Part shown: positions 1-64,000 of the stretch, piece after piece
Position numbering within the stretch: position 1 is the stretch's first letter
Layout of the letters: each line of letters begins with the position of its first letter
NCBI GenBank assembly: GCA_020621405.1
Contig: JAHRYN010000009.1
Span: forward strand, 1-64,000
DNA from: Betaproteobacteria bacterium
Lineage (GTDB): Bacteria; Pseudomonadota; Gammaproteobacteria; Burkholderiales; Rhodocyclaceae
Direction of reading: 5' to 3'
DNA length: 64,000 nt
Notes under the pieces: generated by a model
Database searches by the model: none
What the model saw: only the letters and a program-made list of their open reading frames with translations
What the model was told of the DNA's origin: nothing
Program-made: the position numbers and the translations under genes

Positions 1-437
1 GGTGGGCGCGGATTCGGCGTGAGGGATCGCGAGCATGGCTCGCTCCTGCGGGGTCGGGTACGGCGGCTTTTTTGTAGGAGCGACCCATGGTCGCGATACG
101 GACGTGGATCAGCGGTGGGCACGGATTCGGCGTGAGGGATCGCGGGCATGGCTCGCTCCTGCGGGGTCGGGTGCGGCGGCTTTTTGTAGGAGCGACCCAT
201 GGTCGCGATACGGACGCGGATCAGCGGTGGGCGCGGATTCGGCGTGAGGGATCGCGAGCATGGCTCGCTCCTGCGGGGTCAGGTGCGGCGGTTTTCTGTA
301 GGAGCGACCCGTGGTCGCGATAAGGACGTTGATCGGCGGCAGGTGCGGGTTTGACGTGGGGAATCGCGAGCATGGCTCGCTCCTACGGGGATGCGGCGTC
401 GCGGTTTTCTGTAGGAGCGACCCATGCTCGCGAAAAC
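1..437. repeat. Tandem array of ~112-bp REP-containing units
   Basis: Four successive units, starting near 1, 114, 226 and 338, share the same order: a conserved spacer, a REP palindrome reading GATCGCGAGCATGGCTCGCT, about 35 bp, then an inverted REP reading GTAGGAGCGACCCATGGTCG. Units 1-3 are nearly identical and unit 4 is diverged. The array begins outside the window. The palindromes resemble the REP elements of pseudomonads and xanthomonads, which are mobilised by RAYT transposases. No coding sequence is supported here; the short open frames are by-products of the repeat. Confidence 0.85.
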
Positions 438-508
438 ACGGGGCTACCCGACGGTCGCGTGGTCTCGCGCGCTGGTCCCGGCATGCGGGCGGCGCCGCGG
501 CGCGGACG

Positions 509-542
509 AAAAAATGCCCGGTCCAACGAGCGGAACCGGGCC
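509..542 (-). terminator. Rho-independent terminator of the entericidin-like gene
   Basis: Read on the minus strand, a 7-bp GC-rich stem (516-522 pairing with 535-541) with a 12-nt loop is followed by a run of T after a single A. It lies about 25 bp past the stop codon of the small lipoprotein gene at 565-705. Confidence 0.75.
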
Positions 543-564
543 AAGTGGGGGAGCCGTGACGGGA

Positions 565-705
565 CTACATCTTGTTCTGGGCGTCCCGTGCCAGATCCTG
601 TACCGCGCCTCCACCGGCTTCGAGGTCCTTGCCGGCGCCGGCGATGGTGTTGCAGCCTGCCAGCGCGAGGCTGGCGCACAGCAGCAGTGCGAGCAGTCGA
701 TTCAT
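565..705 (-). CDS. Entericidin A/B-like small lipoprotein
   Basis: A 46-residue protein. A hydrophobic signal peptide ends in a lipobox (ALAGC, Cys18), and the mature part (NTIAGAGKDLEAGG and onward) matches the entericidin family of small membrane lipoproteins tied to stress or toxin-antidote functions in enterics. The start at 705 is preferred because AAGGAA lies about 8 nt upstream; an in-frame ATG at 711 would sit directly against that ribosome site. The gene ends in a clear terminator and appears monocistronic. The function in this organism is inferred from family resemblance only. Confidence 0.8.
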   Translation of the reverse strand: MNRLLALLLCASLALAGCNTIAGAGKDLEAGGGAVQDLARDAQNKM

Positions 706-741
706 GATCATTTCCTTTGAGGGGGTTGTTCGGTGCGGCTG

Positions 742-1119
742 TCAGGTCCGTCCGCGCAGCTGGGCTGCGGTCGGATGGAAGTCGCCTTCATCGTCGGCAC
801 CCGTGGTCAGCACCAGACCGTCCTCGAACGGCTGCAGCCGGTACACCGGCACCGCCAGGCGCAGACCGGCGTCACCGCTGCGCGAGATGCGCACCATGGC
901 GTAACGGGCGGAGCGTTCGCCGTGCCGTGCCGAAATGGTCTGTTCGACCACGCCCAGCGTGGCGCCGTCGGCATCGAACACCTCGCGGCCGTCGAGCGCG
1001 TTCAGCGCCAGCGAAGCGGATGGGCTTTCGGCCTGGCTGAGTCCGGTCTGCCAGGCGCAGTACAGCGCAATGACGGCCAGCGCACCGGCCAGTGCAGACA
1101 TCAGCATGCGTCCGGTCAT
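742..1119 (-). CDS. Membrane-anchored PRC-barrel-like protein
   Basis: 125 residues. The N-terminus (MTGRMLMSALAGALAVIALY) is one hydrophobic segment that could be an uncleaved anchor or a signal peptide. The rest resembles a PRC-barrel: GREVFDADGATLGVVEQ, then YAMVRISRSG and AVPVYRLQPFEDG, the usual order of strands in PRC-barrel proteins that bind RNA or photosystem partners. A strong ribosome site (GGGAGGT) fixes the start. It reads in the same direction as the entericidin-like gene, with a small gap. No partner is visible, so the role is unknown. Confidence 0.65.
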   Translation of the reverse strand: MTGRMLMSALAGALAVIALYCAWQTGLSQAESPSASLALNALDGREVFDADGATLGVVEQTISARHGERSARYAMVRISRSGDAGLRLAVPVYRLQPFEDGLVLTTGADDEGDFHPTAAQLRGRT

Positions 1120-1381
1120 GATGGAGACCTCCCTTGACAGACTCGAGCCCCAGTATCCGTGGCATGGCCGCCGCTGACTGTCGTCCGCCGTACATGGCCC
1201 GTGTAGGACAAATCCGGCAGCGACCGGTGTACGCTCGCGCACTGGAAAGGCGGGTGGCGGCGGCAGTGGCGGCCACTTCCGTAGCGCTGCCGCCGGGCAC
1301 GCGATCCGCCTCTCGTGCCCGACTGGCGCTGTGAAATGATCCGGAGGGGGCGGCGGCCGGTCGTTGCGAGGTGAAGACGTC

Positions 1382-1810
1382 ATGATGAATGTGCATATCG
1401 AACGGCTGTATCCGGGCGACGACCTGCGCGCCAGCCTGGAAGCATTCGCGCGCCGGCACGATGTCGGCGCCGCGTGCGTCCTGTCCGCGGTCGGCAGCCT
1501 TGGTCCGGCGGTCCTGCGTCTGGCCGGACGCGACGCGCCGACCGTGATCGGCGGCGACATCGAACTGCTGACACTGTCGGGCACGGTCAGCGCGCAGGGT
1601 ACGCACCTGCACGCGTCGGTGGCCGATGCGGACGGCCGCGTCACCGGCGGCCACCTGATGGCCGGATGCATCGTGCGCACGACGATGGAACTGGTGATCG
1701 GCATCGCCGTTGGCTGGGAAATCCGGCGCACCCTCGATCCGGCGACCGGCCACAGGGAAATGCAGGCCGAGCACCGCGATGCGCTGCTCGGTGCCCGCGG
1801 TCCGGACTGA
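1382..1810 (+). CDS. PPC/DUF296 domain protein
   Basis: 142 residues forming a single PPC (plants and prokaryotes conserved, DUF296) domain. Typical features are the ACVLSAVGSLGPAVLRLAG strand-helix pattern, the ELLTLSGTVS strand and the HLHASVADADGRVTGGHL segment. PPC proteins are trimeric, and some bacterial members bind metal or nucleic acid, so DNA binding is possible but not shown. The start at 1382 follows GAGGTG by about 8 nt. It diverges from the PRC-barrel-like gene and is followed by a long non-coding stretch. Confidence 0.75.
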   Translation: MMNVHIERLYPGDDLRASLEAFARRHDVGAACVLSAVGSLGPAVLRLAGRDAPTVIGGDIELLTLSGTVSAQGTHLHASVADADGRVTGGHLMAGCIVRTTMELVIGIAVGWEIRRTLDPATGHREMQAEHRDALLGARGPD

Positions 1811-2119
1811 TCGCTGCGACCCGGCCGGCGTTCCGTGCCCGAAATTGAGGCGATCCGGCGACAGCCGCGCGGGGCGGGCGGATGCGGCTTCCATACAGCG
1901 TTCGCCCACAGCGTTGTCCACAGAAGCTGTGGATGAAGTGCCGGAAATCTATTGTCGACGGCCTGCCCAATAAACAGGCAACCCTATTGACAACCTTTGC
2001 CCGCGCGGCGCTCCGGCAGTTGTTACCGCGCCGTTACAGATGTTGTCCACAGATCCTGTGGATAAACCCGGCCGCCCGCCGTGTAAGCTCGCGCACTTCC
2101 GGACACAGGAATCCCCGAC
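1811..2119. other. Non-coding region with two DnaA-box-like inverted pairs
   Basis: Two near-palindromes sit 129 bp apart. The first pairs TTGTCCACA (1914-1922) with TGTGGATGA (1928-1936). The second pairs TTGTCCACA (2043-2051) with TGTGGATAA (2057-2065), whose reverse complement TTATCCACA is a perfect DnaA box. The stretch between them is less GC-rich than its surroundings. No gene is supported. It may bind DnaA as part of an origin or a regulatory site; no dnaA, dnaN or parAB gene is in view. Confidence 0.5.
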
Positions 2120-3781
2120 GTGGCGAAGGTCGTACCCGATGGCTGGCGGGAACTGGATGCCAGCGGCGCCGCCGAGCGCGAGCTGGCCACGCTGACCCTG
2201 CTCGAACGCGGCTTGCCGGCTGCATACACCGTCTATCACGGCGTGCACTGGACGCGGCTCGACCACGGCTTCTCGATCTATGGCGACATCGATTTTGTCG
2301 TCGTCAACGCGGCGGGTGACCTGCTCGCGATCGAGCAGCGCAGCGGCTTTCTCGAGGAAGGCGAACACGGTCTGGTGACCCGTCACAAGGGACGCAACCG
2401 CAATGTCGCGGTCGGCATCGCACGCTCACGCCACGCGCTGCAGACGCGGCTTGCCGCGCGCCTCGGCATCGGTCCGGACGAGCACGCGCCGCGTGTCGAA
2501 TACCTGCTGTACTGCCCCGATCATTTCGTGCGCCAGGCGCATACCGCCGGCATCGAGCCGGAGCGAATTGTCGATGCGGCGGTGCGCGACAAGCTGGTGC
2601 CGCGCATCCAGGCCATCCTGCCGCCCGGCGAGCCGGCGGCGCGTGCGCATGAGGTGCATCGCTTCCTGCGCGACGAGATCAAGCTCGAAGCCGACGTCAG
2701 TGCGCGCCTGGGCATGGCGCGCGAACGCGTGACCCGGGTTGCCGGCGGCCTGACACAGTGGGCGCGCTCGCTCGACTTCGCGCCCTACCGGCTGCGCGTG
2801 GTCGGCACCGCCGGCTCGGGCAAGACCCAACTCGCGCTGGCCGAGTACCGCGCCGCGATCGACGCCGGCCGGCGTCCGCTCTATGTCTGCTTCAACCGTC
2901 CGCTGGCCGACCACCTCGCGGCCATCGCGCCCGAGGGCGGCATGGCTTGCACCTTCCATCATCTGTGCGAGCGCGTGCTGGCGGCGCACGGCGAACGCCC
3001 CGACTACGCGCGTGCCGACGCCTTCGACGCGATGATCGCGCGTGCCGGCGAGCTCGAGGTGCCGCCCGACCTGCGCTTCGACACGCTCATCGTCGACGAG
3101 GGGCAGGACTTCTCTCCCGACTGGGCGACGCAGCTGTGGCGCCATGCCGGCGACGATGCGCGTCGCATCTGGCTGGAAGACCCGATGCAGAACCTGTATG
3201 CGCGTGCGCCGATCGATCTGCCGGGCTGGGTGACGCTGCGCGCGCGCAGCAACTTCCGCAGTCCGCGCCCGGTGGTGCGCATGCTGCAGGCGCTGCTGCC
3301 GGAGGCGGAACACATCGAGGCGGCGTCGCCGTTCGAGGCGGACGAGGTGGAACTGCTGGTGTACGACGCCGAGCACACGCTGACCCAGCGCGTGAAGGAG
3401 GCGATCCGCCTGTGCTTCGCCGCCGGCTTCCACGCGGGCGATGTCGCCATCATCAGCTGGCGCGGGCGCGAACAGTCGGAACTGCTGCGCCACGACAGGC
3501 TTGGCGCCAACGCGCTGCGCAGCTTCACCGGCCAGTACGACCTGCTCGGTCAGCCGGAATATTCCGGTGGCGACGTGCTGATCGAATCGGTCTACCGCTT
3601 CAAGGGCCAGTCGGCGCCGGCCGTCATCCTGGCCGAAGTCGATTTCGACACGCTGGACGAACGCGCGCTGCGCAAACTGTTCGTCGGCGCCACGCGGGCG
3701 ATGATGAAGCTGGTGCTGGTGGTCAGCGAACGCGCCGCGGTACAGCTGCGCGCGCGGCTGGCGCAGGGATATCACGCATGA
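2120..3781 (+). CDS. NERD-type nuclease / UvrD-like superfamily 1 helicase
   Basis: 553 residues from a GTG start with AGGA about 9 nt upstream. The N-terminus (about 50-80) resembles a NERD nuclease: GDIDFVVV (acidic Asp58) and Glu72, with Arg where the family usually has Lys. The helicase part has Walker A GTAGSGKT (229-236), motif II DEGQDF (326-331), a motif V-like [12 protein letters not shown] and FVGATRA (521-527). It is short for UvrD, with no large 2B insert. Its stop overlaps the cobQ start by ATGA, so the two are translationally coupled, although no B12 role is known. A DNA-processing role is inferred. Confidence 0.7.
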
Positions 3782-5250
3782 GTGGCGCGATCGACAACGC
3801 GCTGATGGTGCAGGGCACGACTTCGGACGCCGGCAAGAGCACGGTGGCGGTCGGCCTGTGCCGCATCCTGCAGCGGCGCGGCGTGCGCGTGGCGCCGTTC
3901 AAGCCGCAGAACATGGCACTCAACAGCGCGGTCACCGTCGACGGCGGCGAGATCGGCCGCGCGCAGGCGCTGCAGGCGCAGGCGGCCGGCCTGGCGCCGC
4001 ACAGCGACATGAATCCGGTGCTGCTCAAGCCGAATTCGGACACCGGCGCCCAGGTCATCATCCACGGCCGCGCACTGGCCAACATGGAAGCGCGCGCCTA
4101 CCACGACTACAAGCGTGTCGCGATGGACGCGGTCATGCAGTCCTGGCGGCGCCTGCAGGCGCAGTACGACTACGTCGTGGTCGAGGGCGCCGGCAGCCCG
4201 GCCGAAATCAATCTGCGCGACCGCGACATCGCCAACATGGGCTTCGCGCTGCCCAACCGCGTGCCGGTGGTGATCGTGGCCGACATCGACCGCGGCGGTG
4301 TGTTCGCGCATCTGACCGGCACGCTGGACTGTCTGGCCGACGACGAGCGCGCGCTGGTGCGCGGCTTCATCATCAACCGCTTCCGCGGCGACCGCGCACT
4401 GCTGCGCGGTGGCGAGCACTGGCTGGAGACACGCACCGGCCTGCCGGTGTTCGGCGTGCTGCCGATGCTGACCGGCCTGCATCTCGACGCCGAGGACGCG
4501 ATACAGACGCAGCAAGCTGCGGTTGCCGGCGAGCGGCTGCGCGTCGTCGTGCCGGTGTTTCCACGCATCAGCAACCACACCGACTTCGATGCGCTGCGCG
4601 CGCATCCGCAGGTCGATCTGGTGTTCGTGCCGCCCGGCCGTGCGCTGCCGCCGTGTGACCTGATCGTGCTGCCCGGCAGCAAGAGCGTGCAGCATGATCT
4701 GGCAGCCCTGCGCGCGCAGGGCTGGGACGCGCAGATCGCGCGTCACCTGCGCTATGGCGGACGCATGCTCGGCATCTGCGGCGGCATGCAGATGATGGGC
4801 CGCATGCTGCACGACCCGCACGGGCTCGAAGGCGCCGCCGGCAGCGTGCCCGGACTTGGCCTGTTCGACTACGACACCACGCTGGAACCGGAAAAGCAGC
4901 TGCGTGTCGTGCAGGGTCGGCTGCTGCCCGGCGGCGAAGCGGTCAGCGGCTACGAAATCCATGCCGGTGTCAGCAGCGGTCCGGCGCTGGCGCGGCCGGC
5001 CGTCGAGCTTGAAGGCGGACCGGATGGCGCGTGCTCGGCCGACGGCCAGCTGATGGCGACCTATGTGCATGGCCTGTTCGACGCGCCGCAGGCCTGTGCC
5101 GCGCTGCTGCGCTGGGCCGGGCTGGCGGCACCGCAGGCGCTCGACCTGCAGGCGCTGCGCGAACACAGCATCGACCGGCTGGCCGACTGCATGGCGGCCG
5201 AAATCGACATCGACGCGCTGTGCGGCGCCGGCATTGCGGCTCGCGGCTGA
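3778..5250 (+). CDS. cobQ: Cobyric acid synthase
   Basis: 490 residues, the usual length for CobQ/CbiP. It amidates the b, d, e and g side chains of adenosylcobyrinate a,c-diamide, using glutamine and ATP. The N-terminal synthetase domain has the P-loop GTTSDAGKS (13-21), [10 protein letters not shown] and the [14 protein letters not shown] block. The C-terminal class I glutamine amidotransferase domain has the nucleophile Cys334 in GICGGMQ and His431 in YVHGLFD. The ATG overlaps the stop of the helicase gene. A perfect 18-bp palindrome at 5261-5278 follows the stop. Confidence 0.95.
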
Positions 5251-5260
5251 AGCCCGGTTT

Positions 5261-5278
5261 CCGGCAGCATGCTGCCGG
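5261..5278 (+). terminator. Possible terminator hairpin after cobQ
   Basis: CCGGCAGCATGCTGCCGG is a perfect palindrome 10 nt past the cobQ stop codon. No T-run follows, so it may be a weak terminator or an mRNA-stabilising hairpin rather than a strong Rho-independent site. Confidence 0.4.
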
Positions 5279-5344
5279 TCTTCCGATTGGGCTTTTCCGG
5301 CCGATGGTGGTATCGTCCGCCCCGGTTCCGTTTCGACGGAACCG

Positions 5345-5556
5345 TGTTCAAGGTGCCTGAAGCGCTGTCGCGTGGAGGGTTAAACGGGAAGCAGGTGCGC
5401 GAGCCACGCTCGCAATGCCTGCGCTGCCCCCGCAACGGTAAGCAGACGAGATGCACACACACGCCACTGGGCCCTGCGCCTGGGAAGGCTGTGCATCGCG
5501 GACACCGGGTGATGTCGCCCGATGGTCGCAGTCGCGAGCCCGGATACCGGCCCTGA
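5345..5556 (+). ncRNA. Cobalamin riboswitch upstream of btuB
   Basis: The conserved elements occur in order: GGTGCC near 5352, GGGTTAAACGGGAA near 5378, GCTGCCCCCGCAACGGTAA near 5423, CCACTGGG with GGGAAGG near 5464-5488, and the B12 box AGCCCGGATACCGGCCC at about 5537. This is the adenosylcobalamin aptamer. It lies about 145 nt before the btuB start. The intervening sequence contains CTCCCTG (5630-5636), complementary to the btuB ribosome site CAGGGAG (5684-5690), which suggests translational control. Confidence 0.95.
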
Positions 5557-5700
5557 ATGCACGAGCGGTCAGGCCCGGGGTGCGGCGCTGCGACGGATGC
5601 AGCCCCGCGGCTGCCTGCGTTGTCCTTTCCTCCCTGTGCGTGACTTCATGACACTGCTGTCGTTCGGGGACGGGCGACGGCTGCAGGGAGTCCTCCATCA

Positions 5701-7536
5701 ATGCATCCGTGTACCACACTCGTCGCGCTGTTCGCCGGCGCCACTCTGCAATGCCTGCCGTCGGCCGCGATGGCCGATTCGCAACTCCATGCCGTGGTCG
5801 TCACCGCCACGCGCACCGAACAGCGCGTGCAGGACACGCTGGCCGACGTCAGCGTCATCGACCGTGACCAGATCGAAGCGGCCGGCCAGTCCACGCTGAC
5901 CGAGCTGCTGGCGCGCCAGCCCGGCATCCAGGTCACCAACAACGGCGGCCCCGGCACCGATATCGGTTTCTTCATCCGTGGCGCAAGCGCCAAGCAGAAC
6001 GTGGTGCTGGTGGACGGCATGCGCGTCGGTTCGACCAGCACCGGTTCGGCGGCGCTGCAGTACGTTCCGCTGTCGCAGATCGAACGCATCGAAATCCTGC
6101 GCGGCCCGGCATCGGCCATCTATGGTTCCGACGCGGTCGGCGGCGTGATCCAGATCTTCACCCGTCGCGGCGAGCCCGGCCTGCAGGCCGAAGCCTTTGC
6201 CGGTGCCGGCAGCTACGGCACGGCGGACAGCCGCGTCGGCGTCAGCGGCGGCGACGACCGGTGGCGATTCTCTCTCGGCGCCGGTTTCTTTCGCTCGCAC
6301 GGCTTCGACGCCACCAACAGCCGCGCCAGCTCGTATTCCCGCAATGCCGACGCCGACGGCTACCTGAACCGTAATGCCAGTGCGGCCATCACCTTCAAGC
6401 CGGCGGCGTCCACCGAAATCGGCGGCAACATGCTGTACACGAGCGGCACCAACGATCACGACTCGGGCGCCACCTTCCGCGACACGCGCACGAAATTCGA
6501 GAACTACAGCGGTTCGCTCTACCTGAAGCAGGACTGGAACGATCGCGTGAGTACCACCCTGCGTGCCGGCCGCTCGGTCGACAACTCGAACAGCTTCGCC
6601 AGCTATTCGCCGATCGGCAACCGGGTGCGCAGCACGCAGGACGTTCTGGGGCTGGAGGCGCAGTACCGGTTTTCGCTCGGCTCGCTGTTTGCCAGCGTCG
6701 AGCGGCTGGAGCAGGAGGTCGAAAGCCAGGACAACTTCAATGCGCGGCGCACCATCGACTCGGTCCAGCTCGGCGGCACCTTCCAGCTCGACGCGCACAG
6801 CGCTCAGCTGAACCTGCGCCACGACAGCTACTCCGGCGCCAGCGGCAGCAAGACCACCGGCAACATCGCCTATGGTTACCGGATTTCCGAACACTGGCGT
6901 GCGCATGGCAGCTACGGCACGGCGTTCCGCCTGCCCACGTTCAACGAGCTGTACTTCCCGTTCTTCGGCAATCCGGATCTCGCACCGGAGTCGTCGCGCA
7001 ACCGCGAAGCCGGTCTGAGCTGGCAGGGCGGCAGTTCGCGTGCCGGCGTCACCGCGTACTACAACACCGTGGACAACCTGATCGACACGGCACAGGTGGC
7101 GCCCGATCTCTACATCGCGCAGAACGTGGCCAGGGCGCGCCTGCGTGGCCTGACCTTCGACGGCTCGACCTACATCGACCACACCGAGCTGTCGGGCAAT
7201 GTCGATCTGCTGGATGCCGAAGACGCCGAGACCGGCCTGCGCCTGCAGCGGCGCGCCACGCGCACCGCCAATCTGCTGGTGCAGCAGCATCTGAACTGGG
7301 GACGCGTCGGCGTCGAATGGCGCCTGTCGGGCCAGCGCTACTCGCAGGCCGGCAAACTCGACCGCCTGCCCGGCTATGCCGTGGTGAACCTGTTCGCCGT
7401 GTGGAAGGTGACGCGCGAGCTGGCGTTCGAAGGGCGCATCAACAATCTGACCGACCGCGACTACAGTACCGTGTTGGGCTACGAAACCGCCGGCGTCAAC
7501 GCCTTCGTAGGCGTGCGCTATACGCCGCAGCTGTGA
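5701..7536 (+). CDS. btuB: TonB-dependent vitamin B12 outer-membrane receptor
   Basis: 611 residues, the usual length for BtuB. A signal peptide (about 1-25) is followed by a TonB box region (LHAVVVTATRTEQ). Next come the plug domain, with GGPGTDIGFFIRGASAKQNV and RIEILRGPASAIYGSDAVGG, and a 22-strand-type barrel ending in FVGVRYTPQL with the terminal hydrophobic residues typical of outer-membrane proteins. The upstream cobalamin riboswitch identifies the substrate as a corrinoid. GGGAG lies about 10 nt before the ATG. The btuC and btuD genes follow. Confidence 0.93.
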   Translation: MHPCTTLVALFAGATLQCLPSAAMADSQLHAVVVTATRTEQRVQDTLADVSVIDRDQIEAAGQSTLTELLARQPGIQVTNNGGPGTDIGFFIRGASAKQNVVLVDGMRVGSTSTGSAALQYVPLSQIERIEILRGPASAIYGSDAVGGVIQIFTRRGEPGLQAEAFAGAGSYGTADSRVGVSGGDDRWRFSLGAGFFRSHGFDATNSRASSYSRNADADGYLNRNASAAITFKPAASTEIGGNMLYTSGTNDHDSGATFRDTRTKFENYSGSLYLKQDWNDRVSTTLRAGRSVDNSNSFASYSPIGNRVRSTQDVLGLEAQYRFSLGSLFASVERLEQEVESQDNFNARRTIDSVQLGGTFQLDAHSAQLNLRHDSYSGASGSKTTGNIAYGYRISEHWRAHGSYGTAFRLPTFNELYFPFFGNPDLAPESSRNREAGLSWQGGSSRAGVTAYYNTVDNLIDTAQVAPDLYIAQNVARARLRGLTFDGSTYIDHTELSGNVDLLDAEDAETGLRLQRRATRTANLLVQQHLNWGRVGVEWRLSGQRYSQAGKLDRLPGYAVVNLFAVWKVTRELAFEGRINNLTDRDYSTVLGYETAGVNAFVGVRYTPQL

Positions 7537-7620
7537 TCCGGAGAGCCACATCGCGGCAGGCGGTCGTGATGTGGCGGTCGCAGCTGCCTTCAACTTCCCG
7601 CAGATGAATACACTCCATTC

Positions 7621-8643
7621 ATGAGCAGCCACGCACCCGTCACCACCGATCCGGCACCGGCGCAGCTGCTTGCGCTGCGCCGGCGCGCGTGGGTGCTGCC
7701 GCTGCTGGCGGCGGCACTGCTCGCCAGCTTCGCGCTGGCACTGGCACTGGGCAGCGTGCCGGTCAGTGCGGCGCAGCTGTGGCGGGTGTTCACCGGCGGT
7801 GACGCCGGCATGGCGGGCGAGGTGGTGTGGTCGCTGCGCCTGCCGCGCGCGCTGGCTGCCGCAGCCTGCGGCGGTCTGCTGGCGCTGGCCGGGGCGCTGA
7901 TGCAGGTGCTGCTGCGCAATCCGCTGGCCGATCCCTATGTACTGGGCATTTCCGGTGGCGCGGCGGTCGGCGCGCTGCTCGCCATGCTGGTCGGCGTGAC
8001 CAGCGCGCTGCTCGAACTGTCGGCTTTCGCCGGCGCGCTGGCGGCGATGGCGTTGGTGTTCGGTCTGGCGCACGCCGAAGGCAGTCGTACGCCGACCCGT
8101 CTGCTGCTGACCGGCGTCATCGTGTCGGCCGGCTGTGGTGCCGCCGTGTCCTTCATCCTCGCGGTCGCCAGCGAACAGTCGCTGCGCGGCATGCTGTTCT
8201 GGCTGATGGGCGATGCCAGCACGGCGGTCCGCCCGGGCATCGCTGCGTGGACCCTGCTTGCCGGTCTGGTCGCCTGTGCGCCGCTGGCGCGCGACCTCAA
8301 CCTGCTGGCGCGCGGTGACGCCACCGCACAGACGCTGGGCGTGCCGGTGGCGCGGCTGCGCCTGCTGATCCATCTGATCGCGTCGGCGCTGACCGCGGTG
8401 GCGGTGACCACGGTCGGTTCGGTCGGCTTCGTCGGCCTGGTGGTGCCGCACCTGATGCGGCTCGCATTCGGCAACGACCAGCGCCTGCTGCTGCCGGCCA
8501 GCGCACTGGCCGGCGCCACGCTGCTGCTGCTGGCCGACACCGCGGCGCGCACCGTCATTGCGCCGGCACAGCTGCCGGTCGGCGTGCTGACCGCGCTGAT
8601 CGGCGTGCCGGTCTTCCTTTTCCTGCTGCAGCGCAGCCGATGA
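7621..8643 (+). CDS. btuC: Vitamin B12 ABC transporter permease
   Basis: 340 residues, a FecCD/BtuC-family inner-membrane permease with about ten membrane segments. Family hallmarks are SLRLPRALAAAACGGLLALAG, LLRNPLADPYVLGISGGAAVGA and VGFVGLVVPHLMRL, the loop that contacts the ATPase. It lies 84 bp past btuB, and its stop overlaps the start of the ATPase gene by ATGA. The family also carries ferric siderophores, but the riboswitch-controlled neighbour and btuF nearby favour cobalamin. Confidence 0.88.
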   Translation: MSSHAPVTTDPAPAQLLALRRRAWVLPLLAAALLASFALALALGSVPVSAAQLWRVFTGGDAGMAGEVVWSLRLPRALAAAACGGLLALAGALMQVLLRNPLADPYVLGISGGAAVGALLAMLVGVTSALLELSAFAGALAAMALVFGLAHAEGSRTPTRLLLTGVIVSAGCGAAVSFILAVASEQSLRGMLFWLMGDASTAVRPGIAAWTLLAGLVACAPLARDLNLLARGDATAQTLGVPVARLRLLIHLIASALTAVAVTTVGSVGFVGLVVPHLMRLAFGNDQRLLLPASALAGATLLLLADTAARTVIAPAQLPVGVLTALIGVPVFLFLLQRSR

Positions 8644-9419
8644 GCGCGTTGCCCGCCCTTCTGTCAGCACGCGCGCTCGACGTCGGCGTGGCCGGCCGCA
8701 TGCTGTGTGCCGGCCTCGATGTCGACATCCGCGCCGGCGAGGTGCTCGCCATCGTCGGCCGCAACGGCATCGGCAAATCGACGCTGCTGGCCACGCTGGC
8801 CGGCCTGCGGCCGCCGCTGGCCGGCACCGTGCAGTTCGATGGCCGGGCGCTGGCCGGCTGGCCGGCACGCGATCTGGCGCGCCGCCGTGCGCTGCTGCAA
8901 CAGGCGCACGATGACCACTTCGCGTCGACCGTGCTCGACACGGTGCTGGTCGGTCGTCATCCGCACATCGGCCGCTGGGCCGACGAAAGCGAACAGGACA
9001 TCCGCATCGCGCTCGACGCGCTGGCACGCGTGTCGCTGCGCAGCTTCGGCGCGCGCGAGGTGCGCACGCTGTCAGGCGGCGAGCGCCAGCGCGTGGCGAT
9101 TGCGGCACTGCTGGCGCAGGACGCCGCGCTGTGCCTGCTCGACGAGCCGGTCACCCATCTGGATCTGGACTACCAGATCGAGACGCTGGAACTGTTCGCC
9201 CAACTGGCGCATGACGAGGGGCGTGCCGTCGTCATGGTGCTGCACGACCTCAATCAGGTGCTGCGCTTCTGTGACCGCGCGCTGCTGCTGACCGGTGCCG
9301 GGCAGTGGCGCTGCGGTACGGTGGACGAAGTACTGCAGGCCGACGTGCTGTCGCACGCTTTCTGCCACCCGCTGCGCGAACTGCGCGATGGCGGGCGGCG
9401 CTATTTCGTGCCGGCATGA
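8640..9419 (+). CDS. btuD: Vitamin B12 ABC transporter ATP-binding protein
   Basis: 259 residues forming a single ABC ATPase domain. Walker A GRNGIGKST is at 40-48, the signature LSGGERQRVAIA begins at 144, Walker B ends in LLDEP (Asp168), and the switch His202 is in VLHDLNQ. It is of the FecE/BtuD class, about the normal length. It overlaps btuC and presumably pairs with it; the periplasmic partner BtuF is encoded about 5 kb downstream. Confidence 0.88.
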   Translation: MSALPALLSARALDVGVAGRMLCAGLDVDIRAGEVLAIVGRNGIGKSTLLATLAGLRPPLAGTVQFDGRALAGWPARDLARRRALLQQAHDDHFASTVLDTVLVGRHPHIGRWADESEQDIRIALDALARVSLRSFGAREVRTLSGGERQRVAIAALLAQDAALCLLDEPVTHLDLDYQIETLELFAQLAHDEGRAVVMVLHDLNQVLRFCDRALLLTGAGQWRCGTVDEVLQADVLSHAFCHPLRELRDGGRRYFVPA

Positions 9420-9468
9420 GCACGCGGCCGTTCCTGATCCGTCCGTGCCGCCGGCGCAACCGGCTTTT

Positions 9469-9539
9469 CGCGAGCTTGGCTCGCTCCTACATGCGTGAAC
9501 GAGGTCATCGGTTTTGTAGGAGCGAGCCATGCTCGCGAT
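9469..9539. repeat. Inverted pair of REP palindromes
   Basis: A REP element reading CGCGAGCTTGGCTCGCTCCT (9469-9490) faces GTAGGAGCGAGCCATGCTCG (9516-9539). Both have the same core as the left-edge array. The pair fills the spacer between btuD and cobO and may form a large hairpin in the transcript. Confidence 0.8.
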
Positions 9540-9586
9540 GCATTGGGTACCCGTGACCCCGACGACCGAACATCGATGGAGACGCC

Positions 9587-10186
9587 ATGAGCGAACTCGA
9601 ACAAAGGCATGAAGCGCGCATGAAGCGCAAGAAGGAAGTGGTGGACCAGGGCATCGCCGCGGCGCAGGTGGAGCGCGGCGTGCTGGTGGTCAACACCGGC
9701 AACGGCAAGGGCAAGTCGAGCGCCGGCTTCGGCGTGGTCGCGCGTGCGCTCGGCCATGGCATGAAGGTCGGTGTGGTGCAGTTCATCAAAGGCCGTTCGG
9801 ACACCGGTGAGGAAGCTTTCTTCCGTCGCCAGGCCGACGTGCAGTGGCATGTCATGGGCGAAGGCTTCACCTGGGAGACGCAGGACCGCGCGCGCGATGT
9901 CGCCACCGCCGAGGCGGGCTGGGCTCAGGCGCGCGCCCTGCTGTCCGATCCGGCGATCGGGCTGGTGGTGCTGGACGAGCTGAACATCGCGCTCAAGTAC
10001 GGCTATCTCGACGTGCACGCGGTGCTGGCCGACATCGCCGCGCGGCCGCCGATGCAGCACGTGATCGTGACCGGCCGCGCCGCGCCGCCCGAGCTGATAG
10101 AGGCGGCCGACACGGTGACCGACATGACGCTGGTCAAGCACGCGTTCAAGGCCGGCGTGAAGGCCATGCCGGGGCTGGAGTGGTAA
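9587..10186 (+). CDS. cobO: Cob(I)yrinic acid a,c-diamide adenosyltransferase
   Basis: 199 residues of the CobO/BtuR/CobA family, which transfers the 5'-deoxyadenosyl group from ATP to reduced corrinoid in the cytoplasm. The unusual P-loop TGNGKGKSS is at 37-45, followed by GVVQFIKG, the MGEGFTWETQD segment and VVLDELNIALKYGYLD, all diagnostic. The lysine- and arginine-rich N-terminus is normal for the family. It lies just past the REP pair and 8 bp before the next gene, consistent with one transcript. Confidence 0.95.
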   Translation: MSELEQRHEARMKRKKEVVDQGIAAAQVERGVLVVNTGNGKGKSSAGFGVVARALGHGMKVGVVQFIKGRSDTGEEAFFRRQADVQWHVMGEGFTWETQDRARDVATAEAGWAQARALLSDPAIGLVVLDELNIALKYGYLDVHAVLADIAARPPMQHVIVTGRAAPPELIEAADTVTDMTLVKHAFKAGVKAMPGLEW

Positions 10187-10194
10187 GCGGAACG

Positions 10195-11484
10195 ATGCGC
10201 CGCTGTCCGGCGCTGATGGTCGCCGCACCGGCTTCCGGCCAGGGCAAGACGACCGTGGTGGCGGCGCTGGCGCGACTGCACCGCTTGCGCGGGCGGCGGG
10301 TCGCCGTGTTCAAGTGCGGTCCGGATTTCCTCGATCCGCAGATCCACGCGCTGGCCAGCGGCCGGCCGGTGCATACGGTCGACCTGTGGATGACCGGCGA
10401 GGCCGACATCGCCGCGCGCCTGTACGCGGCAGCGGCCGATGCCGATCTCATCCTGATCGAATCGGTGATGGGCCTGTACGACGGCACGCCGTCGAGCGCC
10501 GACATCGCACGCCGCTTCGCACTGCCGGTGCTGGCGGTGATCGATGCGCGGGCGATGGCGCAGACCTTCGGCGCGCTGGCGCATGGCCTGAAGCACTACC
10601 GCGATGGCGTCGACCTGACGGCGGTGATCGCCAACCGCGTCGGCTCGGAGCGGCATGCCGACATGCTGCGCGACAGCCTGCCGGCCGACATCGCCTGGTA
10701 CGGCGGCCTGCCGCGCGACGAGCGCATCGCGCTGCCGGAACGCCACCTCGGCCTGCTGCCGGTCGCCGAGATCGAAGGGCTGGATGGGCAGCTGGACATC
10801 GCGGCGCAGCTGCTCGGCGCGTCGACGGCCGCCGACCTGCCGCTGGCGGCGGCCTTCGAACCGGCCGCGCTGCCATCGCTGCCGGCCACGCTGGCCGGTG
10901 TGCGCATCGCGCTGGCGCGCGACGAGGCTTTCTGTTTCGTCTATCCGGCCAACATCGACTGCCTGCAGGCGATGGGCGCGCGCATCGTCGAGTTCTCGCC
11001 GCTCGCCGATGCCGCGCTGCCCGACTGCGATGCGGTGTGGCTGCCCGGCGGCTATCCGGAACTCCATGCCGCGCGCTGGCAGGCCAATGCCGCGATGCAT
11101 GCGTCGCTGCGCGCGCATCACGCGGCCGGCAAGCCGATGCTGGCCGAATGCGGCGGCATGATGAGCCTGTTCGACTCGCTGACCGACAAGGCCGGCGTCA
11201 CGCACGCGGCGGCGGCGCTGCTGCCCGGTGCGGTACGCATGCAGACGCGGCTGGCCGCGCTCGGCCCGCAGCAGCTCGACCTGCCGGAAGGCCGGCTGCG
11301 CGGCCATACTTTCCACTTTTCGACCACCGACACGCCGCTGCCTGTGACTGCGCAGGCGGTCACGCCGGACGGGCGCGCGGGCGAGGCGGTGTATCGCGTC
11401 GGCCGGCTGACCGCGAGCTATGTACACCTGTACTTCCCGTCGAATCCGGCGGCGGCAGCGGCATTGTTCGCGCCCGGACCGTGA
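10195..11484 (+). CDS. cobB: Cobyrinate a,c-diamide synthase
   Basis: 429 residues. The enzyme (CobB, or CbiA in the anaerobic pathway) amidates the a and c side chains of cobyrinate or hydrogenobyrinate. The N-terminal synthetase P-loop is APASGQGKTT (11-20), with ESVMGLYDGT further on. The C-terminal amidotransferase has Cys319 in LAECGGMM and His411 in SYVHLYF. The ATG at 10195 was chosen to keep the family's N-terminus. Sequence alone does not separate CobB from CbiA use, since the ring-synthesis genes are outside the window. Confidence 0.93.
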   Translation: MRRCPALMVAAPASGQGKTTVVAALARLHRLRGRRVAVFKCGPDFLDPQIHALASGRPVHTVDLWMTGEADIAARLYAAAADADLILIESVMGLYDGTPSSADIARRFALPVLAVIDARAMAQTFGALAHGLKHYRDGVDLTAVIANRVGSERHADMLRDSLPADIAWYGGLPRDERIALPERHLGLLPVAEIEGLDGQLDIAAQLLGASTAADLPLAAAFEPAALPSLPATLAGVRIALARDEAFCFVYPANIDCLQAMGARIVEFSPLADAALPDCDAVWLPGGYPELHAARWQANAAMHASLRAHHAAGKPMLAECGGMMSLFDSLTDKAGVTHAAAALLPGAVRMQTRLAALGPQQLDLPEGRLRGHTFHFSTTDTPLPVTAQAVTPDGRAGEAVYRVGRLTASYVHLYFPSNPAAAAALFAPGP

Positions 11485-11506
11485 CCGGCGCGGGCGAAGG
11501 GAGCGT

Positions 11507-12205
11507 ATGAACAATCTCGATGCAGGACTGCCGGACATCGGCGACGCCGCCGGTGCGCCGCACGGCTACGACGACGACGCGCGCAGCGCCGTCTACAGGG
11601 TGATTGCCGAGCGGCGCGACATGCGCCACTTCCGCCGCGACCCGGTCGACCCGGCGGCGCTGCGGCGCCTGCTGTGGGCGGCGCATCACGCGCCCAGCGT
11701 CGGCTACATGCAGCCGTGGCGCTTCATGCGCATCACGGATGTGGCGCTGCGCACGGCCATCCACGCGCTGGTCGAGGAGGAACGTCTGGCCACCGCGCGC
11801 GCGCTCGGCGAACGAGAGGAGCAGTTCATGCGGCTCAAGGTCGAGGGCGTGCTCGACTGCGGCGAGCTGCTGGTCGCCGCTCTGTGCGACGGTCGCGACA
11901 GGCACGTGTTCGGCCGGCGCACGCTGCCTGAAATGGATCTGGCATCGTGCGCCTGCGCCATTCAGAACATGTGGCTGGCGGCGCGCGCCGAGGGGCTGGG
12001 CATGGGCTGGGTGTCGATCTTCGATCCGCACAAGCTGGCGGCGCTGCTGCGGATGCCGGGCGATGCCCGCCCGATAGCGGTGCTGTGCATCGGCCATGTC
12101 GACGCGTTCTACCGTGCACCGATGCTGGAACTCGAAGGCTGGGCCGCGCGCCTGCCCGAAGGCGTGCTGATGGGCGAAAACGGCTGGCCGGAGGCAGCGG
12201 CGTGA
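11507..12205 (+). CDS. bluB: 5,6-dimethylbenzimidazole synthase
   Basis: 232 residues. BluB is an oxygen-dependent flavodestructase that breaks FMNH2 to give dimethylbenzimidazole, the lower ligand of B12. Nitroreductase-fold motifs are visible: [13 protein letters not shown] near the N-terminus, [15 protein letters not shown], and [13 protein letters not shown] with [12 protein letters not shown] near the end. The start at 11507 follows GAAGGGAG. The stop overlaps the cbiB start by GTGA. Its presence implies aerobic lower-ligand synthesis. Confidence 0.92.
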
Positions 12206-13164
12206 GCGTGCTGCCGCCCTTCGCGCTGCTGGTCGTCTGCGCGCTGCTTGGCGTGCTGCTCGACCGGCTGCTCGGCGAACCGCGGCGCGCGCATCCGCTG
12301 GTCGCCTTCGGCCGGCTGGCCGGCTGGCTGCAGGCGCACGCCAATCCGGCCGCCCGGCAGTGCAGTCCGGCCACCCGCGTCGCGGGGCTGCTGGCGTGGG
12401 CGCTGGCCGTGCTGCTGCCGGTGGCGCTGGCCGGCTGGCTGCGCCTGCGCGCCGGCGCATGGGCGGCGGTAATCGACGTTCTGCTGCTGTACTTCGCGCT
12501 CGGTGCGCGCAGCCTGACCGAACACGCGTTTGCTGTGTCGCGACCGCTCGTTGCCGGCGATCTCGGTGCGGCGCGCCAGCGCGTCGGCTGGATGGTCAGC
12601 CGCGATACCACACAGCTGGACGAGGCCGGTGTCGCGCGCGCAGCCACCGAATCGGTGCTCGAGAACGGCAACGACGCGGTGTTCGGCGCCCTGTTCTGGT
12701 TCTTCGTGTTCGGTGGCCCGGGCGCGCTGCTGTTCCGTCTGGCCAACACGCTCGATGCGATGTGGGGCTACCGCACGCCGCGCCTGCGCTACTTCGGCTG
12801 GGCGGCGGCACGCATCGACGATCTGCTGAATTTCGTGCCGGCGCGGCTGACCGCGCTGTCCTACGCGCTGTGCGGCGCGGGCCGCGGTGCGACCCGCCGC
12901 GCGCTGGCCTGCTGGCGCGCCCAGGCGCCGGCGTGGGACAGTCCGAACGCCGGTCCGGTGATGGCGGCCGGCGCCGGTGCGCTCGGCCTGGCGCTGGGCG
13001 GTGCCGCGATCTATCACGGCCGCATCGAAGCGCGCCCGCCGCTGGGTGAGGGTGCGTTGCCGCGTGCCGCCGACATCGACCGCGCCTGTGCGCTGGTCGG
13101 CCATGCCATGACGCTGTGGCTTCTGCTGGCCGCGCTGGCGGCCCTGCTGGTGAGTCTGAAATGA
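12202..13164 (+). CDS. cbiB: Adenosylcobinamide-phosphate synthase
   Basis: 320 residues, the normal length of CbiB (CobD in the aerobic naming), an inner-membrane enzyme that joins aminopropanol phosphate to adenosylcobyric acid. It has several hydrophobic segments and the conserved [53 protein letters not shown] and [14 protein letters not shown] blocks. The GTG start overlaps the bluB stop, and its own stop overlaps the next ATG, so all three are coupled. Confidence 0.93.
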
Positions 13165-14186
13165 ATATCCCGAACTTCGCGCCCCGCCCGCTCCACGGTG
13201 GCCGCCTGCTGGTCGCGGCCAGCCGCTACGGCATCGCGCCAGCCGACTGGCTGGACCTGTCGACCGGCATCAACCCGCAGCCCTGGCCGGTGCCGGCGGT
13301 GCCGCAGGACGTGTGGCAACGGCTGCCGGAGGACGACGACGGACTGGAGGCGGCTGCCGCCGACTATTACGGCTGTGCCTCGCTGCTGCCGGTTGCCGGC
13401 TCGCAGGCGGCGATCCAGCTGCTGCCGCTGCTGTTTCCGCGCAGCCGCGTGGCCATCCTGTCGCCGACCTACAGCGAACATCCGCACGGCTGGCATCAGG
13501 CCGGCCACCAGGTGAGCAGCGTGACCGCGGACCGGATCGAGGCGGCGGTCGACAGCAGCGACATCCTGCTGCTGGTGCAGCCGAACAATCCGACCGGCAA
13601 CCTGTTTCCGCCGGAACGGGTGCTCGGCTGGCGCGACCGGCTCGCCGCACGCGGCGGCACGCTGGTGGTCGACGAAGCCTTCATCGACGCGACGCCCGAA
13701 GCGGGCGTGGTCGCGCACTGCGCCGCCGGCGACGAAGGCAAAGGTCTGATCGTGCTGCGCTCGCTCGGCAAGTTCTTCGGCCTGGCCGGCGCACGCGTCG
13801 GCTTCGTGTTCGCACAGCGCGCCATCCTCGACGCATTGGCTGTGCGGCTGGGCCCGTGGCCGGTGGCCGGCCCGTCGCGCTGGGTGGCGCAGCGCGCGCT
13901 GGCCGATCGCGTCTGGCAGCAGGCGCAGTGCGTGCTGCTCGGGCAGGCCGGCACCCGGCTGGAGGCGCTGGTGCGCGATGCCGGCTGGGGCGAAACGAGC
14001 GGCTGCGCGCTGTTCCGGTTCGTGCGCACGCCGCATGCTGCGGCGCTGTACGACGCCTTTGCCCGGCGCGGCATCCTGCTGCGCCTGTTCGACGACCTGT
14101 CCGCGCTGCGCGTCGGTCTGCCGGCCGATGAGGCGCAATGGCAGCGGCTGGAAACCGCGGTGCACGGGATCGGCTGGCGTGGGTGA
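13161..14186 (+). CDS. cobC: Threonine-phosphate decarboxylase, B12 type
   Basis: 341 residues of the fold-type I PLP aminotransferase superfamily (CobC, or CobD in Salmonella naming). It decarboxylates threonine phosphate to aminopropanol phosphate, the substrate of CbiB encoded just upstream. Visible features are LHGGRL and [12 protein letters not shown] near the start, PNNPTGN (141-147), VVDEAFID and the PLP lysine Lys204 in [15 protein letters not shown]. It is somewhat shorter than the Salmonella enzyme. The ATG overlaps the cbiB stop. Confidence 0.9.
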
Positions 14187-14196
14187 TCGACGCGTG

Positions 14197-14255
14197 GATC
14201 GCGAGCGGTGCTCGAACGAAGCTGCCGGTTCCGTAGGAGCGAGCCATGCTCGCGG
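14197..14255. repeat. Inverted pair of REP palindromes
   Basis: A degenerate REP (GATCGCGAGCGGTGCTCG, 14197-14214) faces a good copy (GTAGGAGCGAGCCATGCTCG, 14233-14255). They sit between cobC and btuF. The rest of the 186-bp spacer shows no other clear signal. Confidence 0.75.
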
Positions 14256-14372
14256 TCCGATCCCGCACTTCCTGCACTCGCGGTCATGGCATCGCGTGCC
14301 GCTGTCCTGCGGATGCACATCCGTGCCGGCAACCTCGCCCTCGCCTGACCCAATGATGACGGAAACCCGACG

Positions 14373-15263
14373 ATGAAAGCTCTGTTCGCTCTGTTTGCCC
14401 TGCTGTCCGTACTTGCCGCCGCGCCCGCGGCCGCCGACATCCGCGTCACCGATGACGCGGGCCACGTCATCGTGCTGGCAGCGCCGGCGCAGCGCATCGT
14501 CAGCCTGGCGCCGCATGTGACCGAGCTGCTCTACGCCGCCGGTGCCGGCGCGAAAGTGGTCGGCGCCGTGCAGTACAGCGACTATCCGGAGGCGGCCAGG
14601 GCGCTGCCGCGCGTTGGTGGCTACACCGCGCTGGACATGGAAGCGGTGGTCGCGCTGAAGCCCGATCTGGTGATCGCGTGGAAGAGCGGCAACCGCAACC
14701 AGCAGTACGACCGGCTGGAAAAACTGGGCATCCCGGTATTCGTCAATGAACCGCGCAGTCTCGACGACGTTGCGCGCTCGATCGAAACGTTCGGTCGGCT
14801 GGCCGCGACCTCGACCGAGGCCGGTGCGGCGGCGGCGGCCTTTCGCACCCGGCGCGATGCGCTGGCCGTGCGCTACGCGCAGCGGCCGCCGGTCGAGGTG
14901 TTCTACCAGATATGGAACAGGCCGCTGATGACCATCAACGGCAAGCACCTGATTTCCGACGTGATGGCCTTGTGCGGCGGCCACAATGTGTTCGCCGACC
15001 TGCCGATACTGGCGCCGACCGTGACCGAGGAGGCGGTGCTGGCGGCGGCACCGCAGGCCATCATCGCAAGCGGCATGGGCGACTCGCGTCCGGAATGGCT
15101 GGACAGCTGGCGTCGCTGGACCACACTGCCGGCGGTGGCGCGCGACAACCTGTTCTTCATTCCGCCGGAGCTGCTGCAGCGTCACACGCCGCGCATCCTG
15201 GACGGTGCGACCCGCCTGTGCGAACAGCTGGAACAGGCGCGCGCGAAGGCGGGTCGCAAATGA
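14373..15263 (+). CDS. btuF: Cobalamin-binding periplasmic protein
   Basis: 296 residues. A signal peptide (about 1-21, ending APAAA) is followed by a class III helical-backbone binding protein with RIVSLAPHVTELLYAAGAG, VGAVQYSDYPEAA and PRVGGYTALDMEAVVALKPDLVIAW, typical of BtuF. It delivers corrinoid to the permease encoded at 7621-8643. The gene is separated from cobC by a REP pair and is followed by a REP-based tandem repeat with no ordinary terminator. A siderophore role is possible for the family but less likely here. Confidence 0.88.
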   Translation: MKALFALFALLSVLAAAPAAADIRVTDDAGHVIVLAAPAQRIVSLAPHVTELLYAAGAGAKVVGAVQYSDYPEAARALPRVGGYTALDMEAVVALKPDLVIAWKSGNRNQQYDRLEKLGIPVFVNEPRSLDDVARSIETFGRLAATSTEAGAAAAAFRTRRDALAVRYAQRPPVEVFYQIWNRPLMTINGKHLISDVMALCGGHNVFADLPILAPTVTEEAVLAAAPQAIIASGMGDSRPEWLDSWRRWTTLPAVARDNLFFIPPELLQRHTPRILDGATRLCEQLEQARAKAGRK

Positions 15264-15334
15264 GCGTTGACCTGCGGCCGCGCCGCATCGCCTGCCTGAC
15301 CGAACTGGAGCGTTGCCTTGATGCCGATCCCGTG

Positions 15335-15864
15335 ACGTGAAGGTTTCGCAGGAGCGAGCCACGCTCGCGATCCGGTCGTCAGACAAGTGACGCCGGTGAT
15401 ATTGGCGGATCCGTTCGCCAGATGACATGCGTGCTGATGGCGGGCGGGGTTATCGCGAGCATGGCTCGCTCGTACCGGGCAGGGCGCCATCGGCACCACA
15501 AATCGCCCCGGATCCTCGATGCGGGTGGTTGATGCAGTGACGCGAAGGTTTCGCAGGAGCGAGCCACGCTCGCGATCCGGTCGTCAGACAAGTGACGCCG
15601 GTGATATTGGCGGATCCGTTCGCCAGATGACATGCGTGCTGATGGCGGGCGGGGTTATCGCGAGCATGGCTCGCTCGTACCGGGCAGGGCGCCATCGGCA
15701 CCACAAATCGCCCCGGATCCTCGATGCGGGTGGTTGATGCAGTGACGCGAAGGTTTCGCAGGAGCGAGCCACGCTCGCGATCCGGGCGTCAAACAGTGAC
15801 GCTGGTGATATTGGCGGATCCGTTCGCCAGATGACATGCGAGCCGGTGGCGGGCGGCGTTTTCG
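15335..15864. repeat. 205-bp tandem repeat, about 2.6 copies, REP-based
   Basis: Unit starts at 15335, 15540 and 15745 are exactly 205 bp apart. The first two copies are essentially identical; the third is partial and diverged after about 50 bp (GGGCGTCAAACAG against GGTCGTCAGACAAG). Each full unit has one REP facing left (GCAGGAGCGAGCCACGCTCG) and one facing right (TATCGCGAGCATGGCTCGCT). Nothing in the 600-bp gap between btuF and the UPF0178 gene looks coding. Confidence 0.9.
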
Positions 15865-15880
15865 CGTGCGGTGCCCACGC

Positions 15881-16339
15881 CTACAGGATCCTGGCGAGGA
15901 ACTTGTCGAGCGCGGCGGCGAAGGCGCGGCTGTCGGCGGTGGAAAAGGCGGATGGGCCGCCGCTCATCACGCCGCTGTCGCGCAGGTCGTTCATCAGCGC
16001 GCGCATCTGCAGCCGCTCGTGGATGGTGCCCGGCGAAAACCAGTCGCCGCGGGGTTCCAGCGCGTGCGCGCCGCGTCCGAGCACGGCAGCGGCCAGCGGG
16101 ATGTCGGCGGTGATGACCAGATCGCCGGCCGTCACCGCCTCCTCGATGTAGCGATCGGCCGCGTCGAAGCCGTGTGCCACCTGCACCGCGCGTATCACCG
16201 GTGACGGCGGCACGCGCAGCAGCTTGTTGGCGACCAGCGTCAGCGACATGCCGGTGCGGGTCGCCGCGCGGAACAGGATGTCCTTGACCGGCGCCGGGCA
16301 GGCGTCGGCGTCGACCCAGATGGACAGCGCGCCGGCCAT
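15881..16339 (-). CDS. UPF0178 (YaiI/YqxD) family protein
   Basis: 152 residues, the full family length. It begins with the hallmark SIWVDADACPAPVKDILFRAA and contains GDLVITADIPLAAAVLGRGAHALEP, near PIN/FEN-like nuclease folds in arrangement of acidic residues. The biochemical role of UPF0178 is not established. It lies 4 bp downstream of a small gene (16344-16607), and the two probably form one transcript. Confidence 0.88.
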   Translation of the reverse strand: MAGALSIWVDADACPAPVKDILFRAATRTGMSLTLVANKLLRVPPSPVIRAVQVAHGFDAADRYIEEAVTAGDLVITADIPLAAAVLGRGAHALEPRGDWFSPGTIHERLQMRALMNDLRDSGVMSGGPSAFSTADSRAFAAALDKFLARIL

Positions 16340-16343
16340 GCGG

Positions 16344-16607
16344 TCAGCCGAGCGCCTTGCGCAGCAGCTCGTCGGTCAGCTCGTTGAGCGACATTTCGCG
16401 CTCGGTGGCGAGGTCGCGCAGGCGTGCCGCCAGCGCGGAGTCGATCTTGACGGCGAAGGGCACCAGTCCCCGCTCCTGATCGAGCCGGCGCTGTTCCTTG
16501 CGGTCGACCGGCGGTGCGGCGCCAAGCGTCGTGCGTGCGCCGGCGGCGTGTTTCATCTGGGCCACCACTTTGAGGCGGTCGTTCTTGTACAGATCGGTTT
16601 TCTTCAA
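16344..16607 (-). CDS. Small hypothetical protein with ribbon-helix-helix-like C-terminus
   Basis: 87 residues. The N-terminal half is basic and lacks a recognised motif. The end (VKIDSALAARLRDLATERE followed by MSLNELTDELLRKALG) has the spacing of a ribbon-helix-helix or Arc-type segment, with a strand then two helices. A start at 16607 fits the divergent layout with yaeQ. It is probably co-transcribed with the UPF0178 gene. A DNA-binding role is inference from pattern only. Confidence 0.6.
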   Translation of the reverse strand: MKKTDLYKNDRLKVVAQMKHAAGARTTLGAAPPVDRKEQRRLDQERGLVPFAVKIDSALAARLRDLATEREMSLNELTDELLRKALG

Positions 16608-16687
16608 GTCGGTATCCTGTCCGGTTTGGTTTCGTTCGCAGCCTGCAAAAGCACTGGCCGCGACACTTCAGGGACGCATTGTCGACC

Positions 16688-17242
16688 ATGGCTCTCAAAT
16701 CCACCATCTACAAGATCAATCTCAATGTGTCGGACATGGACCGCGGCTACTACGCCGAACATGCGCTGACCGTCGCGCGCCATCCGTCGGAGAACGACGA
16801 ACGCCTGATGGTGCGCGTGCTGGCGTTCGCGCTGCATGCATCGGAAGACCTGCGCTTCGGGCGTGGACTGAGCACCGAGGATGAAGCCGACCTGTACGAA
16901 CCCGACCTGACCGGTGCCATCCGGCTGTGGCTGGATGTCGGCCTGCCGGACGAGCGGCTGGTGCGCAAGGCCGCGGCGCGCGCGGAGCGCGTCGTGGTCG
17001 TCAGCTACGGCCGCACTGCGGCACAGTGGTGGGAACAGTCGAAAGGCACGCTGGCGCGGCTGGACAACCTCACCGTGGTGCGCCTCGCGCCGGCCGACAC
17101 GCTGGCGCTGGCCGGACTGGCGCAGCGCGCGATGAAGCTGCAGTGCATCGTCAACGAAGGCCAGATCTGGCTGGGCGACGACGACGCGATGCTGCAGCCG
17201 GCCTGGGAAGTGATACACAGCGCCGGTACGCCACCGCGCTGA
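16688..17242 (+). CDS. yaeQ: YaeQ family protein
   Basis: 184 residues, close to the 181 of the E. coli protein. It opens with ALKSTIYKINLNVSDMDRGYY and contains RHPSENDERLMVRVLAFALHA and EPDLTGAIRLWLDVGLPDE, followed by RVVVVSYG. YaeQ proteins have a PD-(D/E)XK-like nuclease fold, but no activity is firmly assigned. The ATG at 16688 is preferred over an in-frame TTG nine bases earlier. It is divergent from the small gene at 16344-16607. Confidence 0.88.
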   Translation: MALKSTIYKINLNVSDMDRGYYAEHALTVARHPSENDERLMVRVLAFALHASEDLRFGRGLSTEDEADLYEPDLTGAIRLWLDVGLPDERLVRKAAARAERVVVVSYGRTAAQWWEQSKGTLARLDNLTVVRLAPADTLALAGLAQRAMKLQCIVNEGQIWLGDDDAMLQPAWEVIHSAGTPPR

Positions 17243-17279
17243 TGCCGTGGCGGGGCCCGGTCCGGCTCCGTCCAGACTT

Positions 17280-17327
17280 GAAAAACATCTGTGCGCCATC
17301 CATATGGATGGTGTTAGGATGTTTTTC
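17280..17327. promoter_or_regulatory. Nested inverted repeats, likely operator of the RHH regulator
   Basis: The outer arms GAAAAACATC (17280-17289) and GATGTTTTTC (17318-17327) are perfect complements. They flank a perfect 16-bp palindrome, CCATCCATATGGATGG (17296-17311). The element ends directly at the regulator start codon, as expected for an autoregulated ribbon-helix-helix gene. Confidence 0.65.
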
Positions 17328-17753
17328 ATGGACAAGACACAAGCCACCCCGGGCGCCAGGCCGAAAGCCGCCGAATCCGAGAAGATCACGATCAATCTCG
17401 GATTCGTCGATCTCGGACAGATCGATCTGCTGGTCGCCGAAGGTTTTTACAGCAACCGCACGGATTTCATCCGCACGGCGATACGCAATCACCTGACCAG
17501 CCATGCCGAGGCGGTCCGGCAGGTGGTGGCACGCCGGATGTTCGTGCTGGGCATGCAGCACTTCACCGCCGACTACCTGAGGGGCGTGCAGGCGGCCAAT
17601 GAAACGCTGCACATCCGCGTGCTCGGCCTGGCCACGATTGCCGATGACGTGACGCCGGAACTCGCGCTGGCGACGATCGCGTCGCTGGATGTACTGGGCG
17701 CGCTGCATGCCAGCCCTGAAGTCAGGGCGGCGCTGGCTCATCGCCAGCTCTGA
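17328..17753 (+). CDS. CopG/ribbon-helix-helix transcriptional regulator
   Basis: 141 residues. A disordered N-terminus of about 20 residues leads into a ribbon-helix-helix segment (EKITINLGFVDLGQIDLLV then FYSNRTDFIRTAIRNHLTSH) of the CopG/MetJ class, followed by an extra C-terminal region of about 80 residues that may sense a ligand. AGGA about 8 nt upstream favours the ATG at 17328 over one at 17319. Nested palindromes just before the start suggest autoregulation. It lies 38 bp before a PHB-depolymerase-like gene, which it may control. Confidence 0.8.
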   Translation: MDKTQATPGARPKAAESEKITINLGFVDLGQIDLLVAEGFYSNRTDFIRTAIRNHLTSHAEAVRQVVARRMFVLGMQHFTADYLRGVQAANETLHIRVLGLATIADDVTPELALATIASLDVLGALHASPEVRAALAHRQL

Positions 17754-17791
17754 ACGGCGCCGATTTTTCCGGCCCGGAAATGGAGGTTTAC

Positions 17792-18916
17792 ATGAACGAC
17801 GCATTCCGGAATCTGATGCGCGAAGCCACGCGGCTCACGCAGGAGGGCCGTTTGCATGAGGCCAGCGAAACAATGCAGAAGGTGCTGGGCGACGCCACGG
17901 CGGCAGCCACCGGCATCGCCGACGCTGCCCTGTCGCGGATGTTCGACGGCCGGACGCCGTGGGCGGCCGGGGCCGCTGCGGACGCTGGCGTCGCGCCAGG
18001 CGGTCAGGGCCGCTTCATCGACGGCGTGTGCACGCTTGACGGACACACGCGCCACTACAAACTTTACGAACCGGTGGCATGCGCGGGACGGGCGCTGCCA
18101 CTGGTGGTGATGCTGCACGGTTGCACGCAGAATCCGGACGACTTCGCGGCCGGTACCGGCATGAACGCGCTGGCCGACGAGCTGGGTTTTTTCGTGCTCT
18201 ACCCGGCGCAGTCGGCCGAGGCGAATGCCCATGGCTGCTGGAACTGGTTCGAGCAGACGCACCAGCAGCGCGGTGCAGGTGAGCCGGCGGTGCTGGTCGC
18301 GATGACGCAGGCGGTGATCGCGGAATACGGCATCGACGCCGATCGCGTCTATATCGCCGGCATGTCGGCTGGCGGCGCGATGGCAGACATCATTGCCGCC
18401 GCTTATCCCGATGTTTTTGCCGCGGTCGGCGTGCATTCCGGAGTGCCATGCGGATCGGCCAGCAACACCGCCGAAGCGTTCGCGGTGATGGGCAGCGGCC
18501 GCGTCGAAGCCGCCACGGCGGAGGCTGCCACCGCCGGTCACGCGGTGGCAGCGGCACACAAGCCGGTGCCCATCATCGTGTTCCACGGCGACAACGACCG
18601 CACGGTGCATCCGCGCAACGGCGAGCAGGTGATCGCCGCCACGCTCGAACGGGCATCGGCGACCCCGGGCGGACACCGTGCAGCCGCGCGCAGCTACGTC
18701 GAGCGCGGCGCGTCGGCGCAGGGACGCGAATACACGCGGACCGTGCACGAGGACAACGACGGCAGCCCGCTGGCCGAGCACTGGCTGGTGCACGGCTCCG
18801 GTCATGCCTGGTCGGGCGGGCGGCCCGAAGGGTCCTACACCGACGTGCAGGGCCCTGACGCCACCCGCGAAATGCTGCGCTTCTTCTTCGCGCAGTCGCG
18901 CGACTCGGCTGCCTGA
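17792..18916 (+). CDS. PHB-depolymerase family esterase
   Basis: 374 residues of the alpha/beta-hydrolase fold, PHB depolymerase (TIGR01840-like) group. Visible are the oxyanion HG in VVMLHGCTQNPDDFA (about 105-119), the lipase box GMSAGGAM with nucleophile Ser192, and a C-terminal HGSGHAWSGG that supplies the likely His. There is no clear signal peptide; the first 70 residues form a helical lead-in, so the enzyme may be cytoplasmic or exported by another route. GGAGGT fixes the ATG at 17792. The substrate is probably a polyester or aryl ester but is unproven. Confidence 0.82.
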   Translation: MNDAFRNLMREATRLTQEGRLHEASETMQKVLGDATAAATGIADAALSRMFDGRTPWAAGAAADAGVAPGGQGRFIDGVCTLDGHTRHYKLYEPVACAGRALPLVVMLHGCTQNPDDFAAGTGMNALADELGFFVLYPAQSAEANAHGCWNWFEQTHQQRGAGEPAVLVAMTQAVIAEYGIDADRVYIAGMSAGGAMADIIAAAYPDVFAAVGVHSGVPCGSASNTAEAFAVMGSGRVEAATAEAATAGHAVAAAHKPVPIIVFHGDNDRTVHPRNGEQVIAATLERASATPGGHRAAARSYVERGASAQGREYTRTVHEDNDGSPLAEHWLVHGSGHAWSGGRPEGSYTDVQGPDATREMLRFFFAQSRDSAA

Positions 18917-18937
18917 CCGGCGCTGCCGCTCAGGCAG
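18909..18937. terminator. Convergent hairpin spanning two stop codons
   Basis: CTGCCTGA (18909-18916) and TCAGGCAG (18930-18937) are perfect inverted repeats with a 13-nt loop. Each arm contains the stop codon of one of the two converging genes. No T-runs are present, so any terminator would be of the bidirectional, weak kind. Confidence 0.45.
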
Positions 18938-20219
18938 TCTGCCGGCGTGCGCGGGCGGCGCAGCCCAGCACCGCCAGACCGCCCAGCATCATGGCCCAGG
19001 TACCGGGTTCGGGAATCGGCGCCGCCGGCAGCGGCGCTTCGACCGAAGCCGCCGCAACGGCACTGCCCAGAGCGCCGCGGCCGAAGCCCGTCACGGACGG
19101 TGAGGCCAGTCCTTCGGACTGGCCGCTGGGGAAATCCAGGGCATAAGACAAGGGTGCCGTTGCCAGCCCGTCTTCGTCGAGCGACCACAGGGTCTGCTTG
19201 ATCGACTTGAACACCATCGATTCGCGCACCGTGCCGTCCGCCAGTTCCAGGGACGTCAGATAGGGCCTTTCCATGACCATCTGCATCAACGTCACCGGAC
19301 CGGAGCGGCCATTGACGACGTATTCGAAGGTTGCTGTCGGCAATGCCTTCCCGCCTGCGATTGCGGCCAGCGTGGAGAGGACGCTGCGGTCCATCGACTG
19401 CGTCCACGAGAACGCGTCCGGCAGCGGCTTGCCGACGCTCGCGCCGCCGCTCTTGGACCACGACGATTCGGCGCTCAGGCCCCACGTGGCATCGCTGATC
19501 TGGATCCAGTTCTCGTAGCCGCGAACCGTACTTTCGCCGGCGATGGCCTCGGTCTCCGATGCGAAGCGGAGGAAGAGGGCCGAGTCCGAGATCCTCGAGT
19601 TCGTTCCCGGCATTTTGGGGGCCGTATAGACGGGTGCGGTCACTTTGCCTGTCTGGATATCCCAGCTCGTCGTGAGTGTGCTGTCCGGCTTGCCGTCCGA
19701 GCTGCCAACCTGGTAGGCGAATTCGATGGACTTGTAGACGATCGACGCATCGACCTGCGGTGCTTCGCCCGCAGTGAAGGCGTACGAAAGATCCGTCAGA
19801 TAGGCGCCTTTCGTCGTGATCTTCATGAAGGAAGTGGGGGCCGCGCCGATCGCGGACGAGGTCTGCTTCGTGAAGTCGAACTTCGCTGTTTCCACCGCCT
19901 TGCCCGTGCTTATCTGGGTCGCCAGCGAGGGAACGCTGCGATCCAGCGATTGCGTCCATGAGAAAACGCCGGCCACCGGCTTGCCAATGGAGGCCTGGCT
20001 ACCCTTCAGCCAGGACGTCGCGGCAGTCACGGTGTAATGAGTGGAGCTCACGTCAATCCAGTCCTTGTGACCCGCATCGGTACTCGAGCCCTTGATTTCC
20101 GGGTTCGTCAGTTCCAGAAAGACGTCGCTGGCGGCAATCGCCGGGGTGACCACGGCGCAACTCATGAGGGCCGCGACCAGCGCGACCGGTTTCATCGATC
20201 TTCTGTGCAGGGTTTTCAT
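18930..20219 (-). CDS. Exported protein with two Hcp-like domains and PEP-CTERM tail
   Basis: 429 residues. A signal peptide (1-30, ending TPAIAA) precedes two related domains at about 31-190 and 211-363. Each carries features of the Hcp (type VI secretion tube) family: GSSTDAGHKDWIDVSSTHY and GESTVRGYENWIQISDATW, then FSWTQSLDRSVPSL and FSWTQSMDRSVLST, and FMKITTKGAYLTDL and LMQMVMERPYLTSL. The tail has PEPGTWAMMLGGLAVLG followed by basic residues (403-429), a PEP-CTERM exosortase signal. Bona fide Hcp lacks a signal peptide, so this is likely a surface protein using the same barrel. No type VI genes are nearby. Confidence 0.75.
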   Translation of the reverse strand: MKTLHRRSMKPVALVAALMSCAVVTPAIAASDVFLELTNPEIKGSSTDAGHKDWIDVSSTHYTVTAATSWLKGSQASIGKPVAGVFSWTQSLDRSVPSLATQISTGKAVETAKFDFTKQTSSAIGAAPTSFMKITTKGAYLTDLSYAFTAGEAPQVDASIVYKSIEFAYQVGSSDGKPDSTLTTSWDIQTGKVTAPVYTAPKMPGTNSRISDSALFLRFASETEAIAGESTVRGYENWIQISDATWGLSAESSWSKSGGASVGKPLPDAFSWTQSMDRSVLSTLAAIAGGKALPTATFEYVVNGRSGPVTLMQMVMERPYLTSLELADGTVRESMVFKSIKQTLWSLDEDGLATAPLSYALDFPSGQSEGLASPSVTGFGRGALGSAVAAASVEAPLPAAPIPEPGTWAMMLGGLAVLGCAARARRQTA

Positions 20220-20389
20220 CACTGTATTGACCTCGGTTTGTTTGTTGTATGGGACTCTTTTCGGGCGGCGACCTTGTTCCGGCACCTGCTCACGAAGCCG
20301 GATAAAAGACCTGTCCGGCGGAGAATCGAGTATCCGCACCCTGGTGCGAGGCGTCAATCGTGATGCTGCGCGGCGACTGCAGCCGCCAT

Positions 20390-21019
20390 TCAGCCCTTGT
20401 CGGCGGATACGGCCTTGCGCTTTTTCGGGGCGGGTTTGGCCCGCTGCAGCCGGGTCAGACGGCGGCGGATCTCGTCGGAGTCCATCCAGATGTCGCTGCC
20501 CTTGAGGATGCGGCCGACTTCTGCTTCCGACAGGAAGGGCGTGCAGATGCGCGTCATCACCTTGTCGAACCAGTTGCCGACGGCGATCACCTCGGCCTGC
20601 TGTTCATTGCCGCGGCCGGCGAAGCTGCCCGAATAGATGTGGAACATCAGCTGGCAGTTGTCGTGGATCACCAGTTCGTCGCCGCTGAGGAAGATCAGCG
20701 CCGCCATCGAGTAGGCGCGCGCTTCGAGCACGGTCACGACATGCGCGTCCGACGCCAGCACGTTGTTGATGATCTGCAGCCCGGTGTCGAATTCGCCGCC
20801 CGGCGAATTCAGGTGCAGGTAGATCAGGTCGGTTTCGCTGGCAGTGCGCAGCGTGTAGAACAGCTCGGTGTAGTACTGCGGCTCCTGGATGTCGCCGCAC
20901 AGATAGTAGGAAATCTGGTGGATCGGCAGCTGCCGTTCGTAGCGGATCAGTCCGCGGAACGGCACCGGCTGCGTGTTCTCGTCGTCGTCGGCATCCTGCC
21001 CCATCGCTCTGCGCTGCAT
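20390..21019 (-). CDS. ClpP-like serine protease subunit
   Basis: 209 residues. The core matches the ClpP fold: LNSPGGEFDTG (oxyanion region, 71-80), nucleophile Ser104 in ARAYSMAALIFLSG and His127 in LMFHIYSG. It differs from housekeeping ClpP in its acidic N-terminus (DADDDENT) and lysine-rich tail (KPAPKKRKAV). No Clp ATPase gene is near. GGAGGA fixes the start. It may be a dedicated peptidase for a local substrate or a ClpP-family paralogue of unknown partner. Confidence 0.78.
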   Translation of the reverse strand: MQRRAMGQDADDDENTQPVPFRGLIRYERQLPIHQISYYLCGDIQEPQYYTELFYTLRTASETDLIYLHLNSPGGEFDTGLQIINNVLASDAHVVTVLEARAYSMAALIFLSGDELVIHDNCQLMFHIYSGSFAGRGNEQQAEVIAVGNWFDKVMTRICTPFLSEAEVGRILKGSDIWMDSDEIRRRLTRLQRAKPAPKKRKAVSADKG

Positions 21020-21087
21020 GACGTCCTCCTCGCTGTTCTGGCGGGATTATGTGTCATCCGGCGCCGGCTGGCGTTGCGGCGCGGTTG

Positions 21088-22095
21088 TCAGGGCGGATAG
21101 TAGGCGCCGGCGCGGAAGAACTCCTGGATCAGGAAGTTCTCGAGCTGGTCGTTGTTTTCGGGTGCGGCCGACAGCACCAGCGTGTGGCCGAGGCGGCGCG
21201 AGTCCCAGTTGAAGTTGCCGGTGTAGTAGCGGCGGATCAGTTCGATCATGCGGCGCACCACGGCACGCTCGATGTCGCCGTTCACACCGGCATCCACCTC
21301 GATGTATTCGCGCTTGGCGTTGGCGGCGTCGGTGGTCCAGCCGCGGAAGGCAAAGGCGGCGGTACGCACGCCCTTGCGGGTGATCTGGAACACGCCGTTG
21401 GTGCCCGGCGTCTCCAGATTGCGCTTGATGTTGGCGTTGGCCACCTGTTCGGCCGATGGGCCGCGCTCGCGCGCCGATGCTTCGGCGTTCTCGCGGGTGG
21501 CGGCGTCTTCGGCGGCCTGCCGGCGTTCGCGCTGCGCGTTGACGAAGGCCATCATGTCGATCGGCGCGTCGGCGGCCGGTTTCGGTGGCCGCTGGTAGGG
21601 CGCCGGTTTCGGGTCGGGCGCGCGCACCACCGGCGGCGCGGTGATCACCTGGGTGCGCGGCGCGTTGCGGCGCGCCTTGTCCTGCTTCTTCGCACTCGGT
21701 TTCGGCGGCGTCGGGGCGGGTTCGGCCTGCGGCGGTTTCGGCTCGGCACGCGGACGCGGCGGCTCGGGCGAGATCAGCCGCCCGCTGATCTGTCCGTTGG
21801 CACCCAGCGGCTGTTCGGGCTCCGGCTTGTGCCGGGTGACCAGATAGAGCGCCACGATGTGCAGCAGCACGGCCAGCAGCAGCGCCGCCACTGCGCTCGG
21901 GCGTACATGGAAGTGCAGGCTGGTGTCGCCCAGCGGGCTTCGTTCGATCGAAATCTCGATCGGACGGAAACCGCCGGGTCGGCGTCTGCGGCTCAGGTAT
22001 TCGTACATCGGCTGCTCAGGGCGTGGCGGACGGGTCGGTGGTTCGGGCGCGGGTGCCGCCTGGTGGCGCGGTGCCCGGCGCTGTGTGTCCATCAT
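21088..22095 (-). CDS. TonB-like proline-rich membrane protein
   Basis: 335 residues. A cytoplasmic N-terminus of about 65 residues leads to one membrane helix (about 66-87, AVAALLLAVLLHIVALYLV). A Pro/Lys/Glu-rich stretch follows (about 90-180), then a charged helix (QRERRQAAEDAATRENAE) and a C-terminal domain with YYTGNFNWDSRRLGHTL. The layout resembles TonB or energy-coupling proteins but lacks a clear TonB motif. Another start at 22008 (MYEYLS) is possible, as neither start has a strong ribosome site. It lies 68 bp before the ClpP-like gene. Confidence 0.6.
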   Translation of the reverse strand: MMDTQRRAPRHQAAPAPEPPTRPPRPEQPMYEYLSRRRRPGGFRPIEISIERSPLGDTSLHFHVRPSAVAALLLAVLLHIVALYLVTRHKPEPEQPLGANGQISGRLISPEPPRPRAEPKPPQAEPAPTPPKPSAKKQDKARRNAPRTQVITAPPVVRAPDPKPAPYQRPPKPAADAPIDMMAFVNAQRERRQAAEDAATRENAEASARERGPSAEQVANANIKRNLETPGTNGVFQITRKGVRTAAFAFRGWTTDAANAKREYIEVDAGVNGDIERAVVRRMIELIRRYYTGNFNWDSRRLGHTLVLSAAPENNDQLENFLIQEFFRAGAYYPP

Positions 22096-22125
22096 TCCTG
22101 GTCAGCGTGCAACGTCGAAATTGTT

Positions 22126-22656
22126 TCAGCGTGCTGTCGGTTTGATCTTGCCGCAGTCGGCAGCGACCCAGCGGGCGTCGGTGTCGACCTTCATCGCCCC
22201 TTCGGCCGACTTCATGTTCACCTTCGACGTGAAGTGGGTCGGGCCGTCGATCTGCGCCTCGAAGTCGCCGGTCGCCTTCGGTTTCGTGCAGTTGATGGTG
22301 CCCCTGACCTGGGTCGCCGTCGTGCTCGTGTTGGTGTAGCTGCAGTCGCCCTGGCTCTTGCCGGCCCAGACGTTGCCGCTGCGCGCACTGTCCGGCGTGA
22401 TGCACACCTGCACCGCGCCGTCGTTGCCCATGGCGACGCCGTGCCCGGCCATCTGCTGTTCCATCATCCTGCGCGCCTCGGGCGGCATGTTCTTCATCTG
22501 CTCCTGCATCTGCGCCATCTGTGCGGACATGTCGGGCATGCCCGGCATGTCCGCCTTCGACTTGAATTCCCAGAGGCCGGGTTTGAGGTCGGCGGCTAGA
22601 ACCGCGCCGGACGCACACAGTGCGAGGGCGAGCGGGGCAAGCATTCGTGCGTTCAA
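22126..22656 (-). CDS. DUF3617 exported protein
   Basis: 176 residues if a TTG at 22656 is used, or 172 from the ATG at 22644. A signal peptide (ending SGAVLA) is followed by DLKPGLWEFKSK and a Met/Gln-rich helix (MPDMSAQMAQMQEQMKNM), the DUF3617 pattern, and paired cysteines (VCITPD, DCSYTN, NCTKP, ADCGK). TTG is supported by AGGAGC 7 nt upstream and by a TTGA overlap with the DUF2339 stop, whereas the ATG is about 19 nt from that site. The function of the family is unknown. Confidence 0.78.
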   Translation of the reverse strand: MNARMLAPLALALCASGAVLAADLKPGLWEFKSKADMPGMPDMSAQMAQMQEQMKNMPPEARRMMEQQMAGHGVAMGNDGAVQVCITPDSARSGNVWAGKSQGDCSYTNTSTTATQVRGTINCTKPKATGDFEAQIDGPTHFTSKVNMKSAEGAMKVDTDARWVAADCGKIKPTAR

Positions 22657-25427
22657 GTCGGTGCTCCTGTCGTGTCGGTGGTGGAGGGCGGAACCGGTGC
22701 GGCGTAGCTGGCGATCAGGATCAGCGCGCCGATGCCCAGCAGCGATGCGGTCCATTCGACCGTGCCGGCGCCGGCCAGATCGATCATCAGCAGTTTGGCG
22801 CCGACCGCTGCCAGCAGTGCGAACCCGGCAAACCACAGCGCACGCGCGCCGCGCCGGGTGGCGTGGATCATCAGTGCGAGAGCGGCCAGCGTCCAGGTCA
22901 GCGACAGCGCGGCCTGCAGAAGTGTGGATTGGAACATGGCGGACGCCGACCACGCCACCCCGGCGAGGTGATGCACGCCGCGCGCGGCCAGCGCCGACAC
23001 CCACAGCAGGCCGGCAGCGCCGACGGCCGGTGCCGGCAGCAGGCGGGTTCGCGCCAGCCAGAGCAGCGCGGCCACGCTGGCGATATCGAGTGCCGACGCC
23101 AGCGGCAGGTAGCGGATGGCCGATCCGCCGTCGTGCTCCAGTTGCAGCGCGCACACCCACAGCAGCAGCAGTACCGCGACCGGCTGCTGCACGAACCGCA
23201 GATAGCTGTCACGGTGCTGCGCCCACGGCCAGTCGTCGGAGTGCGGTGCGCTCTCGTCGTTCGTGGCCAGATGCGGCCGCAGCCAGCGGCCGGTCAGCAG
23301 CAGCAGCGCGATCCAGGTCAGCCAGGGCCACAGCGTCTGGCCGGGCAGCCACTGCGCGAGCCAGCCATTGGCTTCGACCGCGACCGACAGCAGCAGCAGC
23401 CAGACCGACGCGATGTGGCGCAGGCCGTTCGCCAGCGGCACGGCGTCCTCGTCCTGGCGCATCAGGATCCACCAGTGAGTGGTCCAGGCCATCGGCAGCG
23501 CCAGCGCCATCGCGCCGGACAGCAGGTGCTGCTGCATGTCCCAGGCCATCAGGCTGCCGGCGCCGAGTGCCGGCAGCGACAGTACGGCCAGCGCGCGTGC
23601 GGTGACGAAATCGCGCGCGCGGCCGAGGTGCTCGGCGAAACCGGCGCTGGCCAGCGCGAACAGCAGCGCCAGTGCCGGCTGCAGGGGCTGTGGCGCGAAG
23701 TCGTCGATGTCGGCCAGACCGCCGAACAGCCACCAGCCGGCCAGCCACAGCGTGAATGCCTGCGGCAGCCAGGGCGCGCCGGCTTCGTCGCCGGCACCGG
23801 TGTCGCGCAGCACGCGCACGCTGGACAGCGCGGCACCGGCGATCAGCAGGCAGCCCAGCGCGCGGCCATTGACCAGCGGCCAGCCGGCGGCCAGGCCCGG
23901 CAGTGCGTCGATCAGCCACAGGCCGGCAGCCGCCTGCAGCACGGCACCGGACCACAGCGTGAGCTTCGAGCCGCGGACACAGCCGTACCACAGCGCGGCC
24001 GCGCCTTCGACCGCGTAGATCGCGGCGGTGAGCTGCAGGTCGAAAGCCAGCGGTACCGCCAGCGTCAGCAGCGCGGCGCCGATGCCGGCGTGTGCCCGGA
24101 ACGCCAGCACCGCATCGGGCGCTCGCCTGCGCAGCACGCCGGCGAGCGCGAGGTAGTACACACCGGCGCAGGCCGAACTGATGGCCGCGCCGCATTCGAA
24201 GGGCTGCACCAGCGCGGCCTGCAGCACGCCGGCCGCCAGCGGCGGGCCGAACAGCAGGCTGCCCGACTCCCAGCCGGCCGCACCCGGCGCCCGCGCTGCG
24301 GTCAGCGCGACATAGGTGGCGCTGTACAGCACGAAGAAGGCGATCAGGAAGCACTGCACGCCCAGGTAGTCGTCCGGCGTGTAGCTGCGCAGGCCCCACC
24401 CGGTACCGACTGCGAAGGTGAACACGAAGCCGGCGAAGATCAGCGCGCGCCATGCCTGGCGCCAGGACAGCGCAATGATGAACAGGTCGAGCAGCAGGTA
24501 GTAGGAGAACAGCACCAGGTGGTTGCCCTGGCCGGTCGAGGCCAGCATCGGCGCGACGAAAGCGCCGGACAGCCCGAGCAGTGCCAGGCTCTGCGCCGAC
24601 TGGCGCGTCGCCAGCAGCGCGCACGCGACGCCGAGCGCCGCGAACAGGCCGAAGGCCGGGCCGGCACCGATGAAGCCGTAGCGTGCCAGCGCGAAGTAGG
24701 TGGCGAGGTAGAGCAGCGCGAAGCCGCCGCCCTGCAGTGCCAGCGCCAGCATGCGGCGCTGTCCGTCGCCGGGCAGGCGCAGGCCGCCGGCCAGCAGCGC
24801 CAGTCCGGCGGCGACGGTGCCGGCCAGCCGCAGTCCCGGCGGCAGCAGGCCCGACTGCGCGGCCAGCCGCAGCGCCGACGCGACGCCGAAGAACAGCACG
24901 ATGACGCCGATGCGTGCCAGCGGGTTGCCACCCATCAGGCGCGCCCACAGTGCCTGCCCGGCGGACGGCTCCGCGTCGTCCGGACCGGTGTCCGGCGTCG
25001 CCGTGGCGGGCCTTGCCGCGTGCACCCGCACGCCCGGTGCATGCAGCACGTCGAGCGGCGCGGCCTGCGGACTGACCGCGGCAGCGGGCAGCGGACGGCT
25101 TTCGTCATTCTGCGTGGCGGGCGTCGGTGGGGGCGGTGCGACGGCCTCGGCCGGCGTGATCGCCGGTGCGGCGTCCGCAGGCGCGTCGGCGACCGGTGCC
25201 GCTGCATCGCCCTGCGCCTTCTGCAAGGTAGTCAGGTGCTCGTACAGCCAGCGCGATTTGTCGTCGAGCGCCTGCAGGCGTTCCTGCAGCGTTCGCTCGC
25301 GCGCGGCCTCGCGGGCGGCGAGCCACAGACCGGCGGCCAGGCCGGCGGCGGCGCCGACGAAGGCCTCGACCGCGCCGTGCGCGGCGCCGGCGATCAGGCC
25401 GAGCAGGCACAGGATGAAGGTCAGCAT
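22653..25427 (-). CDS. DUF2339 polytopic membrane protein
   Basis: 924 residues with more than 20 hydrophobic segments. The N-terminus (LTFILCLLGLIAGAAHG, then a coiled segment and a Pro/Ala-rich linker to about residue 155) precedes GNPLARIGVIVLFFGVASAL, the start of the DUF2339 repeated membrane region. DUF2339 proteins are large inner-membrane proteins of unknown function. GAGGAG about 9 nt upstream fixes the ATG at 25427. Its end overlaps the DUF3617 start. It lies 49 bp past the LplT-PlsC gene on the same strand. Confidence 0.83.
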   Translation of the reverse strand: MLTFILCLLGLIAGAAHGAVEAFVGAAAGLAAGLWLAAREAARERTLQERLQALDDKSRWLYEHLTTLQKAQGDAAAPVADAPADAAPAITPAEAVAPPPPTPATQNDESRPLPAAAVSPQAAPLDVLHAPGVRVHAARPATATPDTGPDDAEPSAGQALWARLMGGNPLARIGVIVLFFGVASALRLAAQSGLLPPGLRLAGTVAAGLALLAGGLRLPGDGQRRMLALALQGGGFALLYLATYFALARYGFIGAGPAFGLFAALGVACALLATRQSAQSLALLGLSGAFVAPMLASTGQGNHLVLFSYYLLLDLFIIALSWRQAWRALIFAGFVFTFAVGTGWGLRSYTPDDYLGVQCFLIAFFVLYSATYVALTAARAPGAAGWESGSLLFGPPLAAGVLQAALVQPFECGAAISSACAGVYYLALAGVLRRRAPDAVLAFRAHAGIGAALLTLAVPLAFDLQLTAAIYAVEGAAALWYGCVRGSKLTLWSGAVLQAAAGLWLIDALPGLAAGWPLVNGRALGCLLIAGAALSSVRVLRDTGAGDEAGAPWLPQAFTLWLAGWWLFGGLADIDDFAPQPLQPALALLFALASAGFAEHLGRARDFVTARALAVLSLPALGAGSLMAWDMQQHLLSGAMALALPMAWTTHWWILMRQDEDAVPLANGLRHIASVWLLLLSVAVEANGWLAQWLPGQTLWPWLTWIALLLLTGRWLRPHLATNDESAPHSDDWPWAQHRDSYLRFVQQPVAVLLLLWVCALQLEHDGGSAIRYLPLASALDIASVAALLWLARTRLLPAPAVGAAGLLWVSALAARGVHHLAGVAWSASAMFQSTLLQAALSLTWTLAALALMIHATRRGARALWFAGFALLAAVGAKLLMIDLAGAGTVEWTASLLGIGALILIASYAAPVPPSTTDTTGAPT

Positions 25428-25476
25428 GCGGTGTTCTCCTCGACCGGCGTCGTCGGGTGGCAGATCGGGCGGCACA

Positions 25477-27345
25477 TCACCGGCGCTCCCCGCGCAGGCC
25501 GGCCACGATGGCCTGCAGCGCGGCCGGCGTCGCGGCTTCGGGCGGTACGGCCTCGCCAACCACCAGTTCGATGCGGCTGAACAGCCCGCGGCGCAGCGGC
25601 CGGCTCATCGCCGGGCCGTCCTTGCGCGAGAAGAAACTGCCCCACAGGCCGCGCAGCGCCAGCGGCACGACCGGCACCGGCGTACGGCCGACGATGCGCG
25701 TGATGCCGGAGCGGAACGGGTACAGCTCGCCGGTATCGGTGATGCGCCCCTCCGGAAAGAGGCCGACCAGCTCGCCCGCCGCCAGCGCGGCGGCGATGTC
25801 GTCACAGGCGCGCGCGAGCAGCGCCGGGTCTTCCTTCGCCGAGGCGATCGGTATGCAGCGGTTGGTGCGGAACACGAAGCTCAGAATCGGCATGCGGAAG
25901 ATGCGGTGATCCATCACGAAGCGGATCGGCCGGCGGCACGCGGCGGTGATGACCAGCGCGTCGACGAAGCTGACATGGTTGCACACGATGACCGCCGCGC
26001 CTTCGCCCGGAATGCGCTCCAGCCCCTTCGCGTCAAGCCGGTAGAGGGTGTGGATCAGTATCCACACGATGAAGCGCATCAGGAATTCCGGCACCAGCGT
26101 GTAGATGTAGATCGCCACGACTGCGTTGAACAGCGCGGTGGCCAGGAACAGCTGCGGAATGCTCAGGCCGAGCGCGAACAGGCCGACCGTGACGCCGGCC
26201 GACCCCACCATGAAGGCGGCATTCAGGATGTTGTTGGCGGCGATCACGCGCGACTGGTGGCTCTTTTCGCTGCGCGTCTGGATCAGCGCATACAGCGGCA
26301 CGATGTAGAGGCCGCCGAACAGGCCGATGGCGGCGATGTCCGCCAGCAGGTGCCAGTGCAGGCGCAGTGCGCCGGCCAGCGTCAGCGCAGCGGTCGGCAC
26401 TTCGGGTGAGGCCAGGTACAGGTCGACGCCGAACACGGTCAGGCCGATGGCGCCGAAGGGCACGAGGCCGATTTCCACCTTGCCGCCGGACAGCTTTTCG
26501 CAGGCCAGCGAGCCGGCGCCGATGCCGAGCGAGAACACGGTCAGCAGCAGGATGAATACCGCCTCGTCGCCGCCGAGCACGCCGCGTGCATAGTTCGGGA
26601 ATTGCGCCAGCAGTGTCGCACCGTAGAACCAGAACCACGAGATGCCGAGCAGCGACAGCCACACGGTGCGGTTGCCGTGGGCGAAGCGCAGGTTGCGCAC
26701 GGTTTCGGTCAGCGGATTCCAGTTGATCGTCAGTGCCGGATCGGCGGCCGGCGACACCGGAATGCCGCGGCTGACCCACCAGCCGAGCACCGCCAGCGCC
26801 AGCACGACCGACGCCACCAGCGTGCCGCTGTCGGTGACCGACACCAGCCAGGCGCCGAGCACCTGGCCGATCAGGATGGCGACGAAGGTGCCCATCTCGA
26901 TCATGCCGTTGCCGCCGACCAGTTCGTCGGCATGCAGGTGCTGCGGCAGGTAGGCGTACTTGACCGGGCCGAACAGCGTCGAGTGCACGCCCATCAGGAA
27001 CAGCGCGGCGACCAGCGGCCACAGCAGGCTGGCGACGAAGCCCCAGGCGGCGAGCGCCATGATGGCGATCTCGAACAGCTTGACCGCGCGCGCCACGACC
27101 GCCTTGTCGAACTTGTCGGCGATCTGTCCGCTGGTCGCCGAGAACAGGAAGAAGGGCAGGATGAACAGCCCGGGCAGCAGCGTCGCCAGCGTGCGGCCGT
27201 CGAGCGAGGTCAGCTGGCCGGCGCGGAAGGTGACCAGCGTGATCAGCGCGGTCTTGAACACGTTGTCGTTGAACGCGCCGAGGAACTGGGTGAAGAAGAA
27301 GGGGCGGAAGCGGCGCTCCTTCAGCAGGTGGAATTGGCTGCTCAT
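25477..27345 (-). CDS. LplT-like lysophospholipid transporter fused to PlsC acyltransferase
   Basis: 622 residues. The first 420 are a major-facilitator domain of the LplT class (FFFTQFLGAFNDNVFKTAL, then FGPVKYAYLPQHL and GGNGMIEMGTFVAILIGQ). The last 190 are a PlsC/LPLAT domain with the HX4D motif in CNHVSFVDAL (His near residue 457) and FPEGRITDTG. In E. coli LplT brings lysophospholipid to the inner leaflet for Aas. Here the acyltransferase is fused to the transporter, and a separate Aas-like gene lies upstream. Substrate identity is inferred. Confidence 0.85.
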   Translation of the reverse strand: MSSQFHLLKERRFRPFFFTQFLGAFNDNVFKTALITLVTFRAGQLTSLDGRTLATLLPGLFILPFFLFSATSGQIADKFDKAVVARAVKLFEIAIMALAAWGFVASLLWPLVAALFLMGVHSTLFGPVKYAYLPQHLHADELVGGNGMIEMGTFVAILIGQVLGAWLVSVTDSGTLVASVVLALAVLGWWVSRGIPVSPAADPALTINWNPLTETVRNLRFAHGNRTVWLSLLGISWFWFYGATLLAQFPNYARGVLGGDEAVFILLLTVFSLGIGAGSLACEKLSGGKVEIGLVPFGAIGLTVFGVDLYLASPEVPTAALTLAGALRLHWHLLADIAAIGLFGGLYIVPLYALIQTRSEKSHQSRVIAANNILNAAFMVGSAGVTVGLFALGLSIPQLFLATALFNAVVAIYIYTLVPEFLMRFIVWILIHTLYRLDAKGLERIPGEGAAVIVCNHVSFVDALVITAACRRPIRFVMDHRIFRMPILSFVFRTNRCIPIASAKEDPALLARACDDIAAALAAGELVGLFPEGRITDTGELYPFRSGITRIVGRTPVPVVPLALRGLWGSFFSRKDGPAMSRPLRRGLFSRIELVVGEAVPPEAATPAALQAIVAGLRGERR

Positions 27346-27371
27346 AGGTGTTCCGGGTCGGGTTGCCGCGG

Positions 27372-28988
27372 TCAGCGGCGGATCAGTCGGTTGAGCACGA
27401 ACAGCACGACGCCGGCCAGCCCGGTCAGCCACACGATCAGCGCGCGGTGCGAGGCAGGCAATTCCTCCTTCGGTGCCTGCGCGTCGCGCAGCGCGTCCGG
27501 AAAGGGGCGCGGTGGTGCCGGCCGGACGATCCACTGCGTGCGGTCGGCCGGTACGCGCGACATGTATTCGTCGTACGAGGCGACCGGTGCGCGGCCGAAG
27601 GCGCGCGACGACGGAATCTGCGGTACGCGCACATAGATCAGCGCCTCGACGTCGTCGGCCAGCAGGCGCTCCAGCCCCTGCTCCGCCGCCTTGCCGCGCG
27701 TCAGGCGCCCGAGCAGGTCGCTGCCGGCGACGTTGAAGGCGACGAAGGGGAACAGGCTGCTGCGCTCGGCGCTCATGTAGTCGAAGGCCTGCAGTCCGCT
27801 GTCGATGTTCATCTCCCGGATCGCCATCCAGGGCAGGCCGAGCCAGGCCTTCACCTTCGACGTCGGGCCGAGCGTCGGCACGTCCCAGCCGAGCGAGCGC
27901 AGCGTGTCCAGGCTGATGCCGGCGCAGTTGGCGCTGGCGTGGCGGTAGCTGAAGTCGTGCCGGTAGAAGTGGTTGAACACGCGGCTGATGCCCTGCTGGT
28001 AGAGCTGTGCGGCGCGCGGCTCGCGCAGCACGGCGACCAGCATGTACGAAGGCCGGTACCAGCTCTGGCCGCCATTCAGGTCGGTCAGGTAGGCGTCCAT
28101 GGTCAGGGTCGAGGCGATGATGCCCTTCTCGCTCCGGGCGTCGAGGTTGTAGAAGTTGTTGGTGAGCCAGTCGCCCCATTCGCCATGCGCGCCCATGACA
28201 CCGGTGGCGATCGCGAAGTGGCCGCCGTGCGCCTCGTCGTCGTCGCCCTGCGCGCCATTGAGCATCAGCGCCAGCACCGGCTTGCCGGCAGCCGCCCGGG
28301 CCGCGCCCGGCGTGCGTTCCCACAGCAGCCGTGCCGAGGCGGGTGTGCGGGCGCCGCCGTCGTCGGCGCGCACCAGCGCGGCCAGCGTTTCGCCGTCCTT
28401 CAGCGGAGCGGGCTCCAGCGTCGCCGGATCGATGTCGAAACTGGCGGGCCACAGGGTGCGCGCGGTGAATGTGCGGTCGGATGCCGTGCCGCGCAGTGTC
28501 AGCGTCTGGTCCTGCAGCCAGGCCACGCTGGCGGCGTCGAACCACGACACATTGGAGGCCAGGCGGTCGACCAGACGGAAGTCCAGCGTCGCGCCGTCGC
28601 CGAGGGTCAGCTTCTGTCCGGTCCGGTCGAGCCGGGCGCCGGCGGCGATCTGCGGCGAACCGAGCCAGACCAGCGGCGGGCGCTGCGCATCCGGCCGCCA
28701 GTTCGAGGCCTGCGCCCACGCGCGCACGTCGTCCTGCGCCGCCAAAGTGCGCTCGAAGCCGGCCGCGTCGGCCCGCGGCACCGCGATCAGCTCGGATTCG
28801 AAGTACCACAGCGCCGATGGCGGCGCCGCGCAGTCGCTGCAGCGTCCGTCGGTACTGCGGAAGTCGGCCGCCGGATACAGGCCGAGCTGCCCTTCCGACA
28901 GGGCATCGCGCGGTGCGGCAGACAGCGGGGAGGCGAGAATGGGGCTCATCAGGAGGCCCAGTGTAAGGATGTGGCGCAGTCCGGGCAT
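27372..28988 (-). CDS. Exported protein of unknown function with C-terminal anchor
   Basis: 538 residues. A signal peptide (1-25) is followed by a CRCSDC-like pair (GRCSDCAAPP, 49-56), a central segment GGHFAIATGVMGAHGEWGDW (His257) and SANCAGISLDTLRSLGW (Cys355), and a single C-terminal membrane helix (514-534) with an arginine end. The order HFAIATG then NCAGIS recalls the His/Cys arrangement in LNB or NlpC/P60-like hydrolases, but no firm family was recognised. It sits between LplT-PlsC and an amidohydrolase, suggesting an envelope lipid or acyl role. Confidence 0.7.
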   Translation of the reverse strand: MPGLRHILTLGLLMSPILASPLSAAPRDALSEGQLGLYPAADFRSTDGRCSDCAAPPSALWYFESELIAVPRADAAGFERTLAAQDDVRAWAQASNWRPDAQRPPLVWLGSPQIAAGARLDRTGQKLTLGDGATLDFRLVDRLASNVSWFDAASVAWLQDQTLTLRGTASDRTFTARTLWPASFDIDPATLEPAPLKDGETLAALVRADDGGARTPASARLLWERTPGAARAAAGKPVLALMLNGAQGDDDEAHGGHFAIATGVMGAHGEWGDWLTNNFYNLDARSEKGIIASTLTMDAYLTDLNGGQSWYRPSYMLVAVLREPRAAQLYQQGISRVFNHFYRHDFSYRHASANCAGISLDTLRSLGWDVPTLGPTSKVKAWLGLPWMAIREMNIDSGLQAFDYMSAERSSLFPFVAFNVAGSDLLGRLTRGKAAEQGLERLLADDVEALIYVRVPQIPSSRAFGRAPVASYDEYMSRVPADRTQWIVRPAPPRPFPDALRDAQAPKEELPASHRALIVWLTGLAGVVLFVLNRLIRR

Positions 28989-28998
28989 GGTTGCTGTG

Positions 28999-30243
28999 TC
29001 AGGTGGAGGAGGTGAAGACGCGTGCCGATTCGAACACGCGTGCACCGAAGCGGTGGTCGCCGTCGCGCAGCAGGCGCTTCAGCATGAAGTCGAACAACAG
29101 CGGATTGTGTCCGCGCACGCGCTCAAGTACCGGTGCGGCGGTAGCGTCGAGCAGGTCGGCGCCGGCCAGCGAGGACGGCGACATGAGCGGCAGGATGCCG
29201 GGCAGCGGATAGTCGGAGCCGTAGAGCAGGCGGTCGTGCCAGTCGTCGCGGCGGAGCAGCGTGCGTATCACCTCTTCATCGCGATTGCGCAGCGTGATCG
29301 CCGAAATGTCGCCGTACAGGCGACCTCCGTGACGCGTCTCGCCCATCAGGCGCGAGAACAGTTCGAAGCTGGAGCGCTGCGGGCCGTACGCGCCGGCATC
29401 CAGATCGGTGTCGCTGCCCAGCGTCGAACAGTGGGCGACGATCACCGTCACGCCGTGCTCGAGTGCGCGCCGCAGCTTGAGCGGATTGCCGAATGCCTGG
29501 CCGCCGGCGCCGTGCACCGCCTTTTCCTCCCCGCCATGGCTGATCAGCGGCAGTCCGAGTCTGGCGGCGGCGGCATAGAAGCGGTCGCAGCGCGGCGACG
29601 CCGGATCGATGCCCATGGCCGGCGGCAGCCACTTGATCGCGCGTGCTCCGTCGCGGGCGGCGGTTTCGAGCGCTTCGACGGCGTCCCTGCGGTAAGGGTG
29701 GACCGAGCACACCCATTCGAAATGGTCCGGATTGCTGCGCGCGACGTCGCGTGCGCAGCTGTCCGGTACGTGAAAGGCCGTGTGTTCCGGCTGCGCGCGC
29801 CCGTTTTCGTCATAACTGCGTTCGAAAGCGAACAGCATCAGCTTGAAGCCGGAAGGCAGGACATCGACCAGATTGTGCAGACGGTCTACATAGCTGTCAT
29901 CGACGTGGCCGGGATTCCTGTGCGCGCAGCCCGCGTTCAGGTAGAACAGGCGCTGCACATACTCGGCCGGATGCAGCGGGCTGAGCATGCGGTCAGTCAT
30001 TTCGATGCCGCGTCCCGAATCGCCGGTGCCGGCCAGATGAACGTGCACGTCGCGCAGCAGCGTGGCGTCGAGTCCGTCGAATGCCTGCGCGACCAGTTCG
30101 TGGTTCGCCAGATCCGGCGGCAGAGCCGCCAGGCAGGGATTCATCAGCGGGTTGCGCGCCAGCGCATTCAGTGTCCAGCCGAGTGCGCCGCCGGCGCCCA
30201 GCGTCACCCCGGCGCGCAGCAGGCGGCGTCGCGCGGCATCCAT
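28999..30243 (-). CDS. Tat-type exported amidohydrolase family protein
   Basis: 414 residues. The N-terminus has twin arginines (ARRRLLRAGVTLGAGGALG), suggesting Tat export. The amidohydrolase-2 (metal-dependent TIM barrel) signature includes LRDVHVHLAG (His67, His69), ISHGGEE, VIVAHCSTLGSD and YGSDYPLPG. Substrate is unknown; family members act on ring carboxylates, lactones and amides. The gene lies 1 bp after the Aas-like gene and about 10 bp before the exported unknown protein, in one operon-like run. Confidence 0.8.
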   Translation of the reverse strand: MDAARRRLLRAGVTLGAGGALGWTLNALARNPLMNPCLAALPPDLANHELVAQAFDGLDATLLRDVHVHLAGTGDSGRGIEMTDRMLSPLHPAEYVQRLFYLNAGCAHRNPGHVDDSYVDRLHNLVDVLPSGFKLMLFAFERSYDENGRAQPEHTAFHVPDSCARDVARSNPDHFEWVCSVHPYRRDAVEALETAARDGARAIKWLPPAMGIDPASPRCDRFYAAAARLGLPLISHGGEEKAVHGAGGQAFGNPLKLRRALEHGVTVIVAHCSTLGSDTDLDAGAYGPQRSSFELFSRLMGETRHGGRLYGDISAITLRNRDEEVIRTLLRRDDWHDRLLYGSDYPLPGILPLMSPSSLAGADLLDATAAPVLERVRGHNPLLFDFMLKRLLRDGDHRFGARVFESARVFTSST

Positions 30244-30244
30244 G

Positions 30245-32398
30245 TCAGACGCTCTCCGCCATGGACTTCAGGCTCACGTAGTCGATCTTTCCGGTGCCCA
30301 GCAGCGGCAGCGCGTCGAGCACGACGAGCTTGCGCGGCACGGCGATCTCCGGTGCGCCCTGCGCGCGTGCCGTCGCCTGCAGGCTGTCCCGCGTCAGTGC
30401 CGGATCGGTCGTGAACAGCACGATGGTCTCGCCGCGCGCGGCGTCGGCCTGGGTCGAGGCGGCGTGCTGGGCGCCGGTACTGGCGGCGGACGCGATCTTC
30501 TCGACCACCTCCAGCGAAATCATTTCGCCCGCCACCTTGGCGAAGCGCTTGACCCGGCCGACGATGCGCACGAAGCCGTCATCGTCGAACTCGACCACGT
30601 CGCCGGTGTTGTACCAGCCTTCGCCGGCGTCGGACTGCGGTGTTTCGAGCACGCCGGGTCGGTCCCACTTCAGGTAGCCGCTCATCAGGTTCGGCCCGGC
30701 CACATGCAGCACGCCACCGCGCTCGATGCCGGCGACCGGCATCAGCTTTGCGTGCAGCCCGGGCAGCAGCTGGCCGACGGTGCCGGAGCGGAACGCCATC
30801 GGCGTATTCACCGCAAGCACCGGCGCCGTTTCGGTTGCGCCATAGCCTTCGAAGATGCGCACACCGAATTTCTCGAACCACAGCGCGCGCACTGGTTCGG
30901 TCAGTTTTTCGGCACCGGCGATCACGTAGCGCAGGCGGTAGAAGTCGTAGGGGTGGGCGAATTTCGCGTAGTTGCCGAGAAAGGTGCTGGTACCCAGCAG
31001 CACCGTGCAGTTGCGGTCGTACGCCAGCTCCGGAATGACGCGGTAATGCAGCGGCGACGGATAGAGGAACACGTTGGCGCCGGTGAGCACCGGCAGCAGA
31101 CCGCCGGCGGTCAGGCCGAAGGAATGGAACAGCGGCAGCGCGTTCAGTATCTTGTCGTCGACCGAAAAGTCGATCACCGCGCGGATCTGCGCGATGTTGG
31201 CCAGCAGCGCGCGGTGCGACAGCACGACGCCCTTGGGCTTGCCTTCGGAACCCGAGGTGAACAGCACCACGGCCGGTGCCTCCGGTGACACCTTGAGGGC
31301 GGCCAGACGCGGGGCGCGCATCGCCCACAGCACGAGCCACAGCTTGTCGCCCGGCGAGATGGCCTCGCGCAGGTCTTCGAGGTAGCGCAGTTCGACGCCC
31401 CGCAGTGCCGCCAGCTTGTCGCCGAGCCTGGCCTGTTCGACGAAGGCGCGCGAGGTGACGATGACGCGCAGCTGCGCCGCGGTGCAGGCGGCCTGCATGC
31501 CGTCGGTGCCGGCCGTGTAGTTGAGCATCGCCGGTACGCGGCCGTGCGCGCCGAGACCGAACACCAGACCGAGCGTCGGCGCGACATTCGGCAGCAGCAC
31601 GCCGATGCGTTCGTCGGGCAGCGTGATGCGGGCGACGATGCGTCCGAGTGCGTGCGCCATCTTCAGCAGGTCGCCGTAGGAATACTCGATCTGCTTCATG
31701 TCCTCGACCAGACGGCGCGAACGGCCGTGGATCTCGGCGGCGTCGCACAGTGCGCCGAACAGCGTCTGTTGCGGCCGCGAGGCGAAGATCATTTCCTGCA
31801 TCAGCCGGCGCATCGCCTCGCCGGCCCGCCGCCGCCGTTCCTTTGCGCTCGGCGCAGCGGGCATTTCGATCCGGGTGGTCGGCAGTACGGTCAGCGCGAT
31901 GCGCGGGAACAACGATTTCGGGTAGCGGCCGGACACGCGCGAAAAGTAGCTGCGCGACGCGCCATCCAGACGTACCGGCAGCACGGTGGCGCCGGTCTTC
32001 GCGGCGACGAAGGCCGGGCCGTCATACACCTTCATCAGGCTGCCGGTGGTGGTGATGCGCCCCTCCGGAAAGATGACCACCGGCCGGCCCGACTCGAGCA
32101 GGCGGATCACCTTTTTCATCGCCATCGGGCTGGTCGGATCGACCGCGAGGTAATCGACCATCGACAGCAGCAGCCGGAAGAAGGGGTTGCGCGCGATGCC
32201 GGTATGCACGACGAATACCGGATCGATGGGCAGGAACAGTCCGAGCAGCAGGCCATCGAGGAAGGACTCGTGGTTGGCGACCACGAGCAGCCGTTCATGG
32301 CGATCGGGCAGCGAGGCCGGCGGTCGGATGCGGAACAGGCCGCGGCAGGCGAGGGCAAGGACGGGACGCAGCAAGGTTCGCAACAAGGGACGCAACAT
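30245..32398 (-). CDS. aas: Bifunctional acyltransferase / acyl-ACP synthetase (Aas-like)
   Basis: 717 residues, matching E. coli Aas. An N-terminal PlsC/LPLAT domain has NHESFLDGL (His43 X4 Asp48) and FPEGRITTTG (110-118). The AMP-forming ligase domain has FTSGSEGKPKGV (380-391), GYGATETAPV and YNTGDVVEFDDDGFVRIVGR. It activates fatty acid as acyl-AMP and acyl-ACP and acylates lysophospholipid at the inner membrane. GGAG 7 nt upstream fixes the ATG at 32398. Gene order with LplT-PlsC is consistent with lysophospholipid repair or a related lipid modification. Confidence 0.85.
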   Translation of the reverse strand: MLRPLLRTLLRPVLALACRGLFRIRPPASLPDRHERLLVVANHESFLDGLLLGLFLPIDPVFVVHTGIARNPFFRLLLSMVDYLAVDPTSPMAMKKVIRLLESGRPVVIFPEGRITTTGSLMKVYDGPAFVAAKTGATVLPVRLDGASRSYFSRVSGRYPKSLFPRIALTVLPTTRIEMPAAPSAKERRRRAGEAMRRLMQEMIFASRPQQTLFGALCDAAEIHGRSRRLVEDMKQIEYSYGDLLKMAHALGRIVARITLPDERIGVLLPNVAPTLGLVFGLGAHGRVPAMLNYTAGTDGMQAACTAAQLRVIVTSRAFVEQARLGDKLAALRGVELRYLEDLREAISPGDKLWLVLWAMRAPRLAALKVSPEAPAVVLFTSGSEGKPKGVVLSHRALLANIAQIRAVIDFSVDDKILNALPLFHSFGLTAGGLLPVLTGANVFLYPSPLHYRVIPELAYDRNCTVLLGTSTFLGNYAKFAHPYDFYRLRYVIAGAEKLTEPVRALWFEKFGVRIFEGYGATETAPVLAVNTPMAFRSGTVGQLLPGLHAKLMPVAGIERGGVLHVAGPNLMSGYLKWDRPGVLETPQSDAGEGWYNTGDVVEFDDDGFVRIVGRVKRFAKVAGEMISLEVVEKIASAASTGAQHAASTQADAARGETIVLFTTDPALTRDSLQATARAQGAPEIAVPRKLVVLDALPLLGTGKIDYVSLKSMAESV

Positions 32399-32414
32399 CG
32401 GGTGCTCCGGGGGG

Positions 32415-33605
32415 TTACAGGAGAAGTTCGGCGGCGGACGGATGGCCGAGGAAGGCGGTTGGGCTGGCGCTGGCGCCATAGGCACCGGATTGGCGGACGA
32501 CCAGCAGGTCGCCCGGTTGCGCGCGCGGCAGGACGATGTCGCGCGCCAGCACGTCGAATGGTGCGCACAGCGGGCCGGCGATGCTGACGCATTCGCTGTC
32601 ATCGGCCGGCGTGCGCTGGACCAGCTGCATCGGCAGGTTGGCAGGCTGTTCGCGGTCGGGCTGCAGCGTGGCATGGAGGTGATGGTGGGCGCCGCCATCG
32701 ACCACCAGCCAGACGCGCCCGCGCACCGTCTTGCGTTCGACGATGCGGCAGACGTAGATGCCGGCCTCGCCGACCAGGTAGCGCCCGGGTTCGAGCGCGA
32801 TGCGTCCGTCGGGGTGGAGGGCGCGCAGACGTTCGTCCAGCGACTGCAGGTGACGGCCGACCGATGCGACGTCGAGTGCCGCTTCGCCCTCGACCGCCGG
32901 AATGCCGAAGCCGCCGCCCAGATTGAGCCAGGGCAATGCCAGTCCGGCAGTGTCGGCGGTCTGCAGTGCGTGTGCCGTGCAGTGCGCGTGCAGTGCGTTG
33001 ACCGTGTCGGCCTGCAGCATGCGCGACGCGCAGTGGTAGTGAAAGCCGCCGAATTCGAGCTGCCGCGTGCGCAGCGCCTTCAGTGCGATCGGAATCTGCG
33101 CGCAGTCGATGCCGAACACGCTGTCGCCGTTCATGCGCACCCGCGTGCCGGTGACCGGAAAGTCGGGATTGACGCGCAGCGCGACGCGTGCCGGCCGGCC
33201 CTGGCGTTCGGCGGCATCGGCGATGCGCGTGATCTCGCCGACCGATTCCGCGCAGATGCGGACGCCGGCGCGCACGGCCAGCGCAAGCGCGGCATCGGTC
33301 TTGCCGGGACCGGTGAGCCCCAGCCGGTGGCCGGCAAAGCCGGCCGACAGTGCGCACTCGATCTCGCCGACCGAACTGACGTCGGCGCCATCGACCAGGG
33401 CGTTCATGCGTTCGAGCAGCGCCGGCAGCGGATTGGCCTTGATGGCGTAGCAGAGCAGCGCGCGCTCCGGCAGCACTGAGCGGAGGTCCCGGATGCGCCG
33501 GTATACTGCCTCGCCGTCCAGCGTGAAAAACGGCGTCGAACCGGCGCGACGGGCCAGATCCTCGATGCCGTGACCCCCGAACTGCGGCGCAGCGCGGGCG
33601 CTCAC
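32415..33605 (-). CDS. PLP-dependent decarboxylase, exosortase-associated type
   Basis: 396 residues with the alanine-racemase/group IV decarboxylase fold. PLP lysine Lys56 is in LLCYAIKANP, with GGFHYHCASR, LNLGGGFGIP, EPGRYLVGEAGIY and the late GPLCAPFDVLA. That last motif differs from ordinary LysA and speaks for the type annotated as exosortase A-associated decarboxylase (TIGR03099) or BtrK-like enzymes acting on carrier-bound amino acids. Such genes often sit beside AMP-forming ligases, as here. The ATG overlaps the arsR stop, and an Aas-like gene follows after 16 bp. Substrate unknown. Confidence 0.82.
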   Translation of the reverse strand: MSARAAPQFGGHGIEDLARRAGSTPFFTLDGEAVYRRIRDLRSVLPERALLCYAIKANPLPALLERMNALVDGADVSSVGEIECALSAGFAGHRLGLTGPGKTDAALALAVRAGVRICAESVGEITRIADAAERQGRPARVALRVNPDFPVTGTRVRMNGDSVFGIDCAQIPIALKALRTRQLEFGGFHYHCASRMLQADTVNALHAHCTAHALQTADTAGLALPWLNLGGGFGIPAVEGEAALDVASVGRHLQSLDERLRALHPDGRIALEPGRYLVGEAGIYVCRIVERKTVRGRVWLVVDGGAHHHLHATLQPDREQPANLPMQLVQRTPADDSECVSIAGPLCAPFDVLARDIVLPRAQPGDLLVVRQSGAYGASASPTAFLGHPSAAELLL

Positions 33606-33913
33606 CGGTGCGCCTCCAGATAGTCGATCACGCTCTGCAGGTGTTCGATCAGCGACGCGGCGCGCAGCCGGAAATGGATTTCCCGCCCGTGCCTGGCTCT
33701 TTCAAGCACGCCGGCCTCGCACAGCAGCTTCAGATGATGGGAGACGGTAGGCCGGCTCAGCGTGGATGCCTGGGCGATCTGCGTGACGTTCAGCTGTTCG
33801 CCCGGCTCGAATGAGAGCAGGATGCGCTGCCGCTCTTCGTCGCCCAGGGCCGCAAAAAGCCGCGACAGGTGCAGCCATGCGGCCGGAATGCGCGAGGCGT
33901 AGTCGTTCTTCAT
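33602..33913 (-). CDS. ArsR-family transcriptional regulator
   Basis: 103 residues. The winged helix carries LFAALGDEERQRILLSF, then ASTLSRPTVSHHLKLLCEAG (recognition helix) and LERARHGREIHFRLR, the ArsR pattern. The usual metal-binding Cys motif in the recognition helix (CVC) is absent, so the ligand may not be a thiophilic metal. Its stop overlaps the decarboxylase start, so it probably controls the whole minus-strand run. A palindrome at 33915-33930 directly before its start is a candidate operator. Confidence 0.85.
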   Translation of the reverse strand: MKNDYASRIPAAWLHLSRLFAALGDEERQRILLSFEPGEQLNVTQIAQASTLSRPTVSHHLKLLCEAGVLERARHGREIHFRLRAASLIEHLQSVIDYLEAHR

Positions 33914-33914
33914 G

Positions 33915-33930
33915 TCGAAAAATATCGACT
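33915..33930. promoter_or_regulatory. Candidate operator for the ArsR-type regulator
   Basis: GTCGA (33915-33919) and TCGAC (33926-33930) flank an A/T-rich centre (AAAATA). The palindrome ends 1 bp before the arsR start codon and lies in a locally AT-rich stretch, as expected of an autoregulatory site. Binding is inferred. Confidence 0.4.
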
Positions 33931-34005
33931 AATTTTCGCCGCAGGTCAAGCGGGATGGTCCTTGCGGCGCAACATTCGGCACACTTGCTCCATCTCCGGA
34001 GCGAA

Positions 34006-34034
34006 TTGACTCAGGGTGTAAGCCTATGTATCAT
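34006..34034 (+). promoter_or_regulatory. Sigma70-type promoter of the atp operon
   Basis: TTGACT (34006-34011) and TATCAT (34029-34034) are separated by 17 bp, a close match to the housekeeping consensus. It lies about 115 bp before the atpI start in a non-coding spacer of about 235 bp shared with the divergent arsR gene; the rest of the leader shows no further signal. Confidence 0.7.
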
Positions 34035-34149
34035 CGCGGACTTTGCGCGCGCCCCCCTGTGCTTTTCGGGTGTCGCCGCAGTGCAGATACAGGCATCGCG
34101 CAGGCAGCGGCGATCAGACAGGTTCACCGAAGGTCCGGAAGGTTGTTGC

Positions 34150-35672
<1,523 letters not shown>

Positions 35673-35717
35673 GACAGGCAACCGCCCCAACACCGACTCA
35701 TTGAAGGGAAAGTTGCC

Positions 35718-36191
35718 GTGAATCTGAACGCAACGCTCATCATCCAGCTCGTGGTGTTCCTGTCGTTTGTGTGGTTTACGAAGAGCTTCGTATGGCCGCC
35801 CATCGTCAAGGCACTCGACGAACGCGCGAAAAAGGTTGCTGACGGGCTGGCCGCTGCGGACAAGGCAAAGTCTGATCTGGCCAACGCCGAAAAGAGGTCG
35901 ATCGAGGAATTGCGCGCTGCGCGCGAATCCGCGGCCGAACTCCGCGCCGGCGCCGAGAAGCAGGCCGCCAAGCTGATCGAGGATGCACGCGCCGAAGCGA
36001 ATCGCGTCATCGCGGCAGCACGCGAAGCAGCAACGGCGGAAGCCGGTGCCGCTGCCCAGAAGGCCAAGGACGCCCTGCGGGACCAGGTCGCTGCACTCGC
36101 GGTTGCAGGTGCCGAACGCATCCTGCGTCGTGAAATCAATGCCCAGGTGCACTCGGATCTGCTCGCCAACCTGAAACAGGAATTGAGCTGA
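35718..36191 (+). CDS. atpF: ATP synthase Fo subunit b
   Basis: 157 residues. An N-terminal membrane helix ([20 protein letters not shown] region) leads into a long charged, alanine-rich helix (about 30-140) that forms the peripheral stalk with delta. The gene uses a GTG start, supported by GAAGGGAAA about 8 nt upstream. Four bases separate it from atpH. Confidence 0.95.
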
Positions 36192-36195
36192 CACC

Positions 36196-36732
36196 ATGGC
36201 AGAGAACGTCACCATCGCGCGACCCTATGCCGAAGCTGCATTCCAGCTGGCCAAGGAAGCCGGTACGCTGGCTGCCTGGGCTGACGCTCTGGGTTTCATG
36301 GCTGCCGCGGCGGCCGATTCCGACGTCAGGCAGCTGCTGTCCGATCCGACCCGCACTTCCGTCGATCGCGGTTTCCTCTTCCTGGCCTCCGTGCCCGGCG
36401 AGTTGACCGACGAGCAGCGCAGTTTCGTGCGCGTGCTTGCTCAGAACAACCGGCTGGCGCTGCTGCCCGAGGTCGCCGGCATGTTCATCGAGCTCAAGAA
36501 CGACCACGAGCGCAATGCTGTTGCTCACATCAGTTCCGCCTTCCCGATGGACGATGCGACCGTCTCGCGCCTGCTGGCTGATCTTCAGCCCCGTTTCGGC
36601 CGTCACCTGGAAGCCCGGGTCAGCATCGATCCGGAGTTGATCGGCGGCGTAAAGGTTGCGGTCGGTGACGAAGTGATCGACGCGTCGGTCCGCGGCAAGC
36701 TCGCCGCCATGGCCACCGCGCTACAGAACTAG
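36196..36732 (+). CDS. atpH: ATP synthase F1 subunit delta
   Basis: 178 residues, the usual length. It opens with [18 protein letters not shown] and ends with [25 protein letters not shown], both diagnostic of the delta/OSCP family. It links the b-subunit stalk to the top of the alpha3-beta3 ring. It lies 10 bp before atpA. Confidence 0.96.
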
Positions 36733-36742
36733 GAGTTTTTTG

Positions 36743-38281
36743 ATGAACCTCAATCCGTCTGAAATCAGCGACCTGATCAAGAGCCGGATCCAGAACCTGC
36801 ACCTGAGTGCGCAGGCGCGTACCGAAGGCACCGTGGTTTCGGTGACCGACGGCATCGTGCGCGTGCACGGCCTGGACGATGTCCAGCAGGGCGAAATGCT
36901 GGAATTCGAAGGCAACACGTTTGGTCTGGCGCTTAACCTCGAGCGTGACTCTGTCGGCGCCGTGGTACTGGGTGACTACGAACACATTTCCGAAGGCCAG
37001 ACCGTCAAGTGCACGGGCCGCATTCTCGAAGTTCCGGTTGGCCCTGAGCTGATCGGTCGCGTCGTGAATTCGCTCGGCCAGCCGATCGATGGCAAGGGTC
37101 CGATCAACGCCAAGCTGACCGACAAGGTGGAAAAGGTCGCGCCGGGCGTGATCGCACGTCAGTCGGTTTCGCAGCCGGTACAGACCGGTCTGAAGTCGAT
37201 CGACTCGATGGTGCCGGTCGGCCGCGGTCAGCGCGAACTGATCATCGGTGACCGTCAGACTGGCAAGACCGCGGTTGCTGTTGACGCCATCATCAACCAG
37301 AAGGGTCAGAACATGACCTGCATCTACGTGGCGGTCGGCCAGAAGGCCTCGACCATCGCCAACGTGGTGCGCAAGCTGGAAGAGTACGGCGCGATGGCCT
37401 ACACGATCGTCGTGGCCGCCACGGCATCCGACTCGGCCGCGATGCAGTTCCTCGCACCGTATGCCGGTTGCACGATGGGCGAATACTTCCGCGATCGCGG
37501 TGAAGATGCGCTGATCGTCTATGACGACTTGTCGAAGCAAGCCGTTGCCTATCGCCAGATTTCGCTGCTGCTGCGCCGTCCGCCGGGCCGTGAAGCCTAC
37601 CCGGGCGACGTGTTCTACCTGCACAGCCGTCTGCTCGAGCGCGCAGCCCGCGTGAATCCCGAGTACGTCGAGAAGTTCACCAACGGTGAAGTCAAGGGCA
37701 AGACCGGTTCGCTGACCGCGCTGCCGATCATCGAAACGCAGGCCGGCGACGTGTCCGCCTTCGTTCCGACCAACGTGATTTCGATTACCGACGGCCAGAT
37801 CTTCCTGGAAACCGACCTGTTCAACGCCGGTGTCCGTCCCGCCATCAACGCGGGCGTGTCGGTGTCCCGCGTCGGTGGTGCCGCTCAGACCAAGGTCATC
37901 AAGAAGCTCGGCGGCGGTGTTCGTCTGGCTCTGGCCCAGTATCGCGAACTGGCTGCGTTTGCGCAGTTCGCTTCCGATCTGGACGAAGCGACCCGCAAGC
38001 AGCTCGAGCGTGGCCGCCGCGTGACGGAACTGATGAAGCAGCCGCAGTACTCGCCGCTGTCCGTCGCGAACATGGGTGTCTCGCTGTACGCCGCCAACAA
38101 CGGCTACTTCGACGACGTCGAAGTGTCGCGCGTGCTCGCTTTTGAATCGGCCCTGCATCAATACCTGCAGCAGAAGACTCCGGATCTGATGAACAAGATC
38201 GAGACCACCAAGGATCTCGACGGTGAATCGGAAAAGGCGCTCGCTGCCGCAGTGGCCGAGTTCAAGAAGAGCTGGGCGTAA
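36743..38281 (+). CDS. atpA: ATP synthase F1 subunit alpha
   Basis: 512 residues. The regulatory, non-catalytic nucleotide-binding subunit. The P-loop GDRQTGKT is at 169-176, with [20 protein letters not shown] and the alpha/beta signature [20 protein letters not shown] further on. The ATG at 36743 follows AGGAG. All residues expected of a normal alpha subunit were seen by eye. Confidence 0.98.
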
Positions 38282-38302
38282 GCGCGCGGACCGGAGATAA
38301 CC

Positions 38303-39172
38303 ATGGCCAGCGGAAAAGAGATCCGTACCAAGATCAAGAGCGTGCAAAACACGAAGAAGATCACCAAGGCGATGGAAATGGTGGCAGCGTCCAAGATGCG
38401 CAAGGCGCAGGACCGGATGCGTGCCGCCCGGCCCTACGCCGAAACGATCCGCCGTCTTGCTGCCAATCTGTCTGCCGCGACTGCCAGCGACTACCGTCAT
38501 CCTTTCCTCGCGACTGTGGGCGAGATCAAGCGCGTGGGCGTCATCGTCGTCACGACCGACAAGGGTCTGTGCGGCGGCATGAACACCAACGTGTTGCGTC
38601 TCGCACTCAACTCGATGAAGGAGTGGGAAGCCAAGGGCGCGAAGGAAATCCGCGTTGCCGCAATCGGCAACAAGGGTCTGGGCTTCATGCAGCGGCTCGG
38701 CGCCAAGGTGGTGTCGCAGGCGGTGCAGCTCGGCGACACGCCGCATCTGGAAAAGCTGATCGGATCCGTCAAGGTGATGATCGATGCATTCCATGCCGGT
38801 GAACTCGATGCGGTCTATCTGTCCTTCACCCGTTTCATCAACACGATGAAGCAGGAGCCGGTGATGGAACAGCTGCTGCCGCTGACGGGCGATCGTCTGG
38901 GTACGCCGAAGGGCACCTGGGATTACCTGTACGAGCCTGACCCGCAGGTGGTGATTGACGACTTGCTCGTCCGTTATGTCGAGGCACTGGTGTATCAGTC
39001 GGTTGCCGAAAACATGGCGTCGGAACAGAGCGCGCGGATGGTGGCGATGAAGGCGGCGTCTGACAACGCCGGCAACGTCATCGGTGAATTGCAGCTGGTC
39101 TATAACAAGACCCGCCAGGCGGCGATCACGAAGGAGCTGTCCGAAATCGTCGGCGGCGCCGCAGCAGTCTGA
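38303..39172 (+). CDS. atpG: ATP synthase F1 subunit gamma
   Basis: 289 residues, the rotor shaft. Both coiled ends are present: [20 protein letters not shown] at the start and [20 protein letters not shown] near the end, with [10 protein letters not shown] replaced by [10 protein letters not shown] as is common. It lies 21 bp after atpA and 35 bp before atpD. Confidence 0.97.
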
Positions 39173-39204
39173 TCACGCACAATGATTTTTTGTATTGGGG
39201 ATAG

Positions 39205-40611
<1,407 letters not shown>

Positions 40612-40630
40612 CGCGGCAAGCGTGAGTGGT

Positions 40631-40651
40631 GACGGGCGATGTCCGCCCGTC
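40631..40651 (+). other. Intercistronic hairpin between atpD and atpC
   Basis: GACGGGCG (40631-40638) pairs perfectly with CGCCCGTC (40644-40651) over a 5-nt loop. No T-run follows, and atpC continues on the same strand, so it is more likely a stability or expression-tuning element than a full terminator. Confidence 0.55.
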
Positions 40652-40682
40652 GCTGCCAGCGCGCAGCATTCACGGAGTAATC

Positions 40683-41102
40683 ATGGCTATGACCGTACAA
40701 GTCGACGTCGTCAGCGCGGAAGAGAGAATCTTTTCCGGGCTTGCCGAATTCGTCGTGCTGCCGGGCGAAAACGGCGAGTTGGGCATTCTGCCCGGCCACA
40801 CGCCGCTGATCACGCGCATCCGCCCGGGTGAAGTGCGCATCAAGGTGCCGAACCACGAAGAAGAATGCATTTTCGTGGCAGGTGGTCTGCTCGAAGTACA
40901 GCCGGGTCTGGTGACCGTGCTGGCGGATACCGCCATCCGTGGCCGCGATCTGGACGAAGCGAAGGCGAATGAAGCCAAGCGCGCGGCCGAAGAGGCGCTG
41001 GCCAATCGCGAGGCCGGTATCGACTACGCGGCAGCCCAGGCGGAGCTGGCTTCAGCCATCGCCCAGCTGGCAGCAATCCACAAGTTGAACAAGCGTCACT
41101 GA
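40683..41102 (+). CDS. atpC: ATP synthase F1 subunit epsilon
   Basis: 139 residues. The N-terminal beta barrel ([40 protein letters not shown]) and C-terminal helical hairpin ([20 protein letters not shown]) are both present, giving the full coupling and inhibitory subunit. The gene is followed by a strong terminator, ending the operon. Confidence 0.96.
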
Positions 41103-41125
41103 ACGCTGCCATCGCGGTACCCTCA

Positions 41126-41158
41126 AAGGGCAAGCTCCGGCTTGCCTTTTTTCTTTTC
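41126..41158 (+). terminator. Rho-independent terminator of the atp operon
   Basis: GGCAAGC (41129-41135) pairs with GCTTGCC (41140-41146) over a 4-nt loop and is followed by a nearly continuous T tract (41147-41156). It lies 24 bp past the atpC stop. Confidence 0.9.
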
Positions 41159-41184
41159 CGGGCCAGTGGCGCAGAATCCGTCGC

Positions 41185-42672
41185 ATGGCCTCCGACACGT
41201 GTGACCTGCTGATCGTCGGCGCCGGCATCAACGGTGCGGGCATCGCGCGCGATGCGGCGTTGCGTGGTCTGGATGTCGTCGTGTGCGAGCGCGGAGACAT
41301 TGCCGGAGCGACCTCCTCGGCGTCGACCAAGCTGATCCACGGCGGTCTGCGCTATCTGGAACAGGGCGCCTTCGCGCTGGTCAGGGAATCGCTGCGCGAG
41401 CGCGAAGTGCTTGGGCGCATCGCCGCCCACCTCGTGCGCCCGCAGCGCTTCATCGTGCCGCACACCGGCGAGCGTCCGCCCTGGCTGCTTGCGCTCGGGC
41501 TGACGTTCTATGACTGGCTGGCCGGCAACAGCACCTTGCCCCGGTCCGAGCGGCTGGCGCATGGCAGTCCGCCGCTGGGCAAGCTCCGCCGGCCGGTGCC
41601 CGGGGCGCACGCGTATTACGATCTGCAGGTCGATGATGCCCGCCTGACGCTGACCAACCTGCTGGACGCGCAGGCGCTGGGTGCCCGCGTGCTGACCCGG
41701 TGCGCACTTCGTCAGGTCGTCGCGGTGCCGCGGGGCTGGCGCTGCCTGCTCGGGGGCAGAGGTGGCGAACACGAGATCATGGCGCGCTGCGTGGTGAATG
41801 TCGCCGGCCCGTGGATGCCCGAAGTCGAGGCGCTGCGCGGGGCGCAGTCTCCGACCAGACTGCGCCTAGTGCAGGGGACGCACATCATCGTGCCGCGGCT
41901 GCACGACGGCGACGACGCATGGCTGCTGCAGCAAGCCGACCGTCGCGTCGTTTTCGCCATCCCCTGGGGTGAGCGCTTCCATCTGGTCGGTACGACCGAA
42001 ACCGAGCTGACCTCGACCGGGGCGCTTGGTGTCACGGCGGCCGAGCGCAGCTATCTGCTGGGCACCTTGACGCGCGTTTTCGATGTCGCCGTCGGCGAAG
42101 CCGACATCCGCCACGAGTTCTGCGGCATGCGGCCGTTGATCGGCGGTACGGGCAGTGCGCGCACCGCCAGCCGCGAATACCGGGTGAATCTGAAACAGGA
42201 CGCGCAGGGCCGTGGCTGGATGTCGGTGCAGGGCGGGAAGCTGACCACCTATCGAAGGCTGGCCGAAACTGCCGTGGATCGTCTGTCCGGACTGTTCGGC
42301 AACAGCAATGCCTGCACCACTGCGCAACGCCCGCTGCCGGGGTCGGACGGCATGAGCGCTGGCGGACGTGTCGAACTGACAAGGCGTCTGGCGCTACGCT
42401 GGCCCGGTATCGCTGCAGACTGGCTGCATGCGCTGACCGCGCGTCATGGCGCCGTGGCCGAGAGGCTGGTCAAGGAAGCCGTGGATGAAGGCGGGCCGGG
42501 CCGGGACTTCGGCGGTGGCCTGCATGAGGCCGAAGTGCGCTGGTGTGCCCGTCACGAGTGGGCGCGCGAGGCTGATGACGTGCTTTGGCGCCGAACCCGT
42601 TGCGGGCTGGAGATGACCGCGGTGCAACGCGCGGAATTTTCCGCCTGGTGGAACAGTCAGCGTACCGCCTGA
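41185..42672 (+). CDS. glpD: Aerobic glycerol-3-phosphate dehydrogenase
   Basis: 495 residues, a membrane-associated FAD enzyme that passes electrons from glycerol-3-phosphate to ubiquinone. The FAD-binding start is DLLIVGAGINGAGIARDAA, followed by ATSSASTKLIHGGLRYLEQG and CGMRPLIGG, typical of GlpD. No ribosome site is obvious. It starts 26 bp past the atp terminator. Its last 16 bp overlap the end of the convergent ubiJ gene. Confidence 0.93.
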   Translation: MASDTCDLLIVGAGINGAGIARDAALRGLDVVVCERGDIAGATSSASTKLIHGGLRYLEQGAFALVRESLREREVLGRIAAHLVRPQRFIVPHTGERPPWLLALGLTFYDWLAGNSTLPRSERLAHGSPPLGKLRRPVPGAHAYYDLQVDDARLTLTNLLDAQALGARVLTRCALRQVVAVPRGWRCLLGGRGGEHEIMARCVVNVAGPWMPEVEALRGAQSPTRLRLVQGTHIIVPRLHDGDDAWLLQQADRRVVFAIPWGERFHLVGTTETELTSTGALGVTAAERSYLLGTLTRVFDVAVGEADIRHEFCGMRPLIGGTGSARTASREYRVNLKQDAQGRGWMSVQGGKLTTYRRLAETAVDRLSGLFGNSNACTTAQRPLPGSDGMSAGGRVELTRRLALRWPGIAADWLHALTARHGAVAERLVKEAVDEGGPGRDFGGGLHEAEVRWCARHEWAREADDVLWRRTRCGLEMTAVQRAEFSAWWNSQRTA

Positions 42673-43250
42673 GCAGACCGCCTGCGTTCCAGCAACTCGA
42701 TGCGCTTCTGCAGCCGGGCAACATCGTCCCGCAGCGTGTCGATGTCGCCGGCAAGCGGGGCTGCGACGGCTGGCCGCACCAGCATTCCGGATTCGTCCGC
42801 CAGGTATTCGGCGCCCGATGCGGCAAAACGCGCCGCCAGATCATTGCCGCGCGCCAGCGCACCCCTCGCGGCGCCGACGATGCGTTCGGCCGCGACATCG
42901 CCGACCACCCGGCTGAGATCCTCGGCGGCATCCCAACGCAGTGATTTCAGTACCTGGCCAAGCACCTCGGCCAGTGCGGCGTCGCCCTCGATCCGCGCTT
43001 CCCGCAGAACGCCTTCGCCCTGGTGGGGCAGGCGCAGCAGCGCATCGGCCGGCAACCGGAGGGTCACCGCGTGTCCGTCGTCTGCCGACTCGACAAATCG
43101 CCCCTGCCCGTCGATCAGGAAGGACAGCCCCGCGCTGCCGAGCGCCAGGCAGGCGCGCTGTCCTGCGTGTGCACGCAGCCGTTCGTGCGCGCCCGGCGTC
43201 TGGTCGAGCAGATGATTCAGGATGCCGAGCGCGGCCGCAGGCAGCACCAT
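42657..43250 (-). CDS. ubiJ: Ubiquinone biosynthesis accessory factor UbiJ
   Basis: 197 residues. An N-terminal SCP2-like lipid-binding domain (ALGILNHLLDQTPGAHERLR, GLSFLIDGQGRF, EGDAALAEVLGQVLKSLRWD) is followed by a C-terminal coiled segment (DIDTLRDDVARLQKRIELLE), the UbiJ layout. It supports assembly of the ubiquinone-making enzyme complex. It lies 2 bp after the Tim44-like gene. The usual next gene, ubiB, is absent; glpD converges instead. Confidence 0.83.
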   Translation of the reverse strand: MVLPAAALGILNHLLDQTPGAHERLRAHAGQRACLALGSAGLSFLIDGQGRFVESADDGHAVTLRLPADALLRLPHQGEGVLREARIEGDAALAEVLGQVLKSLRWDAAEDLSRVVGDVAAERIVGAARGALARGNDLAARFAASGAEYLADESGMLVRPAVAAPLAGDIDTLRDDVARLQKRIELLERRRSAQAVR

Positions 43251-43252
43251 GT

Positions 43253-44134
43253 TCAGGCCATCTGCTGGATGCCGGAAATCAGCCAGCCGCGCTCGCCCGA
43301 GACCGGTTTGGACAGGTGCCAGACCTCGTCGAACGGAGCCGGTGCGGCGTCTGCCTCTTCGCGCAGCATGCCGTGAAAGCGGACGCTGGCGACGTGCTGG
43401 CCGCCTTCCGTGCTGACATCGAGCAGCGCAGCGTCGAGCTGCACAACGTCGGTCGTCTGCTTCGCGCTGCCCCGCTCCTGCAACTGCATGCGGATTTCGG
43501 CGAACACTTCCGGCGCGGTGAATGCGCGGATGTCCTCGACGTCGCCGGTATCGTTAGCGGCCTGCAGACGGACGAAATTCAGCTTGGCCTGACGCAGGAA
43601 GCCGTCGACATCAAAATCCGCGGGAATGTTGGCTGTGGCCTGCGGCGTGGACGTCGATGAACCGGCAGCCTCGAAATTCTGCACCTGCGGCGCGGCATAG
43701 CCGCCGGCACCGGCACCGGCGTACTGCATCGGCTGCGATGCCGGAGACGCATTGCGCCGGCTGAACATGCGCCACACGAAGAGCGCAGCCATGACCAGCA
43801 GCGCGATCATCATGAACGACGCCATCTCTTCACCGAATCCGAAATGCGAGGCCAGTGCGGCCAGACCGATGCCGGCAGCCAGACCAGCCAGCGGCCCCAT
43901 CCACGAACGCTTTGCCGGGGCAGGCGCGGCACCGGCCGGCTGGCCCGGTCGCGGCGCGACGGCAGCGTTCTGGGTCGGTGCAGGCGATGCGGGTGCCGCG
44001 TCGCGGCGCATCACCGACGAGTCACGCTGGGCGCCGAAGGACTTGCCACCGCCGAGACGTTTGGCTTCCGCATCTTGCATTGCTCCGCCGATGCCGACGA
44101 AGGCGGCAAACAACAGGGTCAGGAACTTCTTCAT
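43253..44134 (-). CDS. Tim44-like domain protein
   Basis: 293 residues. A signal peptide (1-23) precedes a low-complexity Ala/Pro segment and a hydrophobic pair (WMGPLAGLAAGIGLAALASH, MMIALLVMAALFVWRMF). The C-terminal Tim44/MBA1-type domain has FLRQAKLNFVRLQAANDTGD, VEDIRAFTAPEVFAEI and GERGWLISGIQQM. Proteins of this kind sit between ubiE and ubiJ in many betaproteobacteria; the role is unproven. The ATG at 44134 follows GGAG. Confidence 0.85.
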   Translation of the reverse strand: MKKFLTLLFAAFVGIGGAMQDAEAKRLGGGKSFGAQRDSSVMRRDAAPASPAPTQNAAVAPRPGQPAGAAPAPAKRSWMGPLAGLAAGIGLAALASHFGFGEEMASFMMIALLVMAALFVWRMFSRRNASPASQPMQYAGAGAGGYAAPQVQNFEAAGSSTSTPQATANIPADFDVDGFLRQAKLNFVRLQAANDTGDVEDIRAFTAPEVFAEIRMQLQERGSAKQTTDVVQLDAALLDVSTEGGQHVASVRFHGMLREEADAAPAPFDEVWHLSKPVSGERGWLISGIQQMA

Positions 44135-44224
44135 TGATGAATCTCCGATGGACGGCACTGGAACCTGTGCAGTGCCAGATGACAGGTGTTTCAGCGAAAG
44201 GTTCGAATGTCGGCTTCGCGCGGC

Positions 44225-44962
44225 TCAGAGTTTGAAGCCGCGGTGCAATGCGACCACGCCGGCGCTGAGGTTGAAGTACTCGACGCGGGCGAGGCCGGCG
44301 TCCCGCATCATGCCGGCCAGCGTCTCCTGGTCCGGGTGCATGCGGATCGATTCCGCGAGGTAGCGGTAGCTCGCTTCATCGTTGGCGACGCGCTTGCCGA
44401 GCCAGGGCAGCACCTTGAACGAATAGAGGTCATAGACCTTTTCCAGCGGCTTGGCGACGCGCGAGAACTCCAGCACCAGCGCCCTGCCGCCGGGTCTGAG
44501 CACGCGGTGGAATTCGGCCAGTGCCTGGTCCTTGTGCGTCATGTTGCGCAGCCCGAACGCGACCGTGACGCAGTCGAAGTGATTGTCGGGGAAGGGCAGT
44601 TTCTCGGCATCGCACAGCAGGCTGGGCAGCAGCAGGCCGGCATTGGTCATCCGGTCGCGGCCCTCGCCCAGCATGTCCGGGTTGATGTCGGTATGCCACA
44701 CCTCGCCGGTCGGGCCGGCCCGCCGGGCGTGCGCCATGGTCAGATCGCCGGTGCCGGCGGCGACGTCGAGCACGCGCTGCCCCGGTCGCACCCCCGCCAT
44801 CTCTATTGCGAAGGCCTTCCAGGCGCGGTGCAGGCCGGCCGACATCAGGTCGTTCATGATGTCGTAGCGGCGGGCGACCGACGAGAACACGCCGGCCACG
44901 CGGCGGGCCTTGGCCGCCTCGGCGACCCGTTCGAAACCGAAATCCGTGGATTGATCGCTCAT
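44225..44962 (-). CDS. ubiE: Ubiquinone/menaquinone methyltransferase
   Basis: 245 residues, a SAM-dependent C-methyltransferase for ubiquinone and menaquinone precursors. It has [37 protein letters not shown], the SAM loop [28 protein letters not shown] and [14 protein letters not shown], all standard UbiE blocks. The start at 44962 was chosen to give the family N-terminus. It lies 8 bp downstream of the DUF971 gene on the same strand. Confidence 0.96.
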
Positions 44963-44969
44963 GGTGTGC

Positions 44970-45419
44970 TCAGTGCTTGTGGCCGCAGCCACCGCCGCCC
45001 GCGCTGCCGCATCCGCCGCCGTGCGCCGGTGTGACCGGCGTCATGGCCGGATCGCGGCTGGCGCCAGCCGCTTCCAGGCGGGCCAGATAGTCGTCCCACA
45101 GCGCCTGCTGGTTCTCGCCCAGCAGATACAGGTAGTCCCAGGAATAGATGCCGCTGTCGTGGCCATCCGAAAACACCGGCTTGATCGCGTATGAACCCAC
45201 TGGTTCGACCCGGGTGATGTCGACGTCGCGCTTGCCGATCTGCAGCGTTTCCTGGCCGGGGCCGTGGCCGCGCACTTCGGCCGACGGCGAGCAGACGCGC
45301 AGGAACTCGAACGGGAAGCTGAAGTGACGACCGTTGTCGAAGCTGACGTCCATCAGCTTCGATTTCTGCTGCACCTTGATTTCGGTGGGGATCGGGGTGT
45401 CCTTGTCCAGTCCAGCCAT
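44970..45419 (-). CDS. DUF971 protein
   Basis: 149 residues. The DUF971 fold (related to the N-terminal domain of gamma-butyrobetaine hydroxylase) has [34 protein letters not shown] and [20 protein letters not shown]. The tail is Gly/Cys/His-rich ([17 protein letters not shown]), a likely metal-binding end. It begins the DUF971-ubiE-Tim44-ubiJ block, where its conserved position suggests a link with quinone or Fe-S metabolism. The spacer with phoB is shared. Confidence 0.85.
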
Positions 45420-45508
45420 GATGTTCCGGGTCCGCTGCGAAGAACCCGGATGATACCGCGCCGGCCCGGCCATCGGTCCGGCGCCGCCGCGGGTTTCCGG
45501 CCGGATCG

Positions 45509-45526
45509 CTGTCATTAAATCGTCAC
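45509..45526 (+). promoter_or_regulatory. PHO box upstream of phoB
   Basis: CTGTCATTAAATCGTCAC closely matches the two 7-bp half-sites of the PhoB consensus (CTGTCAT, four A/T-rich bases, then CTGTCA-like). It lies 52 bp before the phoB ATG, fitting autoregulation by PhoB under phosphate limitation. Confidence 0.75.
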
Positions 45527-45578
45527 CGTACTGAAATAGACTGCCGCTCAACCCGTCACAGAACCCACGCTTACAGCC

Positions 45579-46268
45579 ATGGCCCGAATACTCGTCGTCG
45601 AGGATGAACCGTCCATCCAGGAACTGATCAGCGTCACGCTGACGCGCACCGGTCACGAACCTTTGCGCGCGCCGGACGCGGAAACGGCGCTGCGTCTGCT
45701 GCAGGCCGAACTGCCGGATCTGGTGCTGCTGGACTGGATGCTGCCGGGCCAGAGCGGGATCGATCTGGCGCGCCGGCTGCGCAGCGACGAGCGCACGCGC
45801 AGCGTGCCCATCATCATGCTGACGGCGCGCGGCGATGAACAGTCCAAGGTGACCGGTCTGGAGACCGGTGCCGACGATTACGTGACCAAGCCGTTTTCGC
45901 CGCGCGAACTGGCCGCCCGCATCAAGGCGGTGCTGCGCCGGCAGAAGCCGCAGGCAACCGAGGATCCGGTCGAGATCGGCGGCCTGCGCCTGGATCCGGC
46001 GACCCATCGCGTCACGGCCCACGGTACCGCGGTCGTGCTCGGCCCTACGGAATTCCGGCTGCTGCATTTCTTCATGACCCACGCCGAGCGCGTGCATTCG
46101 CGCGCCCAGCTGCTCGACAGCGTGTGGGGCGACCATGTGTTCGTCGAGGAGCGCACGGTCGACGTGCATATCCGCCGCCTGCGCGGCGCGCTCGAGACCA
46201 GCGGCCACGATGCCCTGATCCAGACCGTGCGAGGCAGCGGCTACCGCCTGTCCAGCCACAAGGAATGA
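45579..46268 (+). CDS. phoB: Phosphate regulon response regulator
   Basis: 229 residues. A receiver domain with ILVVEDEPSIQELI, phospho-acceptor Asp52 in LLDWMLPGQSG and VTKPFSPREL is followed by a winged-helix OmpR/PhoB output domain (GPTEFRLLHFFMTHAERVHS, VDVHIRRLRGALE). It activates genes under phosphate starvation and is encoded 53 bp before its sensor kinase. The PHO box upstream supports the identity. Confidence 0.94.
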   Translation: MARILVVEDEPSIQELISVTLTRTGHEPLRAPDAETALRLLQAELPDLVLLDWMLPGQSGIDLARRLRSDERTRSVPIIMLTARGDEQSKVTGLETGADDYVTKPFSPRELAARIKAVLRRQKPQATEDPVEIGGLRLDPATHRVTAHGTAVVLGPTEFRLLHFFMTHAERVHSRAQLLDSVWGDHVFVEERTVDVHIRRLRGALETSGHDALIQTVRGSGYRLSSHKE

Positions 46269-46321
46269 GCTGTATCGCCCGCGTCCGCGCATAATCCGCG
46301 CGGTGAAGGGAATCGACATCA

Positions 46322-47641
46322 ATGCGTGAATTCTGGTTCAGGGCCGTGCTGCGCATATCGCTGGTCGGCGCATGCGTGCTGGTCGGTGTGGCCAGCGGCT
46401 ATCTGGTGGCGGCGCTCGTGCTCGCCTGCGTCGCGCTGCTGTGGGGCAGTCTGCGCGACCAGTACGAAATCGGCCGCTTCGACCGCTGGCTCAATTCGAC
46501 CGGCGAGGCCGAACTGCCGGACGGCGGCGGGCAGTGGGAATTCCTGTTCGCCAAGCTGGCCCGACGCGAGCGCAATGCGCGCCTGCAGCGCGAGGATCTG
46601 CGCAACCGGCTCGAACGCATGCGCGAGGCGAGCCGGGCCATGCCCGACGGCACGCTGATCATGTCGCGCGACGAACTGATCGAATGGCTCAATCCGATGG
46701 CCGAGGAACACCTCGGGCTGGACGGACGGCGCGACGTCGCAATGCCCATCCTGAATCTGGTGCGCCAGCCGGAATTTGCCGGCTACCTGCAGTCGGGCGA
46801 CTACGCCGAACCGCTGTCCATGCCGTCGCCGCGCCAGCCGGGGCGCACGCTGCAGCTGCGCGTGGTGCCGTTCGGCGACGACCAGAAGCTGCTGCTGACG
46901 CGTGACGTCACCCAGCTGGAAAAGCTCGAAACGATGCGCCGCGACTTCGTCGCCAACGTGTCGCACGAAATGAAGACGCCGCTCACCGTCATCCATGGCT
47001 TCCTCGAGACGCTGGAGGATGCGCTGCCCGAACTGCCGCACGAACAGGCGCTGTCCTTCATCAGCATGGCGCAGCAGCAGTCGGTCCGCATGCAGCGGCT
47101 GGTCGACGACCTGCTGACGCTGTCGGCGCTAGAGACCGATACGCCGATGTCGGAAGAGCCGGTGGATATGCGCAATCTGCTGGACATCGTGCTGATCGAA
47201 GCGAATGCGCTGTCCGGCGGACGCCATGACGTGACGCTGGACGCGGGCGACGACGCCGGCGAGCTCAGCGGCTGTGCGCGCGACCTGCGCAGCGCGCTCG
47301 GCAATCTGGCCAGCAACGCAGTGCGCTACACGCCGGACGGCGGTTCGGTGCGCCTGCGCTGGCGCATCGTCGACGGCTGCGGCGAATTCTCGGTCGAAGA
47401 CGACGGCATCGGTATCGACGCACAGCACATACCCAGGCTGACCGAACGCTTCTACCGCGTCGACCGCGGGCGTTCGCGTGAAACCGGTGGTACCGGCCTC
47501 GGGCTGGCCATCGTCAAGCATGTGCTGGAGCGCCACCAGGCGACGCTGCAGATCGACAGCCAGCCGGGCAAGGGCAGCTGCTTCACGGTCCGTTTTCCGG
47601 CACGCCGCACCCGGCACAAGGCAGGTGGCCTGCCCGCCTGA
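46322..47641 (+). CDS. phoR: Phosphate regulon sensor histidine kinase
   Basis: 439 residues. Two N-terminal membrane segments (LRISLVGACVLVGVASGYLV and the following hydrophobic stretch) precede a PAS-like region (about 100-190) and the kinase core. The phosphorylated His215 is in VANVSHEMKTPLTVIHGFLE, then the N box (GNLASNAVRYTPDGG), DDGIGID and GGTGLGLAIVKHVL. It lacks a large periplasmic domain, normal for PhoR. It converges on the gene pair ending at 47665. Confidence 0.93.
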   Translation: MREFWFRAVLRISLVGACVLVGVASGYLVAALVLACVALLWGSLRDQYEIGRFDRWLNSTGEAELPDGGGQWEFLFAKLARRERNARLQREDLRNRLERMREASRAMPDGTLIMSRDELIEWLNPMAEEHLGLDGRRDVAMPILNLVRQPEFAGYLQSGDYAEPLSMPSPRQPGRTLQLRVVPFGDDQKLLLTRDVTQLEKLETMRRDFVANVSHEMKTPLTVIHGFLETLEDALPELPHEQALSFISMAQQQSVRMQRLVDDLLTLSALETDTPMSEEPVDMRNLLDIVLIEANALSGGRHDVTLDAGDDAGELSGCARDLRSALGNLASNAVRYTPDGGSVRLRWRIVDGCGEFSVEDDGIGIDAQHIPRLTERFYRVDRGRSRETGGTGLGLAIVKHVLERHQATLQIDSQPGKGSCFTVRFPARRTRHKAGGLPA

Positions 47642-47664
47642 CGGGCGCCACGGCGCAGCCCGGG

Positions 47665-49275
47665 TCAGGCGTTCGGAAGTTCGGCGAAGCCCACGCGCTC
47701 GTAATTGGCGCCGAAGGTGTTCAGCCGCACCAGCCGTACGCGGCGCAGCGTCTCATTGAGATAGATCTCGAGTATCCGGTCCGGCTGGAACCAGCCGCGC
47801 GGCAGCACCAGCATCGCTTCCTCGCCCATGATCTGCACCGGTGGCAGCAGGAAGGCACGGCTGAAGCGTTCGGCAGCCGCGCCCTCCTCGGCCAGCGGAC
47901 GCAGCGCAATCGCGCGCGGCGTGCCCGGCAGCACGTGCAGGCCGGCCAGCAGATGTGCATCGTGCTCGACCATCAGCCAGGACACCCGGGCCAGACGCCA
48001 GTGCTCCGAGTCCGGCCCGAATACGGCCAGCAGCTGCGAATGTTCGACCGACCCGGTGTCCGGCGGCGCGCGCAGGCGGTAGCCCATCACGCTGTGATCC
48101 AGCATGGCCCAGCGCTGTGTCGGATAGTGCGCGCGCGCGCTGGCCTGGCGCACCGCAAGTCCGGCGCCGTCGTGAGCCCGTTCGCCGAAGGTGACGATGT
48201 CGACGAAGTCGCTGTGGCTGTAGATGCGCGCCGGCGGCGGCTGCACGAACTCGGTGCCCGAGATGAAGAAGTGCATCGCCTCGAAACCGAGCGCGATGTC
48301 GATCTCCCCCTCACCGGCACGCCGCTGGAAGCGGCGCGGATTTGCCGCGTGACACCAGGGCTTGTACAGCTGCAGCAGCAGACGGCCCGCCGAAACCGGA
48401 TGACAGTCGGCACCGAGCCCGAGATGGTCGGGCGACAGGCCCTGCTTGAGGCCGGCCACGACCCGCTCGATTTCGCTGGCCAGCCGCGCCGACCCGAGCC
48501 GCCGCAGGTGCGGCGTGCGCGCGAACACCTCGAGCGGCTTGGCGCCGTTGTCGCGGTTCAGATCCACCGCGTAGGTCTTGGCGTCGGTGCCGCCGAATAC
48601 CGGCATGATTTCGGTCAGGCTGGCGTACTGGTCGGCCCAGCGGCACACCCACTCGAATTCGCGCGGGTTGCGGCCGTAGGGGTTGGACAGATCGATCAGC
48701 AGCACGCAGCAGTAGGATTCCGCGGCGCTCTGCGGATAGCCGCCCTCCTTCAGACTGTCGGGCACGGCCTGCGTGGCGAAGCCCCACTCCTCGGCGGTGC
48801 TGAAGTAGCCGTGCAGGTCGAGCCAGATGCCGCGCGGTATGGTGCGGCGCGCGCGGAAATATTCGACGACCGCGCGTCCTGCGTACAGCACGCAGCGCTG
48901 GCAGATCAGAGCGAGCTGGCTTTCGGAGAGTGGATGGACGCCGGCGCTTTCCGCCGCCTGGGCGTAGCCCTGCGCCATGCCCAGCCAGAGTGCGACGACC
49001 TGGCGCAGCACGGCGTCCTCGGCGCTGCCCGGGATGACCGGCCGGCTGCTGTAGCGCGCCGCCAGACTTTCCTGCAGGAAGTGCAGCGGCGCCCGCATCG
49101 CCTCGAGCACGTCGATGTAATCGGCGGCACGCGGCGAGGCCTGGCGCAGGCCGTACAGCAGGCGCGTCAATGTGTCGCGCACGCGCGGCACGTTGGTCAG
49201 CGGCAGTTCCGCGATCAGCGTCTTGCACTGGTGCGGGTCGCGGTAGTTCAGCGTGCCGGGCAGCAGGCTGCTCAT
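47665..49275 (-). CDS. Putative PilZ-like protein, paralogue A
   Basis: 536 residues, not recognised as a named family. Two short motifs typical of c-di-GMP-binding PilZ domains are in the right order: RRFQR (314-318, RxxxR) and DHSVMG (393-398, DxSxxG). The C-terminal part (VSWLMVEHDAHLLAGLHVLP, LPRGWF, RRVRLVRLN) aligns by eye with the neighbouring gene. The first 300 residues are helical and Cys-containing. Its ATG overlaps the stop of that gene. The spacing between the motifs is longer than normal, so c-di-GMP binding is a hypothesis. Confidence 0.55.
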   Translation of the reverse strand: MSSLLPGTLNYRDPHQCKTLIAELPLTNVPRVRDTLTRLLYGLRQASPRAADYIDVLEAMRAPLHFLQESLAARYSSRPVIPGSAEDAVLRQVVALWLGMAQGYAQAAESAGVHPLSESQLALICQRCVLYAGRAVVEYFRARRTIPRGIWLDLHGYFSTAEEWGFATQAVPDSLKEGGYPQSAAESYCCVLLIDLSNPYGRNPREFEWVCRWADQYASLTEIMPVFGGTDAKTYAVDLNRDNGAKPLEVFARTPHLRRLGSARLASEIERVVAGLKQGLSPDHLGLGADCHPVSAGRLLLQLYKPWCHAANPRRFQRRAGEGEIDIALGFEAMHFFISGTEFVQPPPARIYSHSDFVDIVTFGERAHDGAGLAVRQASARAHYPTQRWAMLDHSVMGYRLRAPPDTGSVEHSQLLAVFGPDSEHWRLARVSWLMVEHDAHLLAGLHVLPGTPRAIALRPLAEEGAAAERFSRAFLLPPVQIMGEEAMLVLPRGWFQPDRILEIYLNETLRRVRLVRLNTFGANYERVGFAELPNA

Positions 49276-50807
49276 GCTACCGGCTCGATGCGCGCCAGAT
49301 CGAAGTCGGAGCCCCGCTCCAGAGATTCGACCAGGCGTACGCGACGCTTGCTGCCGTTGCCGGACAGCAGGATGTCGTGCGACTTGCGGTACCAGCCGGA
49401 CGGAAGTGCCACGCATTCCGGCTGGCCTATGCGCTCGACCGCCGGCATCAGCAGGCCACGTCCTTCATTGCTGCCCTGCCCGTCGGCTGCACGCACCAGT
49501 TCGACCGGCTTCGGTGCGCCGGCCAGCAGGCTGATGCCCATCTGAAGTTCGTTGCCGGTCGCCATGGTCCAGCACACGTGGGCAAGCATGAAGTGCGGCG
49601 ATTGTTCCGGCTGCACGACAACCAGCATGCCGTTGCCGACGCGTGCGCCGTCAAAGCTGGCGCGCCGGCCCAGGCGCAGCCCGCTCGCGCTGTCGTCGAC
49701 GATGCGCCAGTCCTCGATCTGATAGCTGGTTGCCACCGTCTCCGGCACCGCTCCGTCGGCAGGCTGGTCGCCGCCGAGAAACTGCTGCACCGCCTGCATG
49801 CCGATCACGATGGCGGCGTTCTGCCGGGTCGGCCGACGCGGTTCGGCGCGGGTCAGGCCGCCGCGGCAGCAGTGGGTGTAGACGTGACGCAGCAGACGGT
49901 CCGCCTGAGCCGGGCTCAGTTCATCACCCAGGCGCAGTGCCGCTGGTGTCTCTCCCTGCGCCAGCAGCGTCAGCCGCTTGCGCAGCGCATGCGAGAACTC
50001 GTCGAGCACCAGCCAGCGCAGCTGGCTGCCCGGCTGCGACGAACGTGCGATCGCCTCGTCGCTCGCCAGATCGAGCATCAGCGGTGGCAGCGCGCAGTGG
50101 TGCACCGCCGAGTCGAGCAGCGCACCCTTCCCGGACCACTTGCCCAGCCAGCCATACAGCACGCGCCGCTGCCGGTGCGTCAGGCCGAACGGGCTCGAGG
50201 TATACATCAGCACGCACAGCACGTAAGCGGCTCGCACGCTGGTCGGACGCTCCTCGTCGCGTGCGTTGTCCTTGAACTTGCGTTCGGCGACGCCGAGTCT
50301 TTCGGCTGCGCCATAGCAGGCGTGCGCCCGCCGCCAGTAGCCGGGCGCCGGCAGGTGCGATGCGCACAGTGCGTCGAGCTGCATCTGCGCCAGCGCACCG
50401 AGCGTGCGGTGCGCGATCAGCGCGACCTGGCCGCACACAGCGCCGTCGCCGTCGAGCGCGGCCGACAGGCAGTGCAGATAGGCAGTGGCCAGCGTATCCC
50501 ACATCGCCTGGTTGGCATCAAAATCAGCGTGTTCGCTGGCCGTCAGCGGCAGCGGACGACCGGCGAAGCGGTTGCCGGTTTCCGCCTGGACCGCCAGTAC
50601 GGCGTCGCGCAGTTCCTCGATGATGCGCAAGCGCTCCAGCGCCGGCACGCTGTACCGGTTAAGCAGGTTGATCTGCCCGAGCAGCCGCGCGCGCGCCGCC
50701 GGCGCCTGCTTCAGATCGAGCTGCTCCAGCCAGTCGCGTGCTTCCCGTGCATTGCCGAACTCGGGCGGATGCGCGTGTGCGGTGGCAGGCAGGGCGAATG
50801 GGTGCAT
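49272..50807 (-). CDS. Putative PilZ-like protein, paralogue B
   Basis: 511 residues, a paralogue of the gene it overlaps. RRPTR (324-328) and DDSASG (371-376) match RxxxR and DxSxxG of PilZ domains with about 40 residues between them. The C-terminal block (VCWTMATGNELQMGISLLAG, LPSGWY, KRRVRLVES) parallels paralogue A. The helical N-terminal region of about 300 residues has no recognised domain. The start at 50807 and a 151-bp divergent spacer suggest its own promoter. Function unknown; c-di-GMP sensing is inferred. Confidence 0.55.
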   Translation of the reverse strand: MHPFALPATAHAHPPEFGNAREARDWLEQLDLKQAPAARARLLGQINLLNRYSVPALERLRIIEELRDAVLAVQAETGNRFAGRPLPLTASEHADFDANQAMWDTLATAYLHCLSAALDGDGAVCGQVALIAHRTLGALAQMQLDALCASHLPAPGYWRRAHACYGAAERLGVAERKFKDNARDEERPTSVRAAYVLCVLMYTSSPFGLTHRQRRVLYGWLGKWSGKGALLDSAVHHCALPPLMLDLASDEAIARSSQPGSQLRWLVLDEFSHALRKRLTLLAQGETPAALRLGDELSPAQADRLLRHVYTHCCRGGLTRAEPRRPTRQNAAIVIGMQAVQQFLGGDQPADGAVPETVATSYQIEDWRIVDDSASGLRLGRRASFDGARVGNGMLVVVQPEQSPHFMLAHVCWTMATGNELQMGISLLAGAPKPVELVRAADGQGSNEGRGLLMPAVERIGQPECVALPSGWYRKSHDILLSGNGSKRRVRLVESLERGSDFDLARIEPVA

Positions 50808-50958
50808 TGAGAAACGGAGGCGACGAAAGCCGATCCCCCGATTCTATGTGCGCGCGGGACTTTACGCGCGTGCCTGTCTCCAATTTCGGGTGTGCGCCGT
50901 ATATGGAGGCAGGCGCGTCGGGACGGCGCGTCCCGTCCACACTTCATCGGAGTCGACC

Positions 50959-51327
50959 ATGTTCAGGAATATCGTACGCATCACACTGCTTTCTGCTCTC
51001 TGCACTACCGCCCATGCCCAGACCGTTGCCGGCAAGGACGGTGTGCTCACGGATCCCGCCGGCCGTGCGCTCTATACCTTCGACAAGGACAGCGCCGGCA
51101 AGAGCAACTGCTACGACAAATGTGCCGCGTTGTGGCCGCCGTTCGCCGCTCCTGCGGGCGCGGCGGCAGGCGGCGACTACAGCACGGTGGCCCGCGACGA
51201 CGGCAGCCAGCAGTGGGCCTTCCGCGGCAAGCCCTTGTATTACTTCGCAGCCGATGCCGAGCCGGGCCAGACCACCGGTGACGGCCGCAACGGCGTGTGG
51301 CATCTGCTGCGCGCCGCGGACAGATGA
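50959..51327 (+). CDS. Exported COG4315-type repeat protein
   Basis: 122 residues. A cleavable signal peptide (about 1-20, ending TAHA) lacks a lipobox. The mature part has the YxFxxD repeat pattern (ALYTFDKDSAGKSNCYDKC and LYYFAADAEPGQTTGDG) of secreted-repeat proteins of unknown function. A pair of cysteines (Cys54, Cys58) may form a disulfide. CGGAG lies 7 nt before the ATG. It is 67 bp before the ECF sigma gene and may belong to that regulon. Confidence 0.83.
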   Translation: MFRNIVRITLLSALCTTAHAQTVAGKDGVLTDPAGRALYTFDKDSAGKSNCYDKCAALWPPFAAPAGAAAGGDYSTVARDDGSQQWAFRGKPLYYFAADAEPGQTTGDGRNGVWHLLRAADR

Positions 51328-51393
51328 GCGGAAGGCCGGGACGCGGGTTGCCGCCGCAGGGTGAGGGTGGCGGGTGCGTGGCATCATGCACCC

Positions 51394-51972
51394 ATGCCTG
51401 ATCCCGCCCAGCTCGAAGGGCTTCTGGCGCGCGTCGTGCTGCGCGACCGGGAGGCCTTCCGCCAGCTTTACGAGACCTGCTCGCCGCAGCTGTTCGGCAT
51501 CGCGCTGCGGCTCCTGCGCCGGCGCGATCTGGCGGAAGACGTGCTGCAGGATGCGTTTGCCAGCATCTGGCACCGTGCCGACAGCTACCGTCCGGCAGCC
51601 AGCCAGCCGATGACCTGGCTGACCTCGGTGGTGCGCAACCGGGCGCTCGACGTGCTGCGCGCGGAAGCGCTGCGCCGTACCGAACCGCTGGAGGAGGATG
51701 ACGGAGCGACGGACCGCGCTACGACGGCGGCGCTTCCGGACGAATCCCCTGGCCCGCTCGGACTGCTCGAACAGGCGGCCGATGCGCTGCAGATGCGCGG
51801 CTGCCTGGAAGCGATCGACGGCCCGCAGCGCCAGTGCCTGGCACTGGCCTACTACCACGGCCTGTCGCATTCGGAACTGGCCGAGCACCTGGGTTCGCCC
51901 ATCGGCAGCGTCAAGGTGTGGCTGCGCCGCGGCATCGACCGCCTGCGCCGCTGCATGGAAAGGCTGGCATGA
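51394..51972 (+). CDS. ECF-type RNA polymerase sigma factor
   Basis: 192 residues. Region 2 has LRDREAFRQLYETCSPQLFG and RRRDLAEDVLQDAFASIWHR, region 4 has QRQCLALAYYHGLSHSELAE and GSVKVWLRRGIDRLRRCM, the SigK/RpoE-like ECF pattern. The linker between them is acidic. Its stop overlaps the next start by ATGA, coupling it to a membrane protein that is probably its anti-sigma factor. The target regulon is unknown; promoter-like sequence could not be assigned. Confidence 0.92.
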   Translation: MPDPAQLEGLLARVVLRDREAFRQLYETCSPQLFGIALRLLRRRDLAEDVLQDAFASIWHRADSYRPAASQPMTWLTSVVRNRALDVLRAEALRRTEPLEEDDGATDRATTAALPDESPGPLGLLEQAADALQMRGCLEAIDGPQRQCLALAYYHGLSHSELAEHLGSPIGSVKVWLRRGIDRLRRCMERLA

Positions 51973-52682
51973 AATACGACAGCACCGAATTGCTCGACCG
52001 TCTTGCCGCCAGCTATGTTTTCGGTACGCAGGGCGGTCGTGCACGCCGCCGCTTCGAGCGGCTGGTGCGCAGCAACGCGGCCGCGGCAGGCGCGCTGCAG
52101 GCGTGGCAGGCGCGCAGTGCGGCACTGTCGGCCGTGATTCCGCCAGTCCGTCCGTCGCCTGAAGTCTGGAAACGGATCGAGCAGCGCATCGGCGCGGTGC
52201 CGCAGGCGGCATCGCGTCGGTTGGCTGGTTGGCTGCGACCGGCGCTCGGCTTCATGTGCGGGCTGATCGCGGCGGTCGGACTGCTGCGCTGGCAGCCGGA
52301 CTGGGTGCTGCCGTCCGATCTGCCGCCGAAAGCCGTGCTGCCGGCCAGCTATGTCGGGCTGCTGCTGGACGCGTCCGGCCGCCCGGCGGCGCTGGCATCG
52401 TCGCTCAAGCACGGTGCGCAGATCAGCGTGAAGCTGCTGCAGCCGCTGGCGCTGCCGGCCGGCAAGGTGGCGGTGCTGTGGGCGCTGCCGGACAAGGCGC
52501 CGCCCTTCGTGCTGGCCCGGCTGGGCGGCGACACCAAACAGCTGCTGGTCATGCCCGGCAGCTCCGAAGCGCTGCTCGCTTCGGTCAGTGAACTGGCGGT
52601 GTCGGTCGAGGACGCGGCGGGCATACCCGCCTCACCGGCCGCGCCCTTCCTGCTGCGCGGCCACTGCGTCAAGCTTTGGTGA
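51969..52682 (+). CDS. Anti-sigma factor, RskA-like
   Basis: 237 residues. A cytoplasmic N-terminus with TELLDRLAASYVFGTQGGRA and PSPEVWKRIEQRIG resembles anti-sigma K factors. One membrane helix (LRPALGFMCGLIAAVGLLRW, about 90-109) precedes a periplasmic RskA-type domain (VLPASYVGLLLDASGRPAAL, PAGKVAVLWALPDKAPPFVL). The zinc-binding HxxxCxxC of ZAS anti-sigmas is absent. It is translationally coupled to the ECF sigma gene. Confidence 0.85.
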   Translation: MKYDSTELLDRLAASYVFGTQGGRARRRFERLVRSNAAAAGALQAWQARSAALSAVIPPVRPSPEVWKRIEQRIGAVPQAASRRLAGWLRPALGFMCGLIAAVGLLRWQPDWVLPSDLPPKAVLPASYVGLLLDASGRPAALASSLKHGAQISVKLLQPLALPAGKVAVLWALPDKAPPFVLARLGGDTKQLLVMPGSSEALLASVSELAVSVEDAAGIPASPAAPFLLRGHCVKLW

Positions 52683-52697
52683 CGGGAGGTCGGCAGG

Positions 52698-53558
52698 TCA
52701 GGGGATGCTGATCGGGCGCACGCACCACAGCAGGTCCGCCGTGCGATCGCCGCCACCGGCCAGCACGGCGTTCTGGCCGAATGCCGCACCGATGCGCACC
52801 GCTTCTTCCGGCGACAGGCCGGCGCACAGCAGTGCCGGCTCGGTCCAGCCGCTGGCGCGATCCTCCGGCCAGTTCACCGCCTCGCACACCGGCAGCCCGC
52901 GCTGTACCAGCAGCGCGCGCAGCGCCGCGTGGGCTGCCCGGTTGGCGTCCGGCTCGCAGCGCGACGACCACGGATTGGCGGCCGATATCAGCGCCCACTG
53001 CGTCTGGCCGTGTTCGGCCAGCCACTGGTCGAGCAGCGGTTCGGCCGCGCCGATGCGCAGCGTTGCCGGGCCGCCCGGCACGTCGGCCGCGTAGGCGCTG
53101 GCGGCGTAGGCGTCGGCCAGCGCCGGCGACACACCCACCGTCGGCAGGCCGAGCCGGGCCAGCAGCGTCGCGCGCCACAGCGCGGCCGGCACGCGCGGCC
53201 GGGGCGCGCCGTCACGCTGGCGCGCGCTCCACACCGAGCCGGGAAAGTGCGCATCGTCCTGCCAGCGCGCGATCACGTGCCAGTGCAGGTGCGGCACCAT
53301 GTTGCCGAGGCTGCCGAGATTGATCTTGTCCGGCTGGGCGATTTCGCGCACGCAGCGCTCGACCTGCCACACCACGTCCATCAGGTGCAGGCGGTCGGCT
53401 TCGCTCAGATCGGTCATTTCGCGCTCATGGCCGTGCCAGATCACGCGCAGGAAGGCCGGGTGATCGGCGTCGCGCGCGTCGATCACGCGCAGCCGGTCGT
53501 CGCGCCACAGCCAGTGGTGGCCCGGCGTGTCGCTGCAGATCGGACAGTTGTCGGCCAT
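52698..53558 (-). CDS. HIT domain-DUF3293 fusion protein
   Basis: 286 residues. The first 140 form a HIT (histidine triad) hydrolase domain with CPICSDTPGHHWLWRDDRLR and the triad PHLHWHVI (His90, His92, His94). The last 120 match DUF3293: WALISAANPWSSRCEPDANR, EPALLCAGLSPEEAVRIGAA and FGQNAVLAGG. HIT proteins act on dinucleoside polyphosphates or related nucleotides; DUF3293 is uncharacterised, so the fusion is uncommon. GGAG about 8 nt upstream favours the ATG at 53558 over one at 53579. Confidence 0.85.
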   Translation of the reverse strand: MADNCPICSDTPGHHWLWRDDRLRVIDARDADHPAFLRVIWHGHEREMTDLSEADRLHLMDVVWQVERCVREIAQPDKINLGSLGNMVPHLHWHVIARWQDDAHFPGSVWSARQRDGAPRPRVPAALWRATLLARLGLPTVGVSPALADAYAASAYAADVPGGPATLRIGAAEPLLDQWLAEHGQTQWALISAANPWSSRCEPDANRAAHAALRALLVQRGLPVCEAVNWPEDRASGWTEPALLCAGLSPEEAVRIGAAFGQNAVLAGGGDRTADLLWCVRPISIP

Positions 53559-53611
53559 TTCAGTCACTCCGACACGCATTGCGCAACACGCGATGGATGC
53601 AACGGGCTCGC

Positions 53612-53685
53612 GCCGCCCGCAGGGCCGCGCCAAGGGCGAGCGCAGCCCCCTCGGGGGGCAGCGAACGTAGTGAGCGTGGGGGCTT
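53612..53685. repeat. Betaproteobacterial intergenic repeat-like element
   Basis: This spacer has the sequence CGCGCCAAGGGCGAGCGCAG, then CCCCCTCGGGGGG and GCAGCGAACGTAGTGAGCGT before GGGGGCT. It resembles a repeat seen between genes in many betaproteobacterial genomes, where hairpins CCCCCTC-GGGGGG and AGCGxxxxxAGTGAGCGT occur together. It sits between the convergent-like ends of the HIT gene start and the ybiT stop and may act as a transcript-end element. Confidence 0.5.
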
Positions 53686-53689
53686 CATT

Positions 53690-55312
53690 TCAATCGTCGA
53701 TGCCCTGGCTGGCGAGGTATTCCTCGTAACCGCCGCGGTAGTCGACGATCTGGCCGTCGGTGCGGATCTCGACGATGCGGGTGGCCAGCGTGGACACGAA
53801 GGCGCGGTCGTGCGACACGAAGAACAGCGTGCCGTCGAAGGCGTCGAGGCCGGCGTTCAGCGATTCGATCGATTCCATGTCCATGTGGTTGGTCGGTTCG
53901 TCGAGCAGCAGCACGTTCTTCCGCTGCAGCATCAGCCGGCCGAACATCATGCGGCCCTGCTCGCCGCCGGACAGCACGCGCACAGCCTTCTTGACGTCGT
54001 CGCCGCCGAACAGCAGCCGGCCCAGCGTGCCGCGGATCAGCGTGATCGCGTCGTCGCCTTCGTAGCCGCCCTCGCGCACGTAGCCGCTGATCCAGTCGGT
54101 CAGGTTCAGGTCGCTGTCGAAGTCGGCCGAGTGGTCCTGTGCGAAGTAGCCCAGCCTGGCCTTTTCGGCCCACTTGATGGCGCCGTGCTGCGGCGTGAGT
54201 TCGCCCACCAGCAGCTTCAGGAAGGTGGTCTTGCCGACGCCGTTCTCGCCGATGATGGCGACCCGGTCGCCGCCGTCGAAGGTGGCGGTGAAGCCCTTCA
54301 GTATCTGCGGGCCGCCGTCGTAGCCGAACACCACGTTTTCCATCTCGACCGCCTGGCGGTGCAGCTTTTCCTTCGGGTCATACTCGAAGCGTATCCACGG
54401 GTACTGGCGCGAGCTGGGCTTGAATTCCTCGATCTTGATCTTGTCGATCATCTTCAGCCGCGACGTGGCCTGCTTGGACTTCGATGCGTTGGCCGAGAAG
54501 CGGCGCACGAAGTTCTGCAGGTCGGCGACCCGCTCCTTGGCCTTCGCATTGGCGGCGGCCACACGTTCGCGCGCCTGCGTCGAGGCCTCGATGTAATCGT
54601 CCCAGGTGCCCGGATAGACGCGGATGGTCGCGTAGTCCAGGTCGGCCATGTGGGTGCATACCTGGTTCAGGAAGTGGCGGTCGTGGCTGATGATGATCAT
54701 CGTGCTGTTGCGTTCGTTGAGCACGTGTTCCAGCCAGCGGATGGTGTTGATGTCGAGGTTGTTGGTCGGTTCGTCGAGCAGCAGCACGTCCGGATTGGCG
54801 AACAGCGCCTGGCACAGCAGCACGCGCAGCTTCCAGCCGGGTGCGACCTCGCCCATCAGGCCGGTGTGTTGTGCCGTCGGGATGCCGACGCCGAGCAGCA
54901 GTTCGCCGGCGCGCGCTTCGGCCGTGTAGCCGTCGTACTCGGCGAACTCGCCTTCAAGCTCGGCGGCGCGCATGTAGTCCTCTTCGGTCGCGTCCGGATT
55001 GGCGTAGATGGCGTCCTTTTCCTGCATGCAGGCCCACATTTCCTTGTGGCCCATCATCACGACGTCGATTACGCGCAGGTCTTCGAACGCGAACTGATCC
55101 TGGCGCAGGAAGGCCATGCGTTCGTGCGGGTCGAGCGACACGTTGCCGGCGGTCGGTTCGAGCACGCCGGCGAGGATTTTCATGAAGGTCGACTTGCCGG
55201 CGCCGTTGGCGCCGATCAGGCCGTAGCGGAAGCCGCCGCCGAACTTGATGCTGACGTTGTCGAACAGCGGCTTGGCACCGAACTGCATGGTGATGTTGGA
55301 AGCGGACAGCAT
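53690..55312 (-). CDS. ybiT: ABC-F family ATPase YbiT
   Basis: 540 residues with two ABC domains and no membrane part. The first Walker A is [12 protein letters not shown] (about 32-43) and the second [11 protein letters not shown]; signatures are [16 protein letters not shown] and [14 protein letters not shown]; Walker B is LLLDEPTN in both. The ribosome-binding linker ([20 protein letters not shown]) lies between. The N-terminus [17 protein letters not shown] matches E. coli YbiT closely. ABC-F proteins act on the ribosome; YbiT modulates translation. Confidence 0.93.
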
Positions 55313-55441
55313 GGGACTCACGGGAAATGGGATGCGCGAGTGCGCAAGACCGGCAATTGTACCGGACGGAAAAGCAGGGCCGAGGGCAGGTGTAGAATCC
55401 GGGCGCCTGTATTTCAATGCGGATCGCGCCCGCCCACGCCC

Positions 55442-56764
55442 ATGGTGCCTCATCTGACCACCGCGCTCACCGGCCCGCTGCTCGCGCTGGAGAGCCGTTT
55501 CCTGGAACGCCAGACCGCCATCGAACAGTGGTTCCGTTCGCAGTGGCTGGAACATTCGCCGCCCTTCTATGCCTCGGTCGATCTGCGCAACGCCGGCTTC
55601 AAGCTGGCGCCGGTCGATACCAACCTGTTTCCGGGTGGCTTCAACAACCTGAACGCCGCCTTCCTGCCGCTGTGCGTGCAGGCGACGATGACCGCCATCG
55701 AGAAGCTGTGCCCCGAGGCACGCAACCTGATGCTGGTGCCGGAAAACCACACGCGCAACCAGTTCTACCTGCGCAACGTCGCCCGTCTGGCGCAGATCCT
55801 GAAACTGGCCGGCCTGAACGTGCGCATCGGCAGCCTGCTGCCGGAAATCACGGCGCCGACCACGCTCGATCTGGGCGACGGTCAGAGCCTGCTGCTGGAA
55901 CCGCTGATCCGCCTGCCGGGCGGTCGCCGCATCGGCGTCGAGGGCTTCGACCCGTGCGCCATCCTGCTCAACAACGATCTGTCGGCCGGCGTGCCCGAGC
56001 TGCTGCGGAATGTACGCGAGCAGACCTTCATCCCGCCGCTGCACGCCGGCTGGACGACGCGCCGCAAGTCGCAGCACTTCGAGGCCTACAGCGAGGTCGC
56101 GCGCAGCTTCGCGGCGGTGATGGACATCGATCCCTGGCTGCTCGACCCGATGTACGACGTATGCGGCGAGGTGAATTTCCAGGAGCGCAGCGGCGAGGAA
56201 TGCCTGTCCATGCGCGTCGGTGCGCTGCTCGCACGCATCCGGGAAAAATACGCGCAGCACGGCGTCGAGCATGACCCCTTCGTCATCGTCAAGGCCGATG
56301 CCGGCACCTATGGCATGGGCATCATGACGGTGCGCGACCCGTCCGAGGTGGTCGGCCTGAACCGCAAGCAGCGCAACAAGATGGCGGTGGTGAAGGAAGG
56401 GCTGGAAGTCAGTTCGGTGCTGATCCAGGAAGGCGTGCCCACCTTCGAGACGGTCGACGGCGGCGTCGCCGAGCCGGTGGTGTACATGATGGACCGCTAC
56501 GTGGTCGGCGGTTTCTACCGTGTGCACGGCGAGCGCGGACGTGACGAGAACCTGAACGCGCCCGGCATGCACTTCAAGCCGCTGGCTTTCGCGTCCTGCT
56601 GTTCGATGCCCGATCCCGGCTGCGCGCCGGATGCGCCACCGAACCGCTTCTATGCCTACGGTGTGGTGGCGCGCCTGGCGTTGCTGGCTGCCAGCGTCGA
56701 ACTGGAGCGCGGTGCGCCGGTCGACGGCATGGACGAGGCGCTCGAAACCGCACTGCGGGGATGA
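55442..56764 (+). CDS. gshA: Glutamate-cysteine ligase, proteobacterial GshA type
   Basis: 440 residues of the family typified by Acidithiobacillus (TIGR02049-like), not the E. coli type. It makes gamma-glutamylcysteine, the first step to glutathione. Blocks seen include [67 protein letters not shown] and [15 protein letters not shown]. Its stop overlaps the gshB start by ATGA. It diverges from ybiT across a 129-bp spacer that contains a possible -10 (TAGAAT). Confidence 0.93.
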
Positions 56765-57711
56765 CGATGCGCTTCGCCTTCATCGTCGATCCGCTCGACA
56801 AGCTCAAGCCGGCCAAGGATTCGAGCGTCGCGATGATGCGCGAGTCCGCGCGCCGCGGCCACGAGGTGTGGGCGGTGCAGCGCGAGGCGCTGATGCTGCA
56901 GGGCGCCGAAGCGTCCGCGCGTGCCGTCCGCATCGTGCCCGGTGTGGGCGAGCATCCCTGGTACGTCGCCGGCGAGGTGCGCACCCAGCCGCTGGCCGCC
57001 TTCGATGCGGTGCTGATGCGTCAGGACCCGCCGTTCGACTTCGAATACATCACCGCGACCTGGGTGCTCGAACGTGCCGCCGCCGGCGGTGCACGCGTGT
57101 TCAACCACCCGCGCGCGGTACGCGACCATTCGGAAAAGGTGTCGATCTGCGAGTTTCCGGACCTGATCACGCCGACGCTGGTGGCGCGTGATGACGACGC
57201 GATCAACGCCTTCATCGACCTGCACCGCGACTGCATACTGAAGCCGCTCGACGGCATGGGCGGTTCGCGCATCTTCCGCGTGCGCGCCGACGACCCGAAC
57301 CGCAACGTCATCATCGAGACGCTGACCGTGGATGGCGCGCGCACGCTGATGGCGCAGCGCTACATCCCGGACATCGTGCACGGCGACAAGCGCATCCTGC
57401 TGATAGCCGGCGAACCGGTGCCCTACTGTCTGGCACGCATTCCGAAGGCGGGCGAGACGCGCGGCAACCTTGCCGCCGGCGGGCGCGGCGTCGCACAGCC
57501 GCTGTCGGATACCGACTGGCAGATCGCGCGCCGGCTCGGACCGGTGCTCGCCGCGCGTGGCCTGCTGCTGGTCGGGCTGGACGTGATCGGCGACCGGCTG
57601 ACCGAAATCAACGTCACCAGTCCGACCTGCTTCGTCGAGATCACGCAGCAGACCGGCTTCGACGTCGCCGCGATGTTCGTCGACGCGCTCGAGCGTGCGG
57701 CGCTGCGCTAG
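56761..57711 (+). CDS. gshB: Glutathione synthetase
   Basis: 316 residues, the usual length. It adds glycine to gamma-glutamylcysteine. ATP-grasp features include [55 protein letters not shown] and [13 protein letters not shown] second ATG two codons downstream (56767) is possible. Its 3' end overlaps the apbE start by 17 bp. Confidence 0.95.
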
Positions 57712-58735
57712 CCCGCTTTTCCTGCTGCTCTGGCTGTGCATGCTGCTTGCCGGCTGCGCGCGCGAGCAGATCGAGCGGCAGGAATCCTTCGTGTTCGGCA
57801 CCCGGGTCGAGGTGCTGGTCCATGGCAGCGACCGCGCGCAGGCGCGCGCGGCGACCGCCGAGGTACTGCGCGAATTCGACCGCCTGCATCACAAGCTGCA
57901 CGCCTGGCAGCCGTCGGACCTGACGCGCGTCAATGCCGCTATCAGCGCCGGTCAGCCGGCCGACATCGATGACGAACTTGCGACGCTGCTGACTGACGTG
58001 CAGCGCGCCGCGGGGCGCGGCGATGACCTGTTCAATCCGGCGGCCGGCGCGCTGATCGCCGCCTGGGGCTTTCATGCCGACGAATTCCTGCCGCATCGTC
58101 CGGACCCGGCGACGCTGGCCGCGCTGATCGCGGCGCGGCCGCGCATGGCCGACGTCGACATCACCGTCGCACCCGGTGGCGGACACCGCATCGCCAGCCG
58201 CAATCCGGCGGTGCAGTTCGATCTGGGCGGCTATGCCAAGGGCTACGCGCTGGACCGTGCCGCCGCCATCCTGCGTGCGCGCGGCGTGCGCAACGCGCTG
58301 ATCAACATCGGCGGCAACGTGATGGCGCTCGGCCGGAAGGGCGACGCATCCTGGCGCGTCGGCATCCAGCATCCGCGCAAGCCGGAATCGCTGGCGACGG
58401 TCGAACTGCGCGACGGAGAGGCCATCGGCACGTCGGGCGACTATCAGCGCTACTTCGAACTCGACGGCGAGCGCATGTGCCATCTGATCGATCCGCGCAG
58501 CGGCCAGCCGGTGCGCCATACCGAGTCGCTGACCGTGCTGATGCCGGCGCAGCCCGACGCCGGAGCGCGCTCGGACGCGGACAGCAAGCCGCTTTTCATC
58601 GTCGGTCGCGCCGGCTGGCAGGCACTGGCGGCGCGCATGGGCGTGGCCAATGCGCTGCGCGTCGATGCCGATGGCAGCGTCGAGGCAACGCCCGGCATGC
58701 AGGCGCGCATGCAGACGGCAGACAAGGCACGCTGA
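57695..58735 (+). CDS. apbE: FAD:protein FMN transferase
   Basis: 346 residues. A lipoprotein signal peptide (LLWLCMLLAGC, Cys21) anchors it to the membrane facing the periplasm, where it attaches FMN covalently to target flavoproteins. Visible motifs are VFGTRVEVLVHG, FNPAAGALIAAWGFH, FDLGGYAKGYALDRA, ALINIGGNVMALG, GTSGDYQRYFE and MCHLIDPRSGQP, all typical of ApbE. The GTG start at 57695 overlaps gshB. Coupling with glutathione genes is not a standard arrangement. Confidence 0.92.
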   Translation: MRRCASPLFLLLWLCMLLAGCAREQIERQESFVFGTRVEVLVHGSDRAQARAATAEVLREFDRLHHKLHAWQPSDLTRVNAAISAGQPADIDDELATLLTDVQRAAGRGDDLFNPAAGALIAAWGFHADEFLPHRPDPATLAALIAARPRMADVDITVAPGGGHRIASRNPAVQFDLGGYAKGYALDRAAAILRARGVRNALINIGGNVMALGRKGDASWRVGIQHPRKPESLATVELRDGEAIGTSGDYQRYFELDGERMCHLIDPRSGQPVRHTESLTVLMPAQPDAGARSDADSKPLFIVGRAGWQALAARMGVANALRVDADGSVEATPGMQARMQTADKAR

Positions 58736-58754
58736 CAGCCCGCTGGCGGACGGC

Positions 58755-60743
58755 TCAGTGCGGGCACACCCGCTGCCATGCGGTGGCGGCCGGCCACTGT
58801 CCGCGCGCCGTGGTGTGGCCGCCCGAGATCGTGACCCAGCCCTGCTGTCCGTAGTGCGGCAGGGCGCGGCGTGCCTGTGCCAGCGCGTCGGCGTCGCGTG
58901 CGGCGACCAGCGCCAGCGTGCCGCCGGCCGGTGCGCGCAGCGCCCAGGCCACGACGTCGCCGTCCCGGGTGCGGGCCGGCAGGCCGTGTCTGGCCAGCCA
59001 GAGATCGACGCCAGCGATGGTGCCGATCACCATGCGCGCGCTGCGGCCGGGTGGTTCGTCCGCGCCGACCTCGCCGGGCGGGTGATCCAGCCATTCGCCG
59101 GCCAGCGTGCGCGCGCCGGCTTCCAGCTTCGCGTCGCCGCCGGCCAGTACGGTCAGGCCGATGCCGGCGTCCAGCGTCGCTTCGCGCAGGATGGGCGGTG
59201 CTTCGCCGGCGGCGAGCTGCCGTGCCACGCGGAAATCCGGGTCGAGCGCCAGTTCGGTGCAGCCGCTGCCGGCCGGCAGCGTGATCCGGGCATGCCGCGC
59301 GTCCAGGTGTAGGCGTTCGGTGCGGGTCGCGCCATCCGTCCTCAATGTCAGCGGCAGGTCGAGCGCATAGGCGGGCGCCGGTTGTTCCAGCGTCAGCGCC
59401 AGGCCGTCGCGCTCGATGCCGGCGGCGGCGATGCGCGGCCGGGCCAGACCACTGCCGTCGACCCATTGCACGAAGAAACGCGCCAGATCGCGTCCTGACG
59501 CCTGTTCGAATGCAGTTTGCAGCTCGGCCCAGCCGGCGCGGCGATGGCGGTATGTGCGCCAGAACAGGTGCAGCGCGTCCTCGAAGGCCGGTTGTCCGAC
59601 CGTGTCGCGCAGCATCAGGAACACCATCGCGGCCTTGTGATAGCCGACAACCTGCGACGCGTCGTGTGTGCGTGCCGTGAAGTCGGCCAGACGGCCCTGA
59701 TCCTGCGGCGACAGTGCCGACAGCCCGCGCAGCCAGTCCAGCCGCATTGTGCGGGCCGCCTCGTCGCCCTGCGCTTCGCGCTGGGCGTAGTCGGCCATGA
59801 AGGTGGTCAGCCCCTCCGACCAGTTGCCGCTGCCTGGCGCCGGATGGACGCCGTTGCCCCACCAGTTGTGCAGGATTTCGTGCGGCAGCGAGGTGTTGCG
59901 GATGAAGGGCAGGCGCAGCACGTCGATGCCCAGATAGGTCAGGCCGGCCATGCCGAAGCCGGTCGGCGTTGGCGACGAGGCGATCGCGAAGCGGCTGTAC
60001 GGGTAGTCGCCGACCACGCTTTCAAGCTGCGCGAGATGACCGGCGGCGGCATCCAGATAGCCGGCCGACAGTTCGGCGATGGCCGGGTGGAACAGCGTGA
60101 CCAGCGTCAGCATGCGTCCGTCCCGTGCACGCACCGGACGCTGCGCCTCGAGCCACGGACCGGCCATCAGATCGGCGCCCTCGCTGTCATGGTGCATGTC
60201 GAAGCGCACCTGGCGGCGGCCGTCGCGCAGCTTTTCGCTGATCAGGTCGCCGGGTGCCAGCGCGCGCTGCGCCGCCGGCAGTTCGACTTTCAGGCGATAG
60301 TGGTGCAGCAGCGGACCGGCGGCGTCGAACGGCAGCGGATACCAGGCACCGCCCGCCGGCAGGAAGCTGCCGGCTTCGCCGATCTGCGGTGCCGCCCCAG
60401 TCAGCGTGTCGCGATGAGACGCCTGCGCGTCGGGTGCGGCTGCGCGGAGGGTCCAGCGAACGTCGAGCCGGCGTGGCCGCGCCGCCGGCGCAAGATCGAT
60501 GCGCTGGTACTCGGCGTCGGTGCGTGCGTGCATGGGTCGGCCGTCCAGCGTCAGTGCGTCGATGTGGTGACGGGCGGCCAGGCGCAGCGCCACCGGCTCG
60601 CCTGCCGGCACGGTGATCCGTGCCCGCGCCGCGAGCCGACCGGCGGCCGGGTCGAGTTTCACCGCGAGGTCATAGTGCGGGGCGGCCTGCACCGGCAGCA
60701 GCACGAGCGCCTGCAGGGCCAGCCAGCACAGCCAGCGCATCAT
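58755..60743 (-). CDS. Exported M1-like gluzincin peptidase
   Basis: 662 residues. A signal peptide (1-20) precedes a peptidase M1-type core with HEILHNWWGN (His288, Glu289, His292) and a third ligand Glu310 in NWSEGLTTF. In place of the GAMEN exopeptidase motif it has FGMAGLTYLG (263-272), so a classical aminopeptidase activity is doubtful. The C-terminal half forms beta-rich domains (VDGSGLARPRIAA onward). The start at 60743 overlaps the ChaN-like stop by ATGA, so the two are coupled. Confidence 0.78.
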   Translation of the reverse strand: MMRWLCWLALQALVLLPVQAAPHYDLAVKLDPAAGRLAARARITVPAGEPVALRLAARHHIDALTLDGRPMHARTDAEYQRIDLAPAARPRRLDVRWTLRAAAPDAQASHRDTLTGAAPQIGEAGSFLPAGGAWYPLPFDAAGPLLHHYRLKVELPAAQRALAPGDLISEKLRDGRRQVRFDMHHDSEGADLMAGPWLEAQRPVRARDGRMLTLVTLFHPAIAELSAGYLDAAAGHLAQLESVVGDYPYSRFAIASSPTPTGFGMAGLTYLGIDVLRLPFIRNTSLPHEILHNWWGNGVHPAPGSGNWSEGLTTFMADYAQREAQGDEAARTMRLDWLRGLSALSPQDQGRLADFTARTHDASQVVGYHKAAMVFLMLRDTVGQPAFEDALHLFWRTYRHRRAGWAELQTAFEQASGRDLARFFVQWVDGSGLARPRIAAAGIERDGLALTLEQPAPAYALDLPLTLRTDGATRTERLHLDARHARITLPAGSGCTELALDPDFRVARQLAAGEAPPILREATLDAGIGLTVLAGGDAKLEAGARTLAGEWLDHPPGEVGADEPPGRSARMVIGTIAGVDLWLARHGLPARTRDGDVVAWALRAPAGGTLALVAARDADALAQARRALPHYGQQGWVTISGGHTTARGQWPAATAWQRVCPH

Positions 60744-61633
60744 GGCTGCGCGCTGCCGGACGGCAGGATGCCGAACACGCCATCGGCCACGCCGGCGACC
60801 AGATCGCGGCAGTCGTCTTCGGCGTCCCAGGGCAGCAGGCTGCCGACATCGGTCAGGCCGAGATCGCGCAGCTGGTGCGCCACGCCGTAGCCGTGCATCA
60901 CGTGGCCGCTGCCCATCAGGCCGACCACCAGCACGCCCGGGCTGGCGCGTACTGCGCCGGCCAGTGCCTCGGCCATCGCGCGGTCCCACAGCAGCTGGCC
61001 GTCGAGAAAGCGCGCGAATGCGCCGTCGCCAGCGGTTCCGGCAGACCGCATGTGGTCGTTCCAGACCTGCTGCAGCCAGGCACGGTAACCGGCGTGCGCG
61101 CCGGCCGGGTCGCCGACGCCCTCGCGGCTGGCCGGGGGTACGGCGGCGAGGCCGCGGTGCGACACTTCGCGCACCACCTTGCGGTCGATGTTCAGTGCGC
61201 GCAGCGGCACGCGGTGCTCGCGCGCGAAGCGGAAAATGCCGGCATACAGTTCCGGCGGCGTGCCCCAGGCGCGCTTCCAGTCGCTGCGTTCAAACAGCTG
61301 CCGTTCGCTGATGTCGCCGCGCACCCAGTCGTCGAGTACGGGTTGCGCGCTGCGTGGCAGCATTTCCAGGCCGATCACCATGTCCGGCCGCAGCGCCAGC
61401 AAGGCGCGCAGCGTTTCCAGCTGCCAGGCGTGATGGGCCGCCACGTCGTGCGTCTCACCGAGCAGCAGCACCGAGCGCCGGCTCATGCGCGCCAGCAGCG
61501 CCGCCGGTTCGGCGGTGCCGCGACCGGGTTCCAGCCAGCTGCCCGGCACCACGCACTGTGCGGCACCGGCGCCTTGCGTCAGCGCGCTGCACAGGCAGGC
61601 CATCAGTAGGAACGGTCGCAGGGCGGAGGTCAT
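60740..61633 (-). CDS. ChaN/Tiki-superfamily exported protein
   Basis: 297 residues. A signal peptide (about 1-24, ending GAGAA) is followed by the ChaN pattern: SVLLLGETHDVAAHHAWQLE, VIGLEMLPRSAQPVLDDWVR, LNIDRKVVREVSHRGLA and VVGLMGSGHVMHGYGVAHQL. ChaN-like proteins bind haem or act in metal-dependent proteolysis (Tiki family). The first gene of a two-gene unit with the M1-like peptidase. Its start shares a spacer with the sensor gene to its right. Confidence 0.83.
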   Translation of the reverse strand: MTSALRPFLLMACLCSALTQGAGAAQCVVPGSWLEPGRGTAEPAALLARMSRRSVLLLGETHDVAAHHAWQLETLRALLALRPDMVIGLEMLPRSAQPVLDDWVRGDISERQLFERSDWKRAWGTPPELYAGIFRFAREHRVPLRALNIDRKVVREVSHRGLAAVPPASREGVGDPAGAHAGYRAWLQQVWNDHMRSAGTAGDGAFARFLDGQLLWDRAMAEALAGAVRASPGVLVVGLMGSGHVMHGYGVAHQLRDLGLTDVGSLLPWDAEDDCRDLVAGVADGVFGILPSGSAQP

Positions 61634-61750
61634 GGTCGGGGTGGTCGGATCCGGGCGCCGCGGTTGACGGCGCCAACGGCATTTCGTTCCGGGGGCGCAG
61701 CGGCCGGAAGGACGTTAACATGCCGGAACGCCAACCGTCCGCACCCCATC

Positions 61751-64000
61751 GTGTCCCGTCCGCCGCAAAACCTGTTGCGCAGCGTGCCGTTCATCGTGTC
61801 CGCACTGGTGTATGCGGCGGCGATCCTGATCGATCCGCTGCTCGGCCTGTCCGACGGCCAGCCGCCGGTGCTGCAGCTCGGGCCCGGCACGGCCTTCGCC
61901 ATCGTGCTGCTGTTCGGCTGGCGCCATGTGCTGGTGCTGGCGCCGGTGGAACTTGCATTGGCGCTGGCTGGCGGTCAGCCGGCCCTGGTGTCGGTCCTGG
62001 CCACTGCGCTCACCGCTGCGCTGGTCTGTGGCGGGCGTCAGCTGCTGCGTACCTGTCCGTCGCAGCCCTTCCCGCGCATGCGCGCCGATCACTACGCCTG
62101 GTTCCTCGCGGTGGCGCTGCTGCTGTCGGTGGCGCAGGGTGCGCGTCAGGCCTGGCAGCCGGCGGCGCCGTTCTATGCATCCGACTGGACGCTGTACGCG
62201 GCAGCCGACTTTGCCGGTGCCATCCTGATCGTGCAGCTGGTGGCCGGCTGGCTGGGCCGTACGCAGTGGCGGCTGATCGTGGCCGACCTCGGACCGGCGC
62301 TGCCCTGGATGGCGCTGACGCTGGCCACCGCGGCCGCCATCTTCCTGCGCGTGCTCGACGGACCTGACCCGTTCATGCTGCTGCTGCCGGCGGTGCTGGT
62401 GTGGTCGGCGATCCGGCTCAAGGTCCGCTGGATGAGCCTGCTGCTGGTGCTGCTGCATGCGCTGGCCGGTTATGGCACGGCCAGCGGCCTGGGACCGTTC
62501 GGCAACGAGACGCCGTTGCACATGCTGGTGTTCCTGCAGGCCTTCATCATCGCGATGTCGATCGCGCCCTACTCGCTGTCGATCACGCTGAACGAACGCG
62601 CGGCGGCGTCGCGCCGGGCGCGCACACGCGAGGCGCAGCTGCTCGACCTGTTCGACGGTTCGATCCAGGGCATCCTGATCCATCGCGAATTCAGGCCGCT
62701 GTATGCCAACCGGCGCGCCGCCGAACTGCTCGGCATGCCGTCGGTGGCCGACCTGATGGCGCACGCCACGCTGGCCGACATGATCTTCCCGGACGACCTG
62801 CCGGTCGTCGCCAGCGACAGCAACCGCCGGCAGCTTGCAGCCGGGCGCATGCTGTCGATGCAGGTGGACATCGTGCGCGGCGACGGCCTGCGGCGCACGC
62901 TGGACTCGGTCATCCGCCAGGTCATGTGGGACGGGCGGCCGGCGATGCAGGCCACCTTTATCGACGTCACCGACGACCTGCGCGCGCGGAGCGAGCAGCG
63001 TACCCGGCTCGAGCGGCAGGAACACCAGCTCGCGGCGATCATGCGGCTGAGCGTGGATCCGGCGCTGTCCGCCGGTGACGAAAGTGCCTTGCGCACGCTG
63101 ACCGAAGTCGCCGCCGCCGCGCTGTCGGTCAGCCGTGCCAGCGTATGGGTGCTCGATGGCGACACGCGCCGGCTCAGCTGCCTCGACCTGTTCGACGGGC
63201 GCCGGCTCGATCACGACTACGGCCACGTGCGTGGTGGCACGATCAACGCCGATGCGTTCGACCGCTACTTCAGCGCGTTGCGCAGCGGCCGGACCATCGT
63301 GGCGCAGGACGCGCACACCCATCCGGATACCTCGGAAATGGCGGGTGGCTACCTCGAAGCCGAGGGCATCGTCTCGATCATCGACGCGCCGGTCTTTCTC
63401 GACGGCCGGCTGGCCGGCGTGGTCTGTCTGGAGCACGCCGGCGAACCACGCGAATGGGCGCACGACGAGACGCGTTTTGCCGGCGAACTGGCGACGCTGC
63501 TCGGCCGCTTCCTGGTTGCGCGCGAGCGCAGCCGTGCGATGGCGGAGCAGGCGCGGCTGTCGGCGATACTCGATGCGACGCCCGACTATGTGTCGACGGT
63601 CGACACCGGCCTGAACGTGATCTATCTGAACCTGTCGGCTCGACGCATGCGCGGGCTGTCGGACGAGTGCCTGCCGGAATACCTGCGCGTCGGCGATCTG
63701 TCGCCGCCGGATGCCTACCGGCACTACATCGACGTGGAGCTGCCGGCGGTGCTGCGCGACGGTATCTGGGTCGGCGAAAGTGCATTGTGCGGCGCCGACG
63801 GCGCGGCGATACCGATGTCGGTCGTGCGTCTGGCGCATCGCAATGCGACCGGTGCAGTCCGCTACATTTCCAGCGTGCTGCGCGACATCAGCGACATCAA
63901 GCGCACCGAACAGGCGCTGCGCGTGGCCAACGAGACGCTGGAACAGCGGGTGGCCGGCCGCACCGCGGAGCTGGCGCAGGTCAACGAGCGGCTCAAGGAT
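61751..64000 (+). CDS. MASE1-PAS-GAF-PAS sensor protein, truncated at right edge
   Basis: 750 residues visible, open through the window end. Residues 1-280 are a membrane region ending in the MASE1 pattern (SAIRLKVRWMSLLLVLLHAL, YGTASGLGPFG). A PAS domain follows (about 280-415, QLLDLFDGSIQGILIHREFR), then GAF (about 435-593, VSRASVWVLDGDTRRLSCLD), a second PAS (about 603-723) and a coiled-coil lead (ETLEQRVAGRTAELAQVNER). The output domain, likely kinase or GGDEF, is missing. The GTG at 61751 lacks a ribosome site; an ATG at 61720 preceded by GGAAGGA is in another frame, so the start is uncertain. Confidence 0.82.
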   Translation, partial: MSRPPQNLLRSVPFIVSALVYAAAILIDPLLGLSDGQPPVLQLGPGTAFAIVLLFGWRHVLVLAPVELALALAGGQPALVSVLATALTAALVCGGRQLLRTCPSQPFPRMRADHYAWFLAVALLLSVAQGARQAWQPAAPFYASDWTLYAAADFAGAILIVQLVAGWLGRTQWRLIVADLGPALPWMALTLATAAAIFLRVLDGPDPFMLLLPAVLVWSAIRLKVRWMSLLLVLLHALAGYGTASGLGPFGNETPLHMLVFLQAFIIAMSIAPYSLSITLNERAAASRRARTREAQLLDLFDGSIQGILIHREFRPLYANRRAAELLGMPSVADLMAHATLADMIFPDDLPVVASDSNRRQLAAGRMLSMQVDIVRGDGLRRTLDSVIRQVMWDGRPAMQATFIDVTDDLRARSEQRTRLERQEHQLAAIMRLSVDPALSAGDESALRTLTEVAAAALSVSRASVWVLDGDTRRLSCLDLFDGRRLDHDYGHVRGGTINADAFDRYFSALRSGRTIVAQDAHTHPDTSEMAGGYLEAEGIVSIIDAPVFLDGRLAGVVCLEHAGEPREWAHDETRFAGELATLLGRFLVARERSRAMAEQARLSAILDATPDYVSTVDTGLNVIYLNLSARRMRGLSDECLPEYLRVGDLSPPDAYRHYIDVELPAVLRDGIWVGESALCGADGAAIPMSVVRLAHRNATGAVRYISSVLRDISDIKRTEQALRVANETLEQRVAGRTAELAQVNERLKD

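What the first reader, a model, noticed from the sequence alone, without database searches (positions are those of the whole stretch)
18930..20219. Hcp-like tandem domains on a secreted, PEP-CTERM-anchored protein
Two related domains, each with the Hcp core pattern (ESTD-like turn, HKDWI/YENWI, DRSV-SxLA), sit between a Sec signal peptide and a PEP-CTERM sorting tail. Hcp tubes are normally cytoplasmic and loaded by type VI secretion. No type VI gene is nearby. The combination suggests the Hcp fold has been reused as a surface or matrix protein.
Basis: partly seen in the sequence, partly recalled or inferred. Interest (0 to 1): 0.7.

Follow-up and report, generated by a model that had tools for sequence, protein, structure and literature searches.

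The report
Exported tandem Hcp-fold PEP-CTERM surface protein
A bacterium that appears to lack a type VI injection machine exports a protein built from two copies of that machine's tube subunit and tagged for sorting to the cell surface, which suggests that this tube fold has a second role in the bacterial coat or slime.

Summary
Window 18930-20219 (-) encodes 429 aa: a Sec-like signal, two Hcp domains (Pfam T6SS_HCP 1.8e-35, two stretches) and a PEP-CTERM tail. AlphaFold and Foldseek give the Hcp fold for both domains. The genome (Methyloversatilis-like) has exosortases A and B, no other Hcp domain and no VipB/TssC sheath gene.

It recurs: 25 distinct Hcp + PEP-CTERM proteins in 19 genomes, 5 of them tandem. 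VipB is absent from 19 of 19 carriers and present in 8 of 8 chosen canonical-Hcp controls. In trees the 30 PEP-CTERM Hcp domains lie on one side of a branch (81 to 95 support); 27 of 30 lack a residue pair typical of T6SS Hcp. Seven of 7 tested miss the TssD cut-off that 4 of 4 canonical Hcps pass.

Best reading: a surface or matrix protein made of a ring-forming module, not a T6SS part. Ring formation, cleavage and location are untested. A published Hcp survey removed PEP-CTERM genes, so the combination was met there but set aside.

The parts
18930..20219 (-). gene for the 429-aa secreted tandem Hcp-fold PEP-CTERM protein
20133..20219 (-). Sec-type signal peptide, residues 1-29
   Evidence: read from sequence; hydropathy script
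19638..20129 (-). Hcp-fold domain 1, residues 31-194
   Evidence: Pfam stretch 34-169; model; Foldseek of the whole protein
19584..19637 (-). linker between the two domains, residues 195-212
   Evidence: model, lower confidence
19107..19583 (-). Hcp-fold domain 2, residues 213-371
   Evidence: Pfam of domain 2 alone 2.4e-14; model and Foldseek of domain 2 alone
19020..19106 (-). Ala/Gly/Pro-rich stalk of low model confidence, residues 372-400
18942..19019 (-). PEP-CTERM sorting tail, residues 401-426 (PEP motif, hydrophobic stretch, basic end)
20231..20234 (-). GAGG, likely ribosome-binding site
   Evidence: by eye; the same CCGAGGTCAAT stretch stands before the start in relative G283
20329..20357 (-). 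possible sigma-70-type promoter: TTGACG at 20352-20357, 17 bases, GATACT at 20329-20334
   Evidence: by eye; both hexamers and the 17-base spacing recur in G283, the spacer letters differ

Best explanation
A secreted structural protein, not a T6SS part. Sec exports it (signal read from sequence). The PEP-CTERM tail holds it in the inner membrane until exosortase A or B (both genes found; which one acts is unknown) cuts the tail and hands the protein to the cell surface or exopolysaccharide (inferred from published work on PEP-CTERM). There the two Hcp-fold domains (supported by profiles and models) serve as building blocks. The assembly I think most likely, by inference only, is side-by-side packing as in Hcp rings, so that three tandem chains make one pseudo-hexameric ring, as phage T5 pb6 does. 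It belongs to a set of such proteins in Burkholderiales genomes in which no T6SS sheath gene was found, so it is not fired by a T6SS of its own cell.
For: Domains and tail. Fold of both domains. Exosortases. No second Hcp domain and no VipB in the genome. 25 proteins in 19 genomes with Hcp domain and PEP-CTERM-like tail, 5 tandem. VipB 0 of 19 carriers against 8 of 8 controls. In the family, 14 of 14 carriers show no Hcp match outside these genes. One branch splits 30 PEP-CTERM domains from 29, 34 or 117 canonical ones. Sec-like start in 19 of 25 tail-bearing proteins and 0 of 118 without a tail. Loop L2,3, which serves ring stacking in B. pseudomallei Hcp1 (passages of PMC4650826), keeps its length. 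Precedents: T5 pb6 (passages) and PepA in flocs (abstract).
Against: No result shows export, cleavage, location or oligomers. Residue changes (W-x-Q; Glu lost) could mean altered or lost subunit contacts. Exosortase is found in 18 of 19 carriers but also in 11 of 11 non-carriers, so it does not discriminate. T6SS absence rests on one gene family, and 5 of the 19 carriers are only 65-89% complete. Three of the 25 proteins look canonical-like. PEP-CTERM scored under Pfam's cut-off in 2, and was not reported in 1, of 16 proteins run. Neighbouring genes give no functional hint.
Confidence: 0.6

Rival explanations
1. Hcp fold kept, rings lost: the domains act as monomeric beta-barrel modules (spacers or binding modules) of an exported matrix or surface protein.
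For: Both domains keep the fold while a basic/Glu pair of canonical Hcps is gone in 27 of 30 PEP-CTERM domains. Single-domain forms are the majority, 20 of 25.
Against: Loop L2,3 keeps its length. In published tubes a doubled tube domain goes with a pseudo-hexameric ring (passages of PMC5717097). Neither bears directly on this protein.
Confidence: 0.3
2. A T6SS tube protein or Hcp-borne T6SS effector that only looks exported.
For: Pfam family T6SS_HCP is clearly matched; some Hcps carry C-terminal extensions (known from PMC8262886, passages).
Against: No VipB in 19 of 19 carriers against 8 of 8 controls; 7 of 7 tested miss the TssD cut-off while 4 of 4 canonical Hcps pass; a Sec-like start, absent from 118 of 118 tail-less Hcps by script.
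Confidence: 0.04
3. Several independent captures of Hcp by the PEP-CTERM route rather than one lineage.
For: Three domains (from G814, G993, G908) keep the canonical K...E pair and ASP/ASG motif and group with the 29 canonical ones in a starred set, 99/94.
Against: The best trees need one change of label; support 81 to 95, so one origin is neither shown nor rejected.
Confidence: 0.35
4. A decaying leftover of a lost T6SS.
For: No T6SS sheath gene in the genome.
Against: The frame is intact, the relative G283 keeps 66% identity and the same architecture, possible promoter and ribosome-binding stretches recur, and a Sec signal and sorting tail would have had to be gained.
Confidence: 0.03

Closest known systems
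Hcp/TssD, T6SS tail-tube protein (PF05638, TIGR03344; solved 1Y12, 4TV4, 4W64)
   Same: Fold and Pfam domain
   Different: Sec-like signal, PEP-CTERM tail, two domains in one chain, no T6SS sheath gene in the genome, under the TssD cut-off
PEP-CTERM proteins sorted by exosortases (PF07589, TIGR02595, NF035944), e.g. PepA of floc-forming bacteria
   Same: Signal peptide, PEP tail, exosortase in the genome
   Different: Has an identifiable structural domain; PEP-CTERM proteins mostly show no homology to others (passage of PMC1569441); not similar to PepA beyond the tail
Phage T5 tail-tube protein pb6
   Same: Two tube domains fused in one chain (passages of PMC5717097)
   Different: A phage tail protein whose trimeric, pseudo-hexameric ring is shown; here the ring is only proposed, and the domains are Hcp-family ones with a sorting tail

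Membership tests
Hcp/TssD (T6SS tube protein) | Hcp fold and PF05638 match | tested here: met
Hcp/TssD (T6SS tube protein) | NCBI TssD model TIGR03344 over its cut-off | tested here: not met
   52.9 against 58.9 bits; 4 of 4 canonical Hcps pass, 6 of 6 further PEP-CTERM Hcps fail
Hcp/TssD (T6SS tube protein) | T6SS sheath gene (VipB/TssC) in the genome | tested here: not met
   0 of 13 in the genus
Hcp/TssD (T6SS tube protein) | No Sec signal; leaves through the T6SS | tested here: not met
   Sec-like start read from sequence and by script
Hcp/TssD (T6SS tube protein) | Hexameric ring | not testable with these tools
   no multimer prediction or coordinates available
PEP-CTERM exosortase substrate | Sec signal peptide | tested here: met
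   by eye and script only
PEP-CTERM exosortase substrate | PEP motif, hydrophobic stretch and basic end at the C-terminus | tested here: met
   PF07589 and NF035944 over cut-off
PEP-CTERM exosortase substrate | Exosortase in the genome | tested here: met
   XrtA and XrtB over cut-off
PEP-CTERM exosortase substrate | Tail cut by exosortase, protein at the surface | not testable with these tools
   needs experiment

The most novel reading that the evidence does not exclude
A lineage of Hcp-fold proteins separate from T6SS Hcp, perhaps parallel to it or older, builds rings or tubes outside the cell as part of the exosortase-dependent matrix; its tandem members are another duplication/fusion of the tube domain and assemble as three-chain pseudo-hexamers.
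Probability: 0.25. Interest if true: 0.85.

Novelty: new variant of a known kind. Interest (0 to 1): 0.57.

Why it matters
Hcp-domain proteins are readily named 'type VI secretion system tube protein'. Here is a recurrent set, in genomes where no sheath gene was found, that reads as Sec-exported and exosortase-sorted. If it assembles, it is an extracellular use of the phage-tail tube fold and a handle on what PEP-CTERM proteins, most of which have no recognisable domain, do in flocs and biofilms. It also suggests a simple annotation rule: Hcp domain with signal peptide and PEP-CTERM tail is not TssD.

Tried and rejected
T6SS component: rejected, see rivals. Sigma-54 promoter as reported for pepA: a simple -24/-12 pattern was found in 0 of 5 upstream regions scanned. 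Conserved operon: of nine genus stretches compared, only G283 shares the neighbours of the tandem gene; a rough gene call around 17 loci gave no recurring partner in the part of the output I saw (it was cut), though G172, G217 and G258 have further PEP-tailed proteins close by. Mobile origin: 4 plasmid records match, all annotated as T6SS tube protein, and the two opened lie in T6SS clusters; one unannotated 4.8 kb phage record; 6 viral contigs match the tail only. Covariation of the positions of Q90 and V156 (domain 1): 141 of 145 domains agree, but the tree needs only 3 changes at the first site and independent pairs cannot reach significance. The KSHV_K8 Pfam match is under its cut-off and taken as chance. 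Alignment A4 held a row in the wrong frame and was replaced by A5.

Literature: searches (nine, open-access library only). One paper held both 'Hcp' and 'PF07589': PMC8262886, whose methods removed PEP-CTERM genes (passage). PMC2907700 and PMC8788690 mention T6SS Hcp and PEP-CTERM apart (passages); of the other papers I saw only the listing. No description of such proteins was found in these searches; most subscription papers are not in the library.

Weak Hcp matches in G106, G174 and G245 were not opened; G106 is of the same genus code as carriers G172 and G217. Hits that did not reach the tail of the model were not all read; two proteins (G814 C71, G993 C91) were noticed only by their long open frames, so 25 is a lower bound.

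Full report
OBSERVATION. The frame 18930-20219 on the minus strand encodes 429 residues. Pfam finds T6SS_HCP in two stretches (whole-protein E 1.8e-35) and PEP-CTERM at 401-426, both over cut-off. NCBIfam puts PEPxxWA-CTERM over its cut-off, while the T6SS-specific TssD model TIGR03344 stays under it, 52.9 against 58.9 bits. Against sequences of solved structures the best matches are Hcp proteins, E 6.7e-11 and weaker. The second domain alone matches T6SS_HCP at 2.4e-14.

FOLD. The model of the whole protein (8-row alignment; mean pLDDT 72, pTM 0.70; ten-residue means 59-94 between 31 and 370, both ends under 50) shows two beta-rich domains, each with one helix. Foldseek returns Hcp chains first, E 1.4e-12; target TM is 0.83-0.88 in the top ten apart from a GspE-Hcp fusion. 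Domain 2 modelled alone is less confident (mean pLDDT 67) but again meets Hcp chains first, target TM 0.75-0.89 in the top ten apart from that fusion. No coordinates were available to me, so the angle between the domains is not assessed.

GENOME. The assembly (3.8 Mb, 12 contigs, completeness 100) holds no Hcp domain besides the two in this gene, no VipB, two exosortases that pass the cut-offs of exosortase A and exosortase B, and 55 listed PEP-CTERM matches of which 50 are over cut-off. The closest named relative, 66% identical over residues 1-419, is a Methyloversatilis MAG, the same contig as G283.

RELATIVES. In the genus 10 of 13 genomes have an Hcp domain. In each of the ten it sits in a protein with a Sec-like start and a PEP-CTERM-like tail: three tandem (own, G283, G118) and seven single-domain (one search read the own locus and that of G206 on the wrong strand, one search has them right). 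In the family 81 of 297 genomes match the Hcp + PEP-CTERM model; the matches running to the tail come from the ten genus genomes and from G217, G172, G281 and G258. In the order 81 of 399 match; besides the own genome, five carry the combination: G879, G814, G993, G908, G759 with 1, 3, 3, 3 and 1 proteins. In the class sample 55 of 369 match, and among listed hits only the own gene covers Hcp domain and tail without a stop; not every hit was opened. In all, 143 distinct Hcp-domain proteins were gathered from the loci; 25 have a PEP-CTERM-like tail, 5 of these tandem (one search's stricter pattern found 22, and three more were added by eye and then by the script). The script scored a Sec-like start in 19 of the 25 and in 0 of the 118 others; the 6 that it missed look Sec-like by eye. 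Pfam was run on 16 of the 25: T6SS_HCP is over cut-off in 16 of 16; PEP-CTERM is over cut-off in 13, under it in 2 (one each of G814 and G908) and not reported in 1 (G759).

NO T6SS SHEATH GENE. VipB is absent from 13 of 13 genus genomes, ten of them carriers, and from the nine carriers outside the genus: 0 of 19 carriers. The same call finds it in 8 of 8 genomes chosen as controls because they hold strong canonical Hcps; the other canonical-Hcp genomes of the family were not tested. Five carriers are 65-89% complete (G217, G172, G258, G993, G759), so absence there is softer. In the family the 14 carriers show no Hcp match outside these genes. Exosortase occurs in 18 of 19 carriers (not in G217, 65% complete) and also in 11 of 11 non-carriers, so it does not discriminate.

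DESCENT. In a careful tree of 30 PEP-CTERM domains and 29 thinned canonical ones one branch splits the two sets (95/81). With all 117 canonical domains the split remains in a quick tree (81), and with five more T6SS-type Hcps it is 93/81. Some PEP-CTERM rows have long branches. Three domains (G814, G993, G908) group with the canonical ones in a starred set (99/94) and keep canonical motifs, so a second capture is possible; a starred set holds 27 PEP-CTERM rows (98/95). The ten domains of the tandem proteins and the four of the neighbouring gene pairs of G814 and G993 form one 14-row set (97/86). First domains as one clade are not rejected (p-AU 0.41), so a single duplication is possible but not shown. 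The root is unknown: neither 'derived from T6SS' nor 'older than T6SS' is shown.

SIGNATURE. In the thinned alignment, canonical Hcps have a basic residue shortly before the helix (K/H/R in 26 of 29) and a Glu in a later strand (27 of 29). PEP-CTERM domains have W two residues before that site (26 of 30), Q at it (26 of 30) and mostly V, A or L at the second site; the Glu is kept in 3 of 30, the same three that keep K. Over 145 of 147 domains with both sites filled, 141 agree that a basic residue goes with Glu, but few independent changes underlie this and the sign test is not significant. A canonical group (Moraxella type) has Ala with Val or Met, an apparent parallel. Whether the two sites touch, within or across subunits, could not be tested. 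In EAEC Hcp1 the helix packs on strands 8 and 9 of the neighbouring subunit (passage of PMC3925092).

MECHANISM. Supported by sequence and models: signal, two Hcp folds, sorting tail, exosortases, no VipB. Inferred: export, cleavage, surface or matrix location. Proposed: ring building. Hcp rings are 80 A wide with a 40 A channel and loop L2,3 serves stacking in B. pseudomallei Hcp1 (passages of PMC4650826); that loop has a median of 17 residues here against 18 in canonical Hcps. Phage T5 pb6 shows that two fused tube domains can make a trimeric, pseudo-hexameric ring (passages of PMC5717097). PEP-CTERM protein PepA takes part in floc formation (abstract of PMC9850573). Most PEP-CTERM genes are single-gene operons (abstract passage of PMC1569441), which fits the lack of a conserved neighbourhood here.

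KNOWN OR NEW. A survey that collected about 267,000 IMG and metagenome genes with an Hcp domain removed those with PEP-CTERM before building its tree (passage of PMC8262886), so the combination was met and set aside. My nine searches found no description of it. I rate it a new variant of a known kind: known fold, known sorting tail, an undescribed union with a consistent no-sheath-gene setting.

Noticed in passing
L253 8929-11165 (Eleftheria terrae plasmid NZ_CP106952.1): A T6SS cluster with four hcp genes in a row, all annotated as tube protein; the first two are 62% alike and line up with the two domains of the window protein (29% identity over 47-359).
   Followed up: partly
canonical Hcps of L061, L181, L182, L189, L195, L199 (alignment): These T6SS-type Hcps have Ala with Val or Met in place of the usual basic residue and Glu, an apparent parallel to the change in PEP-CTERM Hcps.
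   Followed up: partly
L231 7855-9467 and the like place of L232: Two single-domain Hcp-PEP-CTERM genes side by side, the unfused counterpart of the tandem protein.
   Followed up: partly
L237, L238, L240: Hcp-PEP-CTERM genes with other PEP-CTERM-tailed genes close by.
   Followed up: partly
L234 8764-13695: A long open frame (1643 aa) in a rough gene call next to the tandem Hcp-PEP-CTERM gene of G908; transposase-like frames lie on the other side. Families not tested.
   Followed up: no
phage-collection record MT838875.1, 2518-2985: An unannotated 4.8 kb 'Bacteriophage sp.' record encodes an Hcp-like stretch (27% identity to the window protein).
   Followed up: no
window 20390-21019 (-): A ClpP-like protease gene (CLP_protease 2.2e-11) directly upstream in the same direction, kept near the tandem Hcp gene in G283.
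   Followed up: partly
genomes G106, G174, G245: Weak Hcp matches (6e-18 to 9e-16) not picked up by the Hcp + PEP-CTERM model; could be further divergent members.
   Followed up: no
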